Below, piece after piece: positions 1 through 64,000 of a DNA stretch of 64,000 nt; position 1 is the first letter of the stretch; each line of letters starts with the position of its first letter. The notes under the pieces are model-generated. The model saw only the letters and a list, made by a program, of their open reading frames with translations, was not told where the DNA came from and searched no databases. The translations under genes were made by a program, and so were the position numbers. The DNA is taken from assembly GCA_012519655.1 (NCBI GenBank), contig JAAYPS010000131.1:35856-99855 (forward strand), read 5' to 3'. Source of the DNA: Clostridiaceae bacterium. Its GTDB lineage: Bacteria; Bacillota; Clostridia; DSM-8532.

Positions 1-2445
1 ATAATGACGGCTTGATAAGTAAACCTCTCGAGTCATTATTCTGCCATTTCCGTCATACCATATTAACTCAGCAGTATAATATCCAATAGTTGGATCTTTG
101 AGATCGAACACTTGTGAAGCAACACCATTTTCATCAGTCTTGAATGAAAACCCTTTTACATTTTCGGTACGTTCTTCATAACGATAGCGTTTTCTGACTA
201 CCTTATTGATATAGTCATATTCTTCGCCATCTTCAATCTTTTCATAGTAGTGATAAATAATGGAACCTGAAATTTTCTTAAAGGCAACAGGTTCGCCTAA
301 GAAATCTTCTACATATTCTTCGTTTTTTTCTGGATTATTAATCTTATCAAGATTTATTTTATTAAGCTTAGCTTCCAAGGTTGTTATTCCGTCTTTATCG
401 GTTGAAGAAGTAAACGTCGCGTTGATATCATTTATAAATACACGCACATATTCACTGCCATGAATCATTCCACTTTCCGGTAGGGAAGCAGTTGCATTTA
501 GATATACCCTGCGTTCACCTTGAGCGGTATTATCACTGGTGGTTGCTTTGAACGGAATAGTTATATTCCCATTAGTACCAGCATTTTCAGTTGCGCTTTT
601 GTTTTCAAAAGGATAACCACCTAAGCTATATGAAACATCAAGGAATGGAAGTGGTGTACCATCGAAAAATGCCGGAGTTATGGTAAAGTTTACAGTTTCC
701 CCAAGAAATATAGCATTTTTATCCTTTTCAACAGTCATTTTGTATGCAGGTTTAACATAATTTTCAACACTTATATAGTGGCTATTGATAATATTATCAC
801 CGGATTTTATCGTAATTTGATAGCCGCCGGGGGATAACTGTGGTAGTTTAAAATCACCTTCGAAAAAGCCATCATTCGTGGATACTTTTACTGAAACCAG
901 GGGTTTTTGGATACTTGGGAGATAAAAGCTTAATATTTTGGGTCCAGGCATTCCCCAGTAGTTTCCTTGTGCAATTTCTACTGTAATTTCCTCAGGTGCT
1001 GTTGCGTCTTCACGATCCCTTAAGTATCCCCAAAAATGGACTTGATCGTCGGGTTTATAAAGATTTCTGTCTGTTTGGAAATACCGCCAGTAATCTCTTT
1101 GGGAGTAGTAGTTATCATAGTATGTTCTATATATATTATTAATTAATATCAGTTCATCGGCGCCCTTGTTGATTGTGAAGTAATTAAGCTTATAAACGCC
1201 CATTTCGTCGGGTTCATCTACTATCGTCTCAAAAGTAACGATGCCAGCTTCATTGGTTGTATAGGTTTTGTTTTCATCACTAATCGCCACTTTCGCACCT
1301 TCCACAGGTTTTCCTGTTAGCAAGTTGTTTATCCAGAAAAGAGTCTGCGTATCGCTTTGTGTAAAGTATGCAGATATGTCTGTTACTTGTATAAGAGCTT
1401 GTGTAGTAAGCCCGTTGTAAGTGCTTTCGACAATATAAAAACCTTTTTGCAGGACTTCAGGTACTGATAAATAGCGTTGTTGCCATTGTGTCATATCAAA
1501 GGTTTGCTCAAAGGATAAAACTCTTGAAAGGCTCTTAGTATCAATTAAGCCATCCTCAATATTTGAATATGCCCAATAAGGTCTTTCATATATTGATTTT
1601 ACAGCATCGATAAAGTCGTCCGAACTGTCAAACTTGTAAATTGAAGTGTTGACAACAGCTTGCGCTATGTTGCGATCGGCAGAGTATATGTTTATTGGTA
1701 ACAAAGGTGCGTCATTAGTAGAGAACTCTATCATTGAATATCCAAATGACAGACTTCCCTTGTAAACAGTTTCTTTGATGTCTTCAGGCGCTGTTTCAAA
1801 TGCAAAAACATAATCTTTATCAAGCTTTTGCTTAGTACCATTGAGCGGCAAGCCCTTTTTAATTTTAATTGTATATACTGTTCCGGGTTCAAGTTTTTTT
1901 GGAATGAAAACAGCAGTGTAGCCATTGGTTTCAAAACGTCCTGCCACATGGGGTGATATTTCAAAATATTTATCAACATTCCCAAAGTCTTTATGGCTAA
2001 AATAAATTTCTATTCCACTGTTTACAGGCACATAATTTGACTGATGTCCAGGTAATGTGCCTAAAATTGAAAAACCTCTCTGTGTCTGAAATGTCCAAGA
2101 TACAGTTTCGTTTTCTTGTGTAGTCAATACAAATGTGTAAAGATTGTTTTCTTCAAATTCTTTTTCGGGACTTACAAGAAATTCTTTTTCGCTGCTTTTG
2201 GTGATTTCTATCTGCATATCACCAAGAAGCCTTAACATTTCGCTTATTTCTTCTTGACTAAAATCATCTTTTGTTTTCAAGATAAAATCAGTGTCAACTC
2301 CTATACCAGAGGCGTCGGTAGAAATGGGTGTTAGCATAAAGCCATTTCTGTATTCTTCGGCATATGCAGTAGTTATCGGGTTGGTAACCCAGAATACTGC
2401 GGTAATAAGAGTGAGTGCAAGTACTATTGCAATTAATTTTCTCAT
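1..2445 (-). CDS. Secreted alpha-2-macroglobulin-family protein with N-terminal signal peptide (C-terminus outside window)
   Basis: Hand-translated minus strand from ATG at 2445 stays open for 815 codons to the edge. N-term MRKLIAIVLALTLITAVFWVTNPITTAYAEEY is a signal peptide; MG-domain hallmarks LFWINNLLTGKPVEGAKV and TDRNLYKPDDQVHFWGYLRD. Missing from the ORF track because it is edge-truncated. Confidence 0.8.
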   Translation of the reverse strand, partial: MRKLIAIVLALTLITAVFWVTNPITTAYAEEYRNGFMLTPISTDASGIGVDTDFILKTKDDFSQEEISEMLRLLGDMQIEITKSSEKEFLVSPEKEFEENNLYTFVLTTQENETVSWTFQTQRGFSILGTLPGHQSNYVPVNSGIEIYFSHKDFGNVDKYFEISPHVAGRFETNGYTAVFIPKKLEPGTVYTIKIKKGLPLNGTKQKLDKDYVFAFETAPEDIKETVYKGSLSFGYSMIEFSTNDAPLLPINIYSADRNIAQAVVNTSIYKFDSSDDFIDAVKSIYERPYWAYSNIEDGLIDTKSLSRVLSFEQTFDMTQWQQRYLSVPEVLQKGFYIVESTYNGLTTQALIQVTDISAYFTQSDTQTLFWINNLLTGKPVEGAKVAISDENKTYTTNEAGIVTFETIVDEPDEMGVYKLNYFTINKGADELILINNIYRTYYDNYYSQRDYWRYFQTDRNLYKPDDQVHFWGYLRDREDATAPEEITVEIAQGNYWGMPGPKILSFYLPSIQKPLVSVKVSTNDGFFEGDFKLPQLSPGGYQITIKSGDNIINSHYISVENYVKPAYKMTVEKDKNAIFLGETVNFTITPAFFDGTPLPFLDVSYSLGGYPFENKSATENAGTNGNITIPFKATTSDNTAQGERRVYLNATASLPESGMIHGSEYVRVFINDINATFTSSTDKDGITTLEAKLNKINLDKINNPEKNEEYVEDFLGEPVAFKKISGSIIYHYYEKIEDGEEYDYINKVVRKRYRYEERTENVKGFSFKTDENGVASQVFDLKDPTIGYYTAELIWYDGNGRIMTREVYLSSRHY

Positions 2446-2834
2446 TTAATTTACCCCCTTAAGTCAATAATATTTCATCAAAAGATCCATAAGAGCCCTG
2501 CCGTAGAGTCAATCTATGGTCGGGTTTAAATACCTGCCGCGCTATTTTACCGCTTTTGCTTAGTTGTTGCTCCAACTCTCCTAAAAGAGGCATTTGATAA
2601 AATATTCGTAGTACACTCAATATTCTTTTACTGTACTTACATTATATTGACGGTCATGATATGCAAATAGTTCCACATACTTTTCAAGGAATGTGGAGTG
2701 TATGCTAATGTTGTATTGGTCATAGCATATCTGTATTATTCAAAACCTTATTCTTAGTGTATAATAGGGTCATAATACAATTTGACTGAGGATATGGAAC
2801 GCTAATTTGAAATTGATGCTAAGGAGTGTGAAGC

Positions 2835-3881
2835 TTGAGAGTAACATTAAAAGATATTGCAGATAAATTGAATTTGTCTGTTAATACCGTTTCACGTGGG
2901 CTACGAGATATGCCGGATGTTGCTGAAGAAACAAAAGAATTAATTCGGCAAACAGCTAAACATTTAGGATATCGAAAAAATTTGGCGGCAAGCAGGTTAA
3001 GAACTAACCGTTCATATATAATAGGCGTTGTAGTGACAGATTATAGTAATCCAGCTATGAGTAAAATCATTAACGGGGTAGAATCGGTGGGTAAGCGTGC
3101 TGGATATACTATTATGACTGGAGCTAGCAATGAAAATGCAATTGATGAAGAAAACTGTGTAAATAGAATGCTTGAGCAAGGGGTGGATGGCTTAATCATA
3201 ATCCCTACCCTATTAAATGTTTCACTATTAGAAAAAATTGATGATACCAATGTACCCTATGTATTGGCAGTCCGAAAGTATGACGGATATTCTTGTAATA
3301 CAATTTATTGTGATGATGTTTATGGAGCTGATTTAGTTGCAGAGAAGCTATACCAGTGTGGACACAGGAGTTTTTTGTATGTCTCTGGTCTGAAGCATAT
3401 TTCGTCGGATAAAGAACGCTTAATTGGCTTTACTAACCGTCTTAAAAGCCATGGTATCCCTAATAGTTCTATGCATGTATTACAGAGCAATGGGAGCCGT
3501 ATTGATGCTTATAATGTAACTAATAATTGGTTAATGAAGCATTCAAAGAAGATGGAACTTCCTGTTTCTGCAATATTTGCGTTTTCTGATTATGCGGCAT
3601 GTGGAGTTTACATGGCTTTAAAAGAACATGGATACAGAATACCGCAGGATGTGTCAATTGTAGGCTATGACAATAATGAATTTTCAACAATACTTGATCC
3701 GGCACTTAGCACGGTAGACAACCACTTCTATGAAATTGGTCAAAGTGCAGCTAAACGGGTGCTTGTAATGCTTGAACAACCAAAAGAAATATGGCAACAA
3801 AACCCTGAGCAAATTACCACAACTCCTAACTTAGTTTGGAGAAATTCTGTAAGTACTCCTAATAAAGCTTTAAGTACATAA
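2835..3881 (+). CDS. LacI-family transcriptional regulator (TTG start)
   Basis: N-term HTH VTLKDIADKLNLSVNTVSRGL plus periplasmic-binding-like domain; aaggag upstream of TTG. Confidence 0.93.
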   Translation: MRVTLKDIADKLNLSVNTVSRGLRDMPDVAEETKELIRQTAKHLGYRKNLAASRLRTNRSYIIGVVVTDYSNPAMSKIINGVESVGKRAGYTIMTGASNENAIDEENCVNRMLEQGVDGLIIIPTLLNVSLLEKIDDTNVPYVLAVRKYDGYSCNTIYCDDVYGADLVAEKLYQCGHRSFLYVSGLKHISSDKERLIGFTNRLKSHGIPNSSMHVLQSNGSRIDAYNVTNNWLMKHSKKMELPVSAIFAFSDYAACGVYMALKEHGYRIPQDVSIVGYDNNEFSTILDPALSTVDNHFYEIGQSAAKRVLVMLEQPKEIWQQNPEQITTTPNLVWRNSVSTPNKALST

Positions 3882-3887
3882 AAAGTA

Positions 3888-3935
3888 AATGCCACACAAA
3901 AGAATTAATAAACTTTTATGTGGCATTGTATTTTA
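3888..3935. terminator. Bidirectional terminator between convergent lacI-type and GH51 genes
   Basis: AATGCCACACAAAAG / CTTTTATGTGGCATT inverted repeat followed by T-rich sequence. Confidence 0.7.
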
Positions 3936-3994
3936 TTCTTCACTGTAATTGAATACAGAACATGTTTATATTGTAATGTCAATAAGTCTTTAGT

Positions 3995-5548
<1,554 letters not shown>

Positions 5549-5904
5549 CTACTACAAAATGTACGGTTATTTATTAATAATACTTACATTAACGATAATA
5601 TCATATATTAAGTTACATTTCCATGATAAAATTGATTTTATATAATCTATATACACTAAAGCTAAACGAAAGAACTTAACCGACGCCATTGTAAAGATTT
5701 CAAAAGAAACAATTAGGACTCTTATGTTAACTAAATAATGGATTTTGCCGAAATTAATCTAAATGAAGTGATTAAGTTTCGTTTTCTGTTATTCACCCTT
5801 ACATTATTCGCTGGATTCAATAAACATATCTATAAATTGTAGAAAGAGGGTAAATATAATCTGACTATTGGGTAATTAGTTTTACTCGCGACAGAAAGGT
5901 TTAG

Positions 5905-8016
5905 GTGGTTTGGATGAGGATGAGAAGTATAAGTTCAAGAATTATTTTGTCATTCGGATTATTACTTTTAATAGTTTGTTTAGGGTTTGGAGTGGTATCA
6001 TATTTTGCCTCTTCAAACTCTTTAACTAAAGTGCTTAATGATACAATGCCCAAATTTGCAGTAGAAGCCTCTTTAACAATCGAGGACAGCATACAGAATC
6101 AATTGAACATATTGGACATTGTGGCTTCGTCGGAGAGTATGAAGGCATTAATAGAGTCGGATGGTAATTATTCTGATATAGTACCCATACTATCGAATGA
6201 AACAAAAAGAGCAGGACATCAGAAAATGGTATTCATAGATAAAAGTGGGAAAGCTATAACCGATCGCGGAGAGAGCTCTGACATGAAGCATAATATCCTT
6301 TATAAGACAGCATTTTCGGGGAAGAGTACCGTATCAGAACCTTTGTTTGATGAAGATGGAAGTGGGATTGTTATGGCTTATGCTGTACCAGTAGTAGTGG
6401 ATAATGATGTTCTCGGTGTGATGATGGCTATAAGAGATGGACTGGAATTGAGCGAATTTGCTAAAAGAATTCAATTTGGTGAAACAACTGAAGCCTTTAT
6501 TATAAATAATCAAGGTCGAACCATTGCCCATGCAAATACCGAGTTGTTGAAGGACATCATCACAGCTGGAACAACTGATGCTATAACCACGGCCTCTCTT
6601 TTAATTACGTCAGAAACCGCAAGAAAGGTTGACGCAGTTACTTCTGCAACGCTCGAACAAGCTGGAACTGATGGAGATTTGGGATTTGATAATTTTACCG
6701 AGGTTCAGAAAAAAATGATGGAGGGCACAACGGGTTTCGAAGAATACAAGTACAAAGGTATTAAAAAAATGGTAGGCTTTGCACCAATCCCCAATTACGG
6801 CTGGTCTATAGCAGTTGCCGTCGATAGGGATGAGATGATGTCTGAGTTATCCAATCTACAAATGGTAGTGATTATTATATCTGCTCTGTTCCTGGTTGTA
6901 GGATTTTTGGTATCTTTCCTAATAGGAAAAAATATTTCGAAACCTGTAACCGAATTGACCAACCAGTGTATAACAATAGCTGAAGGTGATTTCACCACTA
7001 ATATGAACGATAAGTATTCTAATAGAAGTGATGAAATAGGTGAATTGGCAAGAGGCTTTAAGAAAATAAATGAAAATGTATCAAAGATTATTGAAAATGT
7101 TATATCTGAGGCAAAAAGCGTAGATAATTCGATTTTATTTGCAAGTGATAGTATGTCCAAACTGACAGATGAAATCCATGTGATATCGTCCATTACACAG
7201 GACTTATCTGCAAAAATTGAAGAAACCTCTGCTATGACCGAAGAAATGAATGCTACTACAACACAAATTGAAACTGCTATAGATACTATTGCTACAAAGG
7301 CTCAACAAGGTGCGGTATCGGCTGGTGAAATCAGTAAAAGAGCTAATGAATTACGAAATAGTGCTAAAGAATCAAAAGAAAGTGCACATGATATTAGTAT
7401 GAATAATGCCGTAAGATTAAGAGAAGCCATTGAAAAGGCAAAGGCAGTGGAGAGAATAAGTATTTTATCAGATGCAATTTTGGAGATTGCCTCCCGTACA
7501 AATCTACTTTCATTAAACGCTACAATTGAGGCAGCACAAGCAGGGGATGCAGGTAGAGGATTTGCAGTTGTTGCTGAAGAAATCAGAAACCTGGCCGAGA
7601 ACTCAAGAAAATCTGCAGCAGAGATACAAGAAGTTACGCAACAGGTTTTCGAATCGGTACATAATCTATCTGAATGTTCAGAGGAAGTTCTGGATTTTAT
7701 CGAATATAAGGTTTCAAAAGACTATGATATGCTTGCTGAAACAGGAGAATTATACAATAACGATGCTCGCATGATAGATGACATGGTATCGGATTTCAGC
7801 GCAACATCTGAGGAGCTATACTCATCTGTGCAAAGCATAATGAGTGCAATAAGTGAGGTTGCAGAGGCTGCAGTTGAAGGAGCCACCGAAACAGCTGATA
7901 TTGCGTATGAAACAAATATTGTTGTAGCTAAAGCCGATGAAGTTTTAGAACAAGCAAAGGTAGTAAGAGATAGTGCAAGTAAGCTTTTAGAAACTGTAGC
8001 ACTTTTTAAGGTGTAG
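5905..8016 (+). CDS. Methyl-accepting chemotaxis protein (Cache-type sensor, HAMP, MCP signal domain)
   Basis: Two TM segments flanking an extracellular sensor, HAMP, signalling hairpin [37 protein letters not shown]. Confidence 0.93.
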
Positions 8017-8196
8017 AACGCCTATTATAGCTCAATAGTGTAGTGCGTGATCATACGGCGGTACATAAAAAAGTGGACCAGAATTGTTAAAATGTTCACA
8101 ATTGTTGTTACAAGGTATGGACACCAAAAACTTTGAATGATAAAATAATAGAAAATTTAAACTTAGATAAAAATATATATATCTGGAGGATTGAAA

Positions 8197-9276
8197 ATGA
8201 GCAGAGTGTATAATTTTTCCGCAGGACCCTCAGCGCTACCTGTAGAGGTTCTGGAAATAGCAAGGGATGAAATGCTTGATTGGCATGGCAGCGGAATGTC
8301 AGTTATGGAAATGAGTCATCGTTCTAAATGGTATGATGATATAATTAAGAAAGCAGAAGCAGATTTGAGGGAGCTTATGAATATCCCTTCAAATTACAAG
8401 GTTCTTTTCTTACAGGGTGGAGCATACACTCAGTTCGCAATGGTTCCTATGAACCTGATGAAAAAGGGTAAAGCTGATTATGTAAATACTGGAGCATGGT
8501 CAAAAAAGGCAATAAGTGAAGCAAGAAAATATGGAAAGATAAATGTAGTGGCTTCATCTGAGGATGAAACATTTACCTACATTCCTGAGCTTAACCCAGA
8601 TACATTTAGTTTAGACGCAGACTACTTTTACATCACAACTAACAACACTATATATGGAACACGATATACAAAACTTCCCGAGACAGGAAATGTTCCTCTC
8701 GTTGCAGATATGTCATCCAACATACTCTCAGAGGTATATGATGTATCAAAATTTGGGTTAATATTTGCAGGTGCTCAGAAAAATATGGGCCCAGCAGGGG
8801 TTGTGGCTGTCATAATTCGAGAAGATCTGATTTCTGATACTGCACTTGAAGTTCCTACAATGCTACAATACAAGGTTCAAGCTGAGAACGGCTCATTGTT
8901 CAATACACCACCTTGCTATAGCATTTATATTTGTGGACTAGTTTATGAATGGCTTAAAAAACTCGGTGGAATACCCGCAATGCAAAAAATCAATGAAGAA
9001 AAAGCTGCTATGCTATATGATTTTCTTGACAACTCTAGTATGTTTAGGGGAACGGTACATAAGAAGGATCGCTCCCTTATGAACATTCCTTTTGTAACAG
9101 GTAATAAAGACCTTGATGCAAAGTTTGTCAAGGAAGCAACTGAAAATGGTCTTGTAAATTTGAAGGGCCATAGGAGTGTAGGTGGCATGAGAGCTAGTAT
9201 ATACAATGCAATGCCTGTTGAAGGTGTAAAGAAGCTGATAGAATTCATGAAGGATTTTGAAGTTAATAACAAATAA
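8197..9276 (+). CDS. serC: Phosphoserine aminotransferase
   Basis: [19 protein letters not shown]-term, [13 protein letters not shown] lysine region; start moved to ATG 8197 behind ggagga. Confidence 0.95.
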
Positions 9277-9297
9277 AAAGAAGACATTAATAAATTG

Positions 9298-9332
9298 CAG
9301 GAAAGCTAGTTAAATAAGCTTTCCTGTTTTTT
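9298..9332 (+). terminator. Rho-independent terminator after serC
   Basis: CAGGAAAGC ... GCTTTCCTG stem followed by TTTTTT. Confidence 0.85.
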
Positions 9333-9438
9333 ATGCTCCAAAGCATTGGGCTGAGCAATTGATGCGTTGATATTTCCAAGGCATTCGGGTATGATTTATA
9401 ACAGAAGATAAACTAAAAAAGCATTATAGGGAGAGATT

Positions 9439-11310
9439 ATGAAAGTAAATCTTAGCGATAAAATACTTATGAGTGTGGAAAAGCCTGCGCGCTATACAGG
9501 TGGAGAATGGAACATGGTAGTAAAGGATCCGGGTACGGTAGATATCAGATTTGCGTTCTGTTTCCCTGATGTCTACGATGTGGGCATGTCACATCTCGGT
9601 ATGAAAATACTATACCATGTATTAAATAAAAGGGATGATACTTATTGCGAGCGTGTATTTGCTCCATGGATCGATATGGAGAAAGTTATGCGCCATGAGA
9701 ATATTCCTTTATTTGCGCTGGAGACAAAGGATAGAATAGACAAGTTCGATTTTTTAGGTTTCACTCTTCAATATGAAATGAGCTACACAAATGTATTAAA
9801 CATGTTAGATCTTGCAGGTCTTCCCATATTGGCATCTGAAAGGGATAAAACACACCCCTTTGTAATAGCCGGTGGCCCGTGTGCTTGCAACCCTGAACCG
9901 ATTGCCGAATTTATCGACTTTTTTGCAATTGGTGAAGGTGAGGAAGTCATTTTAGAAATTCTTGACGTATATAAGGAATGGAAATCAAGCAATGCAGAAA
10001 GACAAGATTTTCTAAAAAGAGTTGCCAAGATCCCAGGAGTATATGTTCCGTCGCTATATAATGTTTCATATAAAGAAGATAATACTATATCAAAAATTGA
10101 ACCTTTGCATCCTGATGTTCCCCAAACTGTAGATAAAAGAATTGTCAGCGATCTGGATGAAGTGGATTTTCCAGAGGATATTATAGTACCGTTCATTGGC
10201 ACTGTTCATGATAGGATTATGCTTGAAATGTTCAGGGGCTGTATTAGAGGCTGTAGATTCTGTCAAGCCGGCTTTATATATAGGCCAGTAAGGGAGAAAT
10301 CCCCAGAAGTCCTACTCAGTCAAGCAAAAGGGGCTATTGAAAAGACTGGGTATGAAGAAATATCACTTCTTTCGCTTAGTACAAGTGATTATTTATGTTT
10401 GACAGATTTTACAGAGCAGTTATTGAAATTGACAGAAGAAAGAAAAATCAACCTTTCACTTCCGTCCTTGCGCATTGATAATTTCTCACTTGATCTAATG
10501 GAGAAAGCACAAAAGGTTAGAAAAAGCGGTCTTACATTTGCGCCAGAGGCAGGTACTCAAAGACTTAGGGATGTAATAAATAAAGGTATTACACATGAGG
10601 ACATTACAAGCTCAATGCAATTGGCATTTGAAGGTGGCTGGAACAATATTAAGCTTTATTTTATGATGGGTCTTCCAACAGAGACAACAGAGGACGTGGA
10701 GGGTATTGCCAACCTTGCTAATGAAATTGTGAGTATATATTATGGAACACCAAAGGAAAAAAGAGCAAAAGGGTTAAAGGTAACTGTCAGTGCTGCCTGT
10801 TTTGTACCAAAACCTTTCACTCCCTTTCAATGGTTTGGGCAGGATACAATTGATAAGTTCCATGACAAGCAGAAAATTTTAAAAAGTAAGTTGTCAAAAG
10901 CATCAAGAAATATAACATATAATTGGCATGATGCAAGGGTGAGTTTGCTTGAAGCAGTTTTTGCCCGAGGTGACAGGCGGGTTGGGAAGGTACTGCTTAA
11001 GGCATGGGAAAATGGATGCAAATTTGATGGATGGAATGAGTATTTTAATTATGATGTATGGATGAAATCTTTCAATGAAGAAGGCATTGAGCCGGCTTTT
11101 TATGCCAATAGAGAAAGGAACTTTGATGAAGTTCTACCATGGAGTCATCTGAATATGGGTGTTTCTGAAAGGTTCTTACAGCGTGAGCGCGAAAGAGCAT
11201 ATAAAGGTATTACTACACCCAATTGTAGAGTACAATGTACAGGCTGTGGAAGTGCTGTGTTCGACACTGGCATATGCAAAGATTGTTCTATTGGAGGAGA
11301 AAAAGCATGA
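9439..11310 (+). CDS. TIGR03960 family B12-binding-like radical SAM protein
   Basis: EMFRGCIRGCRFCQAGFIYRPVREKSPE radical SAM CxxxCxxC, N-term DVGMSHLGMKILYHVLN. Confidence 0.92.
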   Translation: MKVNLSDKILMSVEKPARYTGGEWNMVVKDPGTVDIRFAFCFPDVYDVGMSHLGMKILYHVLNKRDDTYCERVFAPWIDMEKVMRHENIPLFALETKDRIDKFDFLGFTLQYEMSYTNVLNMLDLAGLPILASERDKTHPFVIAGGPCACNPEPIAEFIDFFAIGEGEEVILEILDVYKEWKSSNAERQDFLKRVAKIPGVYVPSLYNVSYKEDNTISKIEPLHPDVPQTVDKRIVSDLDEVDFPEDIIVPFIGTVHDRIMLEMFRGCIRGCRFCQAGFIYRPVREKSPEVLLSQAKGAIEKTGYEEISLLSLSTSDYLCLTDFTEQLLKLTEERKINLSLPSLRIDNFSLDLMEKAQKVRKSGLTFAPEAGTQRLRDVINKGITHEDITSSMQLAFEGGWNNIKLYFMMGLPTETTEDVEGIANLANEIVSIYYGTPKEKRAKGLKVTVSAACFVPKPFTPFQWFGQDTIDKFHDKQKILKSKLSKASRNITYNWHDARVSLLEAVFARGDRRVGKVLLKAWENGCKFDGWNEYFNYDVWMKSFNEEGIEPAFYANRERNFDEVLPWSHLNMGVSERFLQRERERAYKGITTPNCRVQCTGCGSAVFDTGICKDCSIGGEKA

Positions 11311-11990
11311 ATATAAGGTTTCAATTTAAACGTGGTGAGGAACTTAAGTTTATAAGCCATTTGGAAATAATGAGAGTTTTCGAAAGAGCATTTAAACGTG
11401 CTTCGATACAGGTTACTCACTCGCAAGGGTTTAATCCAAGACCCAATATAGTGTTTGCTCTCCCTATGCCTGTTGGGCTTTCAAGTGATGGTGAATTTGC
11501 AGATGTTGAGCTTGAGAAAACATACGAGTTAAGTGATTTCATTGAAAAAATTAACTCACACCTTCCTGAAGGAATAAAGGTAGTAGATGCTAAAGAAAAA
11601 ACAACTAAAACTAAAGTTATGGGTATTGTTAATGCCGCCCGCTATAGAATCGATTTTGAAGCTCCAAAAAATACCGAAATAAATGAAATTATATCTAATG
11701 TTCTGACCAAGAAAAAAATAATTGTACTAAAAAAGACAAAGCGCGGAGAGAATGAGTTTGATATAAGGCCGTTAGTATATGAACTGTCAGGGGACTTTGC
11801 AGAAGGAACAGGTTTTTTTAATGTTTTGCTTGGTGCAGGACAAAATGATAATGTCCGTCCCGAATTGTTTATTGAAGGAGTACAAGGTTGTATTGATATT
11901 CCTATTGAGATGTTGAAGATGCATAGGATAATGCTATATAGTAGTAGTGGAAACCTGTGGTTGCCATTGTTGGATAAAAGATTTTTATGA
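11307..11990 (+). CDS. TIGR03936 family radical SAM-associated protein (DUF2344)
   Basis: MNIRFQFKRGEELKFISHLEIMRVFERAFKRA; ATGA overlap with upstream gene. Confidence 0.9.
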   Translation: MNIRFQFKRGEELKFISHLEIMRVFERAFKRASIQVTHSQGFNPRPNIVFALPMPVGLSSDGEFADVELEKTYELSDFIEKINSHLPEGIKVVDAKEKTTKTKVMGIVNAARYRIDFEAPKNTEINEIISNVLTKKKIIVLKKTKRGENEFDIRPLVYELSGDFAEGTGFFNVLLGAGQNDNVRPELFIEGVQGCIDIPIEMLKMHRIMLYSSSGNLWLPLLDKRFL

Positions 11991-12006
11991 TAATAGATGG
12001 AGTAAT

Positions 12007-13230
12007 ATGATTAGGGAAGTACTGATTGATATAAAACCCAGTGAAACAAGGGCTGCGTTTCTTGAAGACGGTGAGCTTGTTGAATTGCATATAGAGTTAA
12101 ATGAAAAAGAAGAATTTCATGGAAATATTTATAGGGGCAAAGTAGAAAGAGTTCTCTCAGGTATGCAATGCGCTTTTATTGATATAGGTATAGATAAAAA
12201 TGCATATCTGAGTGCGGACGATGTTCTGCCAATTAGCAACACCAATTCAACGAGAATAGAGAACACTATAAAACAGGGGCAGGAGATTACAGTACAGGTA
12301 GTTAAGGAACCAATAGGTACAAAGGCTGCAAAAGTTACAACTAACATTTCATTACCTGGTAATTTAACTGTGCTATTTCCGTTTTCCTCCGGGGTTGGGA
12401 TATCAAAAAAAATTGATGATGGAATCGAAAGACAACGTTTGAAAGAAATTGGGGAAAGATTATGTCCGGAGGATATGGGACTTGTTATAAGAACAGTTGC
12501 AGAAGGTGTTGAATCACTCCTGATAGAAAATGATATTAAGTCCCAGCTTAAGACATGGGAAGATGTGAAACAAAAAGAGATAAAAGGGAATGTCCCCCGA
12601 TGTATTTATAAGGAACTAAGTTTAGTTCAAAAGATTGCAAGAGATAGTATTAATTCTGACATAAAACGGATCATCCTAAATAATCGCAAAGAATATGAAG
12701 CCTTATTAGATTTGTTTGAAGAAATGGCACCCGAAATGAAAATGCGAGTGAAGTTTTTTTGTAAGGATTATGATCTTTTTAGTTTTTACAATGTAGAATC
12801 TGCAATAAAAGAAGCTCTATCAAAGAAGGTTTGGCTAAAGTCGGGGGGGTATTTGGTATTTGATTATTTAGAGGCTTTAACAGTCATAGATGTGAATACC
12901 GGAAAATATGTAGGAAAAAATAATGAAGATGAAACTATTTTAAAAACTAATTTAGAGGCAGCCAGGATGATTGCAAAACAAATAAGGCTTCGTGATATAG
13001 GTGGAATTATACTTGTGGATTTCATAGACATGAAGGATAAAACGCATAAAGAAGCTGTTATTGCTGAATTAAGGCAAGCTTGCAAAAATGATGGGACTGG
13101 AGTTGTTATTGTAGGGATGACTGGACTTGGTCTTGTAGAAATGACAAGAAAGAAGATACGAAACACCCTGCATCAGATAATGACTTATAAGTGTCCAATG
13201 TGCGATGGGAATGGATGGATAGAAAATTAA
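12007..13230 (+). CDS. rng: Ribonuclease G/E family protein
   Basis: REVLIDIKPSETRAAFLEDGELVELHIE, S1 domain, ALTVIDVNTGKYVGK, CPMCDGNGW; start moved to ATG 12007. Confidence 0.92.
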   Translation: MIREVLIDIKPSETRAAFLEDGELVELHIELNEKEEFHGNIYRGKVERVLSGMQCAFIDIGIDKNAYLSADDVLPISNTNSTRIENTIKQGQEITVQVVKEPIGTKAAKVTTNISLPGNLTVLFPFSSGVGISKKIDDGIERQRLKEIGERLCPEDMGLVIRTVAEGVESLLIENDIKSQLKTWEDVKQKEIKGNVPRCIYKELSLVQKIARDSINSDIKRIILNNRKEYEALLDLFEEMAPEMKMRVKFFCKDYDLFSFYNVESAIKEALSKKVWLKSGGYLVFDYLEALTVIDVNTGKYVGKNNEDETILKTNLEAARMIAKQIRLRDIGGIILVDFIDMKDKTHKEAVIAELRQACKNDGTGVVIVGMTGLGLVEMTRKKIRNTLHQIMTYKCPMCDGNGWIEN

Positions 13231-13243
13231 GCAAAAATCATGA

Positions 13244-13355
13244 GTTGACATGTGAGTTAACGCTGTGATAAAATAAAGCGGTTACCGCACATGGGAGGGC
13301 TAAAATGCATAATCGCTCCCTTTCGTGGCGAGTTAGGTAAGAGGAGGTGCACTCT
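13244..13355 (+). promoter_or_regulatory. rplU promoter and candidate L21 leader
   Basis: TTGACA-like -35 and TGATAAAAT -10 near 13244-13273, followed by GCGGTTACCGC hairpin and GGGAG...CTCCC pairing before rplU. Confidence 0.5.
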
Positions 13356-13667
13356 ATGTATGCTATAATTGAGACTGGTGGAAAGCAGTACAAAGTTCAA
13401 GAAGGTGATGTTGTCTTTGTTGAGAAGATTTCGTCAGATGAAGGCGAAGTTGTTACATTTGACAAAGTACTGGCTATATCCGATGATAATGGCTTAACTG
13501 TAGGTACTCCAATGCTTGATGGTGCTTCTGTAAGCGCAAAAGTAATTGGACATGGAAAAGATAAAAAGATTATCGTTTTCAAGTATAAACCTAAAAAAGG
13601 CTACAGAAGAAAACAAGGTCATAGACAACCACATACAAAAGTACTAATTGAAAAGATAAATGCATAA
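13356..13667 (+). CDS. rplU: 50S ribosomal protein L21
   Basis: [21 protein letters not shown] 13356 behind gaggaggtg. Confidence 0.97.
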
Positions 13668-13996
13668 TGGTTCGAGTAGTTATTATTCACGATACTCTTG
13701 GTAAAATAAAGGGCTTTAAAGTTAGCGGACATGCCGGTTATGATGTTTCTGGAAAGGATATTGTTTGTGCAGCCGTTTCAGCCATAGTTTTTACAGCCCT
13801 TGGTGGTTTGGACGAATTGGCTGGTTTTAGAAACTTTAAAGAAAGTGATGGTTGTATAGAATGCTATGTTCCGAATAATCTTGACGAAAAGCAAATCAAT
13901 ATAACAAATATAATACTAGAGACCATGGTAGTAGGATTAAAACAAATTGAGGCGGATTACAATAGATATATCCAGGTTCGTTACGAGGAGGTGTAA
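13667..13996 (+). CDS. prp: Ribosomal-processing cysteine protease Prp
   Basis: [20 protein letters not shown]: conserved His and Cys motifs; located between rplU and rpmA. Confidence 0.93.
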
Positions 13997-14000
13997 ATCC

Positions 14001-14276
14001 ATGGTAAAAATAAATTTACAGTTGTTTGCAAGTAAAAAAGGAGTGGGAAGCTCAAAGAACGGTCGTGACAGCGAGTCTAAAAGACTTGGCGTAAAAAGAG
14101 GCGACGGTCAGTTTGTAAAAGCAGGAAATATTCTTGTTAGACAAAGAGGTACAAAAATACATCCCGGTGACAACGTAGGAATTGGCTCAGACGATACACT
14201 ATTCGCTACGGCAGATGGCAGAGTTAAATTTGAAAGAATGGGAAAAAACAAAAAGAAAGTTAGTATTATTGCCTAA
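14001..14276 (+). CDS. rpmA: 50S ribosomal protein L27 with Prp-cleavable N-terminal extension
   Basis: [35 protein letters not shown] 14001 behind gaggaggtg. Confidence 0.97.
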
Positions 14277-14296
14277 TAGAGAATCAGAAGTTTTGT

Positions 14297-14323
14297 GGGG
14301 ACGAGAATAATCGTCCTCTTTTT
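14297..14323 (+). terminator. Rho-independent terminator after rpmA
   Basis: GGGGACGA ... TCGTCCTC then TTTTT. Confidence 0.85.
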
Positions 14324-14365
14324 GTCTTTATCATGATTCTCAAAGTGTTATAGTTTAATGCTTAA

Positions 14366-15688
<1,323 letters not shown>

Positions 15689-15754
15689 GCAAAACTACAC
15701 TCCAAGCCTTAAGCTTAGAGGATTTTTGAAAAACCATATTGGAGGTGATAAAAC

Positions 15755-16045
15755 ATGCTCAAAGGAAAGCAGAGAAGCTATCTTAGAGGTATTGCAAATG
15801 TAATTCCCGCTATCTTTCAAGTAGGGAAGGGTGGGATTTCGGATAATTTGATTAAGCAGTTTGACGAAGCACTGGAGGCAAGAGAGCTAGTGAAGGCTAC
15901 TGTACTAAAGAACTCAGACCTTACACCGAGACAGGTATGTGAGGAGTTGGCTTCTGTACTACAAGCTGAAATCGTACAGGTTATTGGAAATCGCTTTGTA
16001 TTATATAGACAATCTAAGGAAAACAAAGTAATTCAGCTGCCATAA
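15755..16045 (+). CDS. yhbY: YhbY family RNA-binding (CRM domain) protein
   Basis: LKGKQRSYLRGIANVIPAIFQVGKGG, VIGNRFVLYRQS. Confidence 0.93.
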   Translation: MLKGKQRSYLRGIANVIPAIFQVGKGGISDNLIKQFDEALEARELVKATVLKNSDLTPRQVCEELASVLQAEIVQVIGNRFVLYRQSKENKVIQLP

Positions 16046-16187
16046 AGGTGGCTGTTTTCTTGTTTGCAGGTATTAGTTTGTGAGTTAGTATTGACTAAAT
16101 CAAGACAGTAGAGCGGCTGACAAGTATGAGGTTTTTTGCTGTTTCCAAATCTTTGCTTGGGTTGAACGGTGAAAAGGTATCAAATAT

Positions 16188-16940
16188 TTAGCTATTAACA
16201 TTATCCAATAAATCCTTCCACTTTAGCCTTGACACATCGCAGGTTTTGTTGTTATTCATCATGACGAAATATGATTGTTGCTCCTTGAACATTTTCTTTA
16301 TTTGCTTAGTATTTATTATGTATGAACGATGGCATTGAAAAAAGCGGCTCCCCAGTTCTTTTTTTAATTCCTTTAGAGTATTGCGAAATGGAATGCAGCT
16401 ATCATCGGTTAATATACAATAAAGTAATCTGGAGCCCGGTCTTGTTTCAAAATACAAAATGTCATTCTGGTTTACAGTGTATAACTCGTTTACTCCCTTT
16501 AAAGTGATTTGACTTGGTACACTCAATTGCTCAATTTTAGATGATTCAAATAAAATTGTATTTAGACACTCGCAAATACGCTCTTTAATGTTTAGTTCCT
16601 GTTTGAATATACAGTCCAAAGCTTTTATCTGATAATTGAAAATTCTAAGACTAAATTCTGGATGGGAGGTTACGAAAATAAAGTATGCCAAAATATCAAT
16701 TTCTCGGATTTGCTTTGCTAAAGAAAGGCCACTTACGTGTTCAACATTTAGTACAATATCGAAAAAGTAGATATTAATATTTTCTATATTGCATTTAGCA
16801 AAATCAATTATTCGCTCAAATCTATCGGTGAATAACTTCACAGTATAATCTAACTTTTTCTCATCAAAATACTCGGTAATAATTTTTTTTAGTGTGATAG
16901 CAGTACTGTAATTATCCTCACAAATAATAATATTATACAT
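16188..16940 (-). CDS. LytTR-family response regulator (REC + LytTR), no adjacent kinase
   Basis: MYNIIICEDNYSTAITLKKI receiver, C-terminal LytTR (FFQCHRSYIINTKQIKKM); start at 16940 behind agaggaat. Confidence 0.88.
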   Translation of the reverse strand: MYNIIICEDNYSTAITLKKIITEYFDEKKLDYTVKLFTDRFERIIDFAKCNIENINIYFFDIVLNVEHVSGLSLAKQIREIDILAYFIFVTSHPEFSLRIFNYQIKALDCIFKQELNIKERICECLNTILFESSKIEQLSVPSQITLKGVNELYTVNQNDILYFETRPGSRLLYCILTDDSCIPFRNTLKELKKELGSRFFQCHRSYIINTKQIKKMFKEQQSYFVMMNNNKTCDVSRLKWKDLLDNVNS

Positions 16941-17271
16941 AATTCCTCTTCTCACAAAAAAGATATATTCTTAAGTTATTAATATTTTGTGTGGTTTGGA
17001 GCTGAAACAAGTTACAGTGAAGTTTCTAATAAAGAACCGAATAATGAAACCCAGAAGTAAAACGATACACAATTCTAAGATATTAAAGAATAAGTAGCGT
17101 ACATAAAATATTTACTTATTATATATATCGGATAAATTTTCATAAAACTTAACAAAAATAGAATAATAAGAATTCATATAAATATTTTGGAAATGAATTC
17201 TATGGTATATTTTTAGGTATATTAATATTTGTAAGTTGTAACAAAATAAAAACTTTTTACAAATGAGGAAT

Positions 17272-18435
17272 ATGAAAAGTAATATTAACTTGCAAATACG
17301 CATTCTTGTTATTTTAATATTTATTTTGTTATCTTTATGCGTTGCTTATGCATTAACCAGAGGGAAAGCTTCTAATAACACTGGTGTAAATGACATGCTT
17401 AACATAACTGATGCGCCATTTCCTACTGTAGTAATAACCGAAATTACGCCATTACCTACTGCAACAATAACCGAAACTACGCCATCCACTACTGGCACAA
17501 TAACTGAAACTACACCATCTCCTACTATAGCAATAACAGAAGCCGCGCCATCTCCTACCGCAACAGTTACCGAAGTTGCACCATCTCCCAGTGCAACTAT
17601 TATCGAGGCCGCGCCATCTCCTACCATAGCAATTACCGAAACTGTACCATCCCCTATATCACCAAGTCCTGCCGACAACCCCATTATACAAGATCTCGAA
17701 CAGCTAAAAGCAAATCTTGAGGAGTATATATCTTTGCAAGATGGAAGATATGGTCTTTATTTCATTAACCTCGAAACTGGGGAGGAATTTGGTATTAACG
17801 ATAAGGATGTTTTTATAGCAGCAAGTACTACAAAACTGCCAATGAATCTATTGCTGTACAAGAAGATAGCTGCGGGAAAAATAAAATTGGGTGATATGTT
17901 AACGTACCTTGAAGAAGATTTCGAACCAGGAACGGGAATTATTCAGAAAACGCCCTATGGAACAGAATATACAGTTCGTGAGACTGCACGATTATCTGTG
18001 GTATACAGCGATAATTGCGGTATTAATATGATTATCCGCCTGCTTGGTATAGATAATATTAGGGAATACATGCTTGAAATAGGTGGTACAATATATTATG
18101 GACCTGATCACCGTACCTGTCCGTATGATTTAGCAATATATGCAAAAGAGCTTTACGATTTTTATCAGCAGGAACCTGAAGTAGCAGGTATTCTAATTGA
18201 GGATTTGCAAAATACCATTTGGAACGATAGAATCAACAAACTGTTACCAAGAGATATAAAGGTATCCCATAAGATTGGAAATTACCCTTCCGTATATAAT
18301 GATGTTGGAATTGTTTTTGCTTCGCAACCCTATGCACTTGCCGTTATGAGTGAGGACATTGAACAGTCGGTTGCCTCAGAAGTTATTGCACAATTGTCAA
18401 AAACAATATATGATTATATAATCACATTAGACTAA
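17272..18435 (+). CDS. Membrane-anchored/secreted class A beta-lactamase-like serine hydrolase with Thr/Pro/Glu repeat linker
   Basis: N-term TM; catalytic-type motifs STTK, SDN and a K-I-G in place of KTG; 11-aa repeats between TM and domain. Start 17263 or 17272. Confidence 0.8.
   Translation: MKSNINLQIRILVILIFILLSLCVAYALTRGKASNNTGVNDMLNITDAPFPTVVITEITPLPTATITETTPSTTGTITETTPSPTIAITEAAPSPTATVTEVAPSPSATIIEAAPSPTIAITETVPSPISPSPADNPIIQDLEQLKANLEEYISLQDGRYGLYFINLETGEEFGINDKDVFIAASTTKLPMNLLLYKKIAAGKIKLGDMLTYLEEDFEPGTGIIQKTPYGTEYTVRETARLSVVYSDNCGINMIIRLLGIDNIREYMLEIGGTIYYGPDHRTCPYDLAIYAKELYDFYQQEPEVAGILIEDLQNTIWNDRINKLLPRDIKVSHKIGNYPSVYNDVGIVFASQPYALAVMSEDIEQSVASEVIAQLSKTIYDYIITLD
17413..17643 (+). 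repeat. Seven tandem 33-bp units coding [T/A]PSPTxxITEx
   Basis: Protein units APFPTVVITEI, TPLPTATITET, TPSTTGTITET, TPSPTIAITEA, APSPTATVTEV, APSPSATIIEA, APSPTIAITET. Confidence 0.92.
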
Positions 18436-18477
18436 ACAAAATGGAACTTACACATCATTTTGTATGGAGGTTTATAA

Positions 18478-20199
18478 ATGCAAAATAATAGAAAAAAAGT
18501 GCTCATGTTAATTGTTCCACTTATATTGCTGGTAATATTAATTATTCTGTATAGACAGTTTGCTATAGAAGAAAATAATAACACGCCGATAACAGTTGTA
18601 ACTCCAACCGTTGAGCCGACGTTGGAACCCACACTTAGTCCGACCCCTGAACCAACTCCTGAACCAACCCCGACTCCTGAACCAACTCCTACGCCTATTG
18701 TGACCCCAGTGCCAGTAGCTGATAAAGCAGGTAATGTAAGTGGCGAAAAAATCAAATACAAAGTATTTTCTGGTACTACTCAAGTAACGGATTATCAAAG
18801 TCAGGACAAAATAATATTTGGTGCTCCTGAGAACTACAGTAGCTTAAAAGGTGTTACAACATTACGTAACGACAATTATAGAAGTGGTGCTGAATACGGA
18901 ACACGAAGCGTAGTTGAAAAGAAACTAGAGATTGTCTGGACATCCGATGAAATAAGATTAGTGGACCCCAACTGGCCGGGTGTTGGCTGGACAGGTCAAC
19001 CGTTAATTGTGAATTGGCCCGAAAATGTACGCAAAATAATGAATATTTATCCGGAATTTAAAGAAAAGGATTTAGTTGAGGTTATACAGGTAACACTTGG
19101 TGGCGAAATTTTATTCTTGGATCTTGAAACAGGAAAGAGTACAAGACCATCAATTGATATAGGATTTCCGATAAAAGGCTCATGTTTTGTTGATCCAAGG
19201 GGTTATCCCATCCTATATACTGGTATGGGAATTAACTCACTTCAAAGTGGAAAAACAACGTCCTGGAAATTCAGGATCTTTAACCTTATTGATCAAACCG
19301 AGATTTTTAGCATACCCGGTAACGATCCCAGCACCTCAAGAACATGGGGAGCCTTTGATTCTACAGGTTTAGTTGATGCCGAGACCGACACACTTATTCA
19401 GTGTGGTGAAAACGGACTTTTATACAAAGTGAAGTTAAATACTAACTTTGATATTGAAAATGCTCATTTATCAATTGATCCTGAGCTGACAAAATATTGG
19501 TATAGCAACCCATTTACTGGTAGGCTTGGTATTGAGAATTCTCCGGTTATTTATCGAGACTTACTATATTTTGCCGATAACGGCGGAATGCTTCAGTGTT
19601 TGGATATTAATACCCTTAAACCCAAATGGGCTTTTAACCTAGGCGATGATACTGACGCTTCTCCTGCACTGGAAGAAACCCCAGATGGCGCATTCCTATA
19701 CGTAGGAAGCCAAGTGGATCTTCAAGGTGTTACTGGTAATTGCGTTGTTCGAAAAATAAATGCGTTAACTGGCGAGCAGGTTTGGGAAAAGTCATATAAA
19801 TGTTACAAAGATAGCGTTATAAATGGGGGGTTGTTTTCAACTCCCACAGTTGGAACTGGTGATATAGAAGATTTAGTTATATTTAATATTGTTAAGACAG
19901 GAACAGAATGGGGAGGCAGACTGGTGGCTTTGGATAAAAACACCGGAGAAGAGGTTTGGGCTAAGGTTTTAGCACAATACGGCTGGTCAACACCCACTGT
20001 GTTTAAGTCCGATGATGGAACCAGTTATATGATTTTTTGCGACTCCTACGGGAAAATGTATTTAATTGATCCTAAAACAGGGGAAACACTTGATACAATT
20101 TCTGTTGAAAGAAATGTAGAAGCATCCCCCGCAATATATAATGATATGGTTGTAGTGGGCTCTTATGCAAGAAAGGTCTTTGGAGTAAGGATTAAGTAG
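18478..20199 (+). CDS. Membrane-anchored PQQ-like beta-propeller repeat protein with PT-rich linker
   Basis: N-term TM, PTPEPTPEPTPTPEPTPTP linker, repeated blades with LDINTLKPKWAFNLGDD, INALTGEQVWEKS, LDKNTGEEVWAKV. Confidence 0.82.
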   Translation: MQNNRKKVLMLIVPLILLVILIILYRQFAIEENNNTPITVVTPTVEPTLEPTLSPTPEPTPEPTPTPEPTPTPIVTPVPVADKAGNVSGEKIKYKVFSGTTQVTDYQSQDKIIFGAPENYSSLKGVTTLRNDNYRSGAEYGTRSVVEKKLEIVWTSDEIRLVDPNWPGVGWTGQPLIVNWPENVRKIMNIYPEFKEKDLVEVIQVTLGGEILFLDLETGKSTRPSIDIGFPIKGSCFVDPRGYPILYTGMGINSLQSGKTTSWKFRIFNLIDQTEIFSIPGNDPSTSRTWGAFDSTGLVDAETDTLIQCGENGLLYKVKLNTNFDIENAHLSIDPELTKYWYSNPFTGRLGIENSPVIYRDLLYFADNGGMLQCLDINTLKPKWAFNLGDDTDASPALEETPDGAFLYVGSQVDLQGVTGNCVVRKINALTGEQVWEKSYKCYKDSVINGGLFSTPTVGTGDIEDLVIFNIVKTGTEWGGRLVALDKNTGEEVWAKVLAQYGWSTPTVFKSDDGTSYMIFCDSYGKMYLIDPKTGETLDTISVERNVEASPAIYNDMVVVGSYARKVFGVRIK

Positions 20200-20357
20200 T
20201 AGAAATGGCAATGAAACTGGTTTATTCAAGAAGTTCTAGGTAAAGGACAGTACGCATTAACTTTTACTACATAATATATGGCTTACACAAAAGAAGAGTA
20301 AGTACTTAATTGAAAGGAATGTATGATTTAGTTGATACTATATCATACAAGAAAGCT

Positions 20358-21206
20358 ATGATTTGGTTTGGACCTTCTGGAAATTCAGAAAAATTTTATA
20401 AAGATGGCAATAAGAAATCCCATCAAATGCCGCAATGGCTCAATGAGATGGGGCTTAATGCATATGAATACCAGTGTAATAAAGGTACTAATATTAAAAA
20501 GCAAACAGCCCAACAAATTGGTGAAGAAGCTAAAAAATATAATATAAGAATGAGCATACACGCTCCATATTATATTAATTTATCGAGCAGGGATGAAGTA
20601 AAAAGAAAGAATTCGATACAATATATCCTAAATACGTTGGAGATAGCAAAATGGATGGGTGCTGACAGAATTGTCATTCATCCAGGTTCAATTGGTAAAT
20701 TTACAAGGGATGAAGCTCTGGCTCTGGCTCTTCCAATTTTAACAGAAGCAATAAAAAAAGCTGATGAATCAGGATTTTCAGATATTACATTATGTCCTGA
20801 GGTTCTAGGTAAACTTAGTAATCTTGGTTCGCTAGACGAAGTTATTATGATGTGCCAACTGGATGAACGAATGATTCCATGTGTTGATTTTGGTCACATT
20901 CACGCCAGGACATTAGGTGGACTTAACACTGCTGAGGATTTTAATAAAGTTTTTGATAAGATAGAAAACAAGCTTGGTAGAGAAAGAACTGAAAAACTCC
21001 ATATTCACTTTAGCAAAGTTGAGTTTACTCAAGCAGGTGAAAAAAAACATCGTACTTTACAAGAGAGTCAATTTGGACCGAATTTTGAACCATTAGCTGA
21101 AGTATTGATAAAAAGAAATATTGAACCAGTAGTGATATGTGAATCGAGGGAAAGAATGGCTGAAGATGCTGTAATTCTTAAACAAATATATCAATCATTA
21201 AAGTAG
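20358..21206 (+). CDS. nfo: Endonuclease IV (AP endonuclease family 2); start uncertain, 20319 also possible
   Basis: MIWFGPSGNSEKF, SIHAPYYINL, ADRIVIHPGS, PCVDFGHIHAR, HIHFSKVEF. Confidence 0.9.
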   Translation: MIWFGPSGNSEKFYKDGNKKSHQMPQWLNEMGLNAYEYQCNKGTNIKKQTAQQIGEEAKKYNIRMSIHAPYYINLSSRDEVKRKNSIQYILNTLEIAKWMGADRIVIHPGSIGKFTRDEALALALPILTEAIKKADESGFSDITLCPEVLGKLSNLGSLDEVIMMCQLDERMIPCVDFGHIHARTLGGLNTAEDFNKVFDKIENKLGRERTEKLHIHFSKVEFTQAGEKKHRTLQESQFGPNFEPLAEVLIKRNIEPVVICESRERMAEDAVILKQIYQSLK

Positions 21207-21293
21207 TAAAACTTTATATTGGTTTTGAAACTTGTGCTAAGATTTTTAGTACATAAAGAGTGTATACTCATTCTTATGAACTGGAGGTATAGT

Positions 21294-21722
21294 ATGAAAG
21301 TTTTAGTAATAAATGGTCCAAATATGAATCTGTTAGGACAAAGAGAACCTGAGATATATGGTACTAAAACTCTTGAAGATTTGGAAAAGCTTCTAACAAA
21401 AGAGGCAGAAGATTTACATATTGAAGTGGAGTTTTTTCAATCCAATCATGAGGGTGAAATAATTGATACAATACACAGGGCAATGATAGAAAAAATAGAT
21501 GGCATAATATTAAATCCAGCCGCTCTAACCCATTATAGCTATGCAATTCACGATGCAATTAAGGGAGCTGGCGTAAAAACAATAGAGGTTCATATGTCAA
21601 ATATTAGCGCAAGAGAGGAATTCCGCTCAAAATCCGTTATTGCACCGGCTTGTATGGGTCAAATAAGCGGTTTTGGTTTTGATAGCTATGTTACTGCACT
21701 ATATTTGCTGAAAAGAGGTTAA
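21294..21722 (+). CDS. aroQ: Type II 3-dehydroquinate dehydratase
   Basis: MKVLVINGPNMNLLGQREPEIYG, QSNHEGEIID, NPAALTHYSYAIHDA; ggaggt before ATG 21294. Confidence 0.96.
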   Translation: MKVLVINGPNMNLLGQREPEIYGTKTLEDLEKLLTKEAEDLHIEVEFFQSNHEGEIIDTIHRAMIEKIDGIILNPAALTHYSYAIHDAIKGAGVKTIEVHMSNISAREEFRSKSVIAPACMGQISGFGFDSYVTALYLLKRG

Positions 21723-21725
21723 AAC

Positions 21726-22799
21726 ATGAAACAGAGATTGGATTATGTAAAGAGAATAATAGAACAGGAAGGTCTTGATGGATTTTTAATTACTAGCAGA
21801 CCAAATACATTTTACTTTACTAATTTTACCGGTAGCACATCAAAATGCCTTGTAACTAAGAATAAGGCCTATTTGGTTGTAGATTTTCGATACACTATAC
21901 AAGCTAAGGAACAAGTCTTTCCAGGAATAGAGGTCATTCAATATGATAAAAGTATGAATGATCTACTAAATACTCTATGCCAGAATGATGGTGTAAATAA
22001 ACTTGGTATAGAGGGCGAGGATGTTACATTTTCCGCATATAACAATATAAATGATAGTTTGTCATATGTTAAGTCTTTCCATGATTTGCAAAAGCAATTG
22101 AATAGCGTGCGCATGATCAAAGATGAATGTGAAATTGAAATAATACAAAAAGCTGTTGACATTTCTGACAAAGTGTTTAATGAAATACTCCCATTTATGA
22201 AACCCGGTGTGAAAGAATACGACATTGCTAACGAAATGGAATATAGAATGAAAAAATTAGGCGCTCAAGGCCCATCATTTGAAACCATTGTTGCATCTGG
22301 GCCTCGTTCTGCTCTGCCCCATGGAGTGGCGGGTATGCGTGAGCTCCAAAAGGGTGATGCTGTTGTTATGGATTTTGGTGCAATTTATGAAGGCTATTGC
22401 TCAGATATTACAAGAACAGTTTTTATAGGAGAGCCCTCCGAGCAACTAAAAGATATTTATAACATTGTATTAAAAGCTCAATTAACGGCGTTGGACAAAG
22501 CAGCTGAAGGCATGACTGGAAAAGAACTGGACAATTATGCACGTAGTATTATATATGGGGCAGGCTACGAGAAATGCTTTGGGCATGGTTTAGGTCATGG
22601 CGTAGGCATAGAGATTCATGAAGCTCCTTCTGTATCCCCAAGAGGTGAAGAAGCCCTTAAGAAAGGTATGGTATTTACTATAGAGCCTGGTATCTATGTT
22701 GAAGACGTTGGCGGAGTTCGAATAGAGGATACTGTTACACTGACTAGTGAAGGTTTAAGAATTCTCACAAAGTCAACAAAGGAGCTAATTATTTTATAA
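21726..22799 (+). CDS. pepP: M24 family Xaa-Pro peptidase
   Basis: VMDFGAIYEGYCSDITRTVFIG, GHGLGHGVGIEIHEAP, FTIEPGIYVEDVGGVRIEDTV. Confidence 0.93.
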   Translation: MKQRLDYVKRIIEQEGLDGFLITSRPNTFYFTNFTGSTSKCLVTKNKAYLVVDFRYTIQAKEQVFPGIEVIQYDKSMNDLLNTLCQNDGVNKLGIEGEDVTFSAYNNINDSLSYVKSFHDLQKQLNSVRMIKDECEIEIIQKAVDISDKVFNEILPFMKPGVKEYDIANEMEYRMKKLGAQGPSFETIVASGPRSALPHGVAGMRELQKGDAVVMDFGAIYEGYCSDITRTVFIGEPSEQLKDIYNIVLKAQLTALDKAAEGMTGKELDNYARSIIYGAGYEKCFGHGLGHGVGIEIHEAPSVSPRGEEALKKGMVFTIEPGIYVEDVGGVRIEDTVTLTSEGLRILTKSTKELIIL

Positions 22800-23126
22800 T
22801 AAACACGAAATGGGTCACAGTTTATGCCCTATTTAGCACCTATACTGTCAACGCAAGGTATACAGTTAAGTATTCATTGACTATTTGAAATTCGACGTTT
22901 TTGATAAATGTATGTTAATTCCTTGCCAAAGCCACATTTTTCATTTATTATATTTACGTAAGTAATTAAATTAATAATTGGAATATTATAAGGAAGTAAG
23001 TAATTGTGCATTTAAATGTTTCAACATGATGTATGACATATAAGATGTAGTTTTTATTAGACCTGAGCTTAGCTCAATTAACTGTTTGAATGAAATATCG
23101 TAGAAGATTTGAGAGGAATGATAATA

Positions 23127-23684
23127 ATGATTACTGCTGGCGATTTTAAAAATGGAATGACTTTTGAAATGGATGATCAAGTATACCAAGTGGTTGAATT
23201 CCAACACGTTAAGCCTGGTAAAGGCGCAGCTTTTGTAAGAACCAAAATAAAAAATATAGTTACAGGTGCAACTGTTGAGCGTTCTTTTAGCCCTTCTGAT
23301 AAGTTTCCACGCGCACATATAAATAGAAGGGATATGCAGTATCTTTATAATGATGGTGATTTGTATTATTTCATGGACGAAGAAACATTCGAACAATTAC
23401 CTCTAAATGCAGAGAGCATTGGTGACAAATTGGAGTTTGTAAAAGAGAACATGACATGCAAAATACTGCTTTTTAAAGGGCAGGTTATAGGTTTAGAGCC
23501 CCCAACATTTGTTGAACTGGAGATAACTGAAACTGAACCAGGATTTAAAGGTGATACAGCAACAGGAGCTACTAAGCCTGCAGTTGTCGAAACAGGAGCC
23601 CAGATAAAGGTCCCCTTATTTGTAAATCAGGGAGACATAGTTCGTGTCGATACACGCTCAGGAGAATATATGGAAAGAGTTTAA
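23127..23684 (+). CDS. efp: Translation elongation factor P
   Basis: [40 protein letters not shown]; start uncertain 23118/23127. Confidence 0.96.
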
Positions 23685-23715
23685 TATTTATTAGTCAAAT
23701 CTTTAGAAGATATAA

Positions 23716-23746
23716 AACCACCTCAAAATAGCTGAGGTGGTTTTTT
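23716..23746 (+). terminator. Rho-independent terminator after efp
   Basis: AACCACCTCA...TGAGGTGGTT then T-run. Confidence 0.88.
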
Positions 23747-23791
23747 GTGTGCCCATAATATTTTTTTGCTACTCGATGATGCAAATTTTAA

Positions 23792-23821
23792 GTAATATTT
23801 AAAATCCCATATGCATAGAAT
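23792..23821 (+). promoter_or_regulatory. Candidate sigma-E promoter for the spoIIIA operon
   Basis: GTAATATT, 14-nt spacer, CATAGAAT about 60 nt before spoIIIAA; resembles sigma-E consensus. Confidence 0.5.
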
Positions 23822-23884
23822 AAATCAAATCAGGACAACCCTGTTTCCCAAGAAATCACTACAGAAAAAATAAGGAGGCACATA

Positions 23885-24997
23885 ATGCAATTGAAGAATG
23901 CTGTGATAAAACGCATAATCGCTGAAGTAATCCCATATCTACCTGAAAAGGTTAAACATGCTGTTTTACAATTGGACAAGTCCATTATGCAGGAAATTGA
24001 AGAAATACGCCTTCGTGCTGGAAAACCCGTAATACTATCCTGCTTTATGAAGGACTTATTTTTGAGTGAGGGTGGACTTGTTTTCAGTGATCCTAATAAA
24101 GGTTTCATTACAACTATAAATGAACTTACTGAAATGGTTTTTAAAATTTGTGAAAACTCTTGGTATGCATACCAAGACGACATAAACAAAGGATTCATAA
24201 CTATAAAAGGAGGGCACAGAATTGGATTAGTGGGTACTCCTGTGGTGGTAGATGACAAGATCATAAATATGCGTGACATATCGTCATTAAATATTCGTAT
24301 TGCAAGAGAGGTTTTAGGGTGCGGCGATCAAATAGTAGAGCACATAATTAATGGATGCAGGGATGTTTTCAATACCTTAATAATATCACCTCCCGGACTT
24401 GGTAAAACCACACTTTTACGGGACATTATCCGCATTATAAGCTCAGGTTTCGGCAAGGATTTCGCAGGAATTAAAGTTGGTGTAGTTGACGAGAGGGGCG
24501 AAATCGCCGCATGCTACCGTGGAATTGCGCAAAATGATTTAGGATATCGCACTGATGTAATTAACGGAATTCATAAGAAAGATGGCATGGAAATACTGCT
24601 TCGAAGTATGAGCCCAAATGTTATCTCTCTTGACGAACTGGGTAATCCCGAAGATGTTTCGACAGTTCTCCAGGTTATAAATGCCGGCATTCGTGTGATA
24701 GCTACTGCTCATGGTTATAATTTAAACGATGTTAAGCAAAGGCGTGGCTTCAGAGAATTGTTTAGTGAAAATTGTTTTGAACGCATCATTATCATATCAT
24801 CTAGTAACGAATTTGAGTATGAAGTCAAAGTAATGGATGGTGAAGAAAATGTCATTGCTGTTGATTGCGAAAACCGTGGGGAGCTTGATGGTTATAATAA
24901 GCTCAACCATGGTGGGATTTGCATTTTCCCGTCGCCTTACTATGAGAATAGAATACATACGGGAAATACAGTCATTATTAATGGAGCTGGAAAATGA
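23885..24997 (+). CDS. spoIIIAA: Stage III sporulation protein AA (ATPase)
   Basis: LIISPPGLGKTTLLRDIIR, GVVDERGEIAACY, SLDELGNPEDVSTV. Confidence 0.94.
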   Translation: MQLKNAVIKRIIAEVIPYLPEKVKHAVLQLDKSIMQEIEEIRLRAGKPVILSCFMKDLFLSEGGLVFSDPNKGFITTINELTEMVFKICENSWYAYQDDINKGFITIKGGHRIGLVGTPVVVDDKIINMRDISSLNIRIAREVLGCGDQIVEHIINGCRDVFNTLIISPPGLGKTTLLRDIIRIISSGFGKDFAGIKVGVVDERGEIAACYRGIAQNDLGYRTDVINGIHKKDGMEILLRSMSPNVISLDELGNPEDVSTVLQVINAGIRVIATAHGYNLNDVKQRRGFRELFSENCFERIIIISSSNEFEYEVKVMDGEENVIAVDCENRGELDGYNKLNHGGICIFPSPYYENRIHTGNTVIINGAGK

Positions 24998-25379
24998 GAT
25001 CCATTTTATGAGTCGTCCCTTGGGACAGGCTCTATTACATTATTCGCAACATAAAGCTGGTGCAATATCCAAGTTCACAAGGCGGATACATGAAATGGAA
25101 AAGCAAGAAGATATAGGCATTGATTTAGCATGGCAAAAAGCCATTATAGAATTTAAAGACGACTGGCCCATTGGACAGGAGGAATGGAGTCTTTTAGCTC
25201 AAGTGGGTGAAGTTCTAGGAAAAACCGACAGAGCGAGTCAAAGCTCTTTCATAAAAATGATGTGTGAGAAATTTAATTTACAGGAAAGAAAAGCAGAACA
25301 AGAAAGAGTACTTAAGGAAAAGCTGTATAGAAATCTGGGTGTATTTGGTGGTATTGCAATCGTACTTGTATTGATATGA
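24837..25379 (+). CDS. spoIIIAB: Stage III sporulation protein AB; start within 24837-24858, overlapping spoIIIAA
   Basis: AKTVGSLMVIISSTMVGFAFSRRL...IREIQSLLMELENEIHFMSRPLGQAL; operon position. Confidence 0.88.
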   Translation: MVKKMSLLLIAKTVGSLMVIISSTMVGFAFSRRLTMRIEYIREIQSLLMELENEIHFMSRPLGQALLHYSQHKAGAISKFTRRIHEMEKQEDIGIDLAWQKAIIEFKDDWPIGQEEWSLLAQVGEVLGKTDRASQSSFIKMMCEKFNLQERKAEQERVLKEKLYRNLGVFGGIAIVLVLI

Positions 25380-25383
25380 GGGG

Positions 25384-25584
25384 ATGAATATGGATATAGA
25401 TTTGATTTTCAGAATAGCGGCCATCGGCATATTGGTAGCTGTCCTTAACTCATTACTACAAAAATCCGGAAGGGATGAACAAGCAATGATGACAACAATT
25501 GCAGGATTGGTTGTAGTCTTGATGATGGTTGTAAAAGAAATAGCAAATCTTTTTGAAACGATTAAAGCTCTCTTTAATTTTTAA
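25384..25584 (+). CDS. spoIIIAC: Stage III sporulation protein AC
   Basis: MDIDLIFRIAAIGILVAVLNSLLQKSGRDEQA. Confidence 0.93.
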   Translation: MNMDIDLIFRIAAIGILVAVLNSLLQKSGRDEQAMMTTIAGLVVVLMMVVKEIANLFETIKALFNF

Positions 25585-25600
25585 TCACAGGAGAGGGAAA

Positions 25601-25984
25601 ATGGAGTTAATAAGAATAGGTGTATTAGCGATTATATCTGCAATTTTGATATTAGTAATAAAAACATACAGGCCAGAAATGAGTATTTCGATATCTCTTG
25701 TTTTTGGTGCAATTGTAATGTTTTTTCTAGCAATGCGAATCAGGACGGTTTTAGATCTGATACATCTCTATTTGGATAGGATGGGTGTGGGTGAAGTTTA
25801 TATCACAACGCTTTTCAAGATAATAGGCATGGCCTATATTACAGAGTTTGCTGCAGAAAGTTGTAGGGATGTCGAACAGACAGCCATTGCAGCGAAGGTT
25901 GAACTTGCAGGCAAAATACTCATTATGATAACAGCTATGCCCATCATTACATCTGTAATGGGGATCATACTGGATTTACTTTGA
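25601..25984 (+). CDS. spoIIIAD: Stage III sporulation protein AD
   Basis: Membrane protein in operon position; TTLFKIIGMAYITEFAAESCRD; ATG 25601 behind ggagaggg. Confidence 0.92.
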   Translation: MELIRIGVLAIISAILILVIKTYRPEMSISISLVFGAIVMFFLAMRIRTVLDLIHLYLDRMGVGEVYITTLFKIIGMAYITEFAAESCRDVEQTAIAAKVELAGKILIMITAMPIITSVMGIILDLL

Positions 25985-26039
25985 AATGTAGACATAATTG
26001 GTTGGCGACATTTACTTATTTTGCTGGAGGTTAATACTT

Positions 26040-27254
26040 ATGCAGTTTTTTTCCGGCGTTAGTAGAACAAAGGGATTTAAAAAGATATTTTGCATACTAG
26101 CTGTATTTGTGCTTTTTGCGGCGCCTCTAATTTCCAATGCCAATGAAAACTTCTCGCCAATAGAAGATGTTTTAGAGACACAACTAAATAGCAATGAAAT
26201 ACGAAAGCTGCAACAAGAATTGGAGAAAACTATGACCGATGAAGCAAGTGAGTTGTTACCCTACTACACACCGAAAAAATTAATGCAGCAAATTTTAAGT
26301 GGTAATGTGCAGGATGGAGTGAAAACACTGCCACAGAATATTCTCGATATTTTTATTGCAGAAATCAAGGACAATTTCAACATCGTAATAAAGCTAATGC
26401 TTGTGGTTTTTTTGTCGTCATTTATTAAGAATCTTCAAAGCACATTTAAAGAGGGTACTGTGGGGGAGTTGGCATACTTTACTTGCTATGCCGCGGTTGT
26501 GACAATATTAGCATTGGGGTTTCAAAGTGTTCTAAAGTATGCTAATGAGGTTTTAGATTCAGTCCATAACTTGACTGGTATAGCAATACCGTGTTTGCTT
26601 GCTTTACTTGTATCCAGCGGTAATATAGTGTCGGGAACTGCCCTACAACCAATCATTCTCATTGTGATACAGGCCACTATTAAAATCTTTAAAGATGTAT
26701 TATTGCCTCTATGCCTTATGTCAGGTGTTTTATATATTGTAAGCGGACTTTCTGAAAGGATTAAAATTTCAGGTATGGCTTCGCTATTAAGGCAGGTTGT
26801 TACTTGGGCACTTGGTGTCATACTCATGCTGTATAGTTCGTTAGTGGCTATACAGGGGGTGACGGGTGCTGTTATAGATGGAGCTACTGTGAAAACTGCA
26901 AAAACAGCTATAAATACTTTTGTTCCAATTGCTGGCAAATATATGACTGATGCAACCGATACAATCATAAATTGTGCTCTTGTGATAAAAAATGCCACGG
27001 GTGTCACCGTAATGATAATAACATTGATAACTTGTTGTATTCCAATAATTAAGATGTTTGTCCTTGTTATAATGTATAAATTTACAGCAGCACTTATTGA
27101 GCCATTTGCTGAGGAAAGCTTTTTTGATTGTGTCACAGATATTTCTGATTGTATGAAAACTATTGTAGGCGTTGTAGCAGCAGCTGTGGCCATGCTTATG
27201 CTTTCGATTGTTGTATTGCTTGGAGCTGGAGGGATTAGTGGAATGATGCAGTAG
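26040..27254 (+). CDS. spoIIIAE: Stage III sporulation protein AE
   Basis: Polytopic protein in operon position; ATG 26040 behind ctggagg. Confidence 0.92.
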   Translation: MQFFSGVSRTKGFKKIFCILAVFVLFAAPLISNANENFSPIEDVLETQLNSNEIRKLQQELEKTMTDEASELLPYYTPKKLMQQILSGNVQDGVKTLPQNILDIFIAEIKDNFNIVIKLMLVVFLSSFIKNLQSTFKEGTVGELAYFTCYAAVVTILALGFQSVLKYANEVLDSVHNLTGIAIPCLLALLVSSGNIVSGTALQPIILIVIQATIKIFKDVLLPLCLMSGVLYIVSGLSERIKISGMASLLRQVVTWALGVILMLYSSLVAIQGVTGAVIDGATVKTAKTAINTFVPIAGKYMTDATDTIINCALVIKNATGVTVMIITLITCCIPIIKMFVLVIMYKFTAALIEPFAEESFFDCVTDISDCMKTIVGVVAAAVAMLMLSIVVLLGAGGISGMMQ

Positions 27255-27342
27255 GTTTTTGTTTCTGTGTGTAAAGAACATGTGTTGCTACGTTGCAAAT
27301 GTTTAGTGATATATAAAATGAGAATAGGTTTATGAGGTAGTT

Positions 27343-27897
27343 ATGATCGAGATAAAAAAATGGGTACTAAATATTGCCACCATGTCAGTTCTAATGGTGC
27401 TCCTTGATTTATTGATGCCCGAGGGTAAGATGAGAAAACTTACCCAACTTGTTAGTGGATTCGTGATAATGTTTGTTATGATAAACCCCGCTCTTCAACT
27501 ACTAAACAAGGGTGTTACAGTAACTTATGCAGGTTGGGAGGATGAGGTATATCTTTTAAATAGTAGTTTTAAATATTCAACCGAAACTCTTAAAGCAGAT
27601 CAGAAAGAGCAGGTATTGGCTCTATATAGAAGTATGCTTATTTCAGATCTGAGAAACAGACTGGAAAGTCGCAAACAAATTAGTAAAGCAGAAGTGGATG
27701 TTGTGCTTAACGAAAATGATACCTCAGATAATTATGGTGAGATACGCAAATTGTATATCAATTTATTAATTGATAAAAACAATGAATACCACAGTAAGAA
27801 CAATGAAAATTTATTGGATGAAATGCGAAAAGAATTAAAGCAAGCGCTTTCGCTTGATGAAGAAGAAATAATTATTAATATAAAGCAAGTGGATTGA
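27343..27897 (+). CDS. spoIIIAF: Stage III sporulation protein AF
   Basis: N-term WVLNIATMSVLMVLLDLLMPEGKMRKLTQLVSGFVIMFVMINP. Confidence 0.9.
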   Translation: MIEIKKWVLNIATMSVLMVLLDLLMPEGKMRKLTQLVSGFVIMFVMINPALQLLNKGVTVTYAGWEDEVYLLNSSFKYSTETLKADQKEQVLALYRSMLISDLRNRLESRKQISKAEVDVVLNENDTSDNYGEIRKLYINLLIDKNNEYHSKNNENLLDEMRKELKQALSLDEEEIIINIKQVD

Positions 27898-27906
27898 GGT
27901 GGTTTT

Positions 27907-28500
27907 ATGCCCAAATGGTATGAAAGAATGAAGGAATATTTACAAGAGAAAAAAGGTAAACGAGGAATTGAAAATTTAGTCATATTCTTAATCCTTGGCG
28001 TAATAATTATCATAGTAGCAAGTTCTTTTTTTAGTGAAGGTGAAAAGCAAAAAAAGGATGCTGAAGCCATACAGACAATCAAATTAACATCTAATAAGCC
28101 AGTCGATGAGCTTCAGGACTTTGAGAAAAGACTTGAACAGATCCTGTCTGAGATAGAAGGTGCAGGTAATGTAAAGGTTATGGTAACTGGAGATTCAGAT
28201 GGAGAGGTGGTGCATGCATATAACGATAGTGAAGAAAGCAAATTGCAAGAAGAACAAAATGATACCGGAATTCGTAGTCAATCAAATGAAAAAAGAGTGG
28301 AAAGAGAATTAGTTTTTATGGACGGTGAAACTGGAGGGCGTGTACCCGTTGTAACTCAGAAGTTTAAACCCGAAGTAAAAGGAGTAGTGGTAGTGGCTGA
28401 CGGTGCAGGTAGTAGTACGGTTCGCCAAAACATTCTAAACGCTGTGGAAGCCTTGACGGGTATTCCAACGCACAGAATTCAGGTTTTAAAAAGAAAGTGA
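27907..28500 (+). CDS. spoIIIAG: Stage III sporulation protein AG
   Basis: Single TM plus EKRLEQILSEIEGAGNVKVMVTG. Confidence 0.9.
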   Translation: MPKWYERMKEYLQEKKGKRGIENLVIFLILGVIIIIVASSFFSEGEKQKKDAEAIQTIKLTSNKPVDELQDFEKRLEQILSEIEGAGNVKVMVTGDSDGEVVHAYNDSEESKLQEEQNDTGIRSQSNEKRVERELVFMDGETGGRVPVVTQKFKPEVKGVVVVADGAGSSTVRQNILNAVEALTGIPTHRIQVLKRK

Positions 28501-28517
28501 TTTAAGGTGGTGCTATA

Positions 28518-29114
28518 ATGAATAAAATATTGAATAATAAGCAAATATTAGTTATCGCTTTGGTTCTTGTAATAATAGCGGCTGGGGTACTTCAATTTAC
28601 ATACGGTAAAGAAGGCTTTTCATCGAGAGGTGATGGCGAGGAACGTCTAGGGGAGGCTGTGTATGTAGATAACATGACAGGTGAAATGATAAATTTAACG
28701 GACGGCACAACAATCCCCGGAAATGAAGATGGTGGCGAGCGGACAGCTATTACTGATGACGGTAGTGACTATTTTGTACAGGCAAGAATTGATAGGGAGT
28801 CAATAAGGAGTAAGCAGAAGGAAGAACTAAGGGAGCTTACAAGCAGTACAGTGATGGATAAGGATATAAGTGCAAAAGCCCAGGAAGAGTATTTAGATTT
28901 AGTGAAACGCTCTGAGGTTGAAGCTACAATTGAGTCTTTAGTTAAACAACGTGGCATAGAAGATGTTGTCGTAATTTTCGGTTCCACAGGTACAATTGAT
29001 CTTGTGGTTAAGGCAGATAGCTTATCCCAAAGCGAAACAGCACAGATTTCTGATATTGTTATAAGACATTCAGGCGTGGATATGGAGGACATACACATTA
29101 AAAATATGAAATAA
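28518..29114 (+). CDS. spoIIIAH: Stage III sporulation protein AH
   Basis: N-term TM, C-terminal IESLVKQRGIEDVVVIFGSTGTIDLVVKADSLSQSE. Confidence 0.9.
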   Translation: MNKILNNKQILVIALVLVIIAAGVLQFTYGKEGFSSRGDGEERLGEAVYVDNMTGEMINLTDGTTIPGNEDGGERTAITDDGSDYFVQARIDRESIRSKQKEELRELTSSTVMDKDISAKAQEEYLDLVKRSEVEATIESLVKQRGIEDVVVIFGSTGTIDLVVKADSLSQSETAQISDIVIRHSGVDMEDIHIKNMK

Positions 29115-29185
29115 TTTGAAAAGACCAAATGGGCAGGTTATAACCTGCCCTAAAAGTTAATAAACTTATTTGTTTAAATGTGGTA

Positions 29186-29210
29186 GGTACGTATAACTCG
29201 TACCTTTTTT
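29186..29210 (+). terminator. Rho-independent terminator at end of spoIIIA operon
   Basis: GGTACG TATAACT CGTACC TTTTTT. Confidence 0.75.
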
Positions 29211-29211
29211 A

Positions 29212-29481
29212 TTACTGGTTAACTTGTGATGCATTCATAGCTTTCATAAGCTGTGATTTTCTTCTGGAGGCTGTATTCTTATGAATTAAATTCTTAGCAG
29301 CCGCTTGATCCAACTTTTTAACAGCAGATGTAAGAAGTTCTTGTTTGTCATCGCTATTGTTAGTGAGTGCTTCGTTGTATTTACGGATAACAGTTTTTAA
29401 CTCTGAACGTTTTGCTTTATTTCGCTCACTCTTAACTTTAGCTGTTTTTTGTCTTTTTATAGCCGATTTTATATTAGGCAT
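29212..29481 (-). CDS. rpsT: 30S ribosomal protein S20
   Basis: MPNIKSAIKRQKTAKVKSERNKAKRSELKTVIRK; ATG at 29481. Confidence 0.96.
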   Translation of the reverse strand: MPNIKSAIKRQKTAKVKSERNKAKRSELKTVIRKYNEALTNNSDDKQELLTSAVKKLDQAAAKNLIHKNTASRRKSQLMKAMNASQVNQ

Positions 29482-29756
29482 AATTTTCACCTCCCGGTAG
29501 CAACTTAAAAGCATATTTCGTAACTTTATATAAATTACTTTGTAATACTCCATTTGCTATAATAACACGAAGATTTTTATTTGGCAAGATTTTTTATTTT
29601 CATTTTACATTTGTTACGGATTTTAAGTTACGCCTGTACGAAAAATTGTTTTATTTCAGAATAATTGCTTTTTCTTATTTAAAATACATAAGCCAAATCA
29701 CAAATGCAAAGAATAATGAGGATTAAAAACATATGGTATGGAGGTATAGGGTAACT

Positions 29757-30788
29757 ATGGAATATCTATTTGAAGACTTTATCGAGCAATATAAAGGTGC
29801 TCGTACCGACTTAGCTTTAGAAGTGCATGAGAAAAACCAGGAGAGTATAAAACGAGCAGGAACCGCAACAACATACCCTTATGGTGAGGGAGTGGAGGTG
29901 ACTGAAGACGGCAATGAGGATATTCATGTTACAAGAGTTAAAATTACCATGCCAGCTGGAGAAGAAAGTATTGGGAAACCCATGGGTAACTACATTACTC
30001 TGGATGTTCCGCGATTAAAAGAGAACGACCGTGATTTATATGAAACAACATGCCGCTCGGTTGCATTTGAGCTTCAGCAAATTCTTAATCTAAAAGAAGA
30101 TGATACTGTACTTGTGGTCGGCCTTGGAAATTGGAACATTACTCCCGATGCATTGGGACCGAAAGTTTCTTCATATTTAATGGTTACAAGGCATTTACAT
30201 GAGTACCTTCCCCAACAAGTGGACGATGGGGTAAGACCTGTATGCTCAATTGCTCCTGGAGTTCTAGGTTTAACTGGTATTGAGACCAGTGATATTGTAA
30301 AAGGAGTTGTAGATGAAATACAACCCGCTCTTGTTATTGCAATCGATGCATTAGCTTCGAGAAAAATGAACCGTGTCAATACTACAATACAAATAGCTGA
30401 TACGGGAATATCTCCAGGCTCAGGAGTAGGAAACAGGAGAACTGAATTGTCTGAGAAAACTCTGGGTGTACCGGTTATAGCCATTGGTGTTCCAACAGTT
30501 GTAGATGCTGCTACAATGGCGAACGACACAATTGAGCTTGTTATTGATAGTCTTATGACCCATTCCTCCGAAGGAACAGATTTCTATAAAATGCTGAAAG
30601 AAGTGGATCAGCATGATAAATACGATATGATTCGTGAGGTTTTGGAGCCATATGGGGGCAATCTGATTGTAACACCAAAGGAAATGGACGAAGTGATAGA
30701 ACGAGTTTCAAAAGTTGTTGCAAACGGCATAAATCTTGCACTCCATAAGAATATTGGTTTTAATGATATAGATAGGTACTTGCAGTAG
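29757..30788 (+). CDS. gpr: GPR spore endopeptidase
   Basis: GARTDLALEVHE, VVGLGNWNITPDALGPK, ADTGISPGSGVGNRR. Confidence 0.96.
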   Translation: MEYLFEDFIEQYKGARTDLALEVHEKNQESIKRAGTATTYPYGEGVEVTEDGNEDIHVTRVKITMPAGEESIGKPMGNYITLDVPRLKENDRDLYETTCRSVAFELQQILNLKEDDTVLVVGLGNWNITPDALGPKVSSYLMVTRHLHEYLPQQVDDGVRPVCSIAPGVLGLTGIETSDIVKGVVDEIQPALVIAIDALASRKMNRVNTTIQIADTGISPGSGVGNRRTELSEKTLGVPVIAIGVPTVVDAATMANDTIELVIDSLMTHSSEGTDFYKMLKEVDQHDKYDMIREVLEPYGGNLIVTPKEMDEVIERVSKVVANGINLALHKNIGFNDIDRYLQ

Positions 30789-30910
30789 GTAATGATAATT
30801 AGTTGCCTTGAAAATAGTACTTTCTCAAAATTATTTTTTGTAGTATGATATTTTAGTATAATTATATTGGTACACCTGAGGAGAACATATTGTAACAATG
30901 GAGGTTCAAA

Positions 30911-31864
30911 ATGGAGAAGATAAACTTCGATAATGGGGGTAATGATAAACCCAGTTATCTGTATGGAAAAACAAACAACAAAAAATTTCGCTTAAAACGC
31001 CCTAAAAGACTTTTTACGATCCTTCTTGTTGCTTGTTTATGCCTTATAGCTTTATACTTACTTATAGGAGGGGATTTTCATCCTGTAAGAGCAGTAATGT
31101 CTGCAATTGCTCCAACTCCGTCCCCTACACCAGCACCAACACCAACACCTACTCCCATGCCCACACCTACTCCCATACCAACACCAGCACCAACTCCATT
31201 ACCACCAGGTAAGGTTTTGAATGATGTAATTGTGTGCATAGATCCAGGTCATGGCGGACGGGACCCTGGAACAGTATCACCATATGATACTACTGTATAT
31301 GAAAAAGATATAGTATTGGATATGAGCTTTAGATTAAAAAAGAAGCTTGAGGATACTGGAATCCAAGTGGTAATGACTCGTGAAGAAGATAAAGAACTAC
31401 ACTACTACGTGGATGAAGATATATGGGCAAGACCAAGACTTGCAAATGAAGCAAAGGCAACTTTTTTTGTTAGCATTCATGTAAATGCATTTGATACAAA
31501 ACAAAAAAATTGGGATATCTATAAAGGAACTGAAATCTATCATTACGGTAAAACCCATGGTGAGTTTACCAGTAAGCAGTTTGCTAAAATTATGGGTGAG
31601 GAAATTGACGCAGTAACCGACACCCAGTTCAATGGAATATCTGCACAAGATTATGGAGTGCTCAGGTTATCTGAAATGCCAGCATTGCTTATAGAGACTG
31701 CATATATTACAAACAAAGCTGATTTTGAAAGATTATTAACCGACGAATTTAGAGAAGATATGGTTCAAGGTATATATAATGGGACAATGAGTATTTTAGA
31801 TACGATGGGTGCTTATAAGGAAGATGGTATATACAAAATACTGTCTGATGAGTTACCGCAGTAA
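30911..31864 (+). CDS. N-acetylmuramoyl-L-alanine amidase (Amidase_3) with TM anchor and PT-rich linker
   Basis: VIVCIDPGHGGRDPG, FFVSIHVNAF, LLIETAYITNKAD; linker PTPSPTPAPTPTPTPMPTPTP. Confidence 0.92.
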   Translation: MEKINFDNGGNDKPSYLYGKTNNKKFRLKRPKRLFTILLVACLCLIALYLLIGGDFHPVRAVMSAIAPTPSPTPAPTPTPTPMPTPTPIPTPAPTPLPPGKVLNDVIVCIDPGHGGRDPGTVSPYDTTVYEKDIVLDMSFRLKKKLEDTGIQVVMTREEDKELHYYVDEDIWARPRLANEAKATFFVSIHVNAFDTKQKNWDIYKGTEIYHYGKTHGEFTSKQFAKIMGEEIDAVTDTQFNGISAQDYGVLRLSEMPALLIETAYITNKADFERLLTDEFREDMVQGIYNGTMSILDTMGAYKEDGIYKILSDELPQ

Positions 31865-31891
31865 AGCGGGTATGTTTTTAGGAGAAAAGTC

Positions 31892-33856
31892 ATGGATGAA
31901 AAGATCAAACAAATGAAAGAGCTGGTAAATAAGCTTGATAAAGCATCTAGGGCATATTATCAAGAAAATAGGGAGATAATGTCGAATTTTGAGTATGATC
32001 AATTGTATGATCAATTGCTTGATTTAGAAAACCAAACAGGCATTATTCTTTCAAATAGTCCTACAGTAAATGTAGGGTATGAGCTTATTAGCAGCTTGCC
32101 TAAAGAGGCTCATGAACAACCCATGCTTTCTTTGGATAAAACAAAAGACATAAATGCATTAAAAGAATGGATTGGTAATAAAAAAGGAATACTCTCGTGG
32201 AAAATGGATGGACTTACTATAGTGCTTACATATGAGGGCGGAGTGCTTGTTAAGGCTGTAACACGTGGAAATGGTGAAGTAGGAGAGGTTATTACCAACA
32301 ATGCCAGAGTATTTAAGAACTTACCATTGAAAATTACATACGAGGGCACTTTAGTATTAAGAGGCGAAGCTGTTATTCGCTACTCTGATTTTGAAAAAAT
32401 TAACAGTAGAATCGAGAATGTTGATGCAAAATATAAAAATCCAAGAAATTTATGTAGTGGTACAGTAAGGCAACTAAACAACAAAATCACTGCTGAAAGA
32501 AATGTTCATTTTATTGCGTTCAGTATTATATCTATGGAAAGTCAAGTCGCCGAAAACTTTAGATCTAAACAGTTAAATTGGCTTAAAGGGCTAGGGTTTG
32601 ATGTGACGGATTTTAAGGTGGTTGATGCTTCCAATTTAGTGCAGAGTATTCATGATTTTTCGGACAAAATCGCATATAACGATTTTCCTGCGGATGGTCT
32701 TGTATTAGCATTTGATGATATTGAATATGGGCGCTCTCTGGGAACGACGGCAAAGTTTCCAAGGGACTCAATTGCATTTAAGTGGCAAGATGAGGTAAAA
32801 GAAACCAGATTGATAGAGATAGAATGGAGTGCATCTAGAACAGGCCTTATCAATCCCATTGCCATTTTTGAACCTGTAGAACTTGAGGGAACAACGGTAA
32901 AAAGGGCAAGTGTTCACAATATAAGTGTTATGGAATCTTTGAAACTTGGAATTGGAGATGAAATTGGTGTCTATAAGGCAAATATGATTATTCCACAAAT
33001 ATCTCATAACAACACACAAAGTGGGAATGTGGAAATCCCTAAAAATTGTCCTGTGTGTGGCGAGCAAACAAGGATCCAGCAGGAAAGTGATATAAAGTTC
33101 CTTTACTGTATGAATAATAAGTGCCCTGCAAAGCAAATTAAATCACTTACTCATTTTGTAAGTAGGGATGCCATGGGGATTGACGGACTATCAGAAGCTA
33201 CTATAGAAAAATTCATATTACAGGGCTTTATTAAGGATTATGTGGATATATTTCGTATTGAAAGATTTAAAGAAGAAATTGTTCAATTAGAAGGTTTTGG
33301 AGAAAAATCATATAACAATTTAATAAATTCAATTAACAAGGCAAGAGAAACAAATACAGTTCGTTTGCTTTATAGTTTAGGTATACCAAACATTGGACTA
33401 TCAACTGCAAAACTTATTTGTAGTAATTTCAAACATGATTGGACTCTTATTGAGAACGCTACATATGATGAACTCATTACTATAAATGGTATTGGAGATA
33501 TAATGGCAAAAGAATATGTGCTTTTTTTCAGTAATGAGGAAAATATAAACAGAATTAAAGAGATTCTTAGCGAAATAGAGCTAAAAAAAGAAGAAACAAG
33601 TGTAGACTTGATATTTGAAAATATGCGTTTTGTAGTTACAGGTTCGGTGAAGCATTTTAAAAACCGTACCGAGTTAAAAGAGGCTATTGAAATGAGGGGA
33701 GGGAAAGTGACAAGTTCTGTAACAGCTAATACGAATTACTTGATAAATAACGATATATCATCTCAATCCTCAAAGAACAAAAAAGCTAAAGAGCTAGGAA
33801 TAAGTATAATAACTGAAGACCAGTTTTTGCGATTGCTCAATGAGGGTGAAAAATAA
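31892..33856 (+). CDS. ligA: NAD-dependent DNA ligase LigA
   Basis: KMDG nucleotidyl-lysine motif, NPRNLCSGTVRQLN, four-Cys zinc finger CPVCG...CMNNKCPAK, HhH and BRCT domains. Confidence 0.92.
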   Translation: MDEKIKQMKELVNKLDKASRAYYQENREIMSNFEYDQLYDQLLDLENQTGIILSNSPTVNVGYELISSLPKEAHEQPMLSLDKTKDINALKEWIGNKKGILSWKMDGLTIVLTYEGGVLVKAVTRGNGEVGEVITNNARVFKNLPLKITYEGTLVLRGEAVIRYSDFEKINSRIENVDAKYKNPRNLCSGTVRQLNNKITAERNVHFIAFSIISMESQVAENFRSKQLNWLKGLGFDVTDFKVVDASNLVQSIHDFSDKIAYNDFPADGLVLAFDDIEYGRSLGTTAKFPRDSIAFKWQDEVKETRLIEIEWSASRTGLINPIAIFEPVELEGTTVKRASVHNISVMESLKLGIGDEIGVYKANMIIPQISHNNTQSGNVEIPKNCPVCGEQTRIQQESDIKFLYCMNNKCPAKQIKSLTHFVSRDAMGIDGLSEATIEKFILQGFIKDYVDIFRIERFKEEIVQLEGFGEKSYNNLINSINKARETNTVRLLYSLGIPNIGLSTAKLICSNFKHDWTLIENATYDELITINGIGDIMAKEYVLFFSNEENINRIKEILSEIELKKEETSVDLIFENMRFVVTGSVKHFKNRTELKEAIEMRGGKVTSSVTANTNYLINNDISSQSSKNKKAKELGISIITEDQFLRLLNEGEK

Positions 33857-34056
33857 TGATTTTTTCATTGGCATTTGTGCACATTTCACCATTTAACCAA
33901 AAATAATATATATACATATTACATTGCCTAAAAGTCCTGTCATTTTATATAATATAATTGTACATTTTGTACAATTATATTTAGTGAATAATCAGCACCA
34001 AAATGGTGATGATTAAAACTAACGGAAATTATAGAAAAAAGTGAGAGGATAAAACC

Positions 34057-34332
34057 ATGGATAATAAACATGGAAATGGGACATTGGATAACAATGGAGC
34101 TGGTTTAAGCTTAATTTATACCTTGCATGCAGTATCTCACCTGTCTAAGGATGAATTTGAGCTGTTAAAACTATTACGCAATGACAGTTCTATTTTGGAT
34201 AACTTTAATGATGAAGGACATGAGAAGTTTTCAAAAATTAAGAAAATTCTTAAAAGCTTCAACTTGAGCTCAATTCAAGACGTAATAGAAATAATCGAAA
34301 ACTATAAATTGTTTGAATTATACAATTTTTAG
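34057..34332 (+). CDS. Hypothetical protein, 91 aa
   Basis: ORF with ATG behind gtgagagga; no family recognised. Confidence 0.6.
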   Translation: MDNKHGNGTLDNNGAGLSLIYTLHAVSHLSKDEFELLKLLRNDSSILDNFNDEGHEKFSKIKKILKSFNLSSIQDVIEIIENYKLFELYNF

Positions 34333-34351
34333 CCGATAGTAATAATATATG

Positions 34352-34477
34352 GGCTTTTTCGATGTAACCTTAATAAGAATTACCTATATAGTATTCTGGT
34401 TCACACTTATTTCAAATGATGCATCTGTTTTGCACCCAGCATTTAAATAGTTTGAAATATCTCACATCGAAATAGCC
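34352..34477 (+). ncRNA. Candidate structured leader (three-way junction) upstream of HD-GYP gene
   Basis: 14-bp closing stem (13/14) enclosing two hairpins; hand-folded. Confidence 0.4.
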
Positions 34478-34526
34478 AATTAATACTATGCGTTTTTTCA
34501 TTTTTAGATTTCGAGGAGGCAGTATA

Positions 34527-35600
34527 TTGGCTAAGAAGATAATGGTAAGTATTAAAGATTGTAAGCCTAAAATGATTATTGCTGAAACAGTATATAATGA
34601 TTATGGGGCTGTAGTTGTTTGGGAAAACACGGTTTTAAATAGGCTAACCCTAATGCAGCTCGAGAATATTGGTATAGATTACCTGTACGTTTATGAGCAA
34701 GAAACAGACGAATCGATGGATGCAAAAATCAGCGAGCAAAAGCTACCCGGGCAGGCTCCTGATGATAGTTTTCTTCAGTCATATGAGAAAGACAAAAGCG
34801 ATATTAAAACTCTGTTGCTCGATTTATCGGAAGGAGAAACAGGGAGCATAGAAAAGGTATTAGATATAGCCAATTCAGTATATGCAAGAAATGAACAAAA
34901 TATGGACATCATCAATTGTATTACGCAAATTCGCAATGTGGATGAGTATACATACTATCATTGTATTAATGTTTCTATGCTTGCAATGCTAATAGGAAAA
35001 TGGCTACAGCTTGAACCTATTGACATCCATATGCTTGTACAGGCTGGATTATTGCACGATGTAGGTAAAAGCCTTATACCAGGTTCTATTATTAAGAAGC
35101 CCGCAAAACTCACTGAAAATGAATATGAAAAGGTAAAGAAACATTCACAATATGGATATTACTTAACTAAGAGATTGAATAGATTTGATAACAGAATACT
35201 TGAAGCCATTTTATACCATCATGAAAGGGAGGATGGTTCAGGTTATCCAAGAGGTCTTAATAGAGACCAGATCCCATTGTTTGCAAAAATTGTTGCAGTT
35301 GCTGATACATACGATGCTATGACAGCTAATAGAGTATATAAGCCCAAGCAAACACCTTTTAAGGTTTTTGATATGATGCAAAACAGTTGTTTTGGATATC
35401 TTGATCCCGTTGTACTCAACACTTTCCTCTCAAACATTAGCCATTATTATACTGGTAGTGTAGTGAAATTGAATGATGGTAGAATTGCAGAGGTTGTTTA
35501 CATAAACTATATGCAGTATGGAAAACCAGTTCTGAAAATTGGTGATGAGTATATTGATTTAATGGTCAGAAAAAACCTAAAAATAGAAGCCATAATATAA
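34527..35600 (+). CDS. HD-GYP domain phosphodiesterase-like protein (TTG start)
   Basis: YHCINVSMLAMLIGKWLQ, HDVGKSLIPGSIIKKPAKL, HHEREDGSGYPRGL; TTG 34527 behind gaggagg. Confidence 0.93.
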   Translation: MAKKIMVSIKDCKPKMIIAETVYNDYGAVVVWENTVLNRLTLMQLENIGIDYLYVYEQETDESMDAKISEQKLPGQAPDDSFLQSYEKDKSDIKTLLLDLSEGETGSIEKVLDIANSVYARNEQNMDIINCITQIRNVDEYTYYHCINVSMLAMLIGKWLQLEPIDIHMLVQAGLLHDVGKSLIPGSIIKKPAKLTENEYEKVKKHSQYGYYLTKRLNRFDNRILEAILYHHEREDGSGYPRGLNRDQIPLFAKIVAVADTYDAMTANRVYKPKQTPFKVFDMMQNSCFGYLDPVVLNTFLSNISHYYTGSVVKLNDGRIAEVVYINYMQYGKPVLKIGDEYIDLMVRKNLKIEAII

Positions 35601-35974
35601 GGCCGATTTTCTTTAATTTTTTATTTACGAACTGTAAACCTAAGCTAATTTACCACTAATTTTATGGGAAAAATTCTCAAGTAATATTCGCATATGACTT
35701 GTCAAAACTCAAACCAATGGCTTAATTAAGCGATTCTGTTAAACATCCCAATTTTGTTGGTCTTGTTCAGTAATCTAATTTTCGTTATTTGGTTATATCG
35801 TAAATGCCTTGGGAAAGGTATTGTATATTGCTCAAAAGATCTTTACAATATAATTATGGCATTATAACTTATCTCAATAGCACAAATCTTATATGTACTT
35901 TCTCGTTTTTAGTTAGTAAAGTACAAGTTGTATTAGTTGTAGATAATCAATTTTTGAAAGGGAGGCAGGTAATA

Positions 35975-36697
35975 GTGCGTGAATCAAAGGGTATTTTATT
36001 TGTAACATTCGTACTATTAGGAATGGTTTTAGCAATGCAATCTAGAACCATCTTATTGGCTAAACAGCAAAATGTTGTTGGGCAAACTTCTGTCCAGTCT
36101 TTGTCTGCCGAACTTGAGCATGAGAAAAATGAAGGATTAAGGTTGCAGGAAGAGCTGCATAAGCTTGAAGAAAGAGAAGCTGAAATAATGAGGCAGATTA
36201 GTAATGAAGGTAACCCAATGATAAATGAGCTTTTGAATAAAAGACATCTTCTACAGACAATTAATGGATTTACAGATGTTGAAGGTAGTGGTGTAATTAT
36301 TACCTTAGATGATGCACCTGCAAGGAATGAAATGGATCCGAGTCAATTAATCATTCATGATTCTGACATTATCAACATTTTGAATGAGTTAAGAGCTGCT
36401 GGCGCGCAAGCCTTTGCAATAAATGATGAACGCATAATAGCTACCAGTAAGCAATTATGCGCAGGACCGACCATACTAATCAATCGTAACAGATATCCTG
36501 TGCCCTATGTTGTAAAAGCCATAGGCGATCCAGATGAATTATTTAATGCACTTGAACAAAGTGAGGTTGTAACTATTATGAGAATATATGATATACAAGT
36601 GAGCATTAGGAAGGAATCGGACATAGTCATACCAAGATACAGAGCATACAAAAATACCGAAAGCATGATATCCGGTTTGGAGGTAGTTGAAAAATGA
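35975..36697 (+). CDS. DUF881 family protein (GTG start)
   Basis: TM, coiled coil, GSGVIITLDDAP, NELRAAGAQAFAINDERI; GTG 35975 behind aaagggagg. Confidence 0.85.
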   Translation: MRESKGILFVTFVLLGMVLAMQSRTILLAKQQNVVGQTSVQSLSAELEHEKNEGLRLQEELHKLEEREAEIMRQISNEGNPMINELLNKRHLLQTINGFTDVEGSGVIITLDDAPARNEMDPSQLIIHDSDIINILNELRAAGAQAFAINDERIIATSKQLCAGPTILINRNRYPVPYVVKAIGDPDELFNALEQSEVVTIMRIYDIQVSIRKESDIVIPRYRAYKNTESMISGLEVVEK

Positions 36698-37389
36698 AAT
36701 TATTTAGAGATGCTGCTATAACAGTTGTTTGTTTATTGTTAGGTATTATTTTATCTGTACAATACAGGAGTGTGAAGATTAACAACACTGTTGCTGTTTA
36801 TGAGCAGCAAAGAGTAAATGATTTGATTACCGACCTTTTACGTGAACAGGAAAACAACGAGCAGCTCCAAAAAAGAATAGATGATTTACAAAAAGACCTT
36901 GAAAACCTTCGTACTGGTACAAATAGTGAAAATGAGACAATACAAGAGTTGAGAAAGGACATCGAGGAATTAGAAATTCTCGCAGGTCTTAAAACCGTAA
37001 AAGGTGCTGGCATAATTGTAACCATCGACAGCATGGGACTGTCTCCAGTTGATGACAGCCATATTCTTACTGTCTTGAATGAGTTAAAGGCAACTGACGT
37101 GCAGGCACTTGCAGTAAATGATGAAAGAATTATAGCTACAACCGAAGTTAGAAGGGCGGGTAGCTATATGATGGTAAATGGTAGAAAACTATTGCCACCA
37201 TATATAATAAAGGCTATTGCCGATCCCGAGAAGCTGGAAAATTCGCTTACCATTATGGCTGGTGTTGTGGATACTTTGAAATACTATGATATAAAAGTGG
37301 ATATTAAACAAGATGAGAATGTTATCATACCAGCAGTACGTGATGACGGAACGGTTTTGCGTTATGATCTTTTAGAACCCGTACATTAA
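36694..37389 (+). CDS. DUF881 family protein, second copy
   Basis: TM, coiled coil, GAGIIVTIDSMG, NELKATDVQALAVNDERI; ATGA overlap. Confidence 0.87.
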   Translation: MKLFRDAAITVVCLLLGIILSVQYRSVKINNTVAVYEQQRVNDLITDLLREQENNEQLQKRIDDLQKDLENLRTGTNSENETIQELRKDIEELEILAGLKTVKGAGIIVTIDSMGLSPVDDSHILTVLNELKATDVQALAVNDERIIATTEVRRAGSYMMVNGRKLLPPYIIKAIADPEKLENSLTIMAGVVDTLKYYDIKVDIKQDENVIIPAVRDDGTVLRYDLLEPVH

Positions 37390-37528
37390 TGCGTTGTCAT
37401 TCAAATTCCCGTTGAAGAGTGCATAGAGAAAAACCTTTATTGTGGCATTTTGTGATGTAACACAAAAGCCTTTATTAAGCTTGTAATTTTTTTTATGAAT
37501 TGACTATATATATAATACTAGGAATATC

Positions 37529-37613
37529 AAGAGCAGTTGAAAGGATAATGTGTATACTACAAAATCCATTCAAATCTTAAGTAGTAGATGTGCTTAAGAA
37601 ATGCTCTTTTTTT
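37529..37613 (+). ncRNA. Candidate three-way-junction RNA / attenuator ending in a U-tract, upstream of pdaA-like gene
   Basis: Closing stem AAGAGCA/TGCTCTT plus stems TTGAAAGGAT/ATCCATTCAA and TCTTAAG/CTTAAGA, then T7; hand-folded. Confidence 0.45.
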
Positions 37614-37626
37614 GTTGGTAAAAGAT

Positions 37627-38556
37627 ATGAAAAGAAAATTAGGCATAGCATTGATCATACTTATGATATTAGTATCATTAATTACCTATGATGCATTGAT
37701 CTCCACACGACATAAATTAGGAGATGGAAAGGATAAAACACTATTTGAACTTAGTTTCAATGACCTCGATTTTGAGAATGAAATAACCACATTAAGTGAT
37801 ACATACTCTTCACCCGCATCACATACGTATCAGACTGCAAATTCTGTAAATACCATTAGAGGGTGGGGGCTTGTTCGTGTGAAGGACAATAAAACACCCA
37901 AGGCAGATCCAGGGGCTCCAGAGCTTTTAAAAAAGTATAACAGCATTTATGTTGCTGATACTGATAGCCCCGTAATATACCTTACTTTCGATGAAGGATA
38001 TGAAGCAGGGTTTACACCCGATATACTGGATTGTTTAAAAGAACATAATGTCAATGCCATCTTTTTTATTACTGGACCATATCTAAATCAGCACGAGGAT
38101 TTGGTTCGCAGAATGGTGGAAGAAGGGCATGCAGTGGGAAATCATACTGTAGGTCATTATAGTCTCCCTACGCTAAGTGACGAGAAAATGCAGAAAGAAG
38201 TTACAGAGTTGGACAGTGTTTTCTATGAAAAATTCAAAAAACATATGGTTTTCCTAAGGCCTCCAAAAGGTGAGTATAGCGAACACTCACTCAAAGTTAC
38301 TTCTCAAATGGGATATATTAATGTATTCTGGAGCCTTGCTTATAATGATTGGGATAGAAACAACCAGAAAGGTTGGGAAAATGCTTATAATAAAGTGATG
38401 CCAAACCTTCACAATGGTGCGATTATATTGCTACACGCTGTATCCAGTGATAATGCTCAGGCCCTTGATCGCATTATCACAGACACAAGAAAGAAAGGAT
38501 ATGAGTTTGGAAATGTGTTTGATCTAATAGATTTCGCACGGGGGGATGGCCAATGA
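37627..38556 (+). CDS. pdaA: Polysaccharide deacetylase, PdaA-like; start uncertain (37588/37615/37627)
   Basis: VIYLTFDEGYEAGFTPDIL, AIFFITGPYL, GNHTVGHYSLP, LRPPKGEYS. Confidence 0.85.
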   Translation: MKRKLGIALIILMILVSLITYDALISTRHKLGDGKDKTLFELSFNDLDFENEITTLSDTYSSPASHTYQTANSVNTIRGWGLVRVKDNKTPKADPGAPELLKKYNSIYVADTDSPVIYLTFDEGYEAGFTPDILDCLKEHNVNAIFFITGPYLNQHEDLVRRMVEEGHAVGNHTVGHYSLPTLSDEKMQKEVTELDSVFYEKFKKHMVFLRPPKGEYSEHSLKVTSQMGYINVFWSLAYNDWDRNNQKGWENAYNKVMPNLHNGAIILLHAVSSDNAQALDRIITDTRKKGYEFGNVFDLIDFARGDGQ

Positions 38557-38864
38557 GAAAAAGAAGACACAGTAAGTCTAATAAGAGAAAAAAAGAGTCT
38601 ACAACAGTTAAAGAAAAAGTAGCCAAGATTCTTGAGATACCAGAAGAAGTGGTGTCTGATCGTCCCAAAATTACTACAGTAGGAAGAAAAGAGGTTTTCG
38701 TTGAGAACTACCGCGGCATTATTGAATTCACAAATGAAATTGTGAGAATCAATTCAAACTATGGAGTAATAACAATTACCGGCAAGAACATGAAAATTCG
38801 TGAGATTACAAATGAAGATATAGTAATCATTGGTGACATAGATAATATTGATTATGTAGTTTAA
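38553..38864 (+). CDS. yqfC: Sporulation protein YqfC
   Basis: YabP/YqfC-like small protein directly upstream of yqfD. Confidence 0.88.
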   Translation: MRKRRHSKSNKRKKESTTVKEKVAKILEIPEEVVSDRPKITTVGRKEVFVENYRGIIEFTNEIVRINSNYGVITITGKNMKIREITNEDIVIIGDIDNIDYVV

Positions 38865-38973
38865 TAAAGTACAAGTTACTGTTCACTCTATTTGTATATT
38901 GGTGTTTCCTAATATTGCACTGCTATATATATCTTGTAACTGTGAACTGTAAGTACACGTTTTTGGAGGTTGT

Positions 38974-40167
38974 ATGTTCCTTATTAGATTATGGCATTAT
39001 TTAAAAGGGTATGTTATTATAATTGTAAACGGACAGTCTGTCGAAAAGTTTATTAATATCTGTACCCGAAGACAGATTTTACTTTGGGATATGGAGAGAG
39101 TGGAGCGGAATTCAGTCCGTATGAAAATGAGCATCCGCGGCTTTAAGAATGCCCGTACTGCTGCCAGAAAATCCCGATGTAGGATGCGGATTTTAGAAAA
39201 AAAAGGTTTCCCTTTCCTTTTTGGGAAATACAAAAAAAGAAAAGGCTTTGTTTTAGGTCTTATTGTATTTGCAGTATTGATATATTTTATGACATCTATT
39301 ATTTGGTCTATTGATATTACCGGAAATTATCATGTAAAAGCCGATAAGTTAATAGAGCAAATGAGCGAATATGGAATATACAGAGGGGCGTCAAAAAGAG
39401 CAATAGATCCTAAATTTTTGGCAGATATGTTAATGCTAAAAAACAGGCAACTATCTTGGGTGGGTGTTGAGATTAAAGGAACAAGGCTTCTTATTTCGGT
39501 AAAAGAAGGTGTTGAAACACCTATGATTATTCCATTGGATCAACCCTGTAATGTGGTTGCAAAAAATGATGGGATAATTGTTTCGATTATTGCTAAAAAT
39601 GGATTGGCATTGGTGAAAGAAGGAGATACTGTTAGAAGAGGTCAAGTGTTGATTACTGGCATATTGGAAAGTAAATATCCTGAATTTGGCTCGAAACAGG
39701 TACATGCAATAGGAGAAGTAGTGGCGCGTACCTGGTATGAGATAAAAAAAGAAGTTCCTAAAATTAAAGTAAACAGAATGAGAACGGGGTTGGAATGGAA
39801 TAAGTATAGTATTTACTTTCTTGATTTGAAAGTAAGGCTCCCTTCCGGGAAAAACCCGTTCGAGCTATATGAATCAAATATTATTGATAAAGCTCCGGTA
39901 ATAGGGAACAAATTCAAACTTCCTTTTGGTATTGTCGTCGAAAAGTATTACGAATTGGAAGAAGAAGAACAGGTGCTTGATCAACAGCAGGCAAGGGAAA
40001 TTGCAGAAAATATGGCAGTTGAGGAAATTCAACAAGTTGTTCCCAAAGATGCTGAAATAGTAGAACGACAGTTGCAGTTCTTTGCAGAAGATGAAAAAGA
40101 ATATATTTCTATAACAGTCGAATGTACTGAAGATATTGCAGCGCAACAGGAAATTGGAGGGAATTAA
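38974..40167 (+). CDS. yqfD: Sporulation protein YqfD
   Basis: N-term GYVIIIVNGQSVEKFINICTRRQILLWD; follows yqfC, precedes phoH. Confidence 0.92.
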   Translation: MFLIRLWHYLKGYVIIIVNGQSVEKFINICTRRQILLWDMERVERNSVRMKMSIRGFKNARTAARKSRCRMRILEKKGFPFLFGKYKKRKGFVLGLIVFAVLIYFMTSIIWSIDITGNYHVKADKLIEQMSEYGIYRGASKRAIDPKFLADMLMLKNRQLSWVGVEIKGTRLLISVKEGVETPMIIPLDQPCNVVAKNDGIIVSIIAKNGLALVKEGDTVRRGQVLITGILESKYPEFGSKQVHAIGEVVARTWYEIKKEVPKIKVNRMRTGLEWNKYSIYFLDLKVRLPSGKNPFELYESNIIDKAPVIGNKFKLPFGIVVEKYYELEEEEQVLDQQQAREIAENMAVEEIQQVVPKDAEIVERQLQFFAEDEKEYISITVECTEDIAAQQEIGGN

Positions 40168-41156
40168 TGGAGGCAGTCGTTGAAAAAAATATTGATATAC
40201 CAGATATTGAAACTGAAATGAACTTGTTTGGACAGTATGATAAAAATATAAGACTTATTGAAAATGCTCTAAACGTAAAGGTTACAAATAGAGAAAATGA
40301 GGTAAAAATATCCGGCGTCGAATCAAAAGTTGATAAAGCGTTGGAAGTAATATATAGACTATTAGAGATTATAAAACAGGGTGAGACAATTACCACTCAA
40401 AATGTAAACTATCTCCTTTCTGTAATTGAAGAAGATGTTGAAGAGGATGACAGCTCACCTTTAGGACTTGTTTGCATTACAGCAAGAGGTAAACCCATTA
40501 AATCAAAGACATATGGTCAAAAAAAATACGTAGAAGCAATTAAAAAAAATAATATTGTCTTCTGCATAGGACCTGCAGGTACTGGTAAGACCTTTCTTGC
40601 TGTAGCCATGGCAGTGAAAGCATTTCGTGAAAAAGCAGTAAGTAGAATAGTAATAACACGTCCTGCAGTAGAAGCTGGAGAAAGACTGGGCTTTTTACCA
40701 GGTGATTTGCAAAACAAGGTAGATCCTTATCTTAGACCTCTTTATGACGCCCTTTATCACATTATGGGTCAAGAAACATATATGACAAGCATGGAAAAAG
40801 GAATTATTGAGGTGGCACCTTTAGCATATATGCGCGGCCGTACCCTCGATGATTCTTTTATTATTCTTGATGAGGCTCAAAACACAACACCTGAACAGAT
40901 GAAGATGTTTTTGACCAGAATAGGCGCTGGCTCAAAGGTTATCGTTACTGGGGATATTACACAGATAGATCTTCCAGGAGAAAAAAGGTCAGGGCTTGTT
41001 GAAATACAAAAGGTACTAACAGGTGTTGAAGGTATTGCATTTGTATACTTGAATAGTAGGGATGTTATACGACACGAATTGGTACAACGTATTATTAAAG
41101 CCTATGAGCAGTATGAAAAAAGAAAGCAAGGAAAGAAGAGCGAGCCTAAGAGATAA
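40167..41156 (+). CDS. phoH: PhoH family protein
   Basis: FCIGPAGTGKTFLAVAMAV, FIILDEAQNTTPEQMKMFLTRIG. Confidence 0.95.
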   Translation: MEAVVEKNIDIPDIETEMNLFGQYDKNIRLIENALNVKVTNRENEVKISGVESKVDKALEVIYRLLEIIKQGETITTQNVNYLLSVIEEDVEEDDSSPLGLVCITARGKPIKSKTYGQKKYVEAIKKNNIVFCIGPAGTGKTFLAVAMAVKAFREKAVSRIVITRPAVEAGERLGFLPGDLQNKVDPYLRPLYDALYHIMGQETYMTSMEKGIIEVAPLAYMRGRTLDDSFIILDEAQNTTPEQMKMFLTRIGAGSKVIVTGDITQIDLPGEKRSGLVEIQKVLTGVEGIAFVYLNSRDVIRHELVQRIIKAYEQYEKRKQGKKSEPKR

Positions 41157-41217
41157 AAGAGACGTCGTTAAAAATTAATAATAGGTGATTGAGTTTTTAC
41201 GAAAGGTAGGGGATAAT

Positions 41218-43506
41218 GTGTCTGCGAAGAAAAGCAAGGATAGAAAATTCTATAAAAGGATTGGACAAGTCATAAAAAACGACAACTTTCAGCGTATGTT
41301 ATTATGGTTCTTCTCTCTCATATTAGTTTTTATTATGATCTCAAGTGGCGCGGCTCCTAAAAAATATAAGCTCACTCTAGGATTAGCTTCGGGCGTTGAC
41401 ATACGTGCGCCTAGAGACATTGAAAACACCATGAAAACCCAAGAGCTTGCACTTGAAAGCGTAAAAGAGATTCCACCTGTTATTAAAGAATTACAAATGG
41501 CTAATTCGCAAATGGTGGGAAAAATCTATGAGTTTTTCGATACATTAGATGCTTTGCGTACAAAAATTATCCCCATGTTGGAAGCTGACCCAGAGGCAGA
41601 TTTATTAGAACTTTTGAAAGAAGATAAAACTTATAATAATACAATTATTGATAGTATGACTGAAGAACTTAAACTTTATTTATTCGGACGTGATATACAG
41701 TCAGAAATAAATGGGCTTAAAGAATTACTAGTAAGACGAATAATACCACGATTACCTACAACATCAATAACGAAGGAAAATCTTTCTGATGTTTTAGCAG
41801 AATATAATACAATAATGGAAGAGAACATTGATGCTACTGAAATGCAACAAGTCGCGAAACATATCCTTTCAGGTGTACTGGTTCCTAATAGTAGAGTGGA
41901 TGAGCAGGAAACAGAAAATCAAAGAAATGATTATATTGAATCCTATAAGCTCGAAAATCCCGTGATGATTTTTAAAAATGAACGGTTCATCCGTAAAGAA
42001 GATATTGTTACAGCAGATAAACTTGATGTTATGAGAAGGCTGGGATTATTGGACGAACAAAGCGGTCCAGACTATCTTTTTTTAACAGCGGTATTCTTAA
42101 TACTCCTATCATTATGGGTAATATTAGCATTTTTCATAAAACAATTTTCAAAAAAGACATACACGAATAAAAATGAACTATTTCTTGTTTCGGTAATTAT
42201 AGTTGTAACTGTATTTTTAGCAACTTTGGCAAAAGAAGTAGTACCAGAATATGCCCCATATGTAACACTGGGCTTTATAGCTCCAGTGTTAATTGCTGTA
42301 TTTTTAAACACACAAGTTGCTGTTGTTGTAAATTTAATTACTACGATAGCAGTATCACTACTTTTCCGGGATAATCCCACTTTCATATTAATGTTTGTTA
42401 TAAGTGGCACAATTGCCTCTTTTCTATCAACTAATGCAAGCCAAAGGAGAAGGATATCGTTAGCAGGTATTGCTATAGGTGTTGTTAATATTTTTATAGT
42501 GGCTTGTGTGGGAATAATTGAGAAAAAAGAATGGTTGTCCATTCTTTATGAAGGTGGTCTTTCGTTTTTGAACGGTATTCTATCTGTTATAATTGCTATT
42601 GGGTTGCTCCCGTTTCTCGAAAGCATATTTAATATGATAACACCTTTGAAACTGCTCGAATTGGCAGACCCCAACCATCCCTTGCTAAAACGTTTATTGA
42701 TGGAGGCTCCGGGAACATATCATCATAGTTTAATGGTTGGTAATCTTGCAGAGGTCGCCGTAAGACAAATAGGTGGTAATGCATTACTTGCAAGAGTAGG
42801 TGCATACTTCCATGATATTGGTAAATTGAAAAGACCTAATTTTTTCAAGGAAAATCAAATGTCGGGGAATCCTCATGATAGACTAACACCAAATTTAAGC
42901 ACGCTTGTAATAACATCTCATGCTAAAGATGGTGAACAGCTTGCGTTAAAGTACAAGTTGCCAAGAGCCATCCGGGATATAATTATACAGCACCATGGTT
43001 CTACGCTGGTTGCCTTTTTCTATCATAAAGCAAAGCAGGGTGAAAAAGGGGAGGGCGTAAAAGAAGGGGATTTTCGCTATGAGGGACCAAAGCCACAAAC
43101 GAAGGAGGCTGCAGTTGTCCTTCTTGCCGACTCTGTTGAGGCAGCTGTTCGCTCCATGCAGGAGAGAACAAAAGGGAAAATTGAGGGCTTGATCAGAAAA
43201 ATAATTAAGGATAAACTGGATGATGGCCAACTGGATAATTGCGAGTTGACACTAAAAGATATGAATGAAATTGCAAATGCATTCTTGACGGTTTTCAGCG
43301 GCTTTTTCCATGAAAGGACTGAATATCCTGAACTTGAGAAAAAGACTAAGTTAAGCGAATTGGATAACTATAGTACGCTTATCGAAGATAAAAAGGAGAC
43401 TGAAAATGAAAATAGTAATCCAAAACAAGTTGAAGAAGAGATATCTTCCCTTGAAACCTTTGAAGAAACTACTGACCACAGCGATGGAGACGGTATTAAG
43501 CAATGA
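41218..43506 (+). CDS. pgpH: 7TM-HD family phosphohydrolase (PgpH/YqfF); start 41185 or 41218
   Basis: Extracellular domain, multi-TM, HD motifs APGTYHHSLMVGNLAEVA, GAYFHDIGKLKRP. Confidence 0.92.
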   Translation: MSAKKSKDRKFYKRIGQVIKNDNFQRMLLWFFSLILVFIMISSGAAPKKYKLTLGLASGVDIRAPRDIENTMKTQELALESVKEIPPVIKELQMANSQMVGKIYEFFDTLDALRTKIIPMLEADPEADLLELLKEDKTYNNTIIDSMTEELKLYLFGRDIQSEINGLKELLVRRIIPRLPTTSITKENLSDVLAEYNTIMEENIDATEMQQVAKHILSGVLVPNSRVDEQETENQRNDYIESYKLENPVMIFKNERFIRKEDIVTADKLDVMRRLGLLDEQSGPDYLFLTAVFLILLSLWVILAFFIKQFSKKTYTNKNELFLVSVIIVVTVFLATLAKEVVPEYAPYVTLGFIAPVLIAVFLNTQVAVVVNLITTIAVSLLFRDNPTFILMFVISGTIASFLSTNASQRRRISLAGIAIGVVNIFIVACVGIIEKKEWLSILYEGGLSFLNGILSVIIAIGLLPFLESIFNMITPLKLLELADPNHPLLKRLLMEAPGTYHHSLMVGNLAEVAVRQIGGNALLARVGAYFHDIGKLKRPNFFKENQMSGNPHDRLTPNLSTLVITSHAKDGEQLALKYKLPRAIRDIIIQHHGSTLVAFFYHKAKQGEKGEGVKEGDFRYEGPKPQTKEAAVVLLADSVEAAVRSMQERTKGKIEGLIRKIIKDKLDDGQLDNCELTLKDMNEIANAFLTVFSGFFHERTEYPELEKKTKLSELDNYSTLIEDKKETENENSNPKQVEEEISSLETFEETTDHSDGDGIKQ

Positions 43507-43894
43507 GGATATTAATTATGATACATTGGTTTCAATACTTCTAGTGGAGAACGAAGAAATTCGCAGCATAAATTTTGAACATAGAAAAATAAATAATATT
43601 ACTGATGTTATATCATTTCCCATGCTTGATATGGAAAATGGCAGATTTATTACCCAGCCAGAAGAATACGACATGGATCAGGGAATGCTATTTCTTGGGG
43701 ATATAGTCATTTCTGTTCCTAAAGCAATAGAGCAGGCACAAATGTACGAGCATTCTGTTAATAGAGAAATCGCTTTCTTGGCAATTCATGGTTTGCTTCA
43801 TCTGTTAGGATATGACCATGAAACACCTGAAGACGAAGAAACTATGGTAAAAAAACAGGAAAACATTCTTTCGTTAATGGAGCTACCCCGGTAA
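43406..43894 (+). CDS. ybeY: Endoribonuclease YbeY
   Basis: TDVISFPML, HGLLHLLGYDHETPED. Confidence 0.95.
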   Translation: MKIVIQNKLKKRYLPLKPLKKLLTTAMETVLSNEDINYDTLVSILLVENEEIRSINFEHRKINNITDVISFPMLDMENGRFITQPEEYDMDQGMLFLGDIVISVPKAIEQAQMYEHSVNREIAFLAIHGLLHLLGYDHETPEDEETMVKKQENILSLMELPR

Positions 43895-43968
43895 ATGTTT
43901 GTATGTTTTTCTAGTTTATGAAATAGGCCTCTATAGCATAGTGTTTTGTATTTATATATAAAATTTGA

Positions 43969-44358
43969 ATGGAGATACTTGTGAAAAGCAAGAGATTAAG
44001 AGATAGTTTCAAATATGCTGCTCAAGGCCTTAAGGCGGCTTTTATCGGTGAAAAAAACTTCAGAATACATTGTTTAGCAATGGTTTTAGTCGTTTTATGT
44101 GGGCTATTATTGCGTTTGCCTGTAGTAAAGTGGGTAGTTTTATTTTGTGTAATAGGCTTTGTGTTTGTATGCGAGTTAATAAATACTGCAGGAGAAACTT
44201 TAGTTGACATGATTACAAAAGAGTATTCTGATGAGGCAAAAAAGGTGAAGGATCTTTTAGCTGGTGCTGTACTAATATCAGCAGCAGTTGCTGTAGCAGT
44301 AGGTGTTTTAATATTTGCCGAACCAGTAATAGAATTCATATTAAAAGTTGTAAAATGA
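43969..44358 (+). CDS. dgkA: Diacylglycerol/undecaprenol kinase family protein
   Basis: SFKYAAQGLKAAFIGEKNFRIH, ELINTAGETLVDMIT, KVKDLLAGAVLISA. Confidence 0.92.
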   Translation: MEILVKSKRLRDSFKYAAQGLKAAFIGEKNFRIHCLAMVLVVLCGLLLRLPVVKWVVLFCVIGFVFVCELINTAGETLVDMITKEYSDEAKKVKDLLAGAVLISAAVAVAVGVLIFAEPVIEFILKVVK

Positions 44359-44464
44359 ATTTCCATTAATTGATTATGTATTTTGAGCAAATGCTCATTA
44401 CTAAAGGCTACAGCGATACTCAAAATATGTAACGTCGCAAAATGCACTATAAAAGGAGAACAAA

Positions 44465-45130
44465 ATGTTTAGAGGAAATTTAGAAGACTATTTGTTAATG
44501 ATTCCTGTGTTATTGATTTCATTAACAATTCATGAATATTCACATGGATATGTAGCTTATAGGCTTGGAGATCCGACAGCGAAAAATGAAGGAAGGCTTT
44601 CTTTAAACCCATTCAGGCATCTTGATCCAGTAGGCACGATAATGATGATTATAGCAAGGATTGGCTGGGCAAAACCCGTTCCCATTAATCCTTCATATTT
44701 TAGAGATCCAAAAAAAGGTACTATACTTGTAAGCATTGGAGGTCCGCTTTCGAATTTATTTATGGCTTTTATTGGTGTTATATTATTTGAAATAACTTAT
44801 TATGTTTCGTATGCTAACATAATCGCAGGAGACACTTTTGTCATTTACTTTATGAATTTTCTGGTGTTGTTTTTTTCTGTTAATATTAACTTGGCTGTAT
44901 TTAATTTGTTACCCGTTCCTCCATTGGATGGTTCTAAGATTTTGTCAGGTATTCTACCTACCGAGGCATATTTTCGATATATGCAAAGTGAAAGAATCAT
45001 AGGTATAGTTTTTCTAATAATCGTGATGGTTTTTCCAACAGTATTATCAGGTGTATTATCTTTTTTAACCCGACCCATTGCCAATAGTATGATCTGGTTC
45101 GCAGAGCGAATTGTTGGAATTTTTTTATAA
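44465..45130 (+). CDS. Site-2 protease family membrane protein (M50)
   Basis: TIHEYSHGYVAYRLGD (HExxH-like), FNLLPVPPLDGSKIL. Confidence 0.92.
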   Translation: MFRGNLEDYLLMIPVLLISLTIHEYSHGYVAYRLGDPTAKNEGRLSLNPFRHLDPVGTIMMIIARIGWAKPVPINPSYFRDPKKGTILVSIGGPLSNLFMAFIGVILFEITYYVSYANIIAGDTFVIYFMNFLVLFFSVNINLAVFNLLPVPPLDGSKILSGILPTEAYFRYMQSERIIGIVFLIIVMVFPTVLSGVLSFLTRPIANSMIWFAERIVGIFL

Positions 45131-45142
45131 GAGGTGTCCACT

Positions 45143-45901
45143 ATGCAAAATGAGCTTGCAAGTTCACTACATAACGCATGTACTATTAAACTGGATAATT
45201 TTGAAGGTCCTTTCGATCTGCTTTTTTATTTGATTGAAAAAAATCAGATAGATATTTATGATATTCCTATCTTTGAAATAACAGATCAGTATATGGACTA
45301 TCTTTTCGCAATGCAGGAAATGGATCTAGATATTGCAAGCGAATTTCTTGTCATGGCGTCCACGCTTTTGCATATTAAATCCAAACTCCTTTTGCCATCA
45401 AAAAAGGAAGTGGACCAGGATGAGGTAGACCCGCGTGAAGAATTAATCATGAAATTAGTTGAATATAAAAAAGCAAAAGAATTAGCAGGAATGTTACAAG
45501 AAAGGGCAAAAACATGGAATAAAGTGTATTACAAACTACCTGAAGCGCTACCAGAGTCTGCTTTTGAAGTAATACTCGATGTAACTCCTAGTCTGTTAAA
45601 AGAATGCTATTTGAAATGCAAGCAGGATTATCATGATAGGCAAAATGATGTTTCGGATAAAATGAATAGAATATTAGCACAGGAGAAGGTATCATTAAAA
45701 CTAAAAGTTCGTGAGCTATTAACGAAATTAAAAAAGGGAATAAAGTTGTGCTTTTCTCAGGTATACAATTTAAGGAAGATGTCCCGTGTTGAAGTGGCGA
45801 CGGGTTTTCTTGCTACATTGGAAGTAGCCAAGTTAGGTAGAGCCACAATCAAGCAGGAAGTAGAATTTGGAGAAATCTACATAAAACCTAAGAGAAATTA
45901 A
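45143..45901 (+). CDS. scpA: Segregation and condensation protein A
   Basis: IKLDNFEGPFDLLFYLIEKNQIDIYDIPI; ATG 45143. Confidence 0.95.
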   Translation: MQNELASSLHNACTIKLDNFEGPFDLLFYLIEKNQIDIYDIPIFEITDQYMDYLFAMQEMDLDIASEFLVMASTLLHIKSKLLLPSKKEVDQDEVDPREELIMKLVEYKKAKELAGMLQERAKTWNKVYYKLPEALPESAFEVILDVTPSLLKECYLKCKQDYHDRQNDVSDKMNRILAQEKVSLKLKVRELLTKLKKGIKLCFSQVYNLRKMSRVEVATGFLATLEVAKLGRATIKQEVEFGEIYIKPKRN

Positions 45902-45919
45902 GAAAGGATAAATTTACAT

Positions 45920-46471
45920 ATGGATGATCTAAGAGATATTGAAAGTGCAATAGAAGCCGTTTTATTTGCAGCTGGAGATTCTGTTTCTATTGATAAGCTT
46001 TCTGAAATAATAAATCAGGATAAAAAGACAACGATTAGTATACTATCTGGTATGGAAATGAAATACAAAAACTCACCTCGGGGTATTATGCTCAGACAAT
46101 TAGGTTCAAATTACCAATTATGTACTAAACCCGAATATGAAGAGCATATAGCCGGTTTGGGGGTTAGTAGAAAAAAGCAGGGTTTGTCCCAAGCAGCTTA
46201 CGAGGTGTTATCTATAATAGCCTATCATCAGCCGGTAACAAGGGCTTATATTGAACAAATTCGTGGTGTAAACTCTGACAATGTTATTTCTACTCTAGCA
46301 GAAAAGAATTTAGTTTATGAGATTGGTCGACAAGATGCCCCGGGTCGCCCTAAACTTTATGGAACAACCGAAGAGTTTCTTAGAGTATTTGGTTTTAGCT
46401 CCATTGGTGATCTACCTCAGTTGGGCATGAATGAGATAAAAATGGTAATGAACGATATACCCGTTGATTGA
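45920..46471 (+). CDS. scpB: Segregation and condensation protein B
   Basis: IESAIEAVLFAAGDSVSIDKL, LSQAAYEVLSIIAYHQPVTRAYIEQIRGVNSD. Confidence 0.95.
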   Translation: MDDLRDIESAIEAVLFAAGDSVSIDKLSEIINQDKKTTISILSGMEMKYKNSPRGIMLRQLGSNYQLCTKPEYEEHIAGLGVSRKKQGLSQAAYEVLSIIAYHQPVTRAYIEQIRGVNSDNVISTLAEKNLVYEIGRQDAPGRPKLYGTTEEFLRVFGFSSIGDLPQLGMNEIKMVMNDIPVD

Positions 46472-46544
46472 CTGCATTTCTGTCAGAAGTGCTAATTGTA
46501 TATAATTACTAGTTATTGGATAAAATAACCGTGAGGTGAAGAAA

Positions 46545-47132
46545 ATGCATCTGCCGGTTATTTTTATTTTCCTTTCATTTCTTTTTCTAATTCTTTTGCT
46601 AAGCTTTAGAATCTCACTTGAAGTAATTGCGAAAAAATCCGGCATAACTTACACAGTAAAAGCCACCCTATTTAAGTATGTTAAAGTGGTTGAAGTGAAA
46701 AGCGGACAGAAAAAAACGAAAAAGTCTGAAAAAAGTACTGAAGGAAGGAAAAAGAAGTGGAAAACAAGTGATAAAGAGAGTAAGGCAATACATGAGCGAG
46801 TAATAGACATAATATATGCAATACTGAAGAAGAATCGTGGTAAAATATTCCATATAGAAGAATTATCAATATCAGGTTCCTTCTCTCTTGAAGATGCGGC
46901 ATTGGATGCAATTCTTTATGGCACATTGATTATTTTGTGGCAATTTTTAATTATTTACCTTTCTGCAAACTTCAGTTTAGAACATCAAAGCTTTAAATTC
47001 TATCCTGATTTTAAGAATAACACGAATGAATTGGTGTTTCATGGCATTCTACGAGTTGTAATAATACAGGCAATATTTGTTCTAATAAAATATTCCATAG
47101 ACAAAAAGAAAATCAAGAGAAAATCTGAATAG
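46545..47132 (+). CDS. DUF2953 domain protein
   Basis: TM start, C-terminal LEHQSFKFYPDFKNN...FHGILRVVIIQAIFVLIK; between scpB and ytfJ. Confidence 0.8.
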   Translation: MHLPVIFIFLSFLFLILLLSFRISLEVIAKKSGITYTVKATLFKYVKVVEVKSGQKKTKKSEKSTEGRKKKWKTSDKESKAIHERVIDIIYAILKKNRGKIFHIEELSISGSFSLEDAALDAILYGTLIILWQFLIIYLSANFSLEHQSFKFYPDFKNNTNELVFHGILRVVIIQAIFVLIKYSIDKKKIKRKSE

Positions 47133-47183
47133 TTTTACACAAAATAGTAAAGGATAAACAAAGGATGAAACGGAGGTGATAGG

Positions 47184-47669
47184 ATGGGAACTCATCCTAT
47201 AGAAGAATTAATGAAAACCGCCATGGAAAGTATTAGGGATATGGTGGATGTGAATACTATTGTAGGTGACGCAGTCCAAACTGTAGACGACACGATTATT
47301 GTACCTGTTTCACGGGTAGCTTTTGGTTTTGCTGCAGGGGGAGGTGATTTTCAAAGTCAAAAGGATTTAAAATCATCCTCAGAAGAAAGTGATTTTCCTT
47401 TTGCAGGAGGTAGCGGTGCTGGAGTTACAATACACCCGGTAGCCTTTTTGGTAGTTGCGAAAAACAATACTATTAGGCTTCTACCAGTGGAACATAACAC
47501 AACACTCGATAGGATAATGGATTTCATACCAAGTATAATAGAAAAAATAACACCCCTATTACCTAAAAAACATCAAGAAGATGAGCATAACAAGGAAATT
47601 AACAAAAATAGTTCGGGTGGCAGCGTAAATTGTGCCACATCTAAGGAAAAGAAACAGCAGGAACCTTAA
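47184..47669 (+). CDS. ytfJ: GerW/YtfJ family sporulation protein
   Basis: IVPVSRVAFGFAAGGGDF, AGGSGAGVTIHPVAFLVV. Confidence 0.94.
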   Translation: MGTHPIEELMKTAMESIRDMVDVNTIVGDAVQTVDDTIIVPVSRVAFGFAAGGGDFQSQKDLKSSSEESDFPFAGGSGAGVTIHPVAFLVVAKNNTIRLLPVEHNTTLDRIMDFIPSIIEKITPLLPKKHQEDEHNKEINKNSSGGSVNCATSKEKKQQEP

Positions 47670-47735
47670 TAGGATCCTGCTATCTTTATTAACTTTATCT
47701 TTTTAAACTGTCAACCTAAGTTAGTTATAATCTAA

Positions 47736-47948
47736 TTATTTGTTGTTATTTGTATCGTATTGAGGATACTGATTACCTGTGTAACTCTGGAAAACCTTTT
47801 TAACTATATTACCACCGATTGTTCCAGCTTCTCTTGAGGTTAAGTCACCATTGTAACCTTGTTTTAGGTTAATACCCAGTTGGTTTGCAATTTCATATTT
47901 CATGTTGTCAAAAGCAGTTTTACTGTTACTATTATTGTTGTTTGCCAT
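47736..47948 (-). CDS. Alpha/beta-type small acid-soluble spore protein
   Basis: FDNMKYEIANQLGI, GDLTSREAGTIGGNIVKK. Confidence 0.95.
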   Translation of the reverse strand: MANNNNSNSKTAFDNMKYEIANQLGINLKQGYNGDLTSREAGTIGGNIVKKVFQSYTGNQYPQYDTNNNK

Positions 47949-47969
47949 CTTATTCACCTCCTTACTACC

Positions 47970-47998
47970 TATTATGTCTGAAAGACCATTTTATATGA
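47970..47998 (-). promoter_or_regulatory. Candidate sigma-G promoter for the SASP gene
   Basis: Minus strand TCATA, 17-nt spacer, CATAATA, 21 nt before ATG. Confidence 0.35.
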
Positions 47999-48279
47999 GT
48001 AGAAAGATATGGTGTAATTGGTTTACTTTTTTCTACTTTTTTATCAACTATTTTTCAATGTCTTATCATGAATTAGTGCAAATTTGACTTTCTTTTTATT
48101 TTCTCAACTAATTAAAGTATTATTCTCCTAAATAAAAGAAAAACTGAATTAACTCGACAGTTTCTTCATTTACTTTTGTTGTAATTTAAAAATCATTATG
48201 ATAATATTAGGTTGTATATTATCCATTTTAAACTGTTGACATGAGGGAAAGAGAATATTTATTCTTAAGAGGTGATAAT

Positions 48280-48654
48280 TTGTTAACTAAGTTAATTTTT
48301 CCGAGTGAGCAGATTGAAAAATCACTTGATGCAAGTTGGCTACGGAATGAGGTCATAGCAGACAATATCGCCAATGTCGACACCCCTGGGTACAAAAGGA
48401 AGGATGTACTATTTAAGGAGTATTTAGTTTCAGAATTAGAAAATAGCCATATTAACGTTAAATCAAAACTCAACAACGGTGAGATTAATGTTGTTACAGA
48501 GGATCGCGATTACAGTTATCGTATTGATGGAAATAATGTCGATATTGAAAGAGAAATGGCTATAATGGCAGAAAATACACTGAAGTACTACACTCTTATT
48601 CAGCGTGTAAGTGGTCAATTTAACAAAATTAGGTCAATTATCAAGGGGGGATAG
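48280..48654 (+). CDS. flgB: Flagellar basal-body rod protein FlgB (TTG start)
   Basis: RNEVIADNIANVDTPGYKRKDV. Confidence 0.95.
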   Translation: MLTKLIFPSEQIEKSLDASWLRNEVIADNIANVDTPGYKRKDVLFKEYLVSELENSHINVKSKLNNGEINVVTEDRDYSYRIDGNNVDIEREMAIMAENTLKYYTLIQRVSGQFNKIRSIIKGG

Positions 48655-48659
48655 TATAA

Positions 48660-49103
48660 ATGGGTTTTTTTAGTGCTTTACAGTCCAGTGCATCTGCGTT
48701 AACAGCACAAAGACTACGAATGGATACCATTTCAGAGAACATTGCGAATGCTAACACCACCAGAACTGAGGAAGAAACACCCTATCAACGTAAAACTGTT
48801 GTATTCGAAGCGCGAAACGGGAATATCCCATTTTCCAATTATTTATCAGAAGCAAGCCAGAGGATAATTAACAACGGTGGAGTGCGAGTAGCAGCAATTG
48901 TTGAGGATCAAACTCCTTTTAAAAGTGTATATGATCCCGGGCATCCCGATGCGGATGAAAATGGTATTGTCCAAATGCCAAATGTTGATGTAGTAACTGA
49001 GATGGTGAATATGATATCAGCTACAAGAGCATATGAAGCAAATGTTACTGCAATTAATACTACAAAGTCCATGGCTACAAAAGCTCTAGAGATAGGCAAA
49101 TAA
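48660..49103 (+). CDS. flgC: Flagellar basal-body rod protein FlgC
   Basis: QRLRMDTISENIANANTTRT...VDVVTEMVNMISATRAYEANV. Confidence 0.96.
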   Translation: MGFFSALQSSASALTAQRLRMDTISENIANANTTRTEEETPYQRKTVVFEARNGNIPFSNYLSEASQRIINNGGVRVAAIVEDQTPFKSVYDPGHPDADENGIVQMPNVDVVTEMVNMISATRAYEANVTAINTTKSMATKALEIGK

Positions 49104-49161
49104 CATATAATCTGTTTACCATATATTTACGAGCTTCTAAAGATAAGAGGGGATGAAAGAA

Positions 49162-49455
49162 ATGAATGTTAAAGCTATATCTCCAGCAATCGAGAGTATT
49201 TCAATACATAGTACGGACAATAACAATAAAGAAGCAGTCAGCTTCAAAGATGTTCTTATGGGGGAGATCAATAAAGTAAGTGAATTGGAAAAGCAATCCG
49301 ATGCGCTAACTGCTGACTTTATTTCGGGTAAAACCGATAATATACATTCGGTTTTGATAGCTGCTGAGAAGGCTTCCATTGCTTTCGAACTAATGATAGC
49401 AATAAGGGATAAAGTTCTTGATGCTTATAATGAAATAATGAGAATGCAAGTTTAA
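49162..49455 (+). CDS. fliE: Flagellar hook-basal body protein FliE
   Basis: HSVLIAAEKASIAFELMIAIRDKVLDAYNEIMRMQV; start 49153 or 49162. Confidence 0.94.
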   Translation: MNVKAISPAIESISIHSTDNNNKEAVSFKDVLMGEINKVSELEKQSDALTADFISGKTDNIHSVLIAAEKASIAFELMIAIRDKVLDAYNEIMRMQV

Positions 49456-49513
49456 TTACTTAGTAAATATATTTGTTTGAACTAAAGAAAAAACCGTTCT
49501 GGAGGTAGAGATA

Positions 49514-51094
49514 ATGCCGGATGGGTTAACACAGATATGGGATAAAATAAAAAAGTTTTGGGAAGAACTGGAAAAAGAACAAAAAACGAGATTGTTTTTA
49601 ACAGCAGGAGTGATTATTGCAGCCGTAATAATAACACTGTTTTTTGTATTAAGAACTACTTATGTACCACTTCTTGAAAGCGGAAATGATTATGACCTTC
49701 AAGCTATAGTTGAACACCTTGATTCAAAAGGAGTTAATTATAAAAAAGGTACAAACCAAATATATGTCGATAGTAGGCAAAAACAGGACATTGAGTTTGA
49801 TCTTGCCAGTGAAGTTGGCGTTATTAGTCCTAATGTTATTTTTGATCAAAGCTGGTCGAAACTGTCTCTAACAACGACAGAAGAAGATAAGGAAAAGCTG
49901 TGGAAACAGTTCGAACAGACAAATCTCGTATACAAATTGAAGAAATTTGAGAATGTACTTGATGCATCGGTTCAATTCACAAAGCCTGAGAAAACCTATT
50001 GGGCTTATAGAAGTGAATCTGAGGATAAGGGCTCTGCTTTTGTATCGCTAAAAACAAAAGGTACTCTTACGCCAGAACAGGTAGATGCAGCTACAAGAGT
50101 AGTGGCTGCTTCAATTGGTATTCCAGAGGAGAATATAACTATTGTTGATGAGTATCTAAATCCATTAAATATTTCTCAAAGAGATTCCACGGTGGGAATG
50201 GCTAACAGTCAGGAAGAAATGAGGCGTAACAGAGAGCTTGAATTGGAGAAAAAGGTTTACAATCATTTCAAAGTAGGGATAGCTCAAAATGCTTATTTTG
50301 ACACCATGAGTGTTTCTGTAAGTGCAAAACTCGATTTTGATGTACTAAACAGTACAGAAAAACAGTACACTGCGCCCGATAGTGAAGATCAAGGTTATGC
50401 AAAAGTAATTGAATCAATAGAAGAAAAAATGCAAAATGGTCAAGCAGGACAGGTTCCAGGTCTTGATGCAAATCCAGGAACTGCTACCTATCAAATGGGT
50501 TCAGCTGGAAATTCAAACTATACTCGGGAGCAGAGCCTGGAAGAGAGAATTTTCAATGAAAGACAAATTCAGAGCAGCAAAGCTTTAGGTGATTTGATTG
50601 CAGATGAGACAAAAGCATCAATAACATTATGGTATGGGCATAGGGTTGAAACTGCGGATTCTCTCACAAACGAGTATATTGAGCAAATTAAGCAGGATGC
50701 TGGAAATGCGATGGGTATTCCCACAAGTAATATTTCTGTAAGTATACAAAAGCTTGTTCCCGATGTAGTTGCAGAAATTGAATCTAGTATGAAGTTGTCA
50801 AGTTTTGTTGAACAATATGGTCTTTACCTTATATTGGCAGCACTTCTTGTAATAATGATTATTATTTTAGTTCCGAGGAAAAAGAAGGTTGTTTCTCAGG
50901 AGGCAGTGGCGATGGCAGAAGCAGCATTAGCTGGTTCTCCATATACCGTACCTGACAGGAAGGGCAAGACACTACCTGATTTGGAATTTGAAGAGAAAGA
51001 TGAGTATAGAATTCAGATTGGAAAATTTATCAAGACAAAGCCTGATGCAGTTGCACAGCTGCTTAGAAATTGGCTTTCAGATGATTGGGAATAG
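49514..51094 (+). CDS. fliF: Flagellar M-ring protein FliF
   Basis: YVPLLESGNDYDLQAIVEHLDSKGVNYK, FEQTNLVYKLKKFENVLDASVQF. Confidence 0.96.
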   Translation: MPDGLTQIWDKIKKFWEELEKEQKTRLFLTAGVIIAAVIITLFFVLRTTYVPLLESGNDYDLQAIVEHLDSKGVNYKKGTNQIYVDSRQKQDIEFDLASEVGVISPNVIFDQSWSKLSLTTTEEDKEKLWKQFEQTNLVYKLKKFENVLDASVQFTKPEKTYWAYRSESEDKGSAFVSLKTKGTLTPEQVDAATRVVAASIGIPEENITIVDEYLNPLNISQRDSTVGMANSQEEMRRNRELELEKKVYNHFKVGIAQNAYFDTMSVSVSAKLDFDVLNSTEKQYTAPDSEDQGYAKVIESIEEKMQNGQAGQVPGLDANPGTATYQMGSAGNSNYTREQSLEERIFNERQIQSSKALGDLIADETKASITLWYGHRVETADSLTNEYIEQIKQDAGNAMGIPTSNISVSIQKLVPDVVAEIESSMKLSSFVEQYGLYLILAALLVIMIIILVPRKKKVVSQEAVAMAEAALAGSPYTVPDRKGKTLPDLEFEEKDEYRIQIGKFIKTKPDAVAQLLRNWLSDDWE

Positions 51095-51109
51095 ATTGAG
51101 GTGAAACGT

Positions 51110-52129
51110 ATGGCGAGGAGTGATTATAGTAGAGATTATACTGGTAAAGAGAAAGCCGCCATGCTTTTAATTGCTCTCGGACCGGAATTGTCTTCCGAGG
51201 TATTCAAACAACTTAAAGATGATGAGATAGAACAGTTAACACTTGAGATAGCTAATATTCGAAGTGTTACTCCGCAGGAAAAAGACAAAGTAATGGAAGA
51301 GTTTTACCAGATGTGTTTGGCTCAGGATTATATTGCCGAAGGTGGTATTGGATATGCAAAGGATATCCTTGAAAAAGCTCTTGGAACTGAAAAAACAATG
51401 GAGATAATTAACAGACTGACAGTTTCTTTGCAGGTAAGACCCTTTGAATTTATTAGAAAGACCGACGCATCGCAAGTATTGAACTTTATTCAAAATGAGC
51501 ATCCGCAGACAATCGCACTCATTTTAGCATATCTGAAGCCTTCGCAGGCTGCAGAAGTCCTTTCTTCATTACCACAGGAGAAGCAAGCAGTCGTTGCAAA
51601 GAGAATAGCAATGATGGATAGAACTTCGCCTGAGATTATTAAAGAGGTGGAGAGAGTACTTGAAAAGAAATTATCTTCATTGGTTATCGAGGATTATACT
51701 GCAACAGGTGGTCTTGAATCAATAGTAGATATATTGAACTCTGTGGATCGTGGAACAGAAAAATATATTATGGAAACATTGGAAATCGAGGATTCCGAGC
51801 TTGCAGAAGATATACGAAAGAGAATGTTTGTATTCGAAGATATATTACAGCTCGACAATCGTTCCATTCAAAGGTTTTTACGTGAAGTTGACAATTCACA
51901 ATTGGCCATTGCTCTTAAGGGCGCAACAGAAGAGGTGCAAAGTGCCATATATGGCAATATGTCAAAGCGTTTGTCTGAAATGATTAAAGAGGATATTGAA
52001 TTTATGGGCCCTGTACGACTAAAAGATGTTGAAGAGGCTCAGCAAAAAATCGTTAATGTTATAAGAAAACTTGAAGATGCCGGTGAGATTATTATTTCAA
52101 GAGGTGGGGGTGACGAAATAATTGTATAG
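51110..52129 (+). CDS. fliG: Flagellar motor switch protein FliG
   Basis: GKEKAAMLLIALGPELSSEVFKQL, NEHPQTIALILAYL, ATEEVQSAIYGNMSKRLSEMI. Confidence 0.96.
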   Translation: MARSDYSRDYTGKEKAAMLLIALGPELSSEVFKQLKDDEIEQLTLEIANIRSVTPQEKDKVMEEFYQMCLAQDYIAEGGIGYAKDILEKALGTEKTMEIINRLTVSLQVRPFEFIRKTDASQVLNFIQNEHPQTIALILAYLKPSQAAEVLSSLPQEKQAVVAKRIAMMDRTSPEIIKEVERVLEKKLSSLVIEDYTATGGLESIVDILNSVDRGTEKYIMETLEIEDSELAEDIRKRMFVFEDILQLDNRSIQRFLREVDNSQLAIALKGATEEVQSAIYGNMSKRLSEMIKEDIEFMGPVRLKDVEEAQQKIVNVIRKLEDAGEIIISRGGGDEIIV

Positions 52130-52901
52130 CGCATATGGTAGTAATGTTCTGAAAAGATACCAGGTAAATATGGGAGTACCCTACCAGGTGAAGCAAAAAC
52201 AAGTTCAAAAAGTAGTAGAAGAAGCAAAACCCTCAGCCCAAGAAGAAGAGGATGATATTGTTGAAATTGCTACATCTAAGGCAGAAGAAATAATAAATGC
52301 GGCAAATGCAGAAGCTCAGTCCATATTGAATGCTGCGAAGAATGAAGTAGAAAAACAGGCAATGGAAGCTATGCAAAGGGCAAAGGAAGAGGGTTACAAA
52401 TACGGTGAATCTTTAGCTCAGCAGCATTACCAGGAGCTAATCAAAGAAGCTGAGGATTTGAAGCAGCAAGCAGAAGCAATTTATACGAATACTATATCAG
52501 GACTTGAAGACGACATAGTTGATATTATTATTAGTACTACACGAAAAGTTATAGGTACCGAGCTTACTCAAAACAAGGATGTCATAATTGGCTTAATACG
52601 AACGGCTTTGTGGGGAAGCACTCATACTGACAAGGTCTCCTTACGTGTATGCCAGGACGATTATGATTACGCGGTAGAAAATAGTGACAGAATTTTTGAG
52701 GGTTTTAAGGGTATCAGAGATTATGAAATTATTAAAGATAACTCATTAAAGAAAGGCGAATGTATCATCGACACTGGGCTTGGGGCTGTGGATAGTAGTA
52801 TAGAAACCCAACTTCAATCAGTGGAGCGCATCTTTAAAGAACTAAGAGGCAATAACCAGGAAGAGATATCCTTAGAAGAAGCAGCATTTATTGAAGAATA
52901 A
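52122..52901 (+). CDS. fliH: Flagellar assembly protein FliH (TTG start)
   Basis: Coiled coil then FliH-type C-terminus; between fliG and fliI. Confidence 0.9.
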   Translation: MYSAYGSNVLKRYQVNMGVPYQVKQKQVQKVVEEAKPSAQEEEDDIVEIATSKAEEIINAANAEAQSILNAAKNEVEKQAMEAMQRAKEEGYKYGESLAQQHYQELIKEAEDLKQQAEAIYTNTISGLEDDIVDIIISTTRKVIGTELTQNKDVIIGLIRTALWGSTHTDKVSLRVCQDDYDYAVENSDRIFEGFKGIRDYEIIKDNSLKKGECIIDTGLGAVDSSIETQLQSVERIFKELRGNNQEEISLEEAAFIEE

Positions 52902-52984
52902 AGAGTCAATTCGCTTCGTACTGGGAGGCTGTACTTAGTTTTTTCACTTAAGACCATCTTAGAAAAATTAGATTGAGGATGAAT

Positions 52985-54310
52985 ATGAAAACTCCAATTA
53001 ATTTGGACAAATATAAACAAGCACTTCAAAACAGAGACTTTGTTTGTTACAAAGGTCAGGTTACAAAAGTAGTAGGCCTTACAATAGAATCAGTCGGGCC
53101 CGATACTCGAGTTGGTGAATTATGCAGAATTATTAACCCGAGAATGGGCATAGAAGTTCTTGCAGAAGTGGTGGGATTCCGTGATAAGAACGTTCTTTTA
53201 ATGCCCCTTGGTGAAATGACTGGTATAGGTCCTGGAAATGATGTGATAGCCACAGGTACACAATTAAGCGTTCGTGTTGGCAATGGGCTTCTTGGAAGGG
53301 TATTAGATGGTTTAGGAAATCCCATTGACGACAAAGGGAATATCGAGGTGGAGGGATTTTATCCGCTCGAAAATACACCACCCCATCCATTAAAACGGCC
53401 AAGGATAGAACAAACGCTCCCACTGGGTGTGAAGTGTATTGATGGTCTATTAACGCTGGGAAAAGGGCAAAGGCTGGGTATTTTCGCTGGTAGTGGTGTG
53501 GGTAAAAGTACACTAATAGGTATGATTGCGCGAAATACAAAAGCCGATATCATCGTTATTGGTTTAATTGGAGAGCGTGGTAGAGAAGTAAGAGATTTTT
53601 TAGAGAGGGATCTTACAGACGAAGGATTAAAGCGCTCGGTTGTTATAGTTGCAACTTCAGATCAACCAGCTTTGATTAGAAAAAAAGGTGCATTGGTGGC
53701 AACGGCCATAGCAGAGTATTTTCGTGACTGTGGTAAAGATGTACTATTGTTAATGGATTCGTTAACACGTTTTTCTATGGCACAACGAGAGATTGGGCTA
53801 TCCATAGGAGAGCCACCTGTATCCAGGGGATATACTCCATCGGTGTTTTCTGTAATGCCAAAATTGCTCGAACGTTCGGGTGCTTCTGCTAAAGGTTCAA
53901 TAACAGGCCTTTATACAGTACTTGTAGATGGTGATGATATGACCGAACCCGTAACGGATACCGCAAGGGGTATTCTGGACGGTCATATTGTTTTATCAAG
54001 GCAACTGGCGCACAGAAACCATTATCCTGCTATTGATGTTTTAGGAAGTATTAGTCGTGTTATGAGTGATATTATAATAGATGACCATAAAAAATTAGCA
54101 GGTGAGATTCGTAAAAATCTTGCGGTGTATAGGGAAGCAGAAGACCTTATAAATGTGGGGGCTTATGTAAAGGGGAGCAATCCAGAGATTGACAGGGCTA
54201 TTTCTGTTATGGGTAATATTAATGCATTTCTAAATCAGAGTACAATTGAAAAGTTTGAGTTTGAAGAAACTTTAGAGCTCATGAAAAAGGCCTTGGAGGT
54301 TAGTGAGTAA
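52985..54310 (+). CDS. fliI: Flagellum-specific ATP synthase FliI
   Basis: GIFAGSGVGKSTLIGMIAR, LLLMDSLTRFSMAQREIGLSIGEPP. Confidence 0.97.
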   Translation: MKTPINLDKYKQALQNRDFVCYKGQVTKVVGLTIESVGPDTRVGELCRIINPRMGIEVLAEVVGFRDKNVLLMPLGEMTGIGPGNDVIATGTQLSVRVGNGLLGRVLDGLGNPIDDKGNIEVEGFYPLENTPPHPLKRPRIEQTLPLGVKCIDGLLTLGKGQRLGIFAGSGVGKSTLIGMIARNTKADIIVIGLIGERGREVRDFLERDLTDEGLKRSVVIVATSDQPALIRKKGALVATAIAEYFRDCGKDVLLLMDSLTRFSMAQREIGLSIGEPPVSRGYTPSVFSVMPKLLERSGASAKGSITGLYTVLVDGDDMTEPVTDTARGILDGHIVLSRQLAHRNHYPAIDVLGSISRVMSDIIIDDHKKLAGEIRKNLAVYREAEDLINVGAYVKGSNPEIDRAISVMGNINAFLNQSTIEKFEFEETLELMKKALEVSE

Positions 54311-54753
54311 TGGCTAGCTTTAAATTTCGTCTTCAATCCTTTTTGAATTTAAAAGAACAAATTGAAAAAAGTGTTAAAAACGAGCTGGGTGTTGCACTGC
54401 AGGAATATCAGCGTCAATTATCTATTTTGTCTGATATTCGATATGAAATAGAAAGTCAGAGGGAAAAATACCGAGATGAAGCAATGTCAAGGACTACACC
54501 CACAAAACTTAAGCAGCGTATAAATTATATAAAATCTATGCAGACAAAAGAAAAGGAACAACAGGCTACTGTTAATGAACATAAGAGAAATGTCGATAAA
54601 ATTAGAGAACGATTAGTGGAAATAATGAAAGAAAAAAAGATTCTCGAAAAGCTAAAAGAAAAGCAAAGTCAAGCATTTCGGATAGAGCAGGAGAAAAAAC
54701 AACAACTACTTATAGATGAAATTATAAGTTTTAAAGGGACAACAGAACAGTAA
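54310..54753 (+). CDS. fliJ: Flagellar export protein FliJ
   Basis: FKFRLQSFLNLKEQIEK coiled-coil protein after fliI. Confidence 0.92.
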   Translation: MASFKFRLQSFLNLKEQIEKSVKNELGVALQEYQRQLSILSDIRYEIESQREKYRDEAMSRTTPTKLKQRINYIKSMQTKEKEQQATVNEHKRNVDKIRERLVEIMKEKKILEKLKEKQSQAFRIEQEKKQQLLIDEIISFKGTTEQ

Positions 54754-54779
54754 TGGGTTAAAACCATAGGAGAAATACC

Positions 54780-55595
54780 ATGGCAGACGAAATCACAAGA
54801 GCGCGACAACAAAAAGAGAAGAAGGGCAAACCCCATGGAGTATTACATGGAATATTAGTTGTTATATTATCAATTATTATTGTCCTTTTAGCATTTGGAG
54901 GCGCTTTTTATTATGTTTTAAAAAATGATATTAACGGTTTAGGAGAACGGTTTAGACCGGGGCTTGAAAGAGTGCCTATTTTAAAACTGGCTCTACCTGA
55001 GCTACCAGAATCAGAAGATCCTTATGATCCTAAGCGTCTGACTCAAAGAGAAATTATTGAATACTATAACCAGCTACGTAGTATAAAAGCGGAGCTGACT
55101 GAACAATTAGAAAGTGCAAATAAGCGGATAGCTGAGTTGGAGAACGAAAAAAAATACTGGGTGAAATATAAAGAGGACGCCGAGGAAATATATAATAAAA
55201 ATAAAGAAACGCTTGAACAGATTCAAGAAGAAATAGCGCAGATGGAAATAGATAAAAAACACCTGGATACTCTTATAGCTATGGGTGATACTGAGGGTTT
55301 CTCGAAATACTTCGAGAAGGTAGATGGGGAAAACGCGAAAGAGCTATATAGCCAAATTCTTGTTAAAGAAGTTGAAAAACAGAATTTGAAAGAACTAGCT
55401 GCAACATATGCAGAAATGGAGCCGGCTAATGCTGCGGCTATTTTAACAGAGATTGGTAATACAGATAAGGAGCTTGTTGTGGATCTTATTGAGGCAATGA
55501 AAAGAGACGTAAAAGCAGAAATTATTGAAAATATGGATCCGAAATTCTCGGCTGAAATATTGAAAATTATTGCTACAAGAAAATTGTCAGGCTGA
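54780..55595 (+). CDS. MotE/YlxF-like flagellar protein (TM, coiled coil, MgtE_N-like C-terminus)
   Basis: C-terminal TYAEMEPANAAAILTEIG...NMDPKFSAEILKII; same slot as ylxF between fliJ and fliK. Confidence 0.82.
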   Translation: MADEITRARQQKEKKGKPHGVLHGILVVILSIIIVLLAFGGAFYYVLKNDINGLGERFRPGLERVPILKLALPELPESEDPYDPKRLTQREIIEYYNQLRSIKAELTEQLESANKRIAELENEKKYWVKYKEDAEEIYNKNKETLEQIQEEIAQMEIDKKHLDTLIAMGDTEGFSKYFEKVDGENAKELYSQILVKEVEKQNLKELAATYAEMEPANAAAILTEIGNTDKELVVDLIEAMKRDVKAEIIENMDPKFSAEILKIIATRKLSG

Positions 55596-55717
55596 TTACA
55601 ATTAAAGCATTATTGTACAATCAAGGTTAAAAATTAATTAATGGGACTTCATATCAATGCGAACCTAAGTGGTTAGCGTTTTTGAAGATAATGATTTCTT
55701 GAAAGGGGGTGAGGAGG

Positions 55718-57157
55718 ATGGTATATGTAAATAGCCTTTTTGCAGCTACAAATACTGGGCAGAGCATTAGTAAAGCAAACGAAAAATCACATGAGAATAA
55801 TGACTTTTTTGACATCTTAAGCAAAAACATGAGTCATTTACAAATGCTACAAAGTCAAAGTCCAAGAGGAGCTTTAAAATCTATTGGCCTTGACATAGAA
55901 AACCCAGAAAATGCTGTACGTCATAGTAACGAATCGAGTAGATCTATGAGCAGATCAGGCACAGACAGCAGAGTTGCTGATAGCAAAGCTAAGGGAATCG
56001 GGAGCAAGGGTGTAAGAGTACAGCCAGGAGAAGAAGTTAGCTTATCTGATGAAAAAGAAGAGCAGATTGAAAGCATTATATTAGTTGTTGACGAGATAAT
56101 AGCCATGCTACAAAAAATCATTGATGAGTATGAAACAAGCCAGCCCTTACATTCCAATGAAACTCAGCTTGAATTGTTTGAAACAATTGAAGCGACCATT
56201 AACGAGTCAATAGGAAAACTGTTGGAAATGGCGGAGAATGCTCCAAGAGACGTCAGTGAACTAACGCTTGATTTAGCACAGAAGCTAGAACAGATTCTCG
56301 CAATGAATTCAACTAAAAATATCTCAGAAAATGATATTTCAGTTATTTCAGAACAATTGAATACTCTCATTGATAAAATGCAAAATGAAGCCATGAATGT
56401 GAAAGCTAAACTCACTGATACTAAAGACAATAGTATAAATAGCACTGATTTTGAAGCAACTATTGCTAATGAAAGTCAAAATAGCATGCAAGTAAAAACC
56501 ACAGAAACAGAACATCAACCTGATTTTGACTCTAATGAGAAGTTACATGACAATGCAAAGAAGAACAGAGCGCCACTAAATGATGCAGCAAATATACGAG
56601 GCAAACCAGAATTAGAAGATATAATAGGTCTTGAGGATTATAGTACTATGGAATATGTTAATGAAAGTCCACAAGAAGTTGAAAGTATTTTTACAAGCAT
56701 GCCTAAAGTACCAATAACAGCTAAAGCAGACTTATTGTATCAAATAGTTGAGAATGCCAAAGTTTTTATAGGGCAGGGCAAATCAGAAATGGTTATTCAA
56801 CTAAAACCAGAAAGCCTTGGTAAAATTCAACTGAATGTTATTCATGAACGTGGTGAAATAGTAGCTGAATTCACCGCTGAAAACGAACAGGTTAAACAAA
56901 TACTTGAAAGTAATATGCAGCAACTAAAAGATTCGTTGGAAGAAAGCGGGATAGACGTTCAAAGTCTGTCTGTATCGGTGGGACAGCATGGAAACTCCGA
57001 TGACAGTCATACAGATGGTTATACTCAAACAGGGGCACAAGCACAAAACTTTACTGACGGTATTGACGTGTCGGATGTAAATCAAACCATTGGTTACTCA
57101 AGGCTATCAGGCGATTTGTATGGCTTTCAGGAATCAGCGATTAACCTCATTGCTTAA
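55718..57157 (+). CDS. fliK: Flagellar hook-length control protein FliK
   Basis: C-terminal MVIQLKPESLGKIQLNVIHERGEIVAEFTAENEQVKQILE. Confidence 0.92.
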   Translation: MVYVNSLFAATNTGQSISKANEKSHENNDFFDILSKNMSHLQMLQSQSPRGALKSIGLDIENPENAVRHSNESSRSMSRSGTDSRVADSKAKGIGSKGVRVQPGEEVSLSDEKEEQIESIILVVDEIIAMLQKIIDEYETSQPLHSNETQLELFETIEATINESIGKLLEMAENAPRDVSELTLDLAQKLEQILAMNSTKNISENDISVISEQLNTLIDKMQNEAMNVKAKLTDTKDNSINSTDFEATIANESQNSMQVKTTETEHQPDFDSNEKLHDNAKKNRAPLNDAANIRGKPELEDIIGLEDYSTMEYVNESPQEVESIFTSMPKVPITAKADLLYQIVENAKVFIGQGKSEMVIQLKPESLGKIQLNVIHERGEIVAEFTAENEQVKQILESNMQQLKDSLEESGIDVQSLSVSVGQHGNSDDSHTDGYTQTGAQAQNFTDGIDVSDVNQTIGYSRLSGDLYGFQESAINLIA

Positions 57158-57172
57158 GAAAGGAGGGATAGT

Positions 57173-58237
57173 ATGTCTGAGATTAGTTCAATAAGACAAA
57201 GGACAATTGACGAGATGATCAGTGCGAGTGAGGCAAAGGACTCTGGGCGTAATGTATCTAATGAATTGGGAAAAAGCGATTTTCTTAATCTTCTAATTAC
57301 ACAACTTCAGTTCCAGGATCCATTAGAACCTATGGATGATACAGATTTTATTGCTCAGTTAGCACAGTTTAGTTCATTGGAACAAATGCAGAATCTGAAC
57401 ACTTCGTTCTCTCAGTCAATGGGTTTTTCATTAATAGGGAAGCATATTTCTGCAACAGTTGCAAATGAAAAAACAGGTGAGCTCAGTTATGTTGAAGGCG
57501 AAGTTAGTTCTGTTTTCTCTAAATCAGGAGAGATATATCTTGTTGTTGGAGATGAAGATGTGCTTCTAAGTAATATTACCTATGTTTCTGCAAACTCCAG
57601 CGACTATTTGGATTTGGACATCGAAAAGTATAATAACTTAATTGGAATGCTCGGGACGGTTAAGACAACCCTGGTTGAAGGCGAGTCACCTTACGAAATG
57701 GATGGCATTGTTGCAAAAATTGCTAAGACAAGAAATGGCCTATACGTAACTCTTGATGAGATTATTCTAAGCGTTAATGACATTAATATAGGCGCGTTTT
57801 CTAGTGTTGAAGAATTTATTGAAGCAATGAAAGGGCAACAAATTTCACTAAGTGCCACCGATGTAAAAACCGAACAGAAAGTAGAGCTTGAGTGTATACT
57901 AAGAGATGGATTAAAGAATGAGGAACAGGGTTACTACCATATAATAGTTGACAATGTACGCGTTCCTGTGAAGGATATTATTTCTACAGAAAGAATTGAT
58001 CTTGTGTCTAATGAGCAACAGCTTTTGACTTATATTGCTGAAACACTAAAATCAATTGATGAGAGAATGCAGGAGAGTACTGAAGTTGACACTGATTCCA
58101 CTGTTGATGAGTCAGATTCAATAGGACAGACCGACGCGACAGATGAATCGGACGAGGTAGAAGAAACCAATGTGGAAGATGAATCAGATGTGGTAGATGA
58201 GTCTAATTTAGCAGAAGAGACAGGTGATACTTTATGA
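57173..58237 (+). CDS. flgD: Flagellar hook capping protein FlgD with acidic C-terminal tail
   Basis: LGKSDFLNLLITQLQFQDPLEPMDDTDFIAQLAQFSSLEQM. Confidence 0.94.
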   Translation: MSEISSIRQRTIDEMISASEAKDSGRNVSNELGKSDFLNLLITQLQFQDPLEPMDDTDFIAQLAQFSSLEQMQNLNTSFSQSMGFSLIGKHISATVANEKTGELSYVEGEVSSVFSKSGEIYLVVGDEDVLLSNITYVSANSSDYLDLDIEKYNNLIGMLGTVKTTLVEGESPYEMDGIVAKIAKTRNGLYVTLDEIILSVNDINIGAFSSVEEFIEAMKGQQISLSATDVKTEQKVELECILRDGLKNEEQGYYHIIVDNVRVPVKDIISTERIDLVSNEQQLLTYIAETLKSIDERMQESTEVDTDSTVDESDSIGQTDATDESDEVEETNVEDESDVVDESNLAEETGDTL

Positions 58238-58614
58238 TTTACAATATTAAGCCTATTTCAGGTATACCATCGGTAAAGCCATCAGGTGAAGTTCAACAAA
58301 AACAGAGTGTGCAAAAAACAAGCAGCTTTGAGGCAATACTGAATCAAAAGCTAAATAGCGACGTTAAAATTTCAAAGCATGCACAAATGCGTATGCAAAC
58401 AAGAAACGTCAGTCTTACTGAGCAGCAGCAGTTGAAACTCTCGCAGGCTGTTGATAAGGCTAGCGCTAAAGGAGTTAACGATACACTTGTAGTTATGGAC
58501 AAAATGGCATTTATCGTAAACGTTAAAAATCGTACTGTTATCACTGCGTTAAGTAGTGGGGATATGAAAGATAATGTCTTTACTAACATCGATGGAGCAG
58601 TGTTTACTGACTAA
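58234..58614 (+). CDS. TIGR02530 flagellar operon protein
   Basis: SKHAQMRMQTRNVSLTEQQQLKLSQAVDKASAKG between flgD and flgE. Confidence 0.92.
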   Translation: MIYNIKPISGIPSVKPSGEVQQKQSVQKTSSFEAILNQKLNSDVKISKHAQMRMQTRNVSLTEQQQLKLSQAVDKASAKGVNDTLVVMDKMAFIVNVKNRTVITALSSGDMKDNVFTNIDGAVFTD

Positions 58615-58677
58615 TTAAGTATTATGCTTACAATTAACATTATGTAAGAAAAAAACCGATATATCAAATAAGAGTTA

Positions 58678-58729
58678 TAAGCCGGACCCACTGGGGAGGC
58701 TTACCGTTTCGGAACGACAGAAGAAACGG
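58678..58729 (+). ncRNA. Candidate structured 5' leader of flgE (two adjacent hairpins)
   Basis: TAAGCC...GGCTTA with inner CCC-ACT-GGG, then CCGTTTC...GAAACGG; GC-rich relative to surroundings. Confidence 0.4.
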
Positions 58730-58751
58730 AGAACCTTAGGAGGGGATTTAT

Positions 58752-60125
58752 ATGATGCGTTCAATGTTTTCAAGTGTTTCAGGCTTGAAATCCCATCAGA
58801 CGCAGATGGATGTTATTGGCAATAATATTGCTAACGTTAATACGGTTGGTTTTAAAGCTAGTCGTACCACTTTTGCAGAAATATTTGCTCAAACCGTTTC
58901 GGGTGCAGGTGCTCCGGACCCTAATAGTGGAAGAGGTGGCACAAATCCGGTTCAGATTGGTCTGGGCATGAATGTAAATGCAATAGATACTCTAATGGGG
59001 CGTGGTAGCTTACAACGTACCGACAATCCCACTGATTTATCCATTGAAGGAGAAGGTTTTTTCATCGTAAGTAATGGTAGTGATGGTGGAACTTTCTTTA
59101 CCCGTGCAGGCAACTTTAGCATTGACAAGCTGGGGAATTTGGTTACTTCCAGCGGATTAAATCTTATGGGATGGCAAAAATACACTAAAGATGATGAAGG
59201 TAACTACATATTTGATGGTCAAGAGGAAATAAAACCTCTTAACCTTTATGAGGACGAATATAATCTGAATAAACGCATAATAGCTGCCCAGGTAACCAGC
59301 AAGGCTGTATTATCTGGAAATCTTGATGCTACTAAGACGGGTATTGGTGAAATAACAGCAGGTGAAGTTCCAACTCAAGATTCACATTTCATAGTACCAT
59401 TAACTGTTTATGACGATTTGGGAAACGAGTACGATCTAAACGTTACTTTTTGGAAAAGTAAAGTAGAAAACAATTCTGAAGGTTCAGCAGAAACTACTTG
59501 GTATTATAGGGTTTCATCCGATGAAGAAACGGGATTGGAAAATACCGGAGAAGGAAGTAGTGGAGCAACTGGTTTTCTCAAATTCGACAGCAAAGGGAAT
59601 ATTATAACTGGTGCAGATGGTTTTAGTGTGAAACCTACTATTCAGTTAACTCCTGGTGGTAACGTAGGAGCTGATGCTTTTGAATTTGAGCTAAATTTTG
59701 AAAAGCTTTCAATGTTCGCCGACGATAGCTCTGTAAAACCAACGCAGATAGATGGCTATCCTCCAGGTACACTGACCTCCTTTAGTATTGGCGCTGATGG
59801 TATACTGACAGGAGTATATAGTAATGGTCGACAACAGCCTCTTGGAATGGTTGGACTTGCAGTATTTGATAATGCTGCTGGTTTACAGAAGGCGGGTAGT
59901 AACTTGTTTATTCCAAGCACGAACTCAGGCGATTTTACAAGAGCATTCAAGCCAGGCTCAGAGGGTTCTGGAAGCCTAAATCCAGGAACTTTGGAAATGT
60001 CCAATGTGGATTTGGCACAGCAATTTACTGAAATGATTGTTACACAGCGTGGTTTCCAAGCTAATAGCAGAACCATGACAGCTTCTGATGAAATGCTACA
60101 GGAACTGACAAACATGAAACGATAA
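58752..60125 (+). CDS. flgE: Flagellar hook protein FlgE
   Basis: RSMFSSVSGLKSHQTQMDVIGNNIANVNTVGFKASR, MIVTQRGFQANSRTMTASDEML. Confidence 0.96.
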   Translation: MMRSMFSSVSGLKSHQTQMDVIGNNIANVNTVGFKASRTTFAEIFAQTVSGAGAPDPNSGRGGTNPVQIGLGMNVNAIDTLMGRGSLQRTDNPTDLSIEGEGFFIVSNGSDGGTFFTRAGNFSIDKLGNLVTSSGLNLMGWQKYTKDDEGNYIFDGQEEIKPLNLYEDEYNLNKRIIAAQVTSKAVLSGNLDATKTGIGEITAGEVPTQDSHFIVPLTVYDDLGNEYDLNVTFWKSKVENNSEGSAETTWYYRVSSDEETGLENTGEGSSGATGFLKFDSKGNIITGADGFSVKPTIQLTPGGNVGADAFEFELNFEKLSMFADDSSVKPTQIDGYPPGTLTSFSIGADGILTGVYSNGRQQPLGMVGLAVFDNAAGLQKAGSNLFIPSTNSGDFTRAFKPGSEGSGSLNPGTLEMSNVDLAQQFTEMIVTQRGFQANSRTMTASDEMLQELTNMKR

Positions 60126-60143
60126 TCTTTTAGTAGTACATAG

Positions 60144-60180
60144 ATGAAAGCCGGTTTAAGTATTTAATACCGGTTTTCAT
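60144..60180. terminator. Intra-operon hairpin between flgE and flbD, possible terminator/attenuator
   Basis: ATGAAAGCCGGT ... ACCGGTTTTCAT 12-bp stem. Confidence 0.5.
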
Positions 60181-60216
60181 CTGAAAAATGACTATACTTG
60201 ATAGGCTGGTGAGAAA

Positions 60217-60405
60217 ATGATTGAAGTTACCAGGTTAAACAAAAAAGCATATGTGCTCAACTGTGAATGGATAGAGACCATAGAAGAAACTCCTGACACT
60301 GTTATCACATTAACTAACGGAAAAAAATTTGTTGTTGCAGAAACTGTTGAAGAAATTGTACAAAAGGTGATAGAATATAAGCAAAATTGTTTTTCTAGAC
60401 CATAA
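60217..60405 (+). CDS. flbD: Flagellar FlbD family protein
   Basis: MIEVTRLNKKAYVLNCEWIETIEETPDTVITLTNGKKFVV. Confidence 0.95.
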   Translation: MIEVTRLNKKAYVLNCEWIETIEETPDTVITLTNGKKFVVAETVEEIVQKVIEYKQNCFSRP

Positions 60406-60429
60406 AACGTTAAGTAAGGAGTGTGCTGA

Positions 60430-60954
60430 TTGGAAGGAAAGAGCATATATACGATTTTGTTGTCAATTATTGCAGTACTTTCTCTGGCTCTGGCGGTAAT
60501 TATCATATTTTTATTTATTTCGTTCAATCCTAACCAGCAGACATCAGGAAAAGCTCAACTTGACAATTCCATCAGTGAACGTGTAGTTCCTGATGATGAG
60601 ATGATAGAATTTAAATTATTTAATGGAGAAGAAAGAATATTTGCGCTAAAAGATGATGGCGAGAATCAAAATCCATTAGTTATGGTTTCTGTTTCTATAA
60701 AATGTGATGCAGGAGCAAGACGCAGAAAAGAGAAAGAGATAACCAACTTGGTTTCAGTTCTATACCAAACTGAGCTTGAGCAGGCTGTAGGTGACTATTT
60801 TGCCGATATGTCACTTGCTGAAGCTAAAGAATTAGAAACCCGATATAAAGCAAGGGATGACCTTATAGAGATATTCAATGAGATACTAAACGAAAATAAA
60901 CCAAACAAGCAAAAAATAGTATACAGAGTAACTTTACAGATGCTGCCGCAGTAA
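60430..60954 (+). CDS. fliL: Flagellar basal body-associated protein FliL (TTG start)
   Basis: N-term TM and FliL-type C-term; upstream of fliM. Confidence 0.88.
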   Translation: MEGKSIYTILLSIIAVLSLALAVIIIFLFISFNPNQQTSGKAQLDNSISERVVPDDEMIEFKLFNGEERIFALKDDGENQNPLVMVSVSIKCDAGARRRKEKEITNLVSVLYQTELEQAVGDYFADMSLAEAKELETRYKARDDLIEIFNEILNENKPNKQKIVYRVTLQMLPQ

Positions 60955-60988
60955 TTACATCCTGTTGCTCATATAAGGGGGGAGCAAA

Positions 60989-61978
60989 TTGGGGGATATA
61001 TTATCCCAAAATGAAATAGATGATTTACTAAATCAATTGAGTACCGGCGAAATAAACGCCCACGAACTCAAAAAGGATACTAATGAAAAGAAAATAAGAA
61101 AACATGACTTTAAAAGACCGAGTAAGTTTGCAAAAGATCATTTACGTACACTACAGATTATTCAAGAGAATTATTCAAGGCTTATAACAAACTTTTTATC
61201 GGGATATTTAAGGACATGGGTTCAAGTGGATGTAATTTCAATAGAAGCTGTCCAGTATTCTGAATTTAAAAATTCAATAGCAAACCCTGCTATATTGGCA
61301 ATTGTAGATTTTAAACCTCTTCCGGGCAGTGTCATTTTAGATTTATCCCCTTCAATTTCCTATGCTCTAATAGAAAGGATGTTAGGCGGTAAAGGGGGAG
61401 GCGAAGAAGAGAAAATACGTGGATTTACTGAAATTGAAGTTGCGATATTAATGCGAATTATTTCTCAGATGCTGACATATGTACCAGAAGCTTGGGATAA
61501 TGTAATACAAATAAAACCTTCACTTGACAGGATTGAGACAAATGCTCAGTTTGCACAGATAATAAACCCAACTGAAATGGTTGCGCTTGCAACCTTCCAA
61601 GTAGTGATTGGGGAAGTTGAAGGTTTGATGAATCTTTGTATTCCTCATATAGTGGTAGAACCTGTACTTGACAAATTAAGCACTAAAGTGTGGTTCTCAA
61701 GAATAGAGAAGGGAACTACAGAAGAATCCAAGGTTGCCATAGAGCAGAGAATATCAGAGACGAGGATTCCAGTCACCGCCATACTTGGTAAAGTAAATCT
61801 TCTAGTCGGAGAGTTTTTGGAATTACAGGTGGGAGATGTACTGCCTCTAAATACTCCCGTGGATGGTGATGTTGAAGTCATGGTTGGAGCGTTACATAAG
61901 TTTAATGGAAAACCTGGTGTAAGAAACAATAAATCTTCAGTTAAAATTACTGAAATTATTAGAGAGGAGGGGGAATAA
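60989..61978 (+). CDS. fliM: Flagellar motor switch protein FliM (TTG start)
   Basis: [45 protein letters not shown]. Confidence 0.96.
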
Positions 61979-63159
61979 TGGGTGACATGCTTTCTCAAGC
62001 TGAGATAGATGCGTTGTTAAGTGGAGCAATAACTTCAAGTGATGATACTGATAATGCAGAAACTGTTACTGCAGTTCTTTCAGAAGAAGAAGTTGATGCA
62101 ATAGGTGAAATTGGAAATATAGGTATGGGCACTTCTGCAACTACCCTGTATATGCTATTGGGGCATAAGGTTATTATTACAACGCCTAAGGTAACTGTAA
62201 CAACTTGGGATGAACTTACAAGGCAATACCCCGAACCTTATGTTGCTGTAAAGGTTACATATACAAACGGATTAATGGGGGACAACCTATTAATAATGAA
62301 AGAACCCGACGTAAAAGTTATTACTGATTTAATGATGGGGGGGTCGGGTAGGATACAAGAAGATTCTGAATTAACAGATTTTCATCTAAGTGCTATTAGT
62401 GAGGCAATGAACCAGATGGTTGGGTCATCTGCTACATCATTATCCTCTATGTTTCAGAAAAGAGTGGATATTTCGCCTCCTGAATCACAACTCATTCATT
62501 TTAGTGAAGACCTTGATAAGATAAGATTTGATAAAAGTGAACAGGTTGTAATTGTAGCTTTTTCACTTATAGTAGGTGATCTAATTGACAGTTCAATAAT
62601 GCAGATAATTCCCATTGACTTTGCAAGAGAGATGGTCAGAAGTCTTCTGGAAAGTCAAGAAATGGAGGCAGAAGCCATTAATAAAGAACCTGAAATGCCT
62701 GCTGTAAGACCTGCAGTTAGACAACCCGAGGAGACTATTATCCCACAACAGCAAGCCTACAACCCTCAAGAAAATGTATATTCGAATGCTTATCAAATGC
62801 CGAATATGACACCACCAGTAAGCCAGCAGCCACCCGTTAGTCACCAACCAGCCGTTAATGTCAGGCCTGTGCAGTTTCAATCATTTGATTCGGGCGATTT
62901 AGCGCTGGAGGCTCAAAATATCGGTTTGTTAATGGATGTACCTCTTCAAATTACAGTTGAATTAGGTAGGACAAGCAGAAAAATTAAAGAAATACTTGAG
63001 TTTGGTCAAGGTTCGATTATTGAATTGGATAAATTATCCGGTGAGCCTGTAGATATACTGGTTAACGGAAAGAATATTGCAAGTGGAGAAGTAGTTGTAA
63101 TTGATGAGAGTTTTGGGGTAAGAATTACAGATATTATTCATCCCTCAAAAAGAATTTGA
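61978..63159 (+). CDS. fliY: Flagellar motor switch phosphatase FliY (CheC-like + FliN domains)
   Basis: [32 protein letters not shown]-term [47 protein letters not shown]. Confidence 0.95.
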
Positions 63160-63241
63160 TTTACATAAATTATAATATATAATAATCATATGCTTATTAT
63201 TCTAATAATTATGTACGATGAACAAGGAGAGGATTTTTAGT

Positions 63242-63601
63242 ATGGCTAATATATTAATCGTAGATGATGCAGCTTTTATGAGGATGATGATTAAGGATAT
63301 TTTGTCTAAGAATGGCTATACAGTTGTAGGTGAGGCTGAGAATGGGATTAAAGCTGTTGAAAAGTATAAGGAGCTTCAGCCTGACTTAGTAATAATGGAT
63401 ATTACAATGCCAGAAATGGATGGAATACAATCTGTTAAACATATAAAAGAGTTAAGCCCGGAAGCTAAGATAATTATGTGTTCGGCAATGGGCCAGCAAG
63501 CTATGGTTATAGAATCAATACAAGCAGGTGCTCGTGATTTTATTGTTAAACCATTCCAAGCAGAGCGGGTTCTAGAGGCCGTTAAAAAAGTTGTTGGATA
63601 G
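63242..63601 (+). CDS. cheY: Chemotaxis response regulator CheY
   Basis: MANILIVDDAAFMRMMIKDILSKNGY, LVIMDITMPEMDG, IIMCSAMGQQ, FIVKPF. Confidence 0.95.
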   Translation: MANILIVDDAAFMRMMIKDILSKNGYTVVGEAENGIKAVEKYKELQPDLVIMDITMPEMDGIQSVKHIKELSPEAKIIMCSAMGQQAMVIESIQAGARDFIVKPFQAERVLEAVKKVVG

Positions 63602-63605
63602 TGAG

Positions 63606-64000
63606 ATGGCGTATTTTATCATTTTATTTACTGGCGAACCTTTGCAGGGTGCGGATACAACGAATTCCGTACTTGAGTTATTAGGGATCATCCTAATATT
63701 TTGTTGTGTACTATACCTTGCTTATGTTGCATCACGTTTTGTTGGTAAAAAGTTTTCCACAACAGGGAAGGCAAAACACATCCAGGTTGTTGAGCAAATA
63801 GGAATTGGATTGGATAGGCAGTTACTACTTATAAGGGCTGGTACAGATCATTATTTGTTTGTATCAAGCAAGAAAGAATTGAAGATGGTAGCGAAAGTGG
63901 CAATAAATGATGATAATGTTGATATGGAAGTAGCCACACAATCTGAAGAAGCCAGTGGAAGGAATTTTGATTTTCGCCAAATATTTGATAAATACCTAAA
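63606..64000 (+). CDS. fliO: Flagellar biosynthetic protein FliO (truncated by window end)
   Basis: Hand translation MAYFIILFTGEPLQGAD...LYLAYVASRFVGKKFSTTGKAKHIQVVEQIGIGLDRQLLLIRAG; follows cheY. Confidence 0.88.
   Translation, partial: MAYFIILFTGEPLQGADTTNSVLELLGIILIFCCVLYLAYVASRFVGKKFSTTGKAKHIQVVEQIGIGLDRQLLLIRAGTDHYLFVSSKKELKMVAKVAINDDNVDMEVATQSEEASGRNFDFRQIFDKYL

Follow-up and report, generated by a model that had tools for sequence, protein, structure and literature searches.

A conserved stop signal in the leader of the spore-cortex gene pdaA probably keeps it quiet or low

Throughout a family of sporulating Clostridia, the spore-cortex gene pdaA lies behind a leader stop signal that probably keeps it quiet or low. 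We located this element at 37520–37613 on the forward strand of the window (the whole 64,000-nt stretch of DNA analysed here), where a compact three-way-junction RNA ends in a U-tract directly before the gene. The element is real and absent from RNA databases. We lean towards a passive promoter-proximal terminator in the leader of the pdaA-yqfC-yqfD operon, which would insulate and dampen the operon and require no ligand; a riboswitch or a small RNA, both considered in a preliminary description of the locus, is less likely.

The gene downstream, earlier called pdaA-like, is a genuine pdaA (37627–38556, forward strand), as its product, a delta-lactam-biosynthetic de-N-acetylase of the spore cortex, matches the equivalog model TIGR02884 with 299.9 bits against a cut-off of 298. 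It is followed on the same strand by yqfC (38553–38864; TIGR02856, 90.6 bits against a cut-off of 77.8), whose start overlaps the end of pdaA by 4 nt, by yqfD (38974–40167; PF06898, E = 1.5e-125) and by phoH. Two DUF881 genes precede pdaA, the second of which (36694–37389, forward strand; PF05949, E = 4.6e-34) is co-directional with it. At 37430–37485, upstream of the promoter described below, a direct repeat CCTTTATT flanks an inverted repeat, TTTTGTG/CACAAAA; this repeat region is present in the source genome and absent from its three congeners.

In the leader RNA, the closing stem P1 pairs AAGAGCA (37529–37535) with TGCTCTT (37602–37608). It encloses P2, formed by TTGAAAGGAT (37537–37546) and ATCCATTCAA (37564–37573) with one A-A mismatch, and P3, formed by TCTTAAG (37575–37581) and CTTAAGA (37593–37599), all on the forward strand. 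P1 runs straight into a T7 tract (37607–37613), followed after 13 nt by the pdaA ATG at 37627. The preliminary description had placed the stems, the T-run and the ATG correctly to the base, and the three-way junction it had drawn from the letters is exactly the RNAfold structure of 37520–37615 (MFE −24.7 kcal/mol). None of 200 dinucleotide shuffles was as stable (mean −14.4, z = −3.77). Taking AGGA as the start, letters and fold together predict a leader RNA of about 94 nt that ends in an intrinsic terminator. A plain terminator scan overlooks the element because its loop exceeds the loop size of the scan. The pdaA reading frame extends without a stop as far back as an ATG at 37588, near P3, and automatic annotation may place the PdaA start 13 codons too early, within the terminator.

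Searching the whole window with Rfam 15 gave no match at the gathering score; matches up to E = 10 were at chance level and none was credible in the leader. A BLAST search of the genome for extra copies returned the element alone, and covariance model R1 found a single place in the source genome, the pdaA leader (E = 7.9e-22). The model was built from six leaders, and the two left out, from G012 and G007, were recovered with E = 7.9e-14 and 1.2e-7, both at the pdaA leader, the G012 match running into pdaA. Strong matches occurred once per genome and before pdaA only. Among 291 genomes of the class there was no match outside the genus; among those listed from this set, the family was represented by genera g1, g2 and g7. 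No matching description was found in the literature on sporulation-gene attenuation or the pdaA leader.

Transcription of the leader would begin at a sigma-E-like promoter (37487–37514, forward strand) that is conserved in 25 family loci and consists of a −35 box GTAATTTT, an A+T-rich spacer and a −10 region TATATATAAT at 37505–37514, with the −10 phase ambiguous within a TATATATA run. The −10-like sequence reported before does exist and is conserved; conservation is stronger, however, for the pair G[TG][AC]ATTTT-N14-16-ATATAAT/ATATATA, which is not the sigma-70 pair that had been named. To place this motif, we scored it over 2.4 Mb of the congener G001 (1665 genes), with KMATATT-like −35, about 14 nt and CATACAMT-like −10 as the sigma-E comparison pattern; sigma-E-type genes of G001 were recognised from conserved motifs. 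The motif ranked 3 before ylbJ, 4 before cwlD, 6 before pdaA and 57 before spoIIIAA, in a list where it is weak before spoIID and spoIVA (annotated starts used) and where many non-sporulation genes also score. The ylbJ, cwlD and spoIIIAA homologues carry the motif with an N14 spacer. As its boxes resemble those before these three genes, the pdaA-leader promoter likely uses sigma E. The sigma-E genes of C. difficile include cwlD, a ylbJ-like gene and yqfC-yqfD, while its pdaA belongs to sigma G (PMC3789822), so that expression of pdaA in the forespore is possible.

Behind the 287 sigma-E-like promoters of G001 there were 30 terminator candidates, mostly weak, and we rejected a general habit of terminators at such promoters in this genome; the pdaA leader is an outlier among the 287 and by far the strongest (−37.3 kcal/mol, T7). 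The cwlD leader of G001 (G001:C1, about 575350–575440) has a weak AAACGTA/TACGTTT hairpin with T5 downstream of its sigma-E-like promoter. Searching with the g2 promoter pattern gave a match at the pdaA locus alone. Promoters of g2 and g7 (L021, L022, L023, L027, L029, L033–L036) carry TGTCC between −35 and −10, kept across the two genera; its other strand reads GGACA, often GGACAGG or GGACAAG, which we take to resemble the SpoIIID consensus site.

To follow the leader in relatives, we collected the locus with the PdaA protein from 32 family genomes, most of which are MAGs of the anaerobic-digester type that carry the label Clostridiaceae or Clostridiales; six of the 32 (G005, G010, G011, G020, G029 and G030) had no usable leader. 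All 25 loci assembled with the promoter (24 and G012) share one order of elements: the DUF881 stop, G[TG][AC]ATTTT with ATATAAT/ATATATA, an AGGA-like sequence taken as the start site, a junction or single hairpin, T5–T7, and pdaA. The hairpin and its Ts lie within about 10 nt of the promoter-like boxes and are followed by pdaA-yqfC-yqfD, so that in each of these loci a terminator stands between the predicted promoter and the first codon, as in an attenuator leader. G009 has the hairpin and T-run and no recognisable promoter close to the contig end, and wherever a family leader is assembled, T5–T7 occupies this position. Outside the family, G032 has a promoter-like sequence with the terminator absent, and in G056 and G089 the terminator precedes the promoter.

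The three-way junction was the independent fold of all seven leaders tested from g1 (the source genus), g4 and g5, and formed in 9–17% of the shuffled versions of each; the collections searched contain eight three-way-junction sequences in all. In an alignment of the paired arms alone of seven sequences, hand-picked from the folds and hence biased towards structure, 92.9% of cells were paired compared with 82.6% after shuffling, and both sides had changed in 10 of 22 pairs; sliding the partners left about half the pairing. P3 was clearest, with all five counted pairs double-changed and 100% of cells paired, and in P2 four of ten pairs had changed on both sides in the seven sequences. P1, whose 3′ arm is supported by both this set and the family rows, was 93.8% paired over 16 distinct family rows (81.1% shuffled) with a covariation score of 0.442 (0.202 shuffled; 0/500). 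Covariation scores of P1 and of the three-way junction exceeded those of 500 shuffles and all slid controls. The stems are thus kept upstream of pdaA orthologues with compensatory changes, the opposite of the outcome named beforehand as refuting, and the earlier proposal of a terminator-type leader element before pdaA holds for a conserved, covarying structure. Its position, structure, covariation, conservation and element order are all read directly from the sequence.

Elsewhere in the family the shape is different. The g6 leader is one imperfect hairpin, and that of g2 and g7 folds into a hairpin, GAGTCATT..AATGGCTC, of about 25 nt, followed by T5–6, with a predicted transcript of about 38–42 nt. 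What stays constant across genera is P1, the U-tract and how far they lie from the promoter, whereas P2 and P3 are not kept. As topology differs among genera while P1 and the U-tract stay, the terminator is the constant part, and the absence of P2 and P3 from other genera makes an aptamer unlikely as a shared function. The three-way junction of g1, g4 and g5 is a terminator whose loop has gained two extra stems; elsewhere the terminator is a single hairpin.

Together, these data suggest a model where polymerase starts at the sigma-E-like promoter and makes a leader of about 35–145 nt: P1 would fold directly on the U-tract, and a fraction of polymerases would stop before pdaA. The same terminator would block read-through from the adjoining DUF881 operon. 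In G001–G003, the DUF881 stop is 11–12 nt before the −35 box, so close that there is no room for another terminator between them, and polymerase leaving the upstream operon would therefore meet the pdaA-leader terminator as its first stop. Such a passive terminator would insulate the cortex genes outside sporulation and set a low, fixed expression level in the mother cell. Each step of the model, from the sigma factor and the start site to termination itself and the insulating and dampening role, is an inference. The B. subtilis sigG leader (PMC5942855), which likewise has secondary structure before a sporulation gene, is a precedent for leader hairpins that insulate and dampen, though by another route: a block on expression by read-through from the upstream operon is proposed for one hairpin, and another dampens 2–4 fold, but both act on translation whereas the pdaA leader has a U-tract terminator. 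The transcript of sigG itself, moreover, cannot form the read-through hairpin, whereas the pdaA terminator is in its own leader.

A passive stop alone leaves the upkeep of P2 and P3 by compensatory changes in three genera unexplained, and a protein or ribosome as yet unseen could make the terminator switchable. Were a protein or other factor to bind the leader at the right sporulation stage and prevent termination, the element would be a timed switch for cortex genes, a reading we hold to be possible but doubtful. The operon is developmental, the terminator is strictly conserved on the sole path to pdaA in g1, g4, g5 and g6, and P2 keeps GAA..AT/AT..TTC across three genera. However, junction and hairpin versions share P1 and the U-tract and no other sequence element, no candidate binding protein was identified, and the nascent leaders offered no alternative structure: in 10 of 11, the P1 5′ arm was not fully sequestered, seven of these having at most one edge pair, or none, there. 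In these ten the arm is thus not fully taken up before the 3′ arm emerges, and none showed a clear antiterminator. Bacillota transcription attenuators and terminator-type riboswitch leaders comprise a promoter, a short leader, an intrinsic terminator and the gene; the pdaA locus has the same order of elements, but its leader showed neither an aptamer nor an antiterminator nor a conserved leader peptide, and its terminator can be a single hairpin. A developmental termination checkpoint, at which a sporulation-stage factor or leader translation overrides the terminator so that cortex enzymes await a morphological cue, with the junction as sensor in three genera, appears unlikely.

Ribosome-coupled attenuation in the source genus, with GAAAGGA in P2 as Shine-Dalgarno sequence and translation of an NPF-containing ORF opening the stems, is very unlikely. 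In each of the four congeners a start codon lies five codons before an in-frame NPF, with AAAGG 3–4 nt upstream, but pairing of the arm AATCCRTTC forces the NPF, neither the start codons (ATG, GTG, TTG, TTG) nor the lengths are constant, the frames were chosen after the fact, g4 has no Shine-Dalgarno-like arm, and g2 and g7 have no equivalent. We therefore rejected a leader peptide, which is confined to the source genus and accounted for by stem pairing. The possible ORF itself (10–17 codons; 37548–37580 in the window and in congeners L010–L012) has its start codon directly after GAAAGGA and may be stem-forced. fthC and similar uORF motifs (PMC11109978) likewise combine a purine-rich Shine-Dalgarno-like arm, a possible small ORF and an intrinsic terminator in one leader, but the pdaA-leader ORF is not conserved outside the genus and is forced by pairing.

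We give very little credence to the element as a terminator of the DUF881 operon only, with the boxes unused and pdaA transcribed by read-through or from an undetected promoter. The lack of space for any other terminator before the boxes in G001–G003 fits this reading, but across genera no part of the intergenic region is better conserved than the boxes with their spacing, and in g1, g4, g5 and g6 a further promoter would have hardly any room downstream. The earlier remark that no second promoter has room holds for these four genera but not for g7 and some g2 loci, where the terminator and pdaA lie tens of nucleotides apart. In L021 and L023, TTGCGCTGCGCAA-like palindromes, repeated in L023, fill this gap in the longer g7 leader.

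A metabolite riboswitch with the terminator stem as its P1 is very unlikely, even though a three-way junction that is compact, covaries and closes on a U-tract would suit one. The purine riboswitch is a compact three-way junction with kissing loops, and the pdaA leader resembles it in its junction and short linkers; it differs in having no Rfam hit, no conserved core and a P1 that is itself the terminator stem. The TACTA/TAGTA complementarity from which a kissing contact had been proposed is present, but it is private to the source genome (0 of 7 relatives) and shuffled loops equal it in 12.5% of trials, so that we rejected it as a functional contact. No conserved aptamer nucleotides were found in loops or junction, which vary in g1 and g4 and thus even within a genus, and the hairpin of g2 and g7, which does the same job, leaves no room for an aptamer; g6 too has a hairpin alone. 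Least credible is a trans-acting small RNA gene with pdaA expressed by read-through, since, despite its own promoter-like boxes, terminator and a product of about 94 nt, it has few unpaired positions and no conserved single-stranded seed, shrinks to about 38 nt in g2, and lies always directly before pdaA with no strong match elsewhere.

Control of the sporulation sigma cascade is mostly described at the promoter level. With its constant place behind a sporulation-type promoter and ahead of the cortex operon pdaA-yqfC-yqfD, the terminator would be a clean case of control at the level of termination, or at least of insulation. Regulated override would, if true, be the interesting case, and it is possible. 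A riboswitch-like RNA in one genome can prove to be an enlarged terminator once relatives are compared, and here the terminator is kept across the family though its shape is rebuilt.
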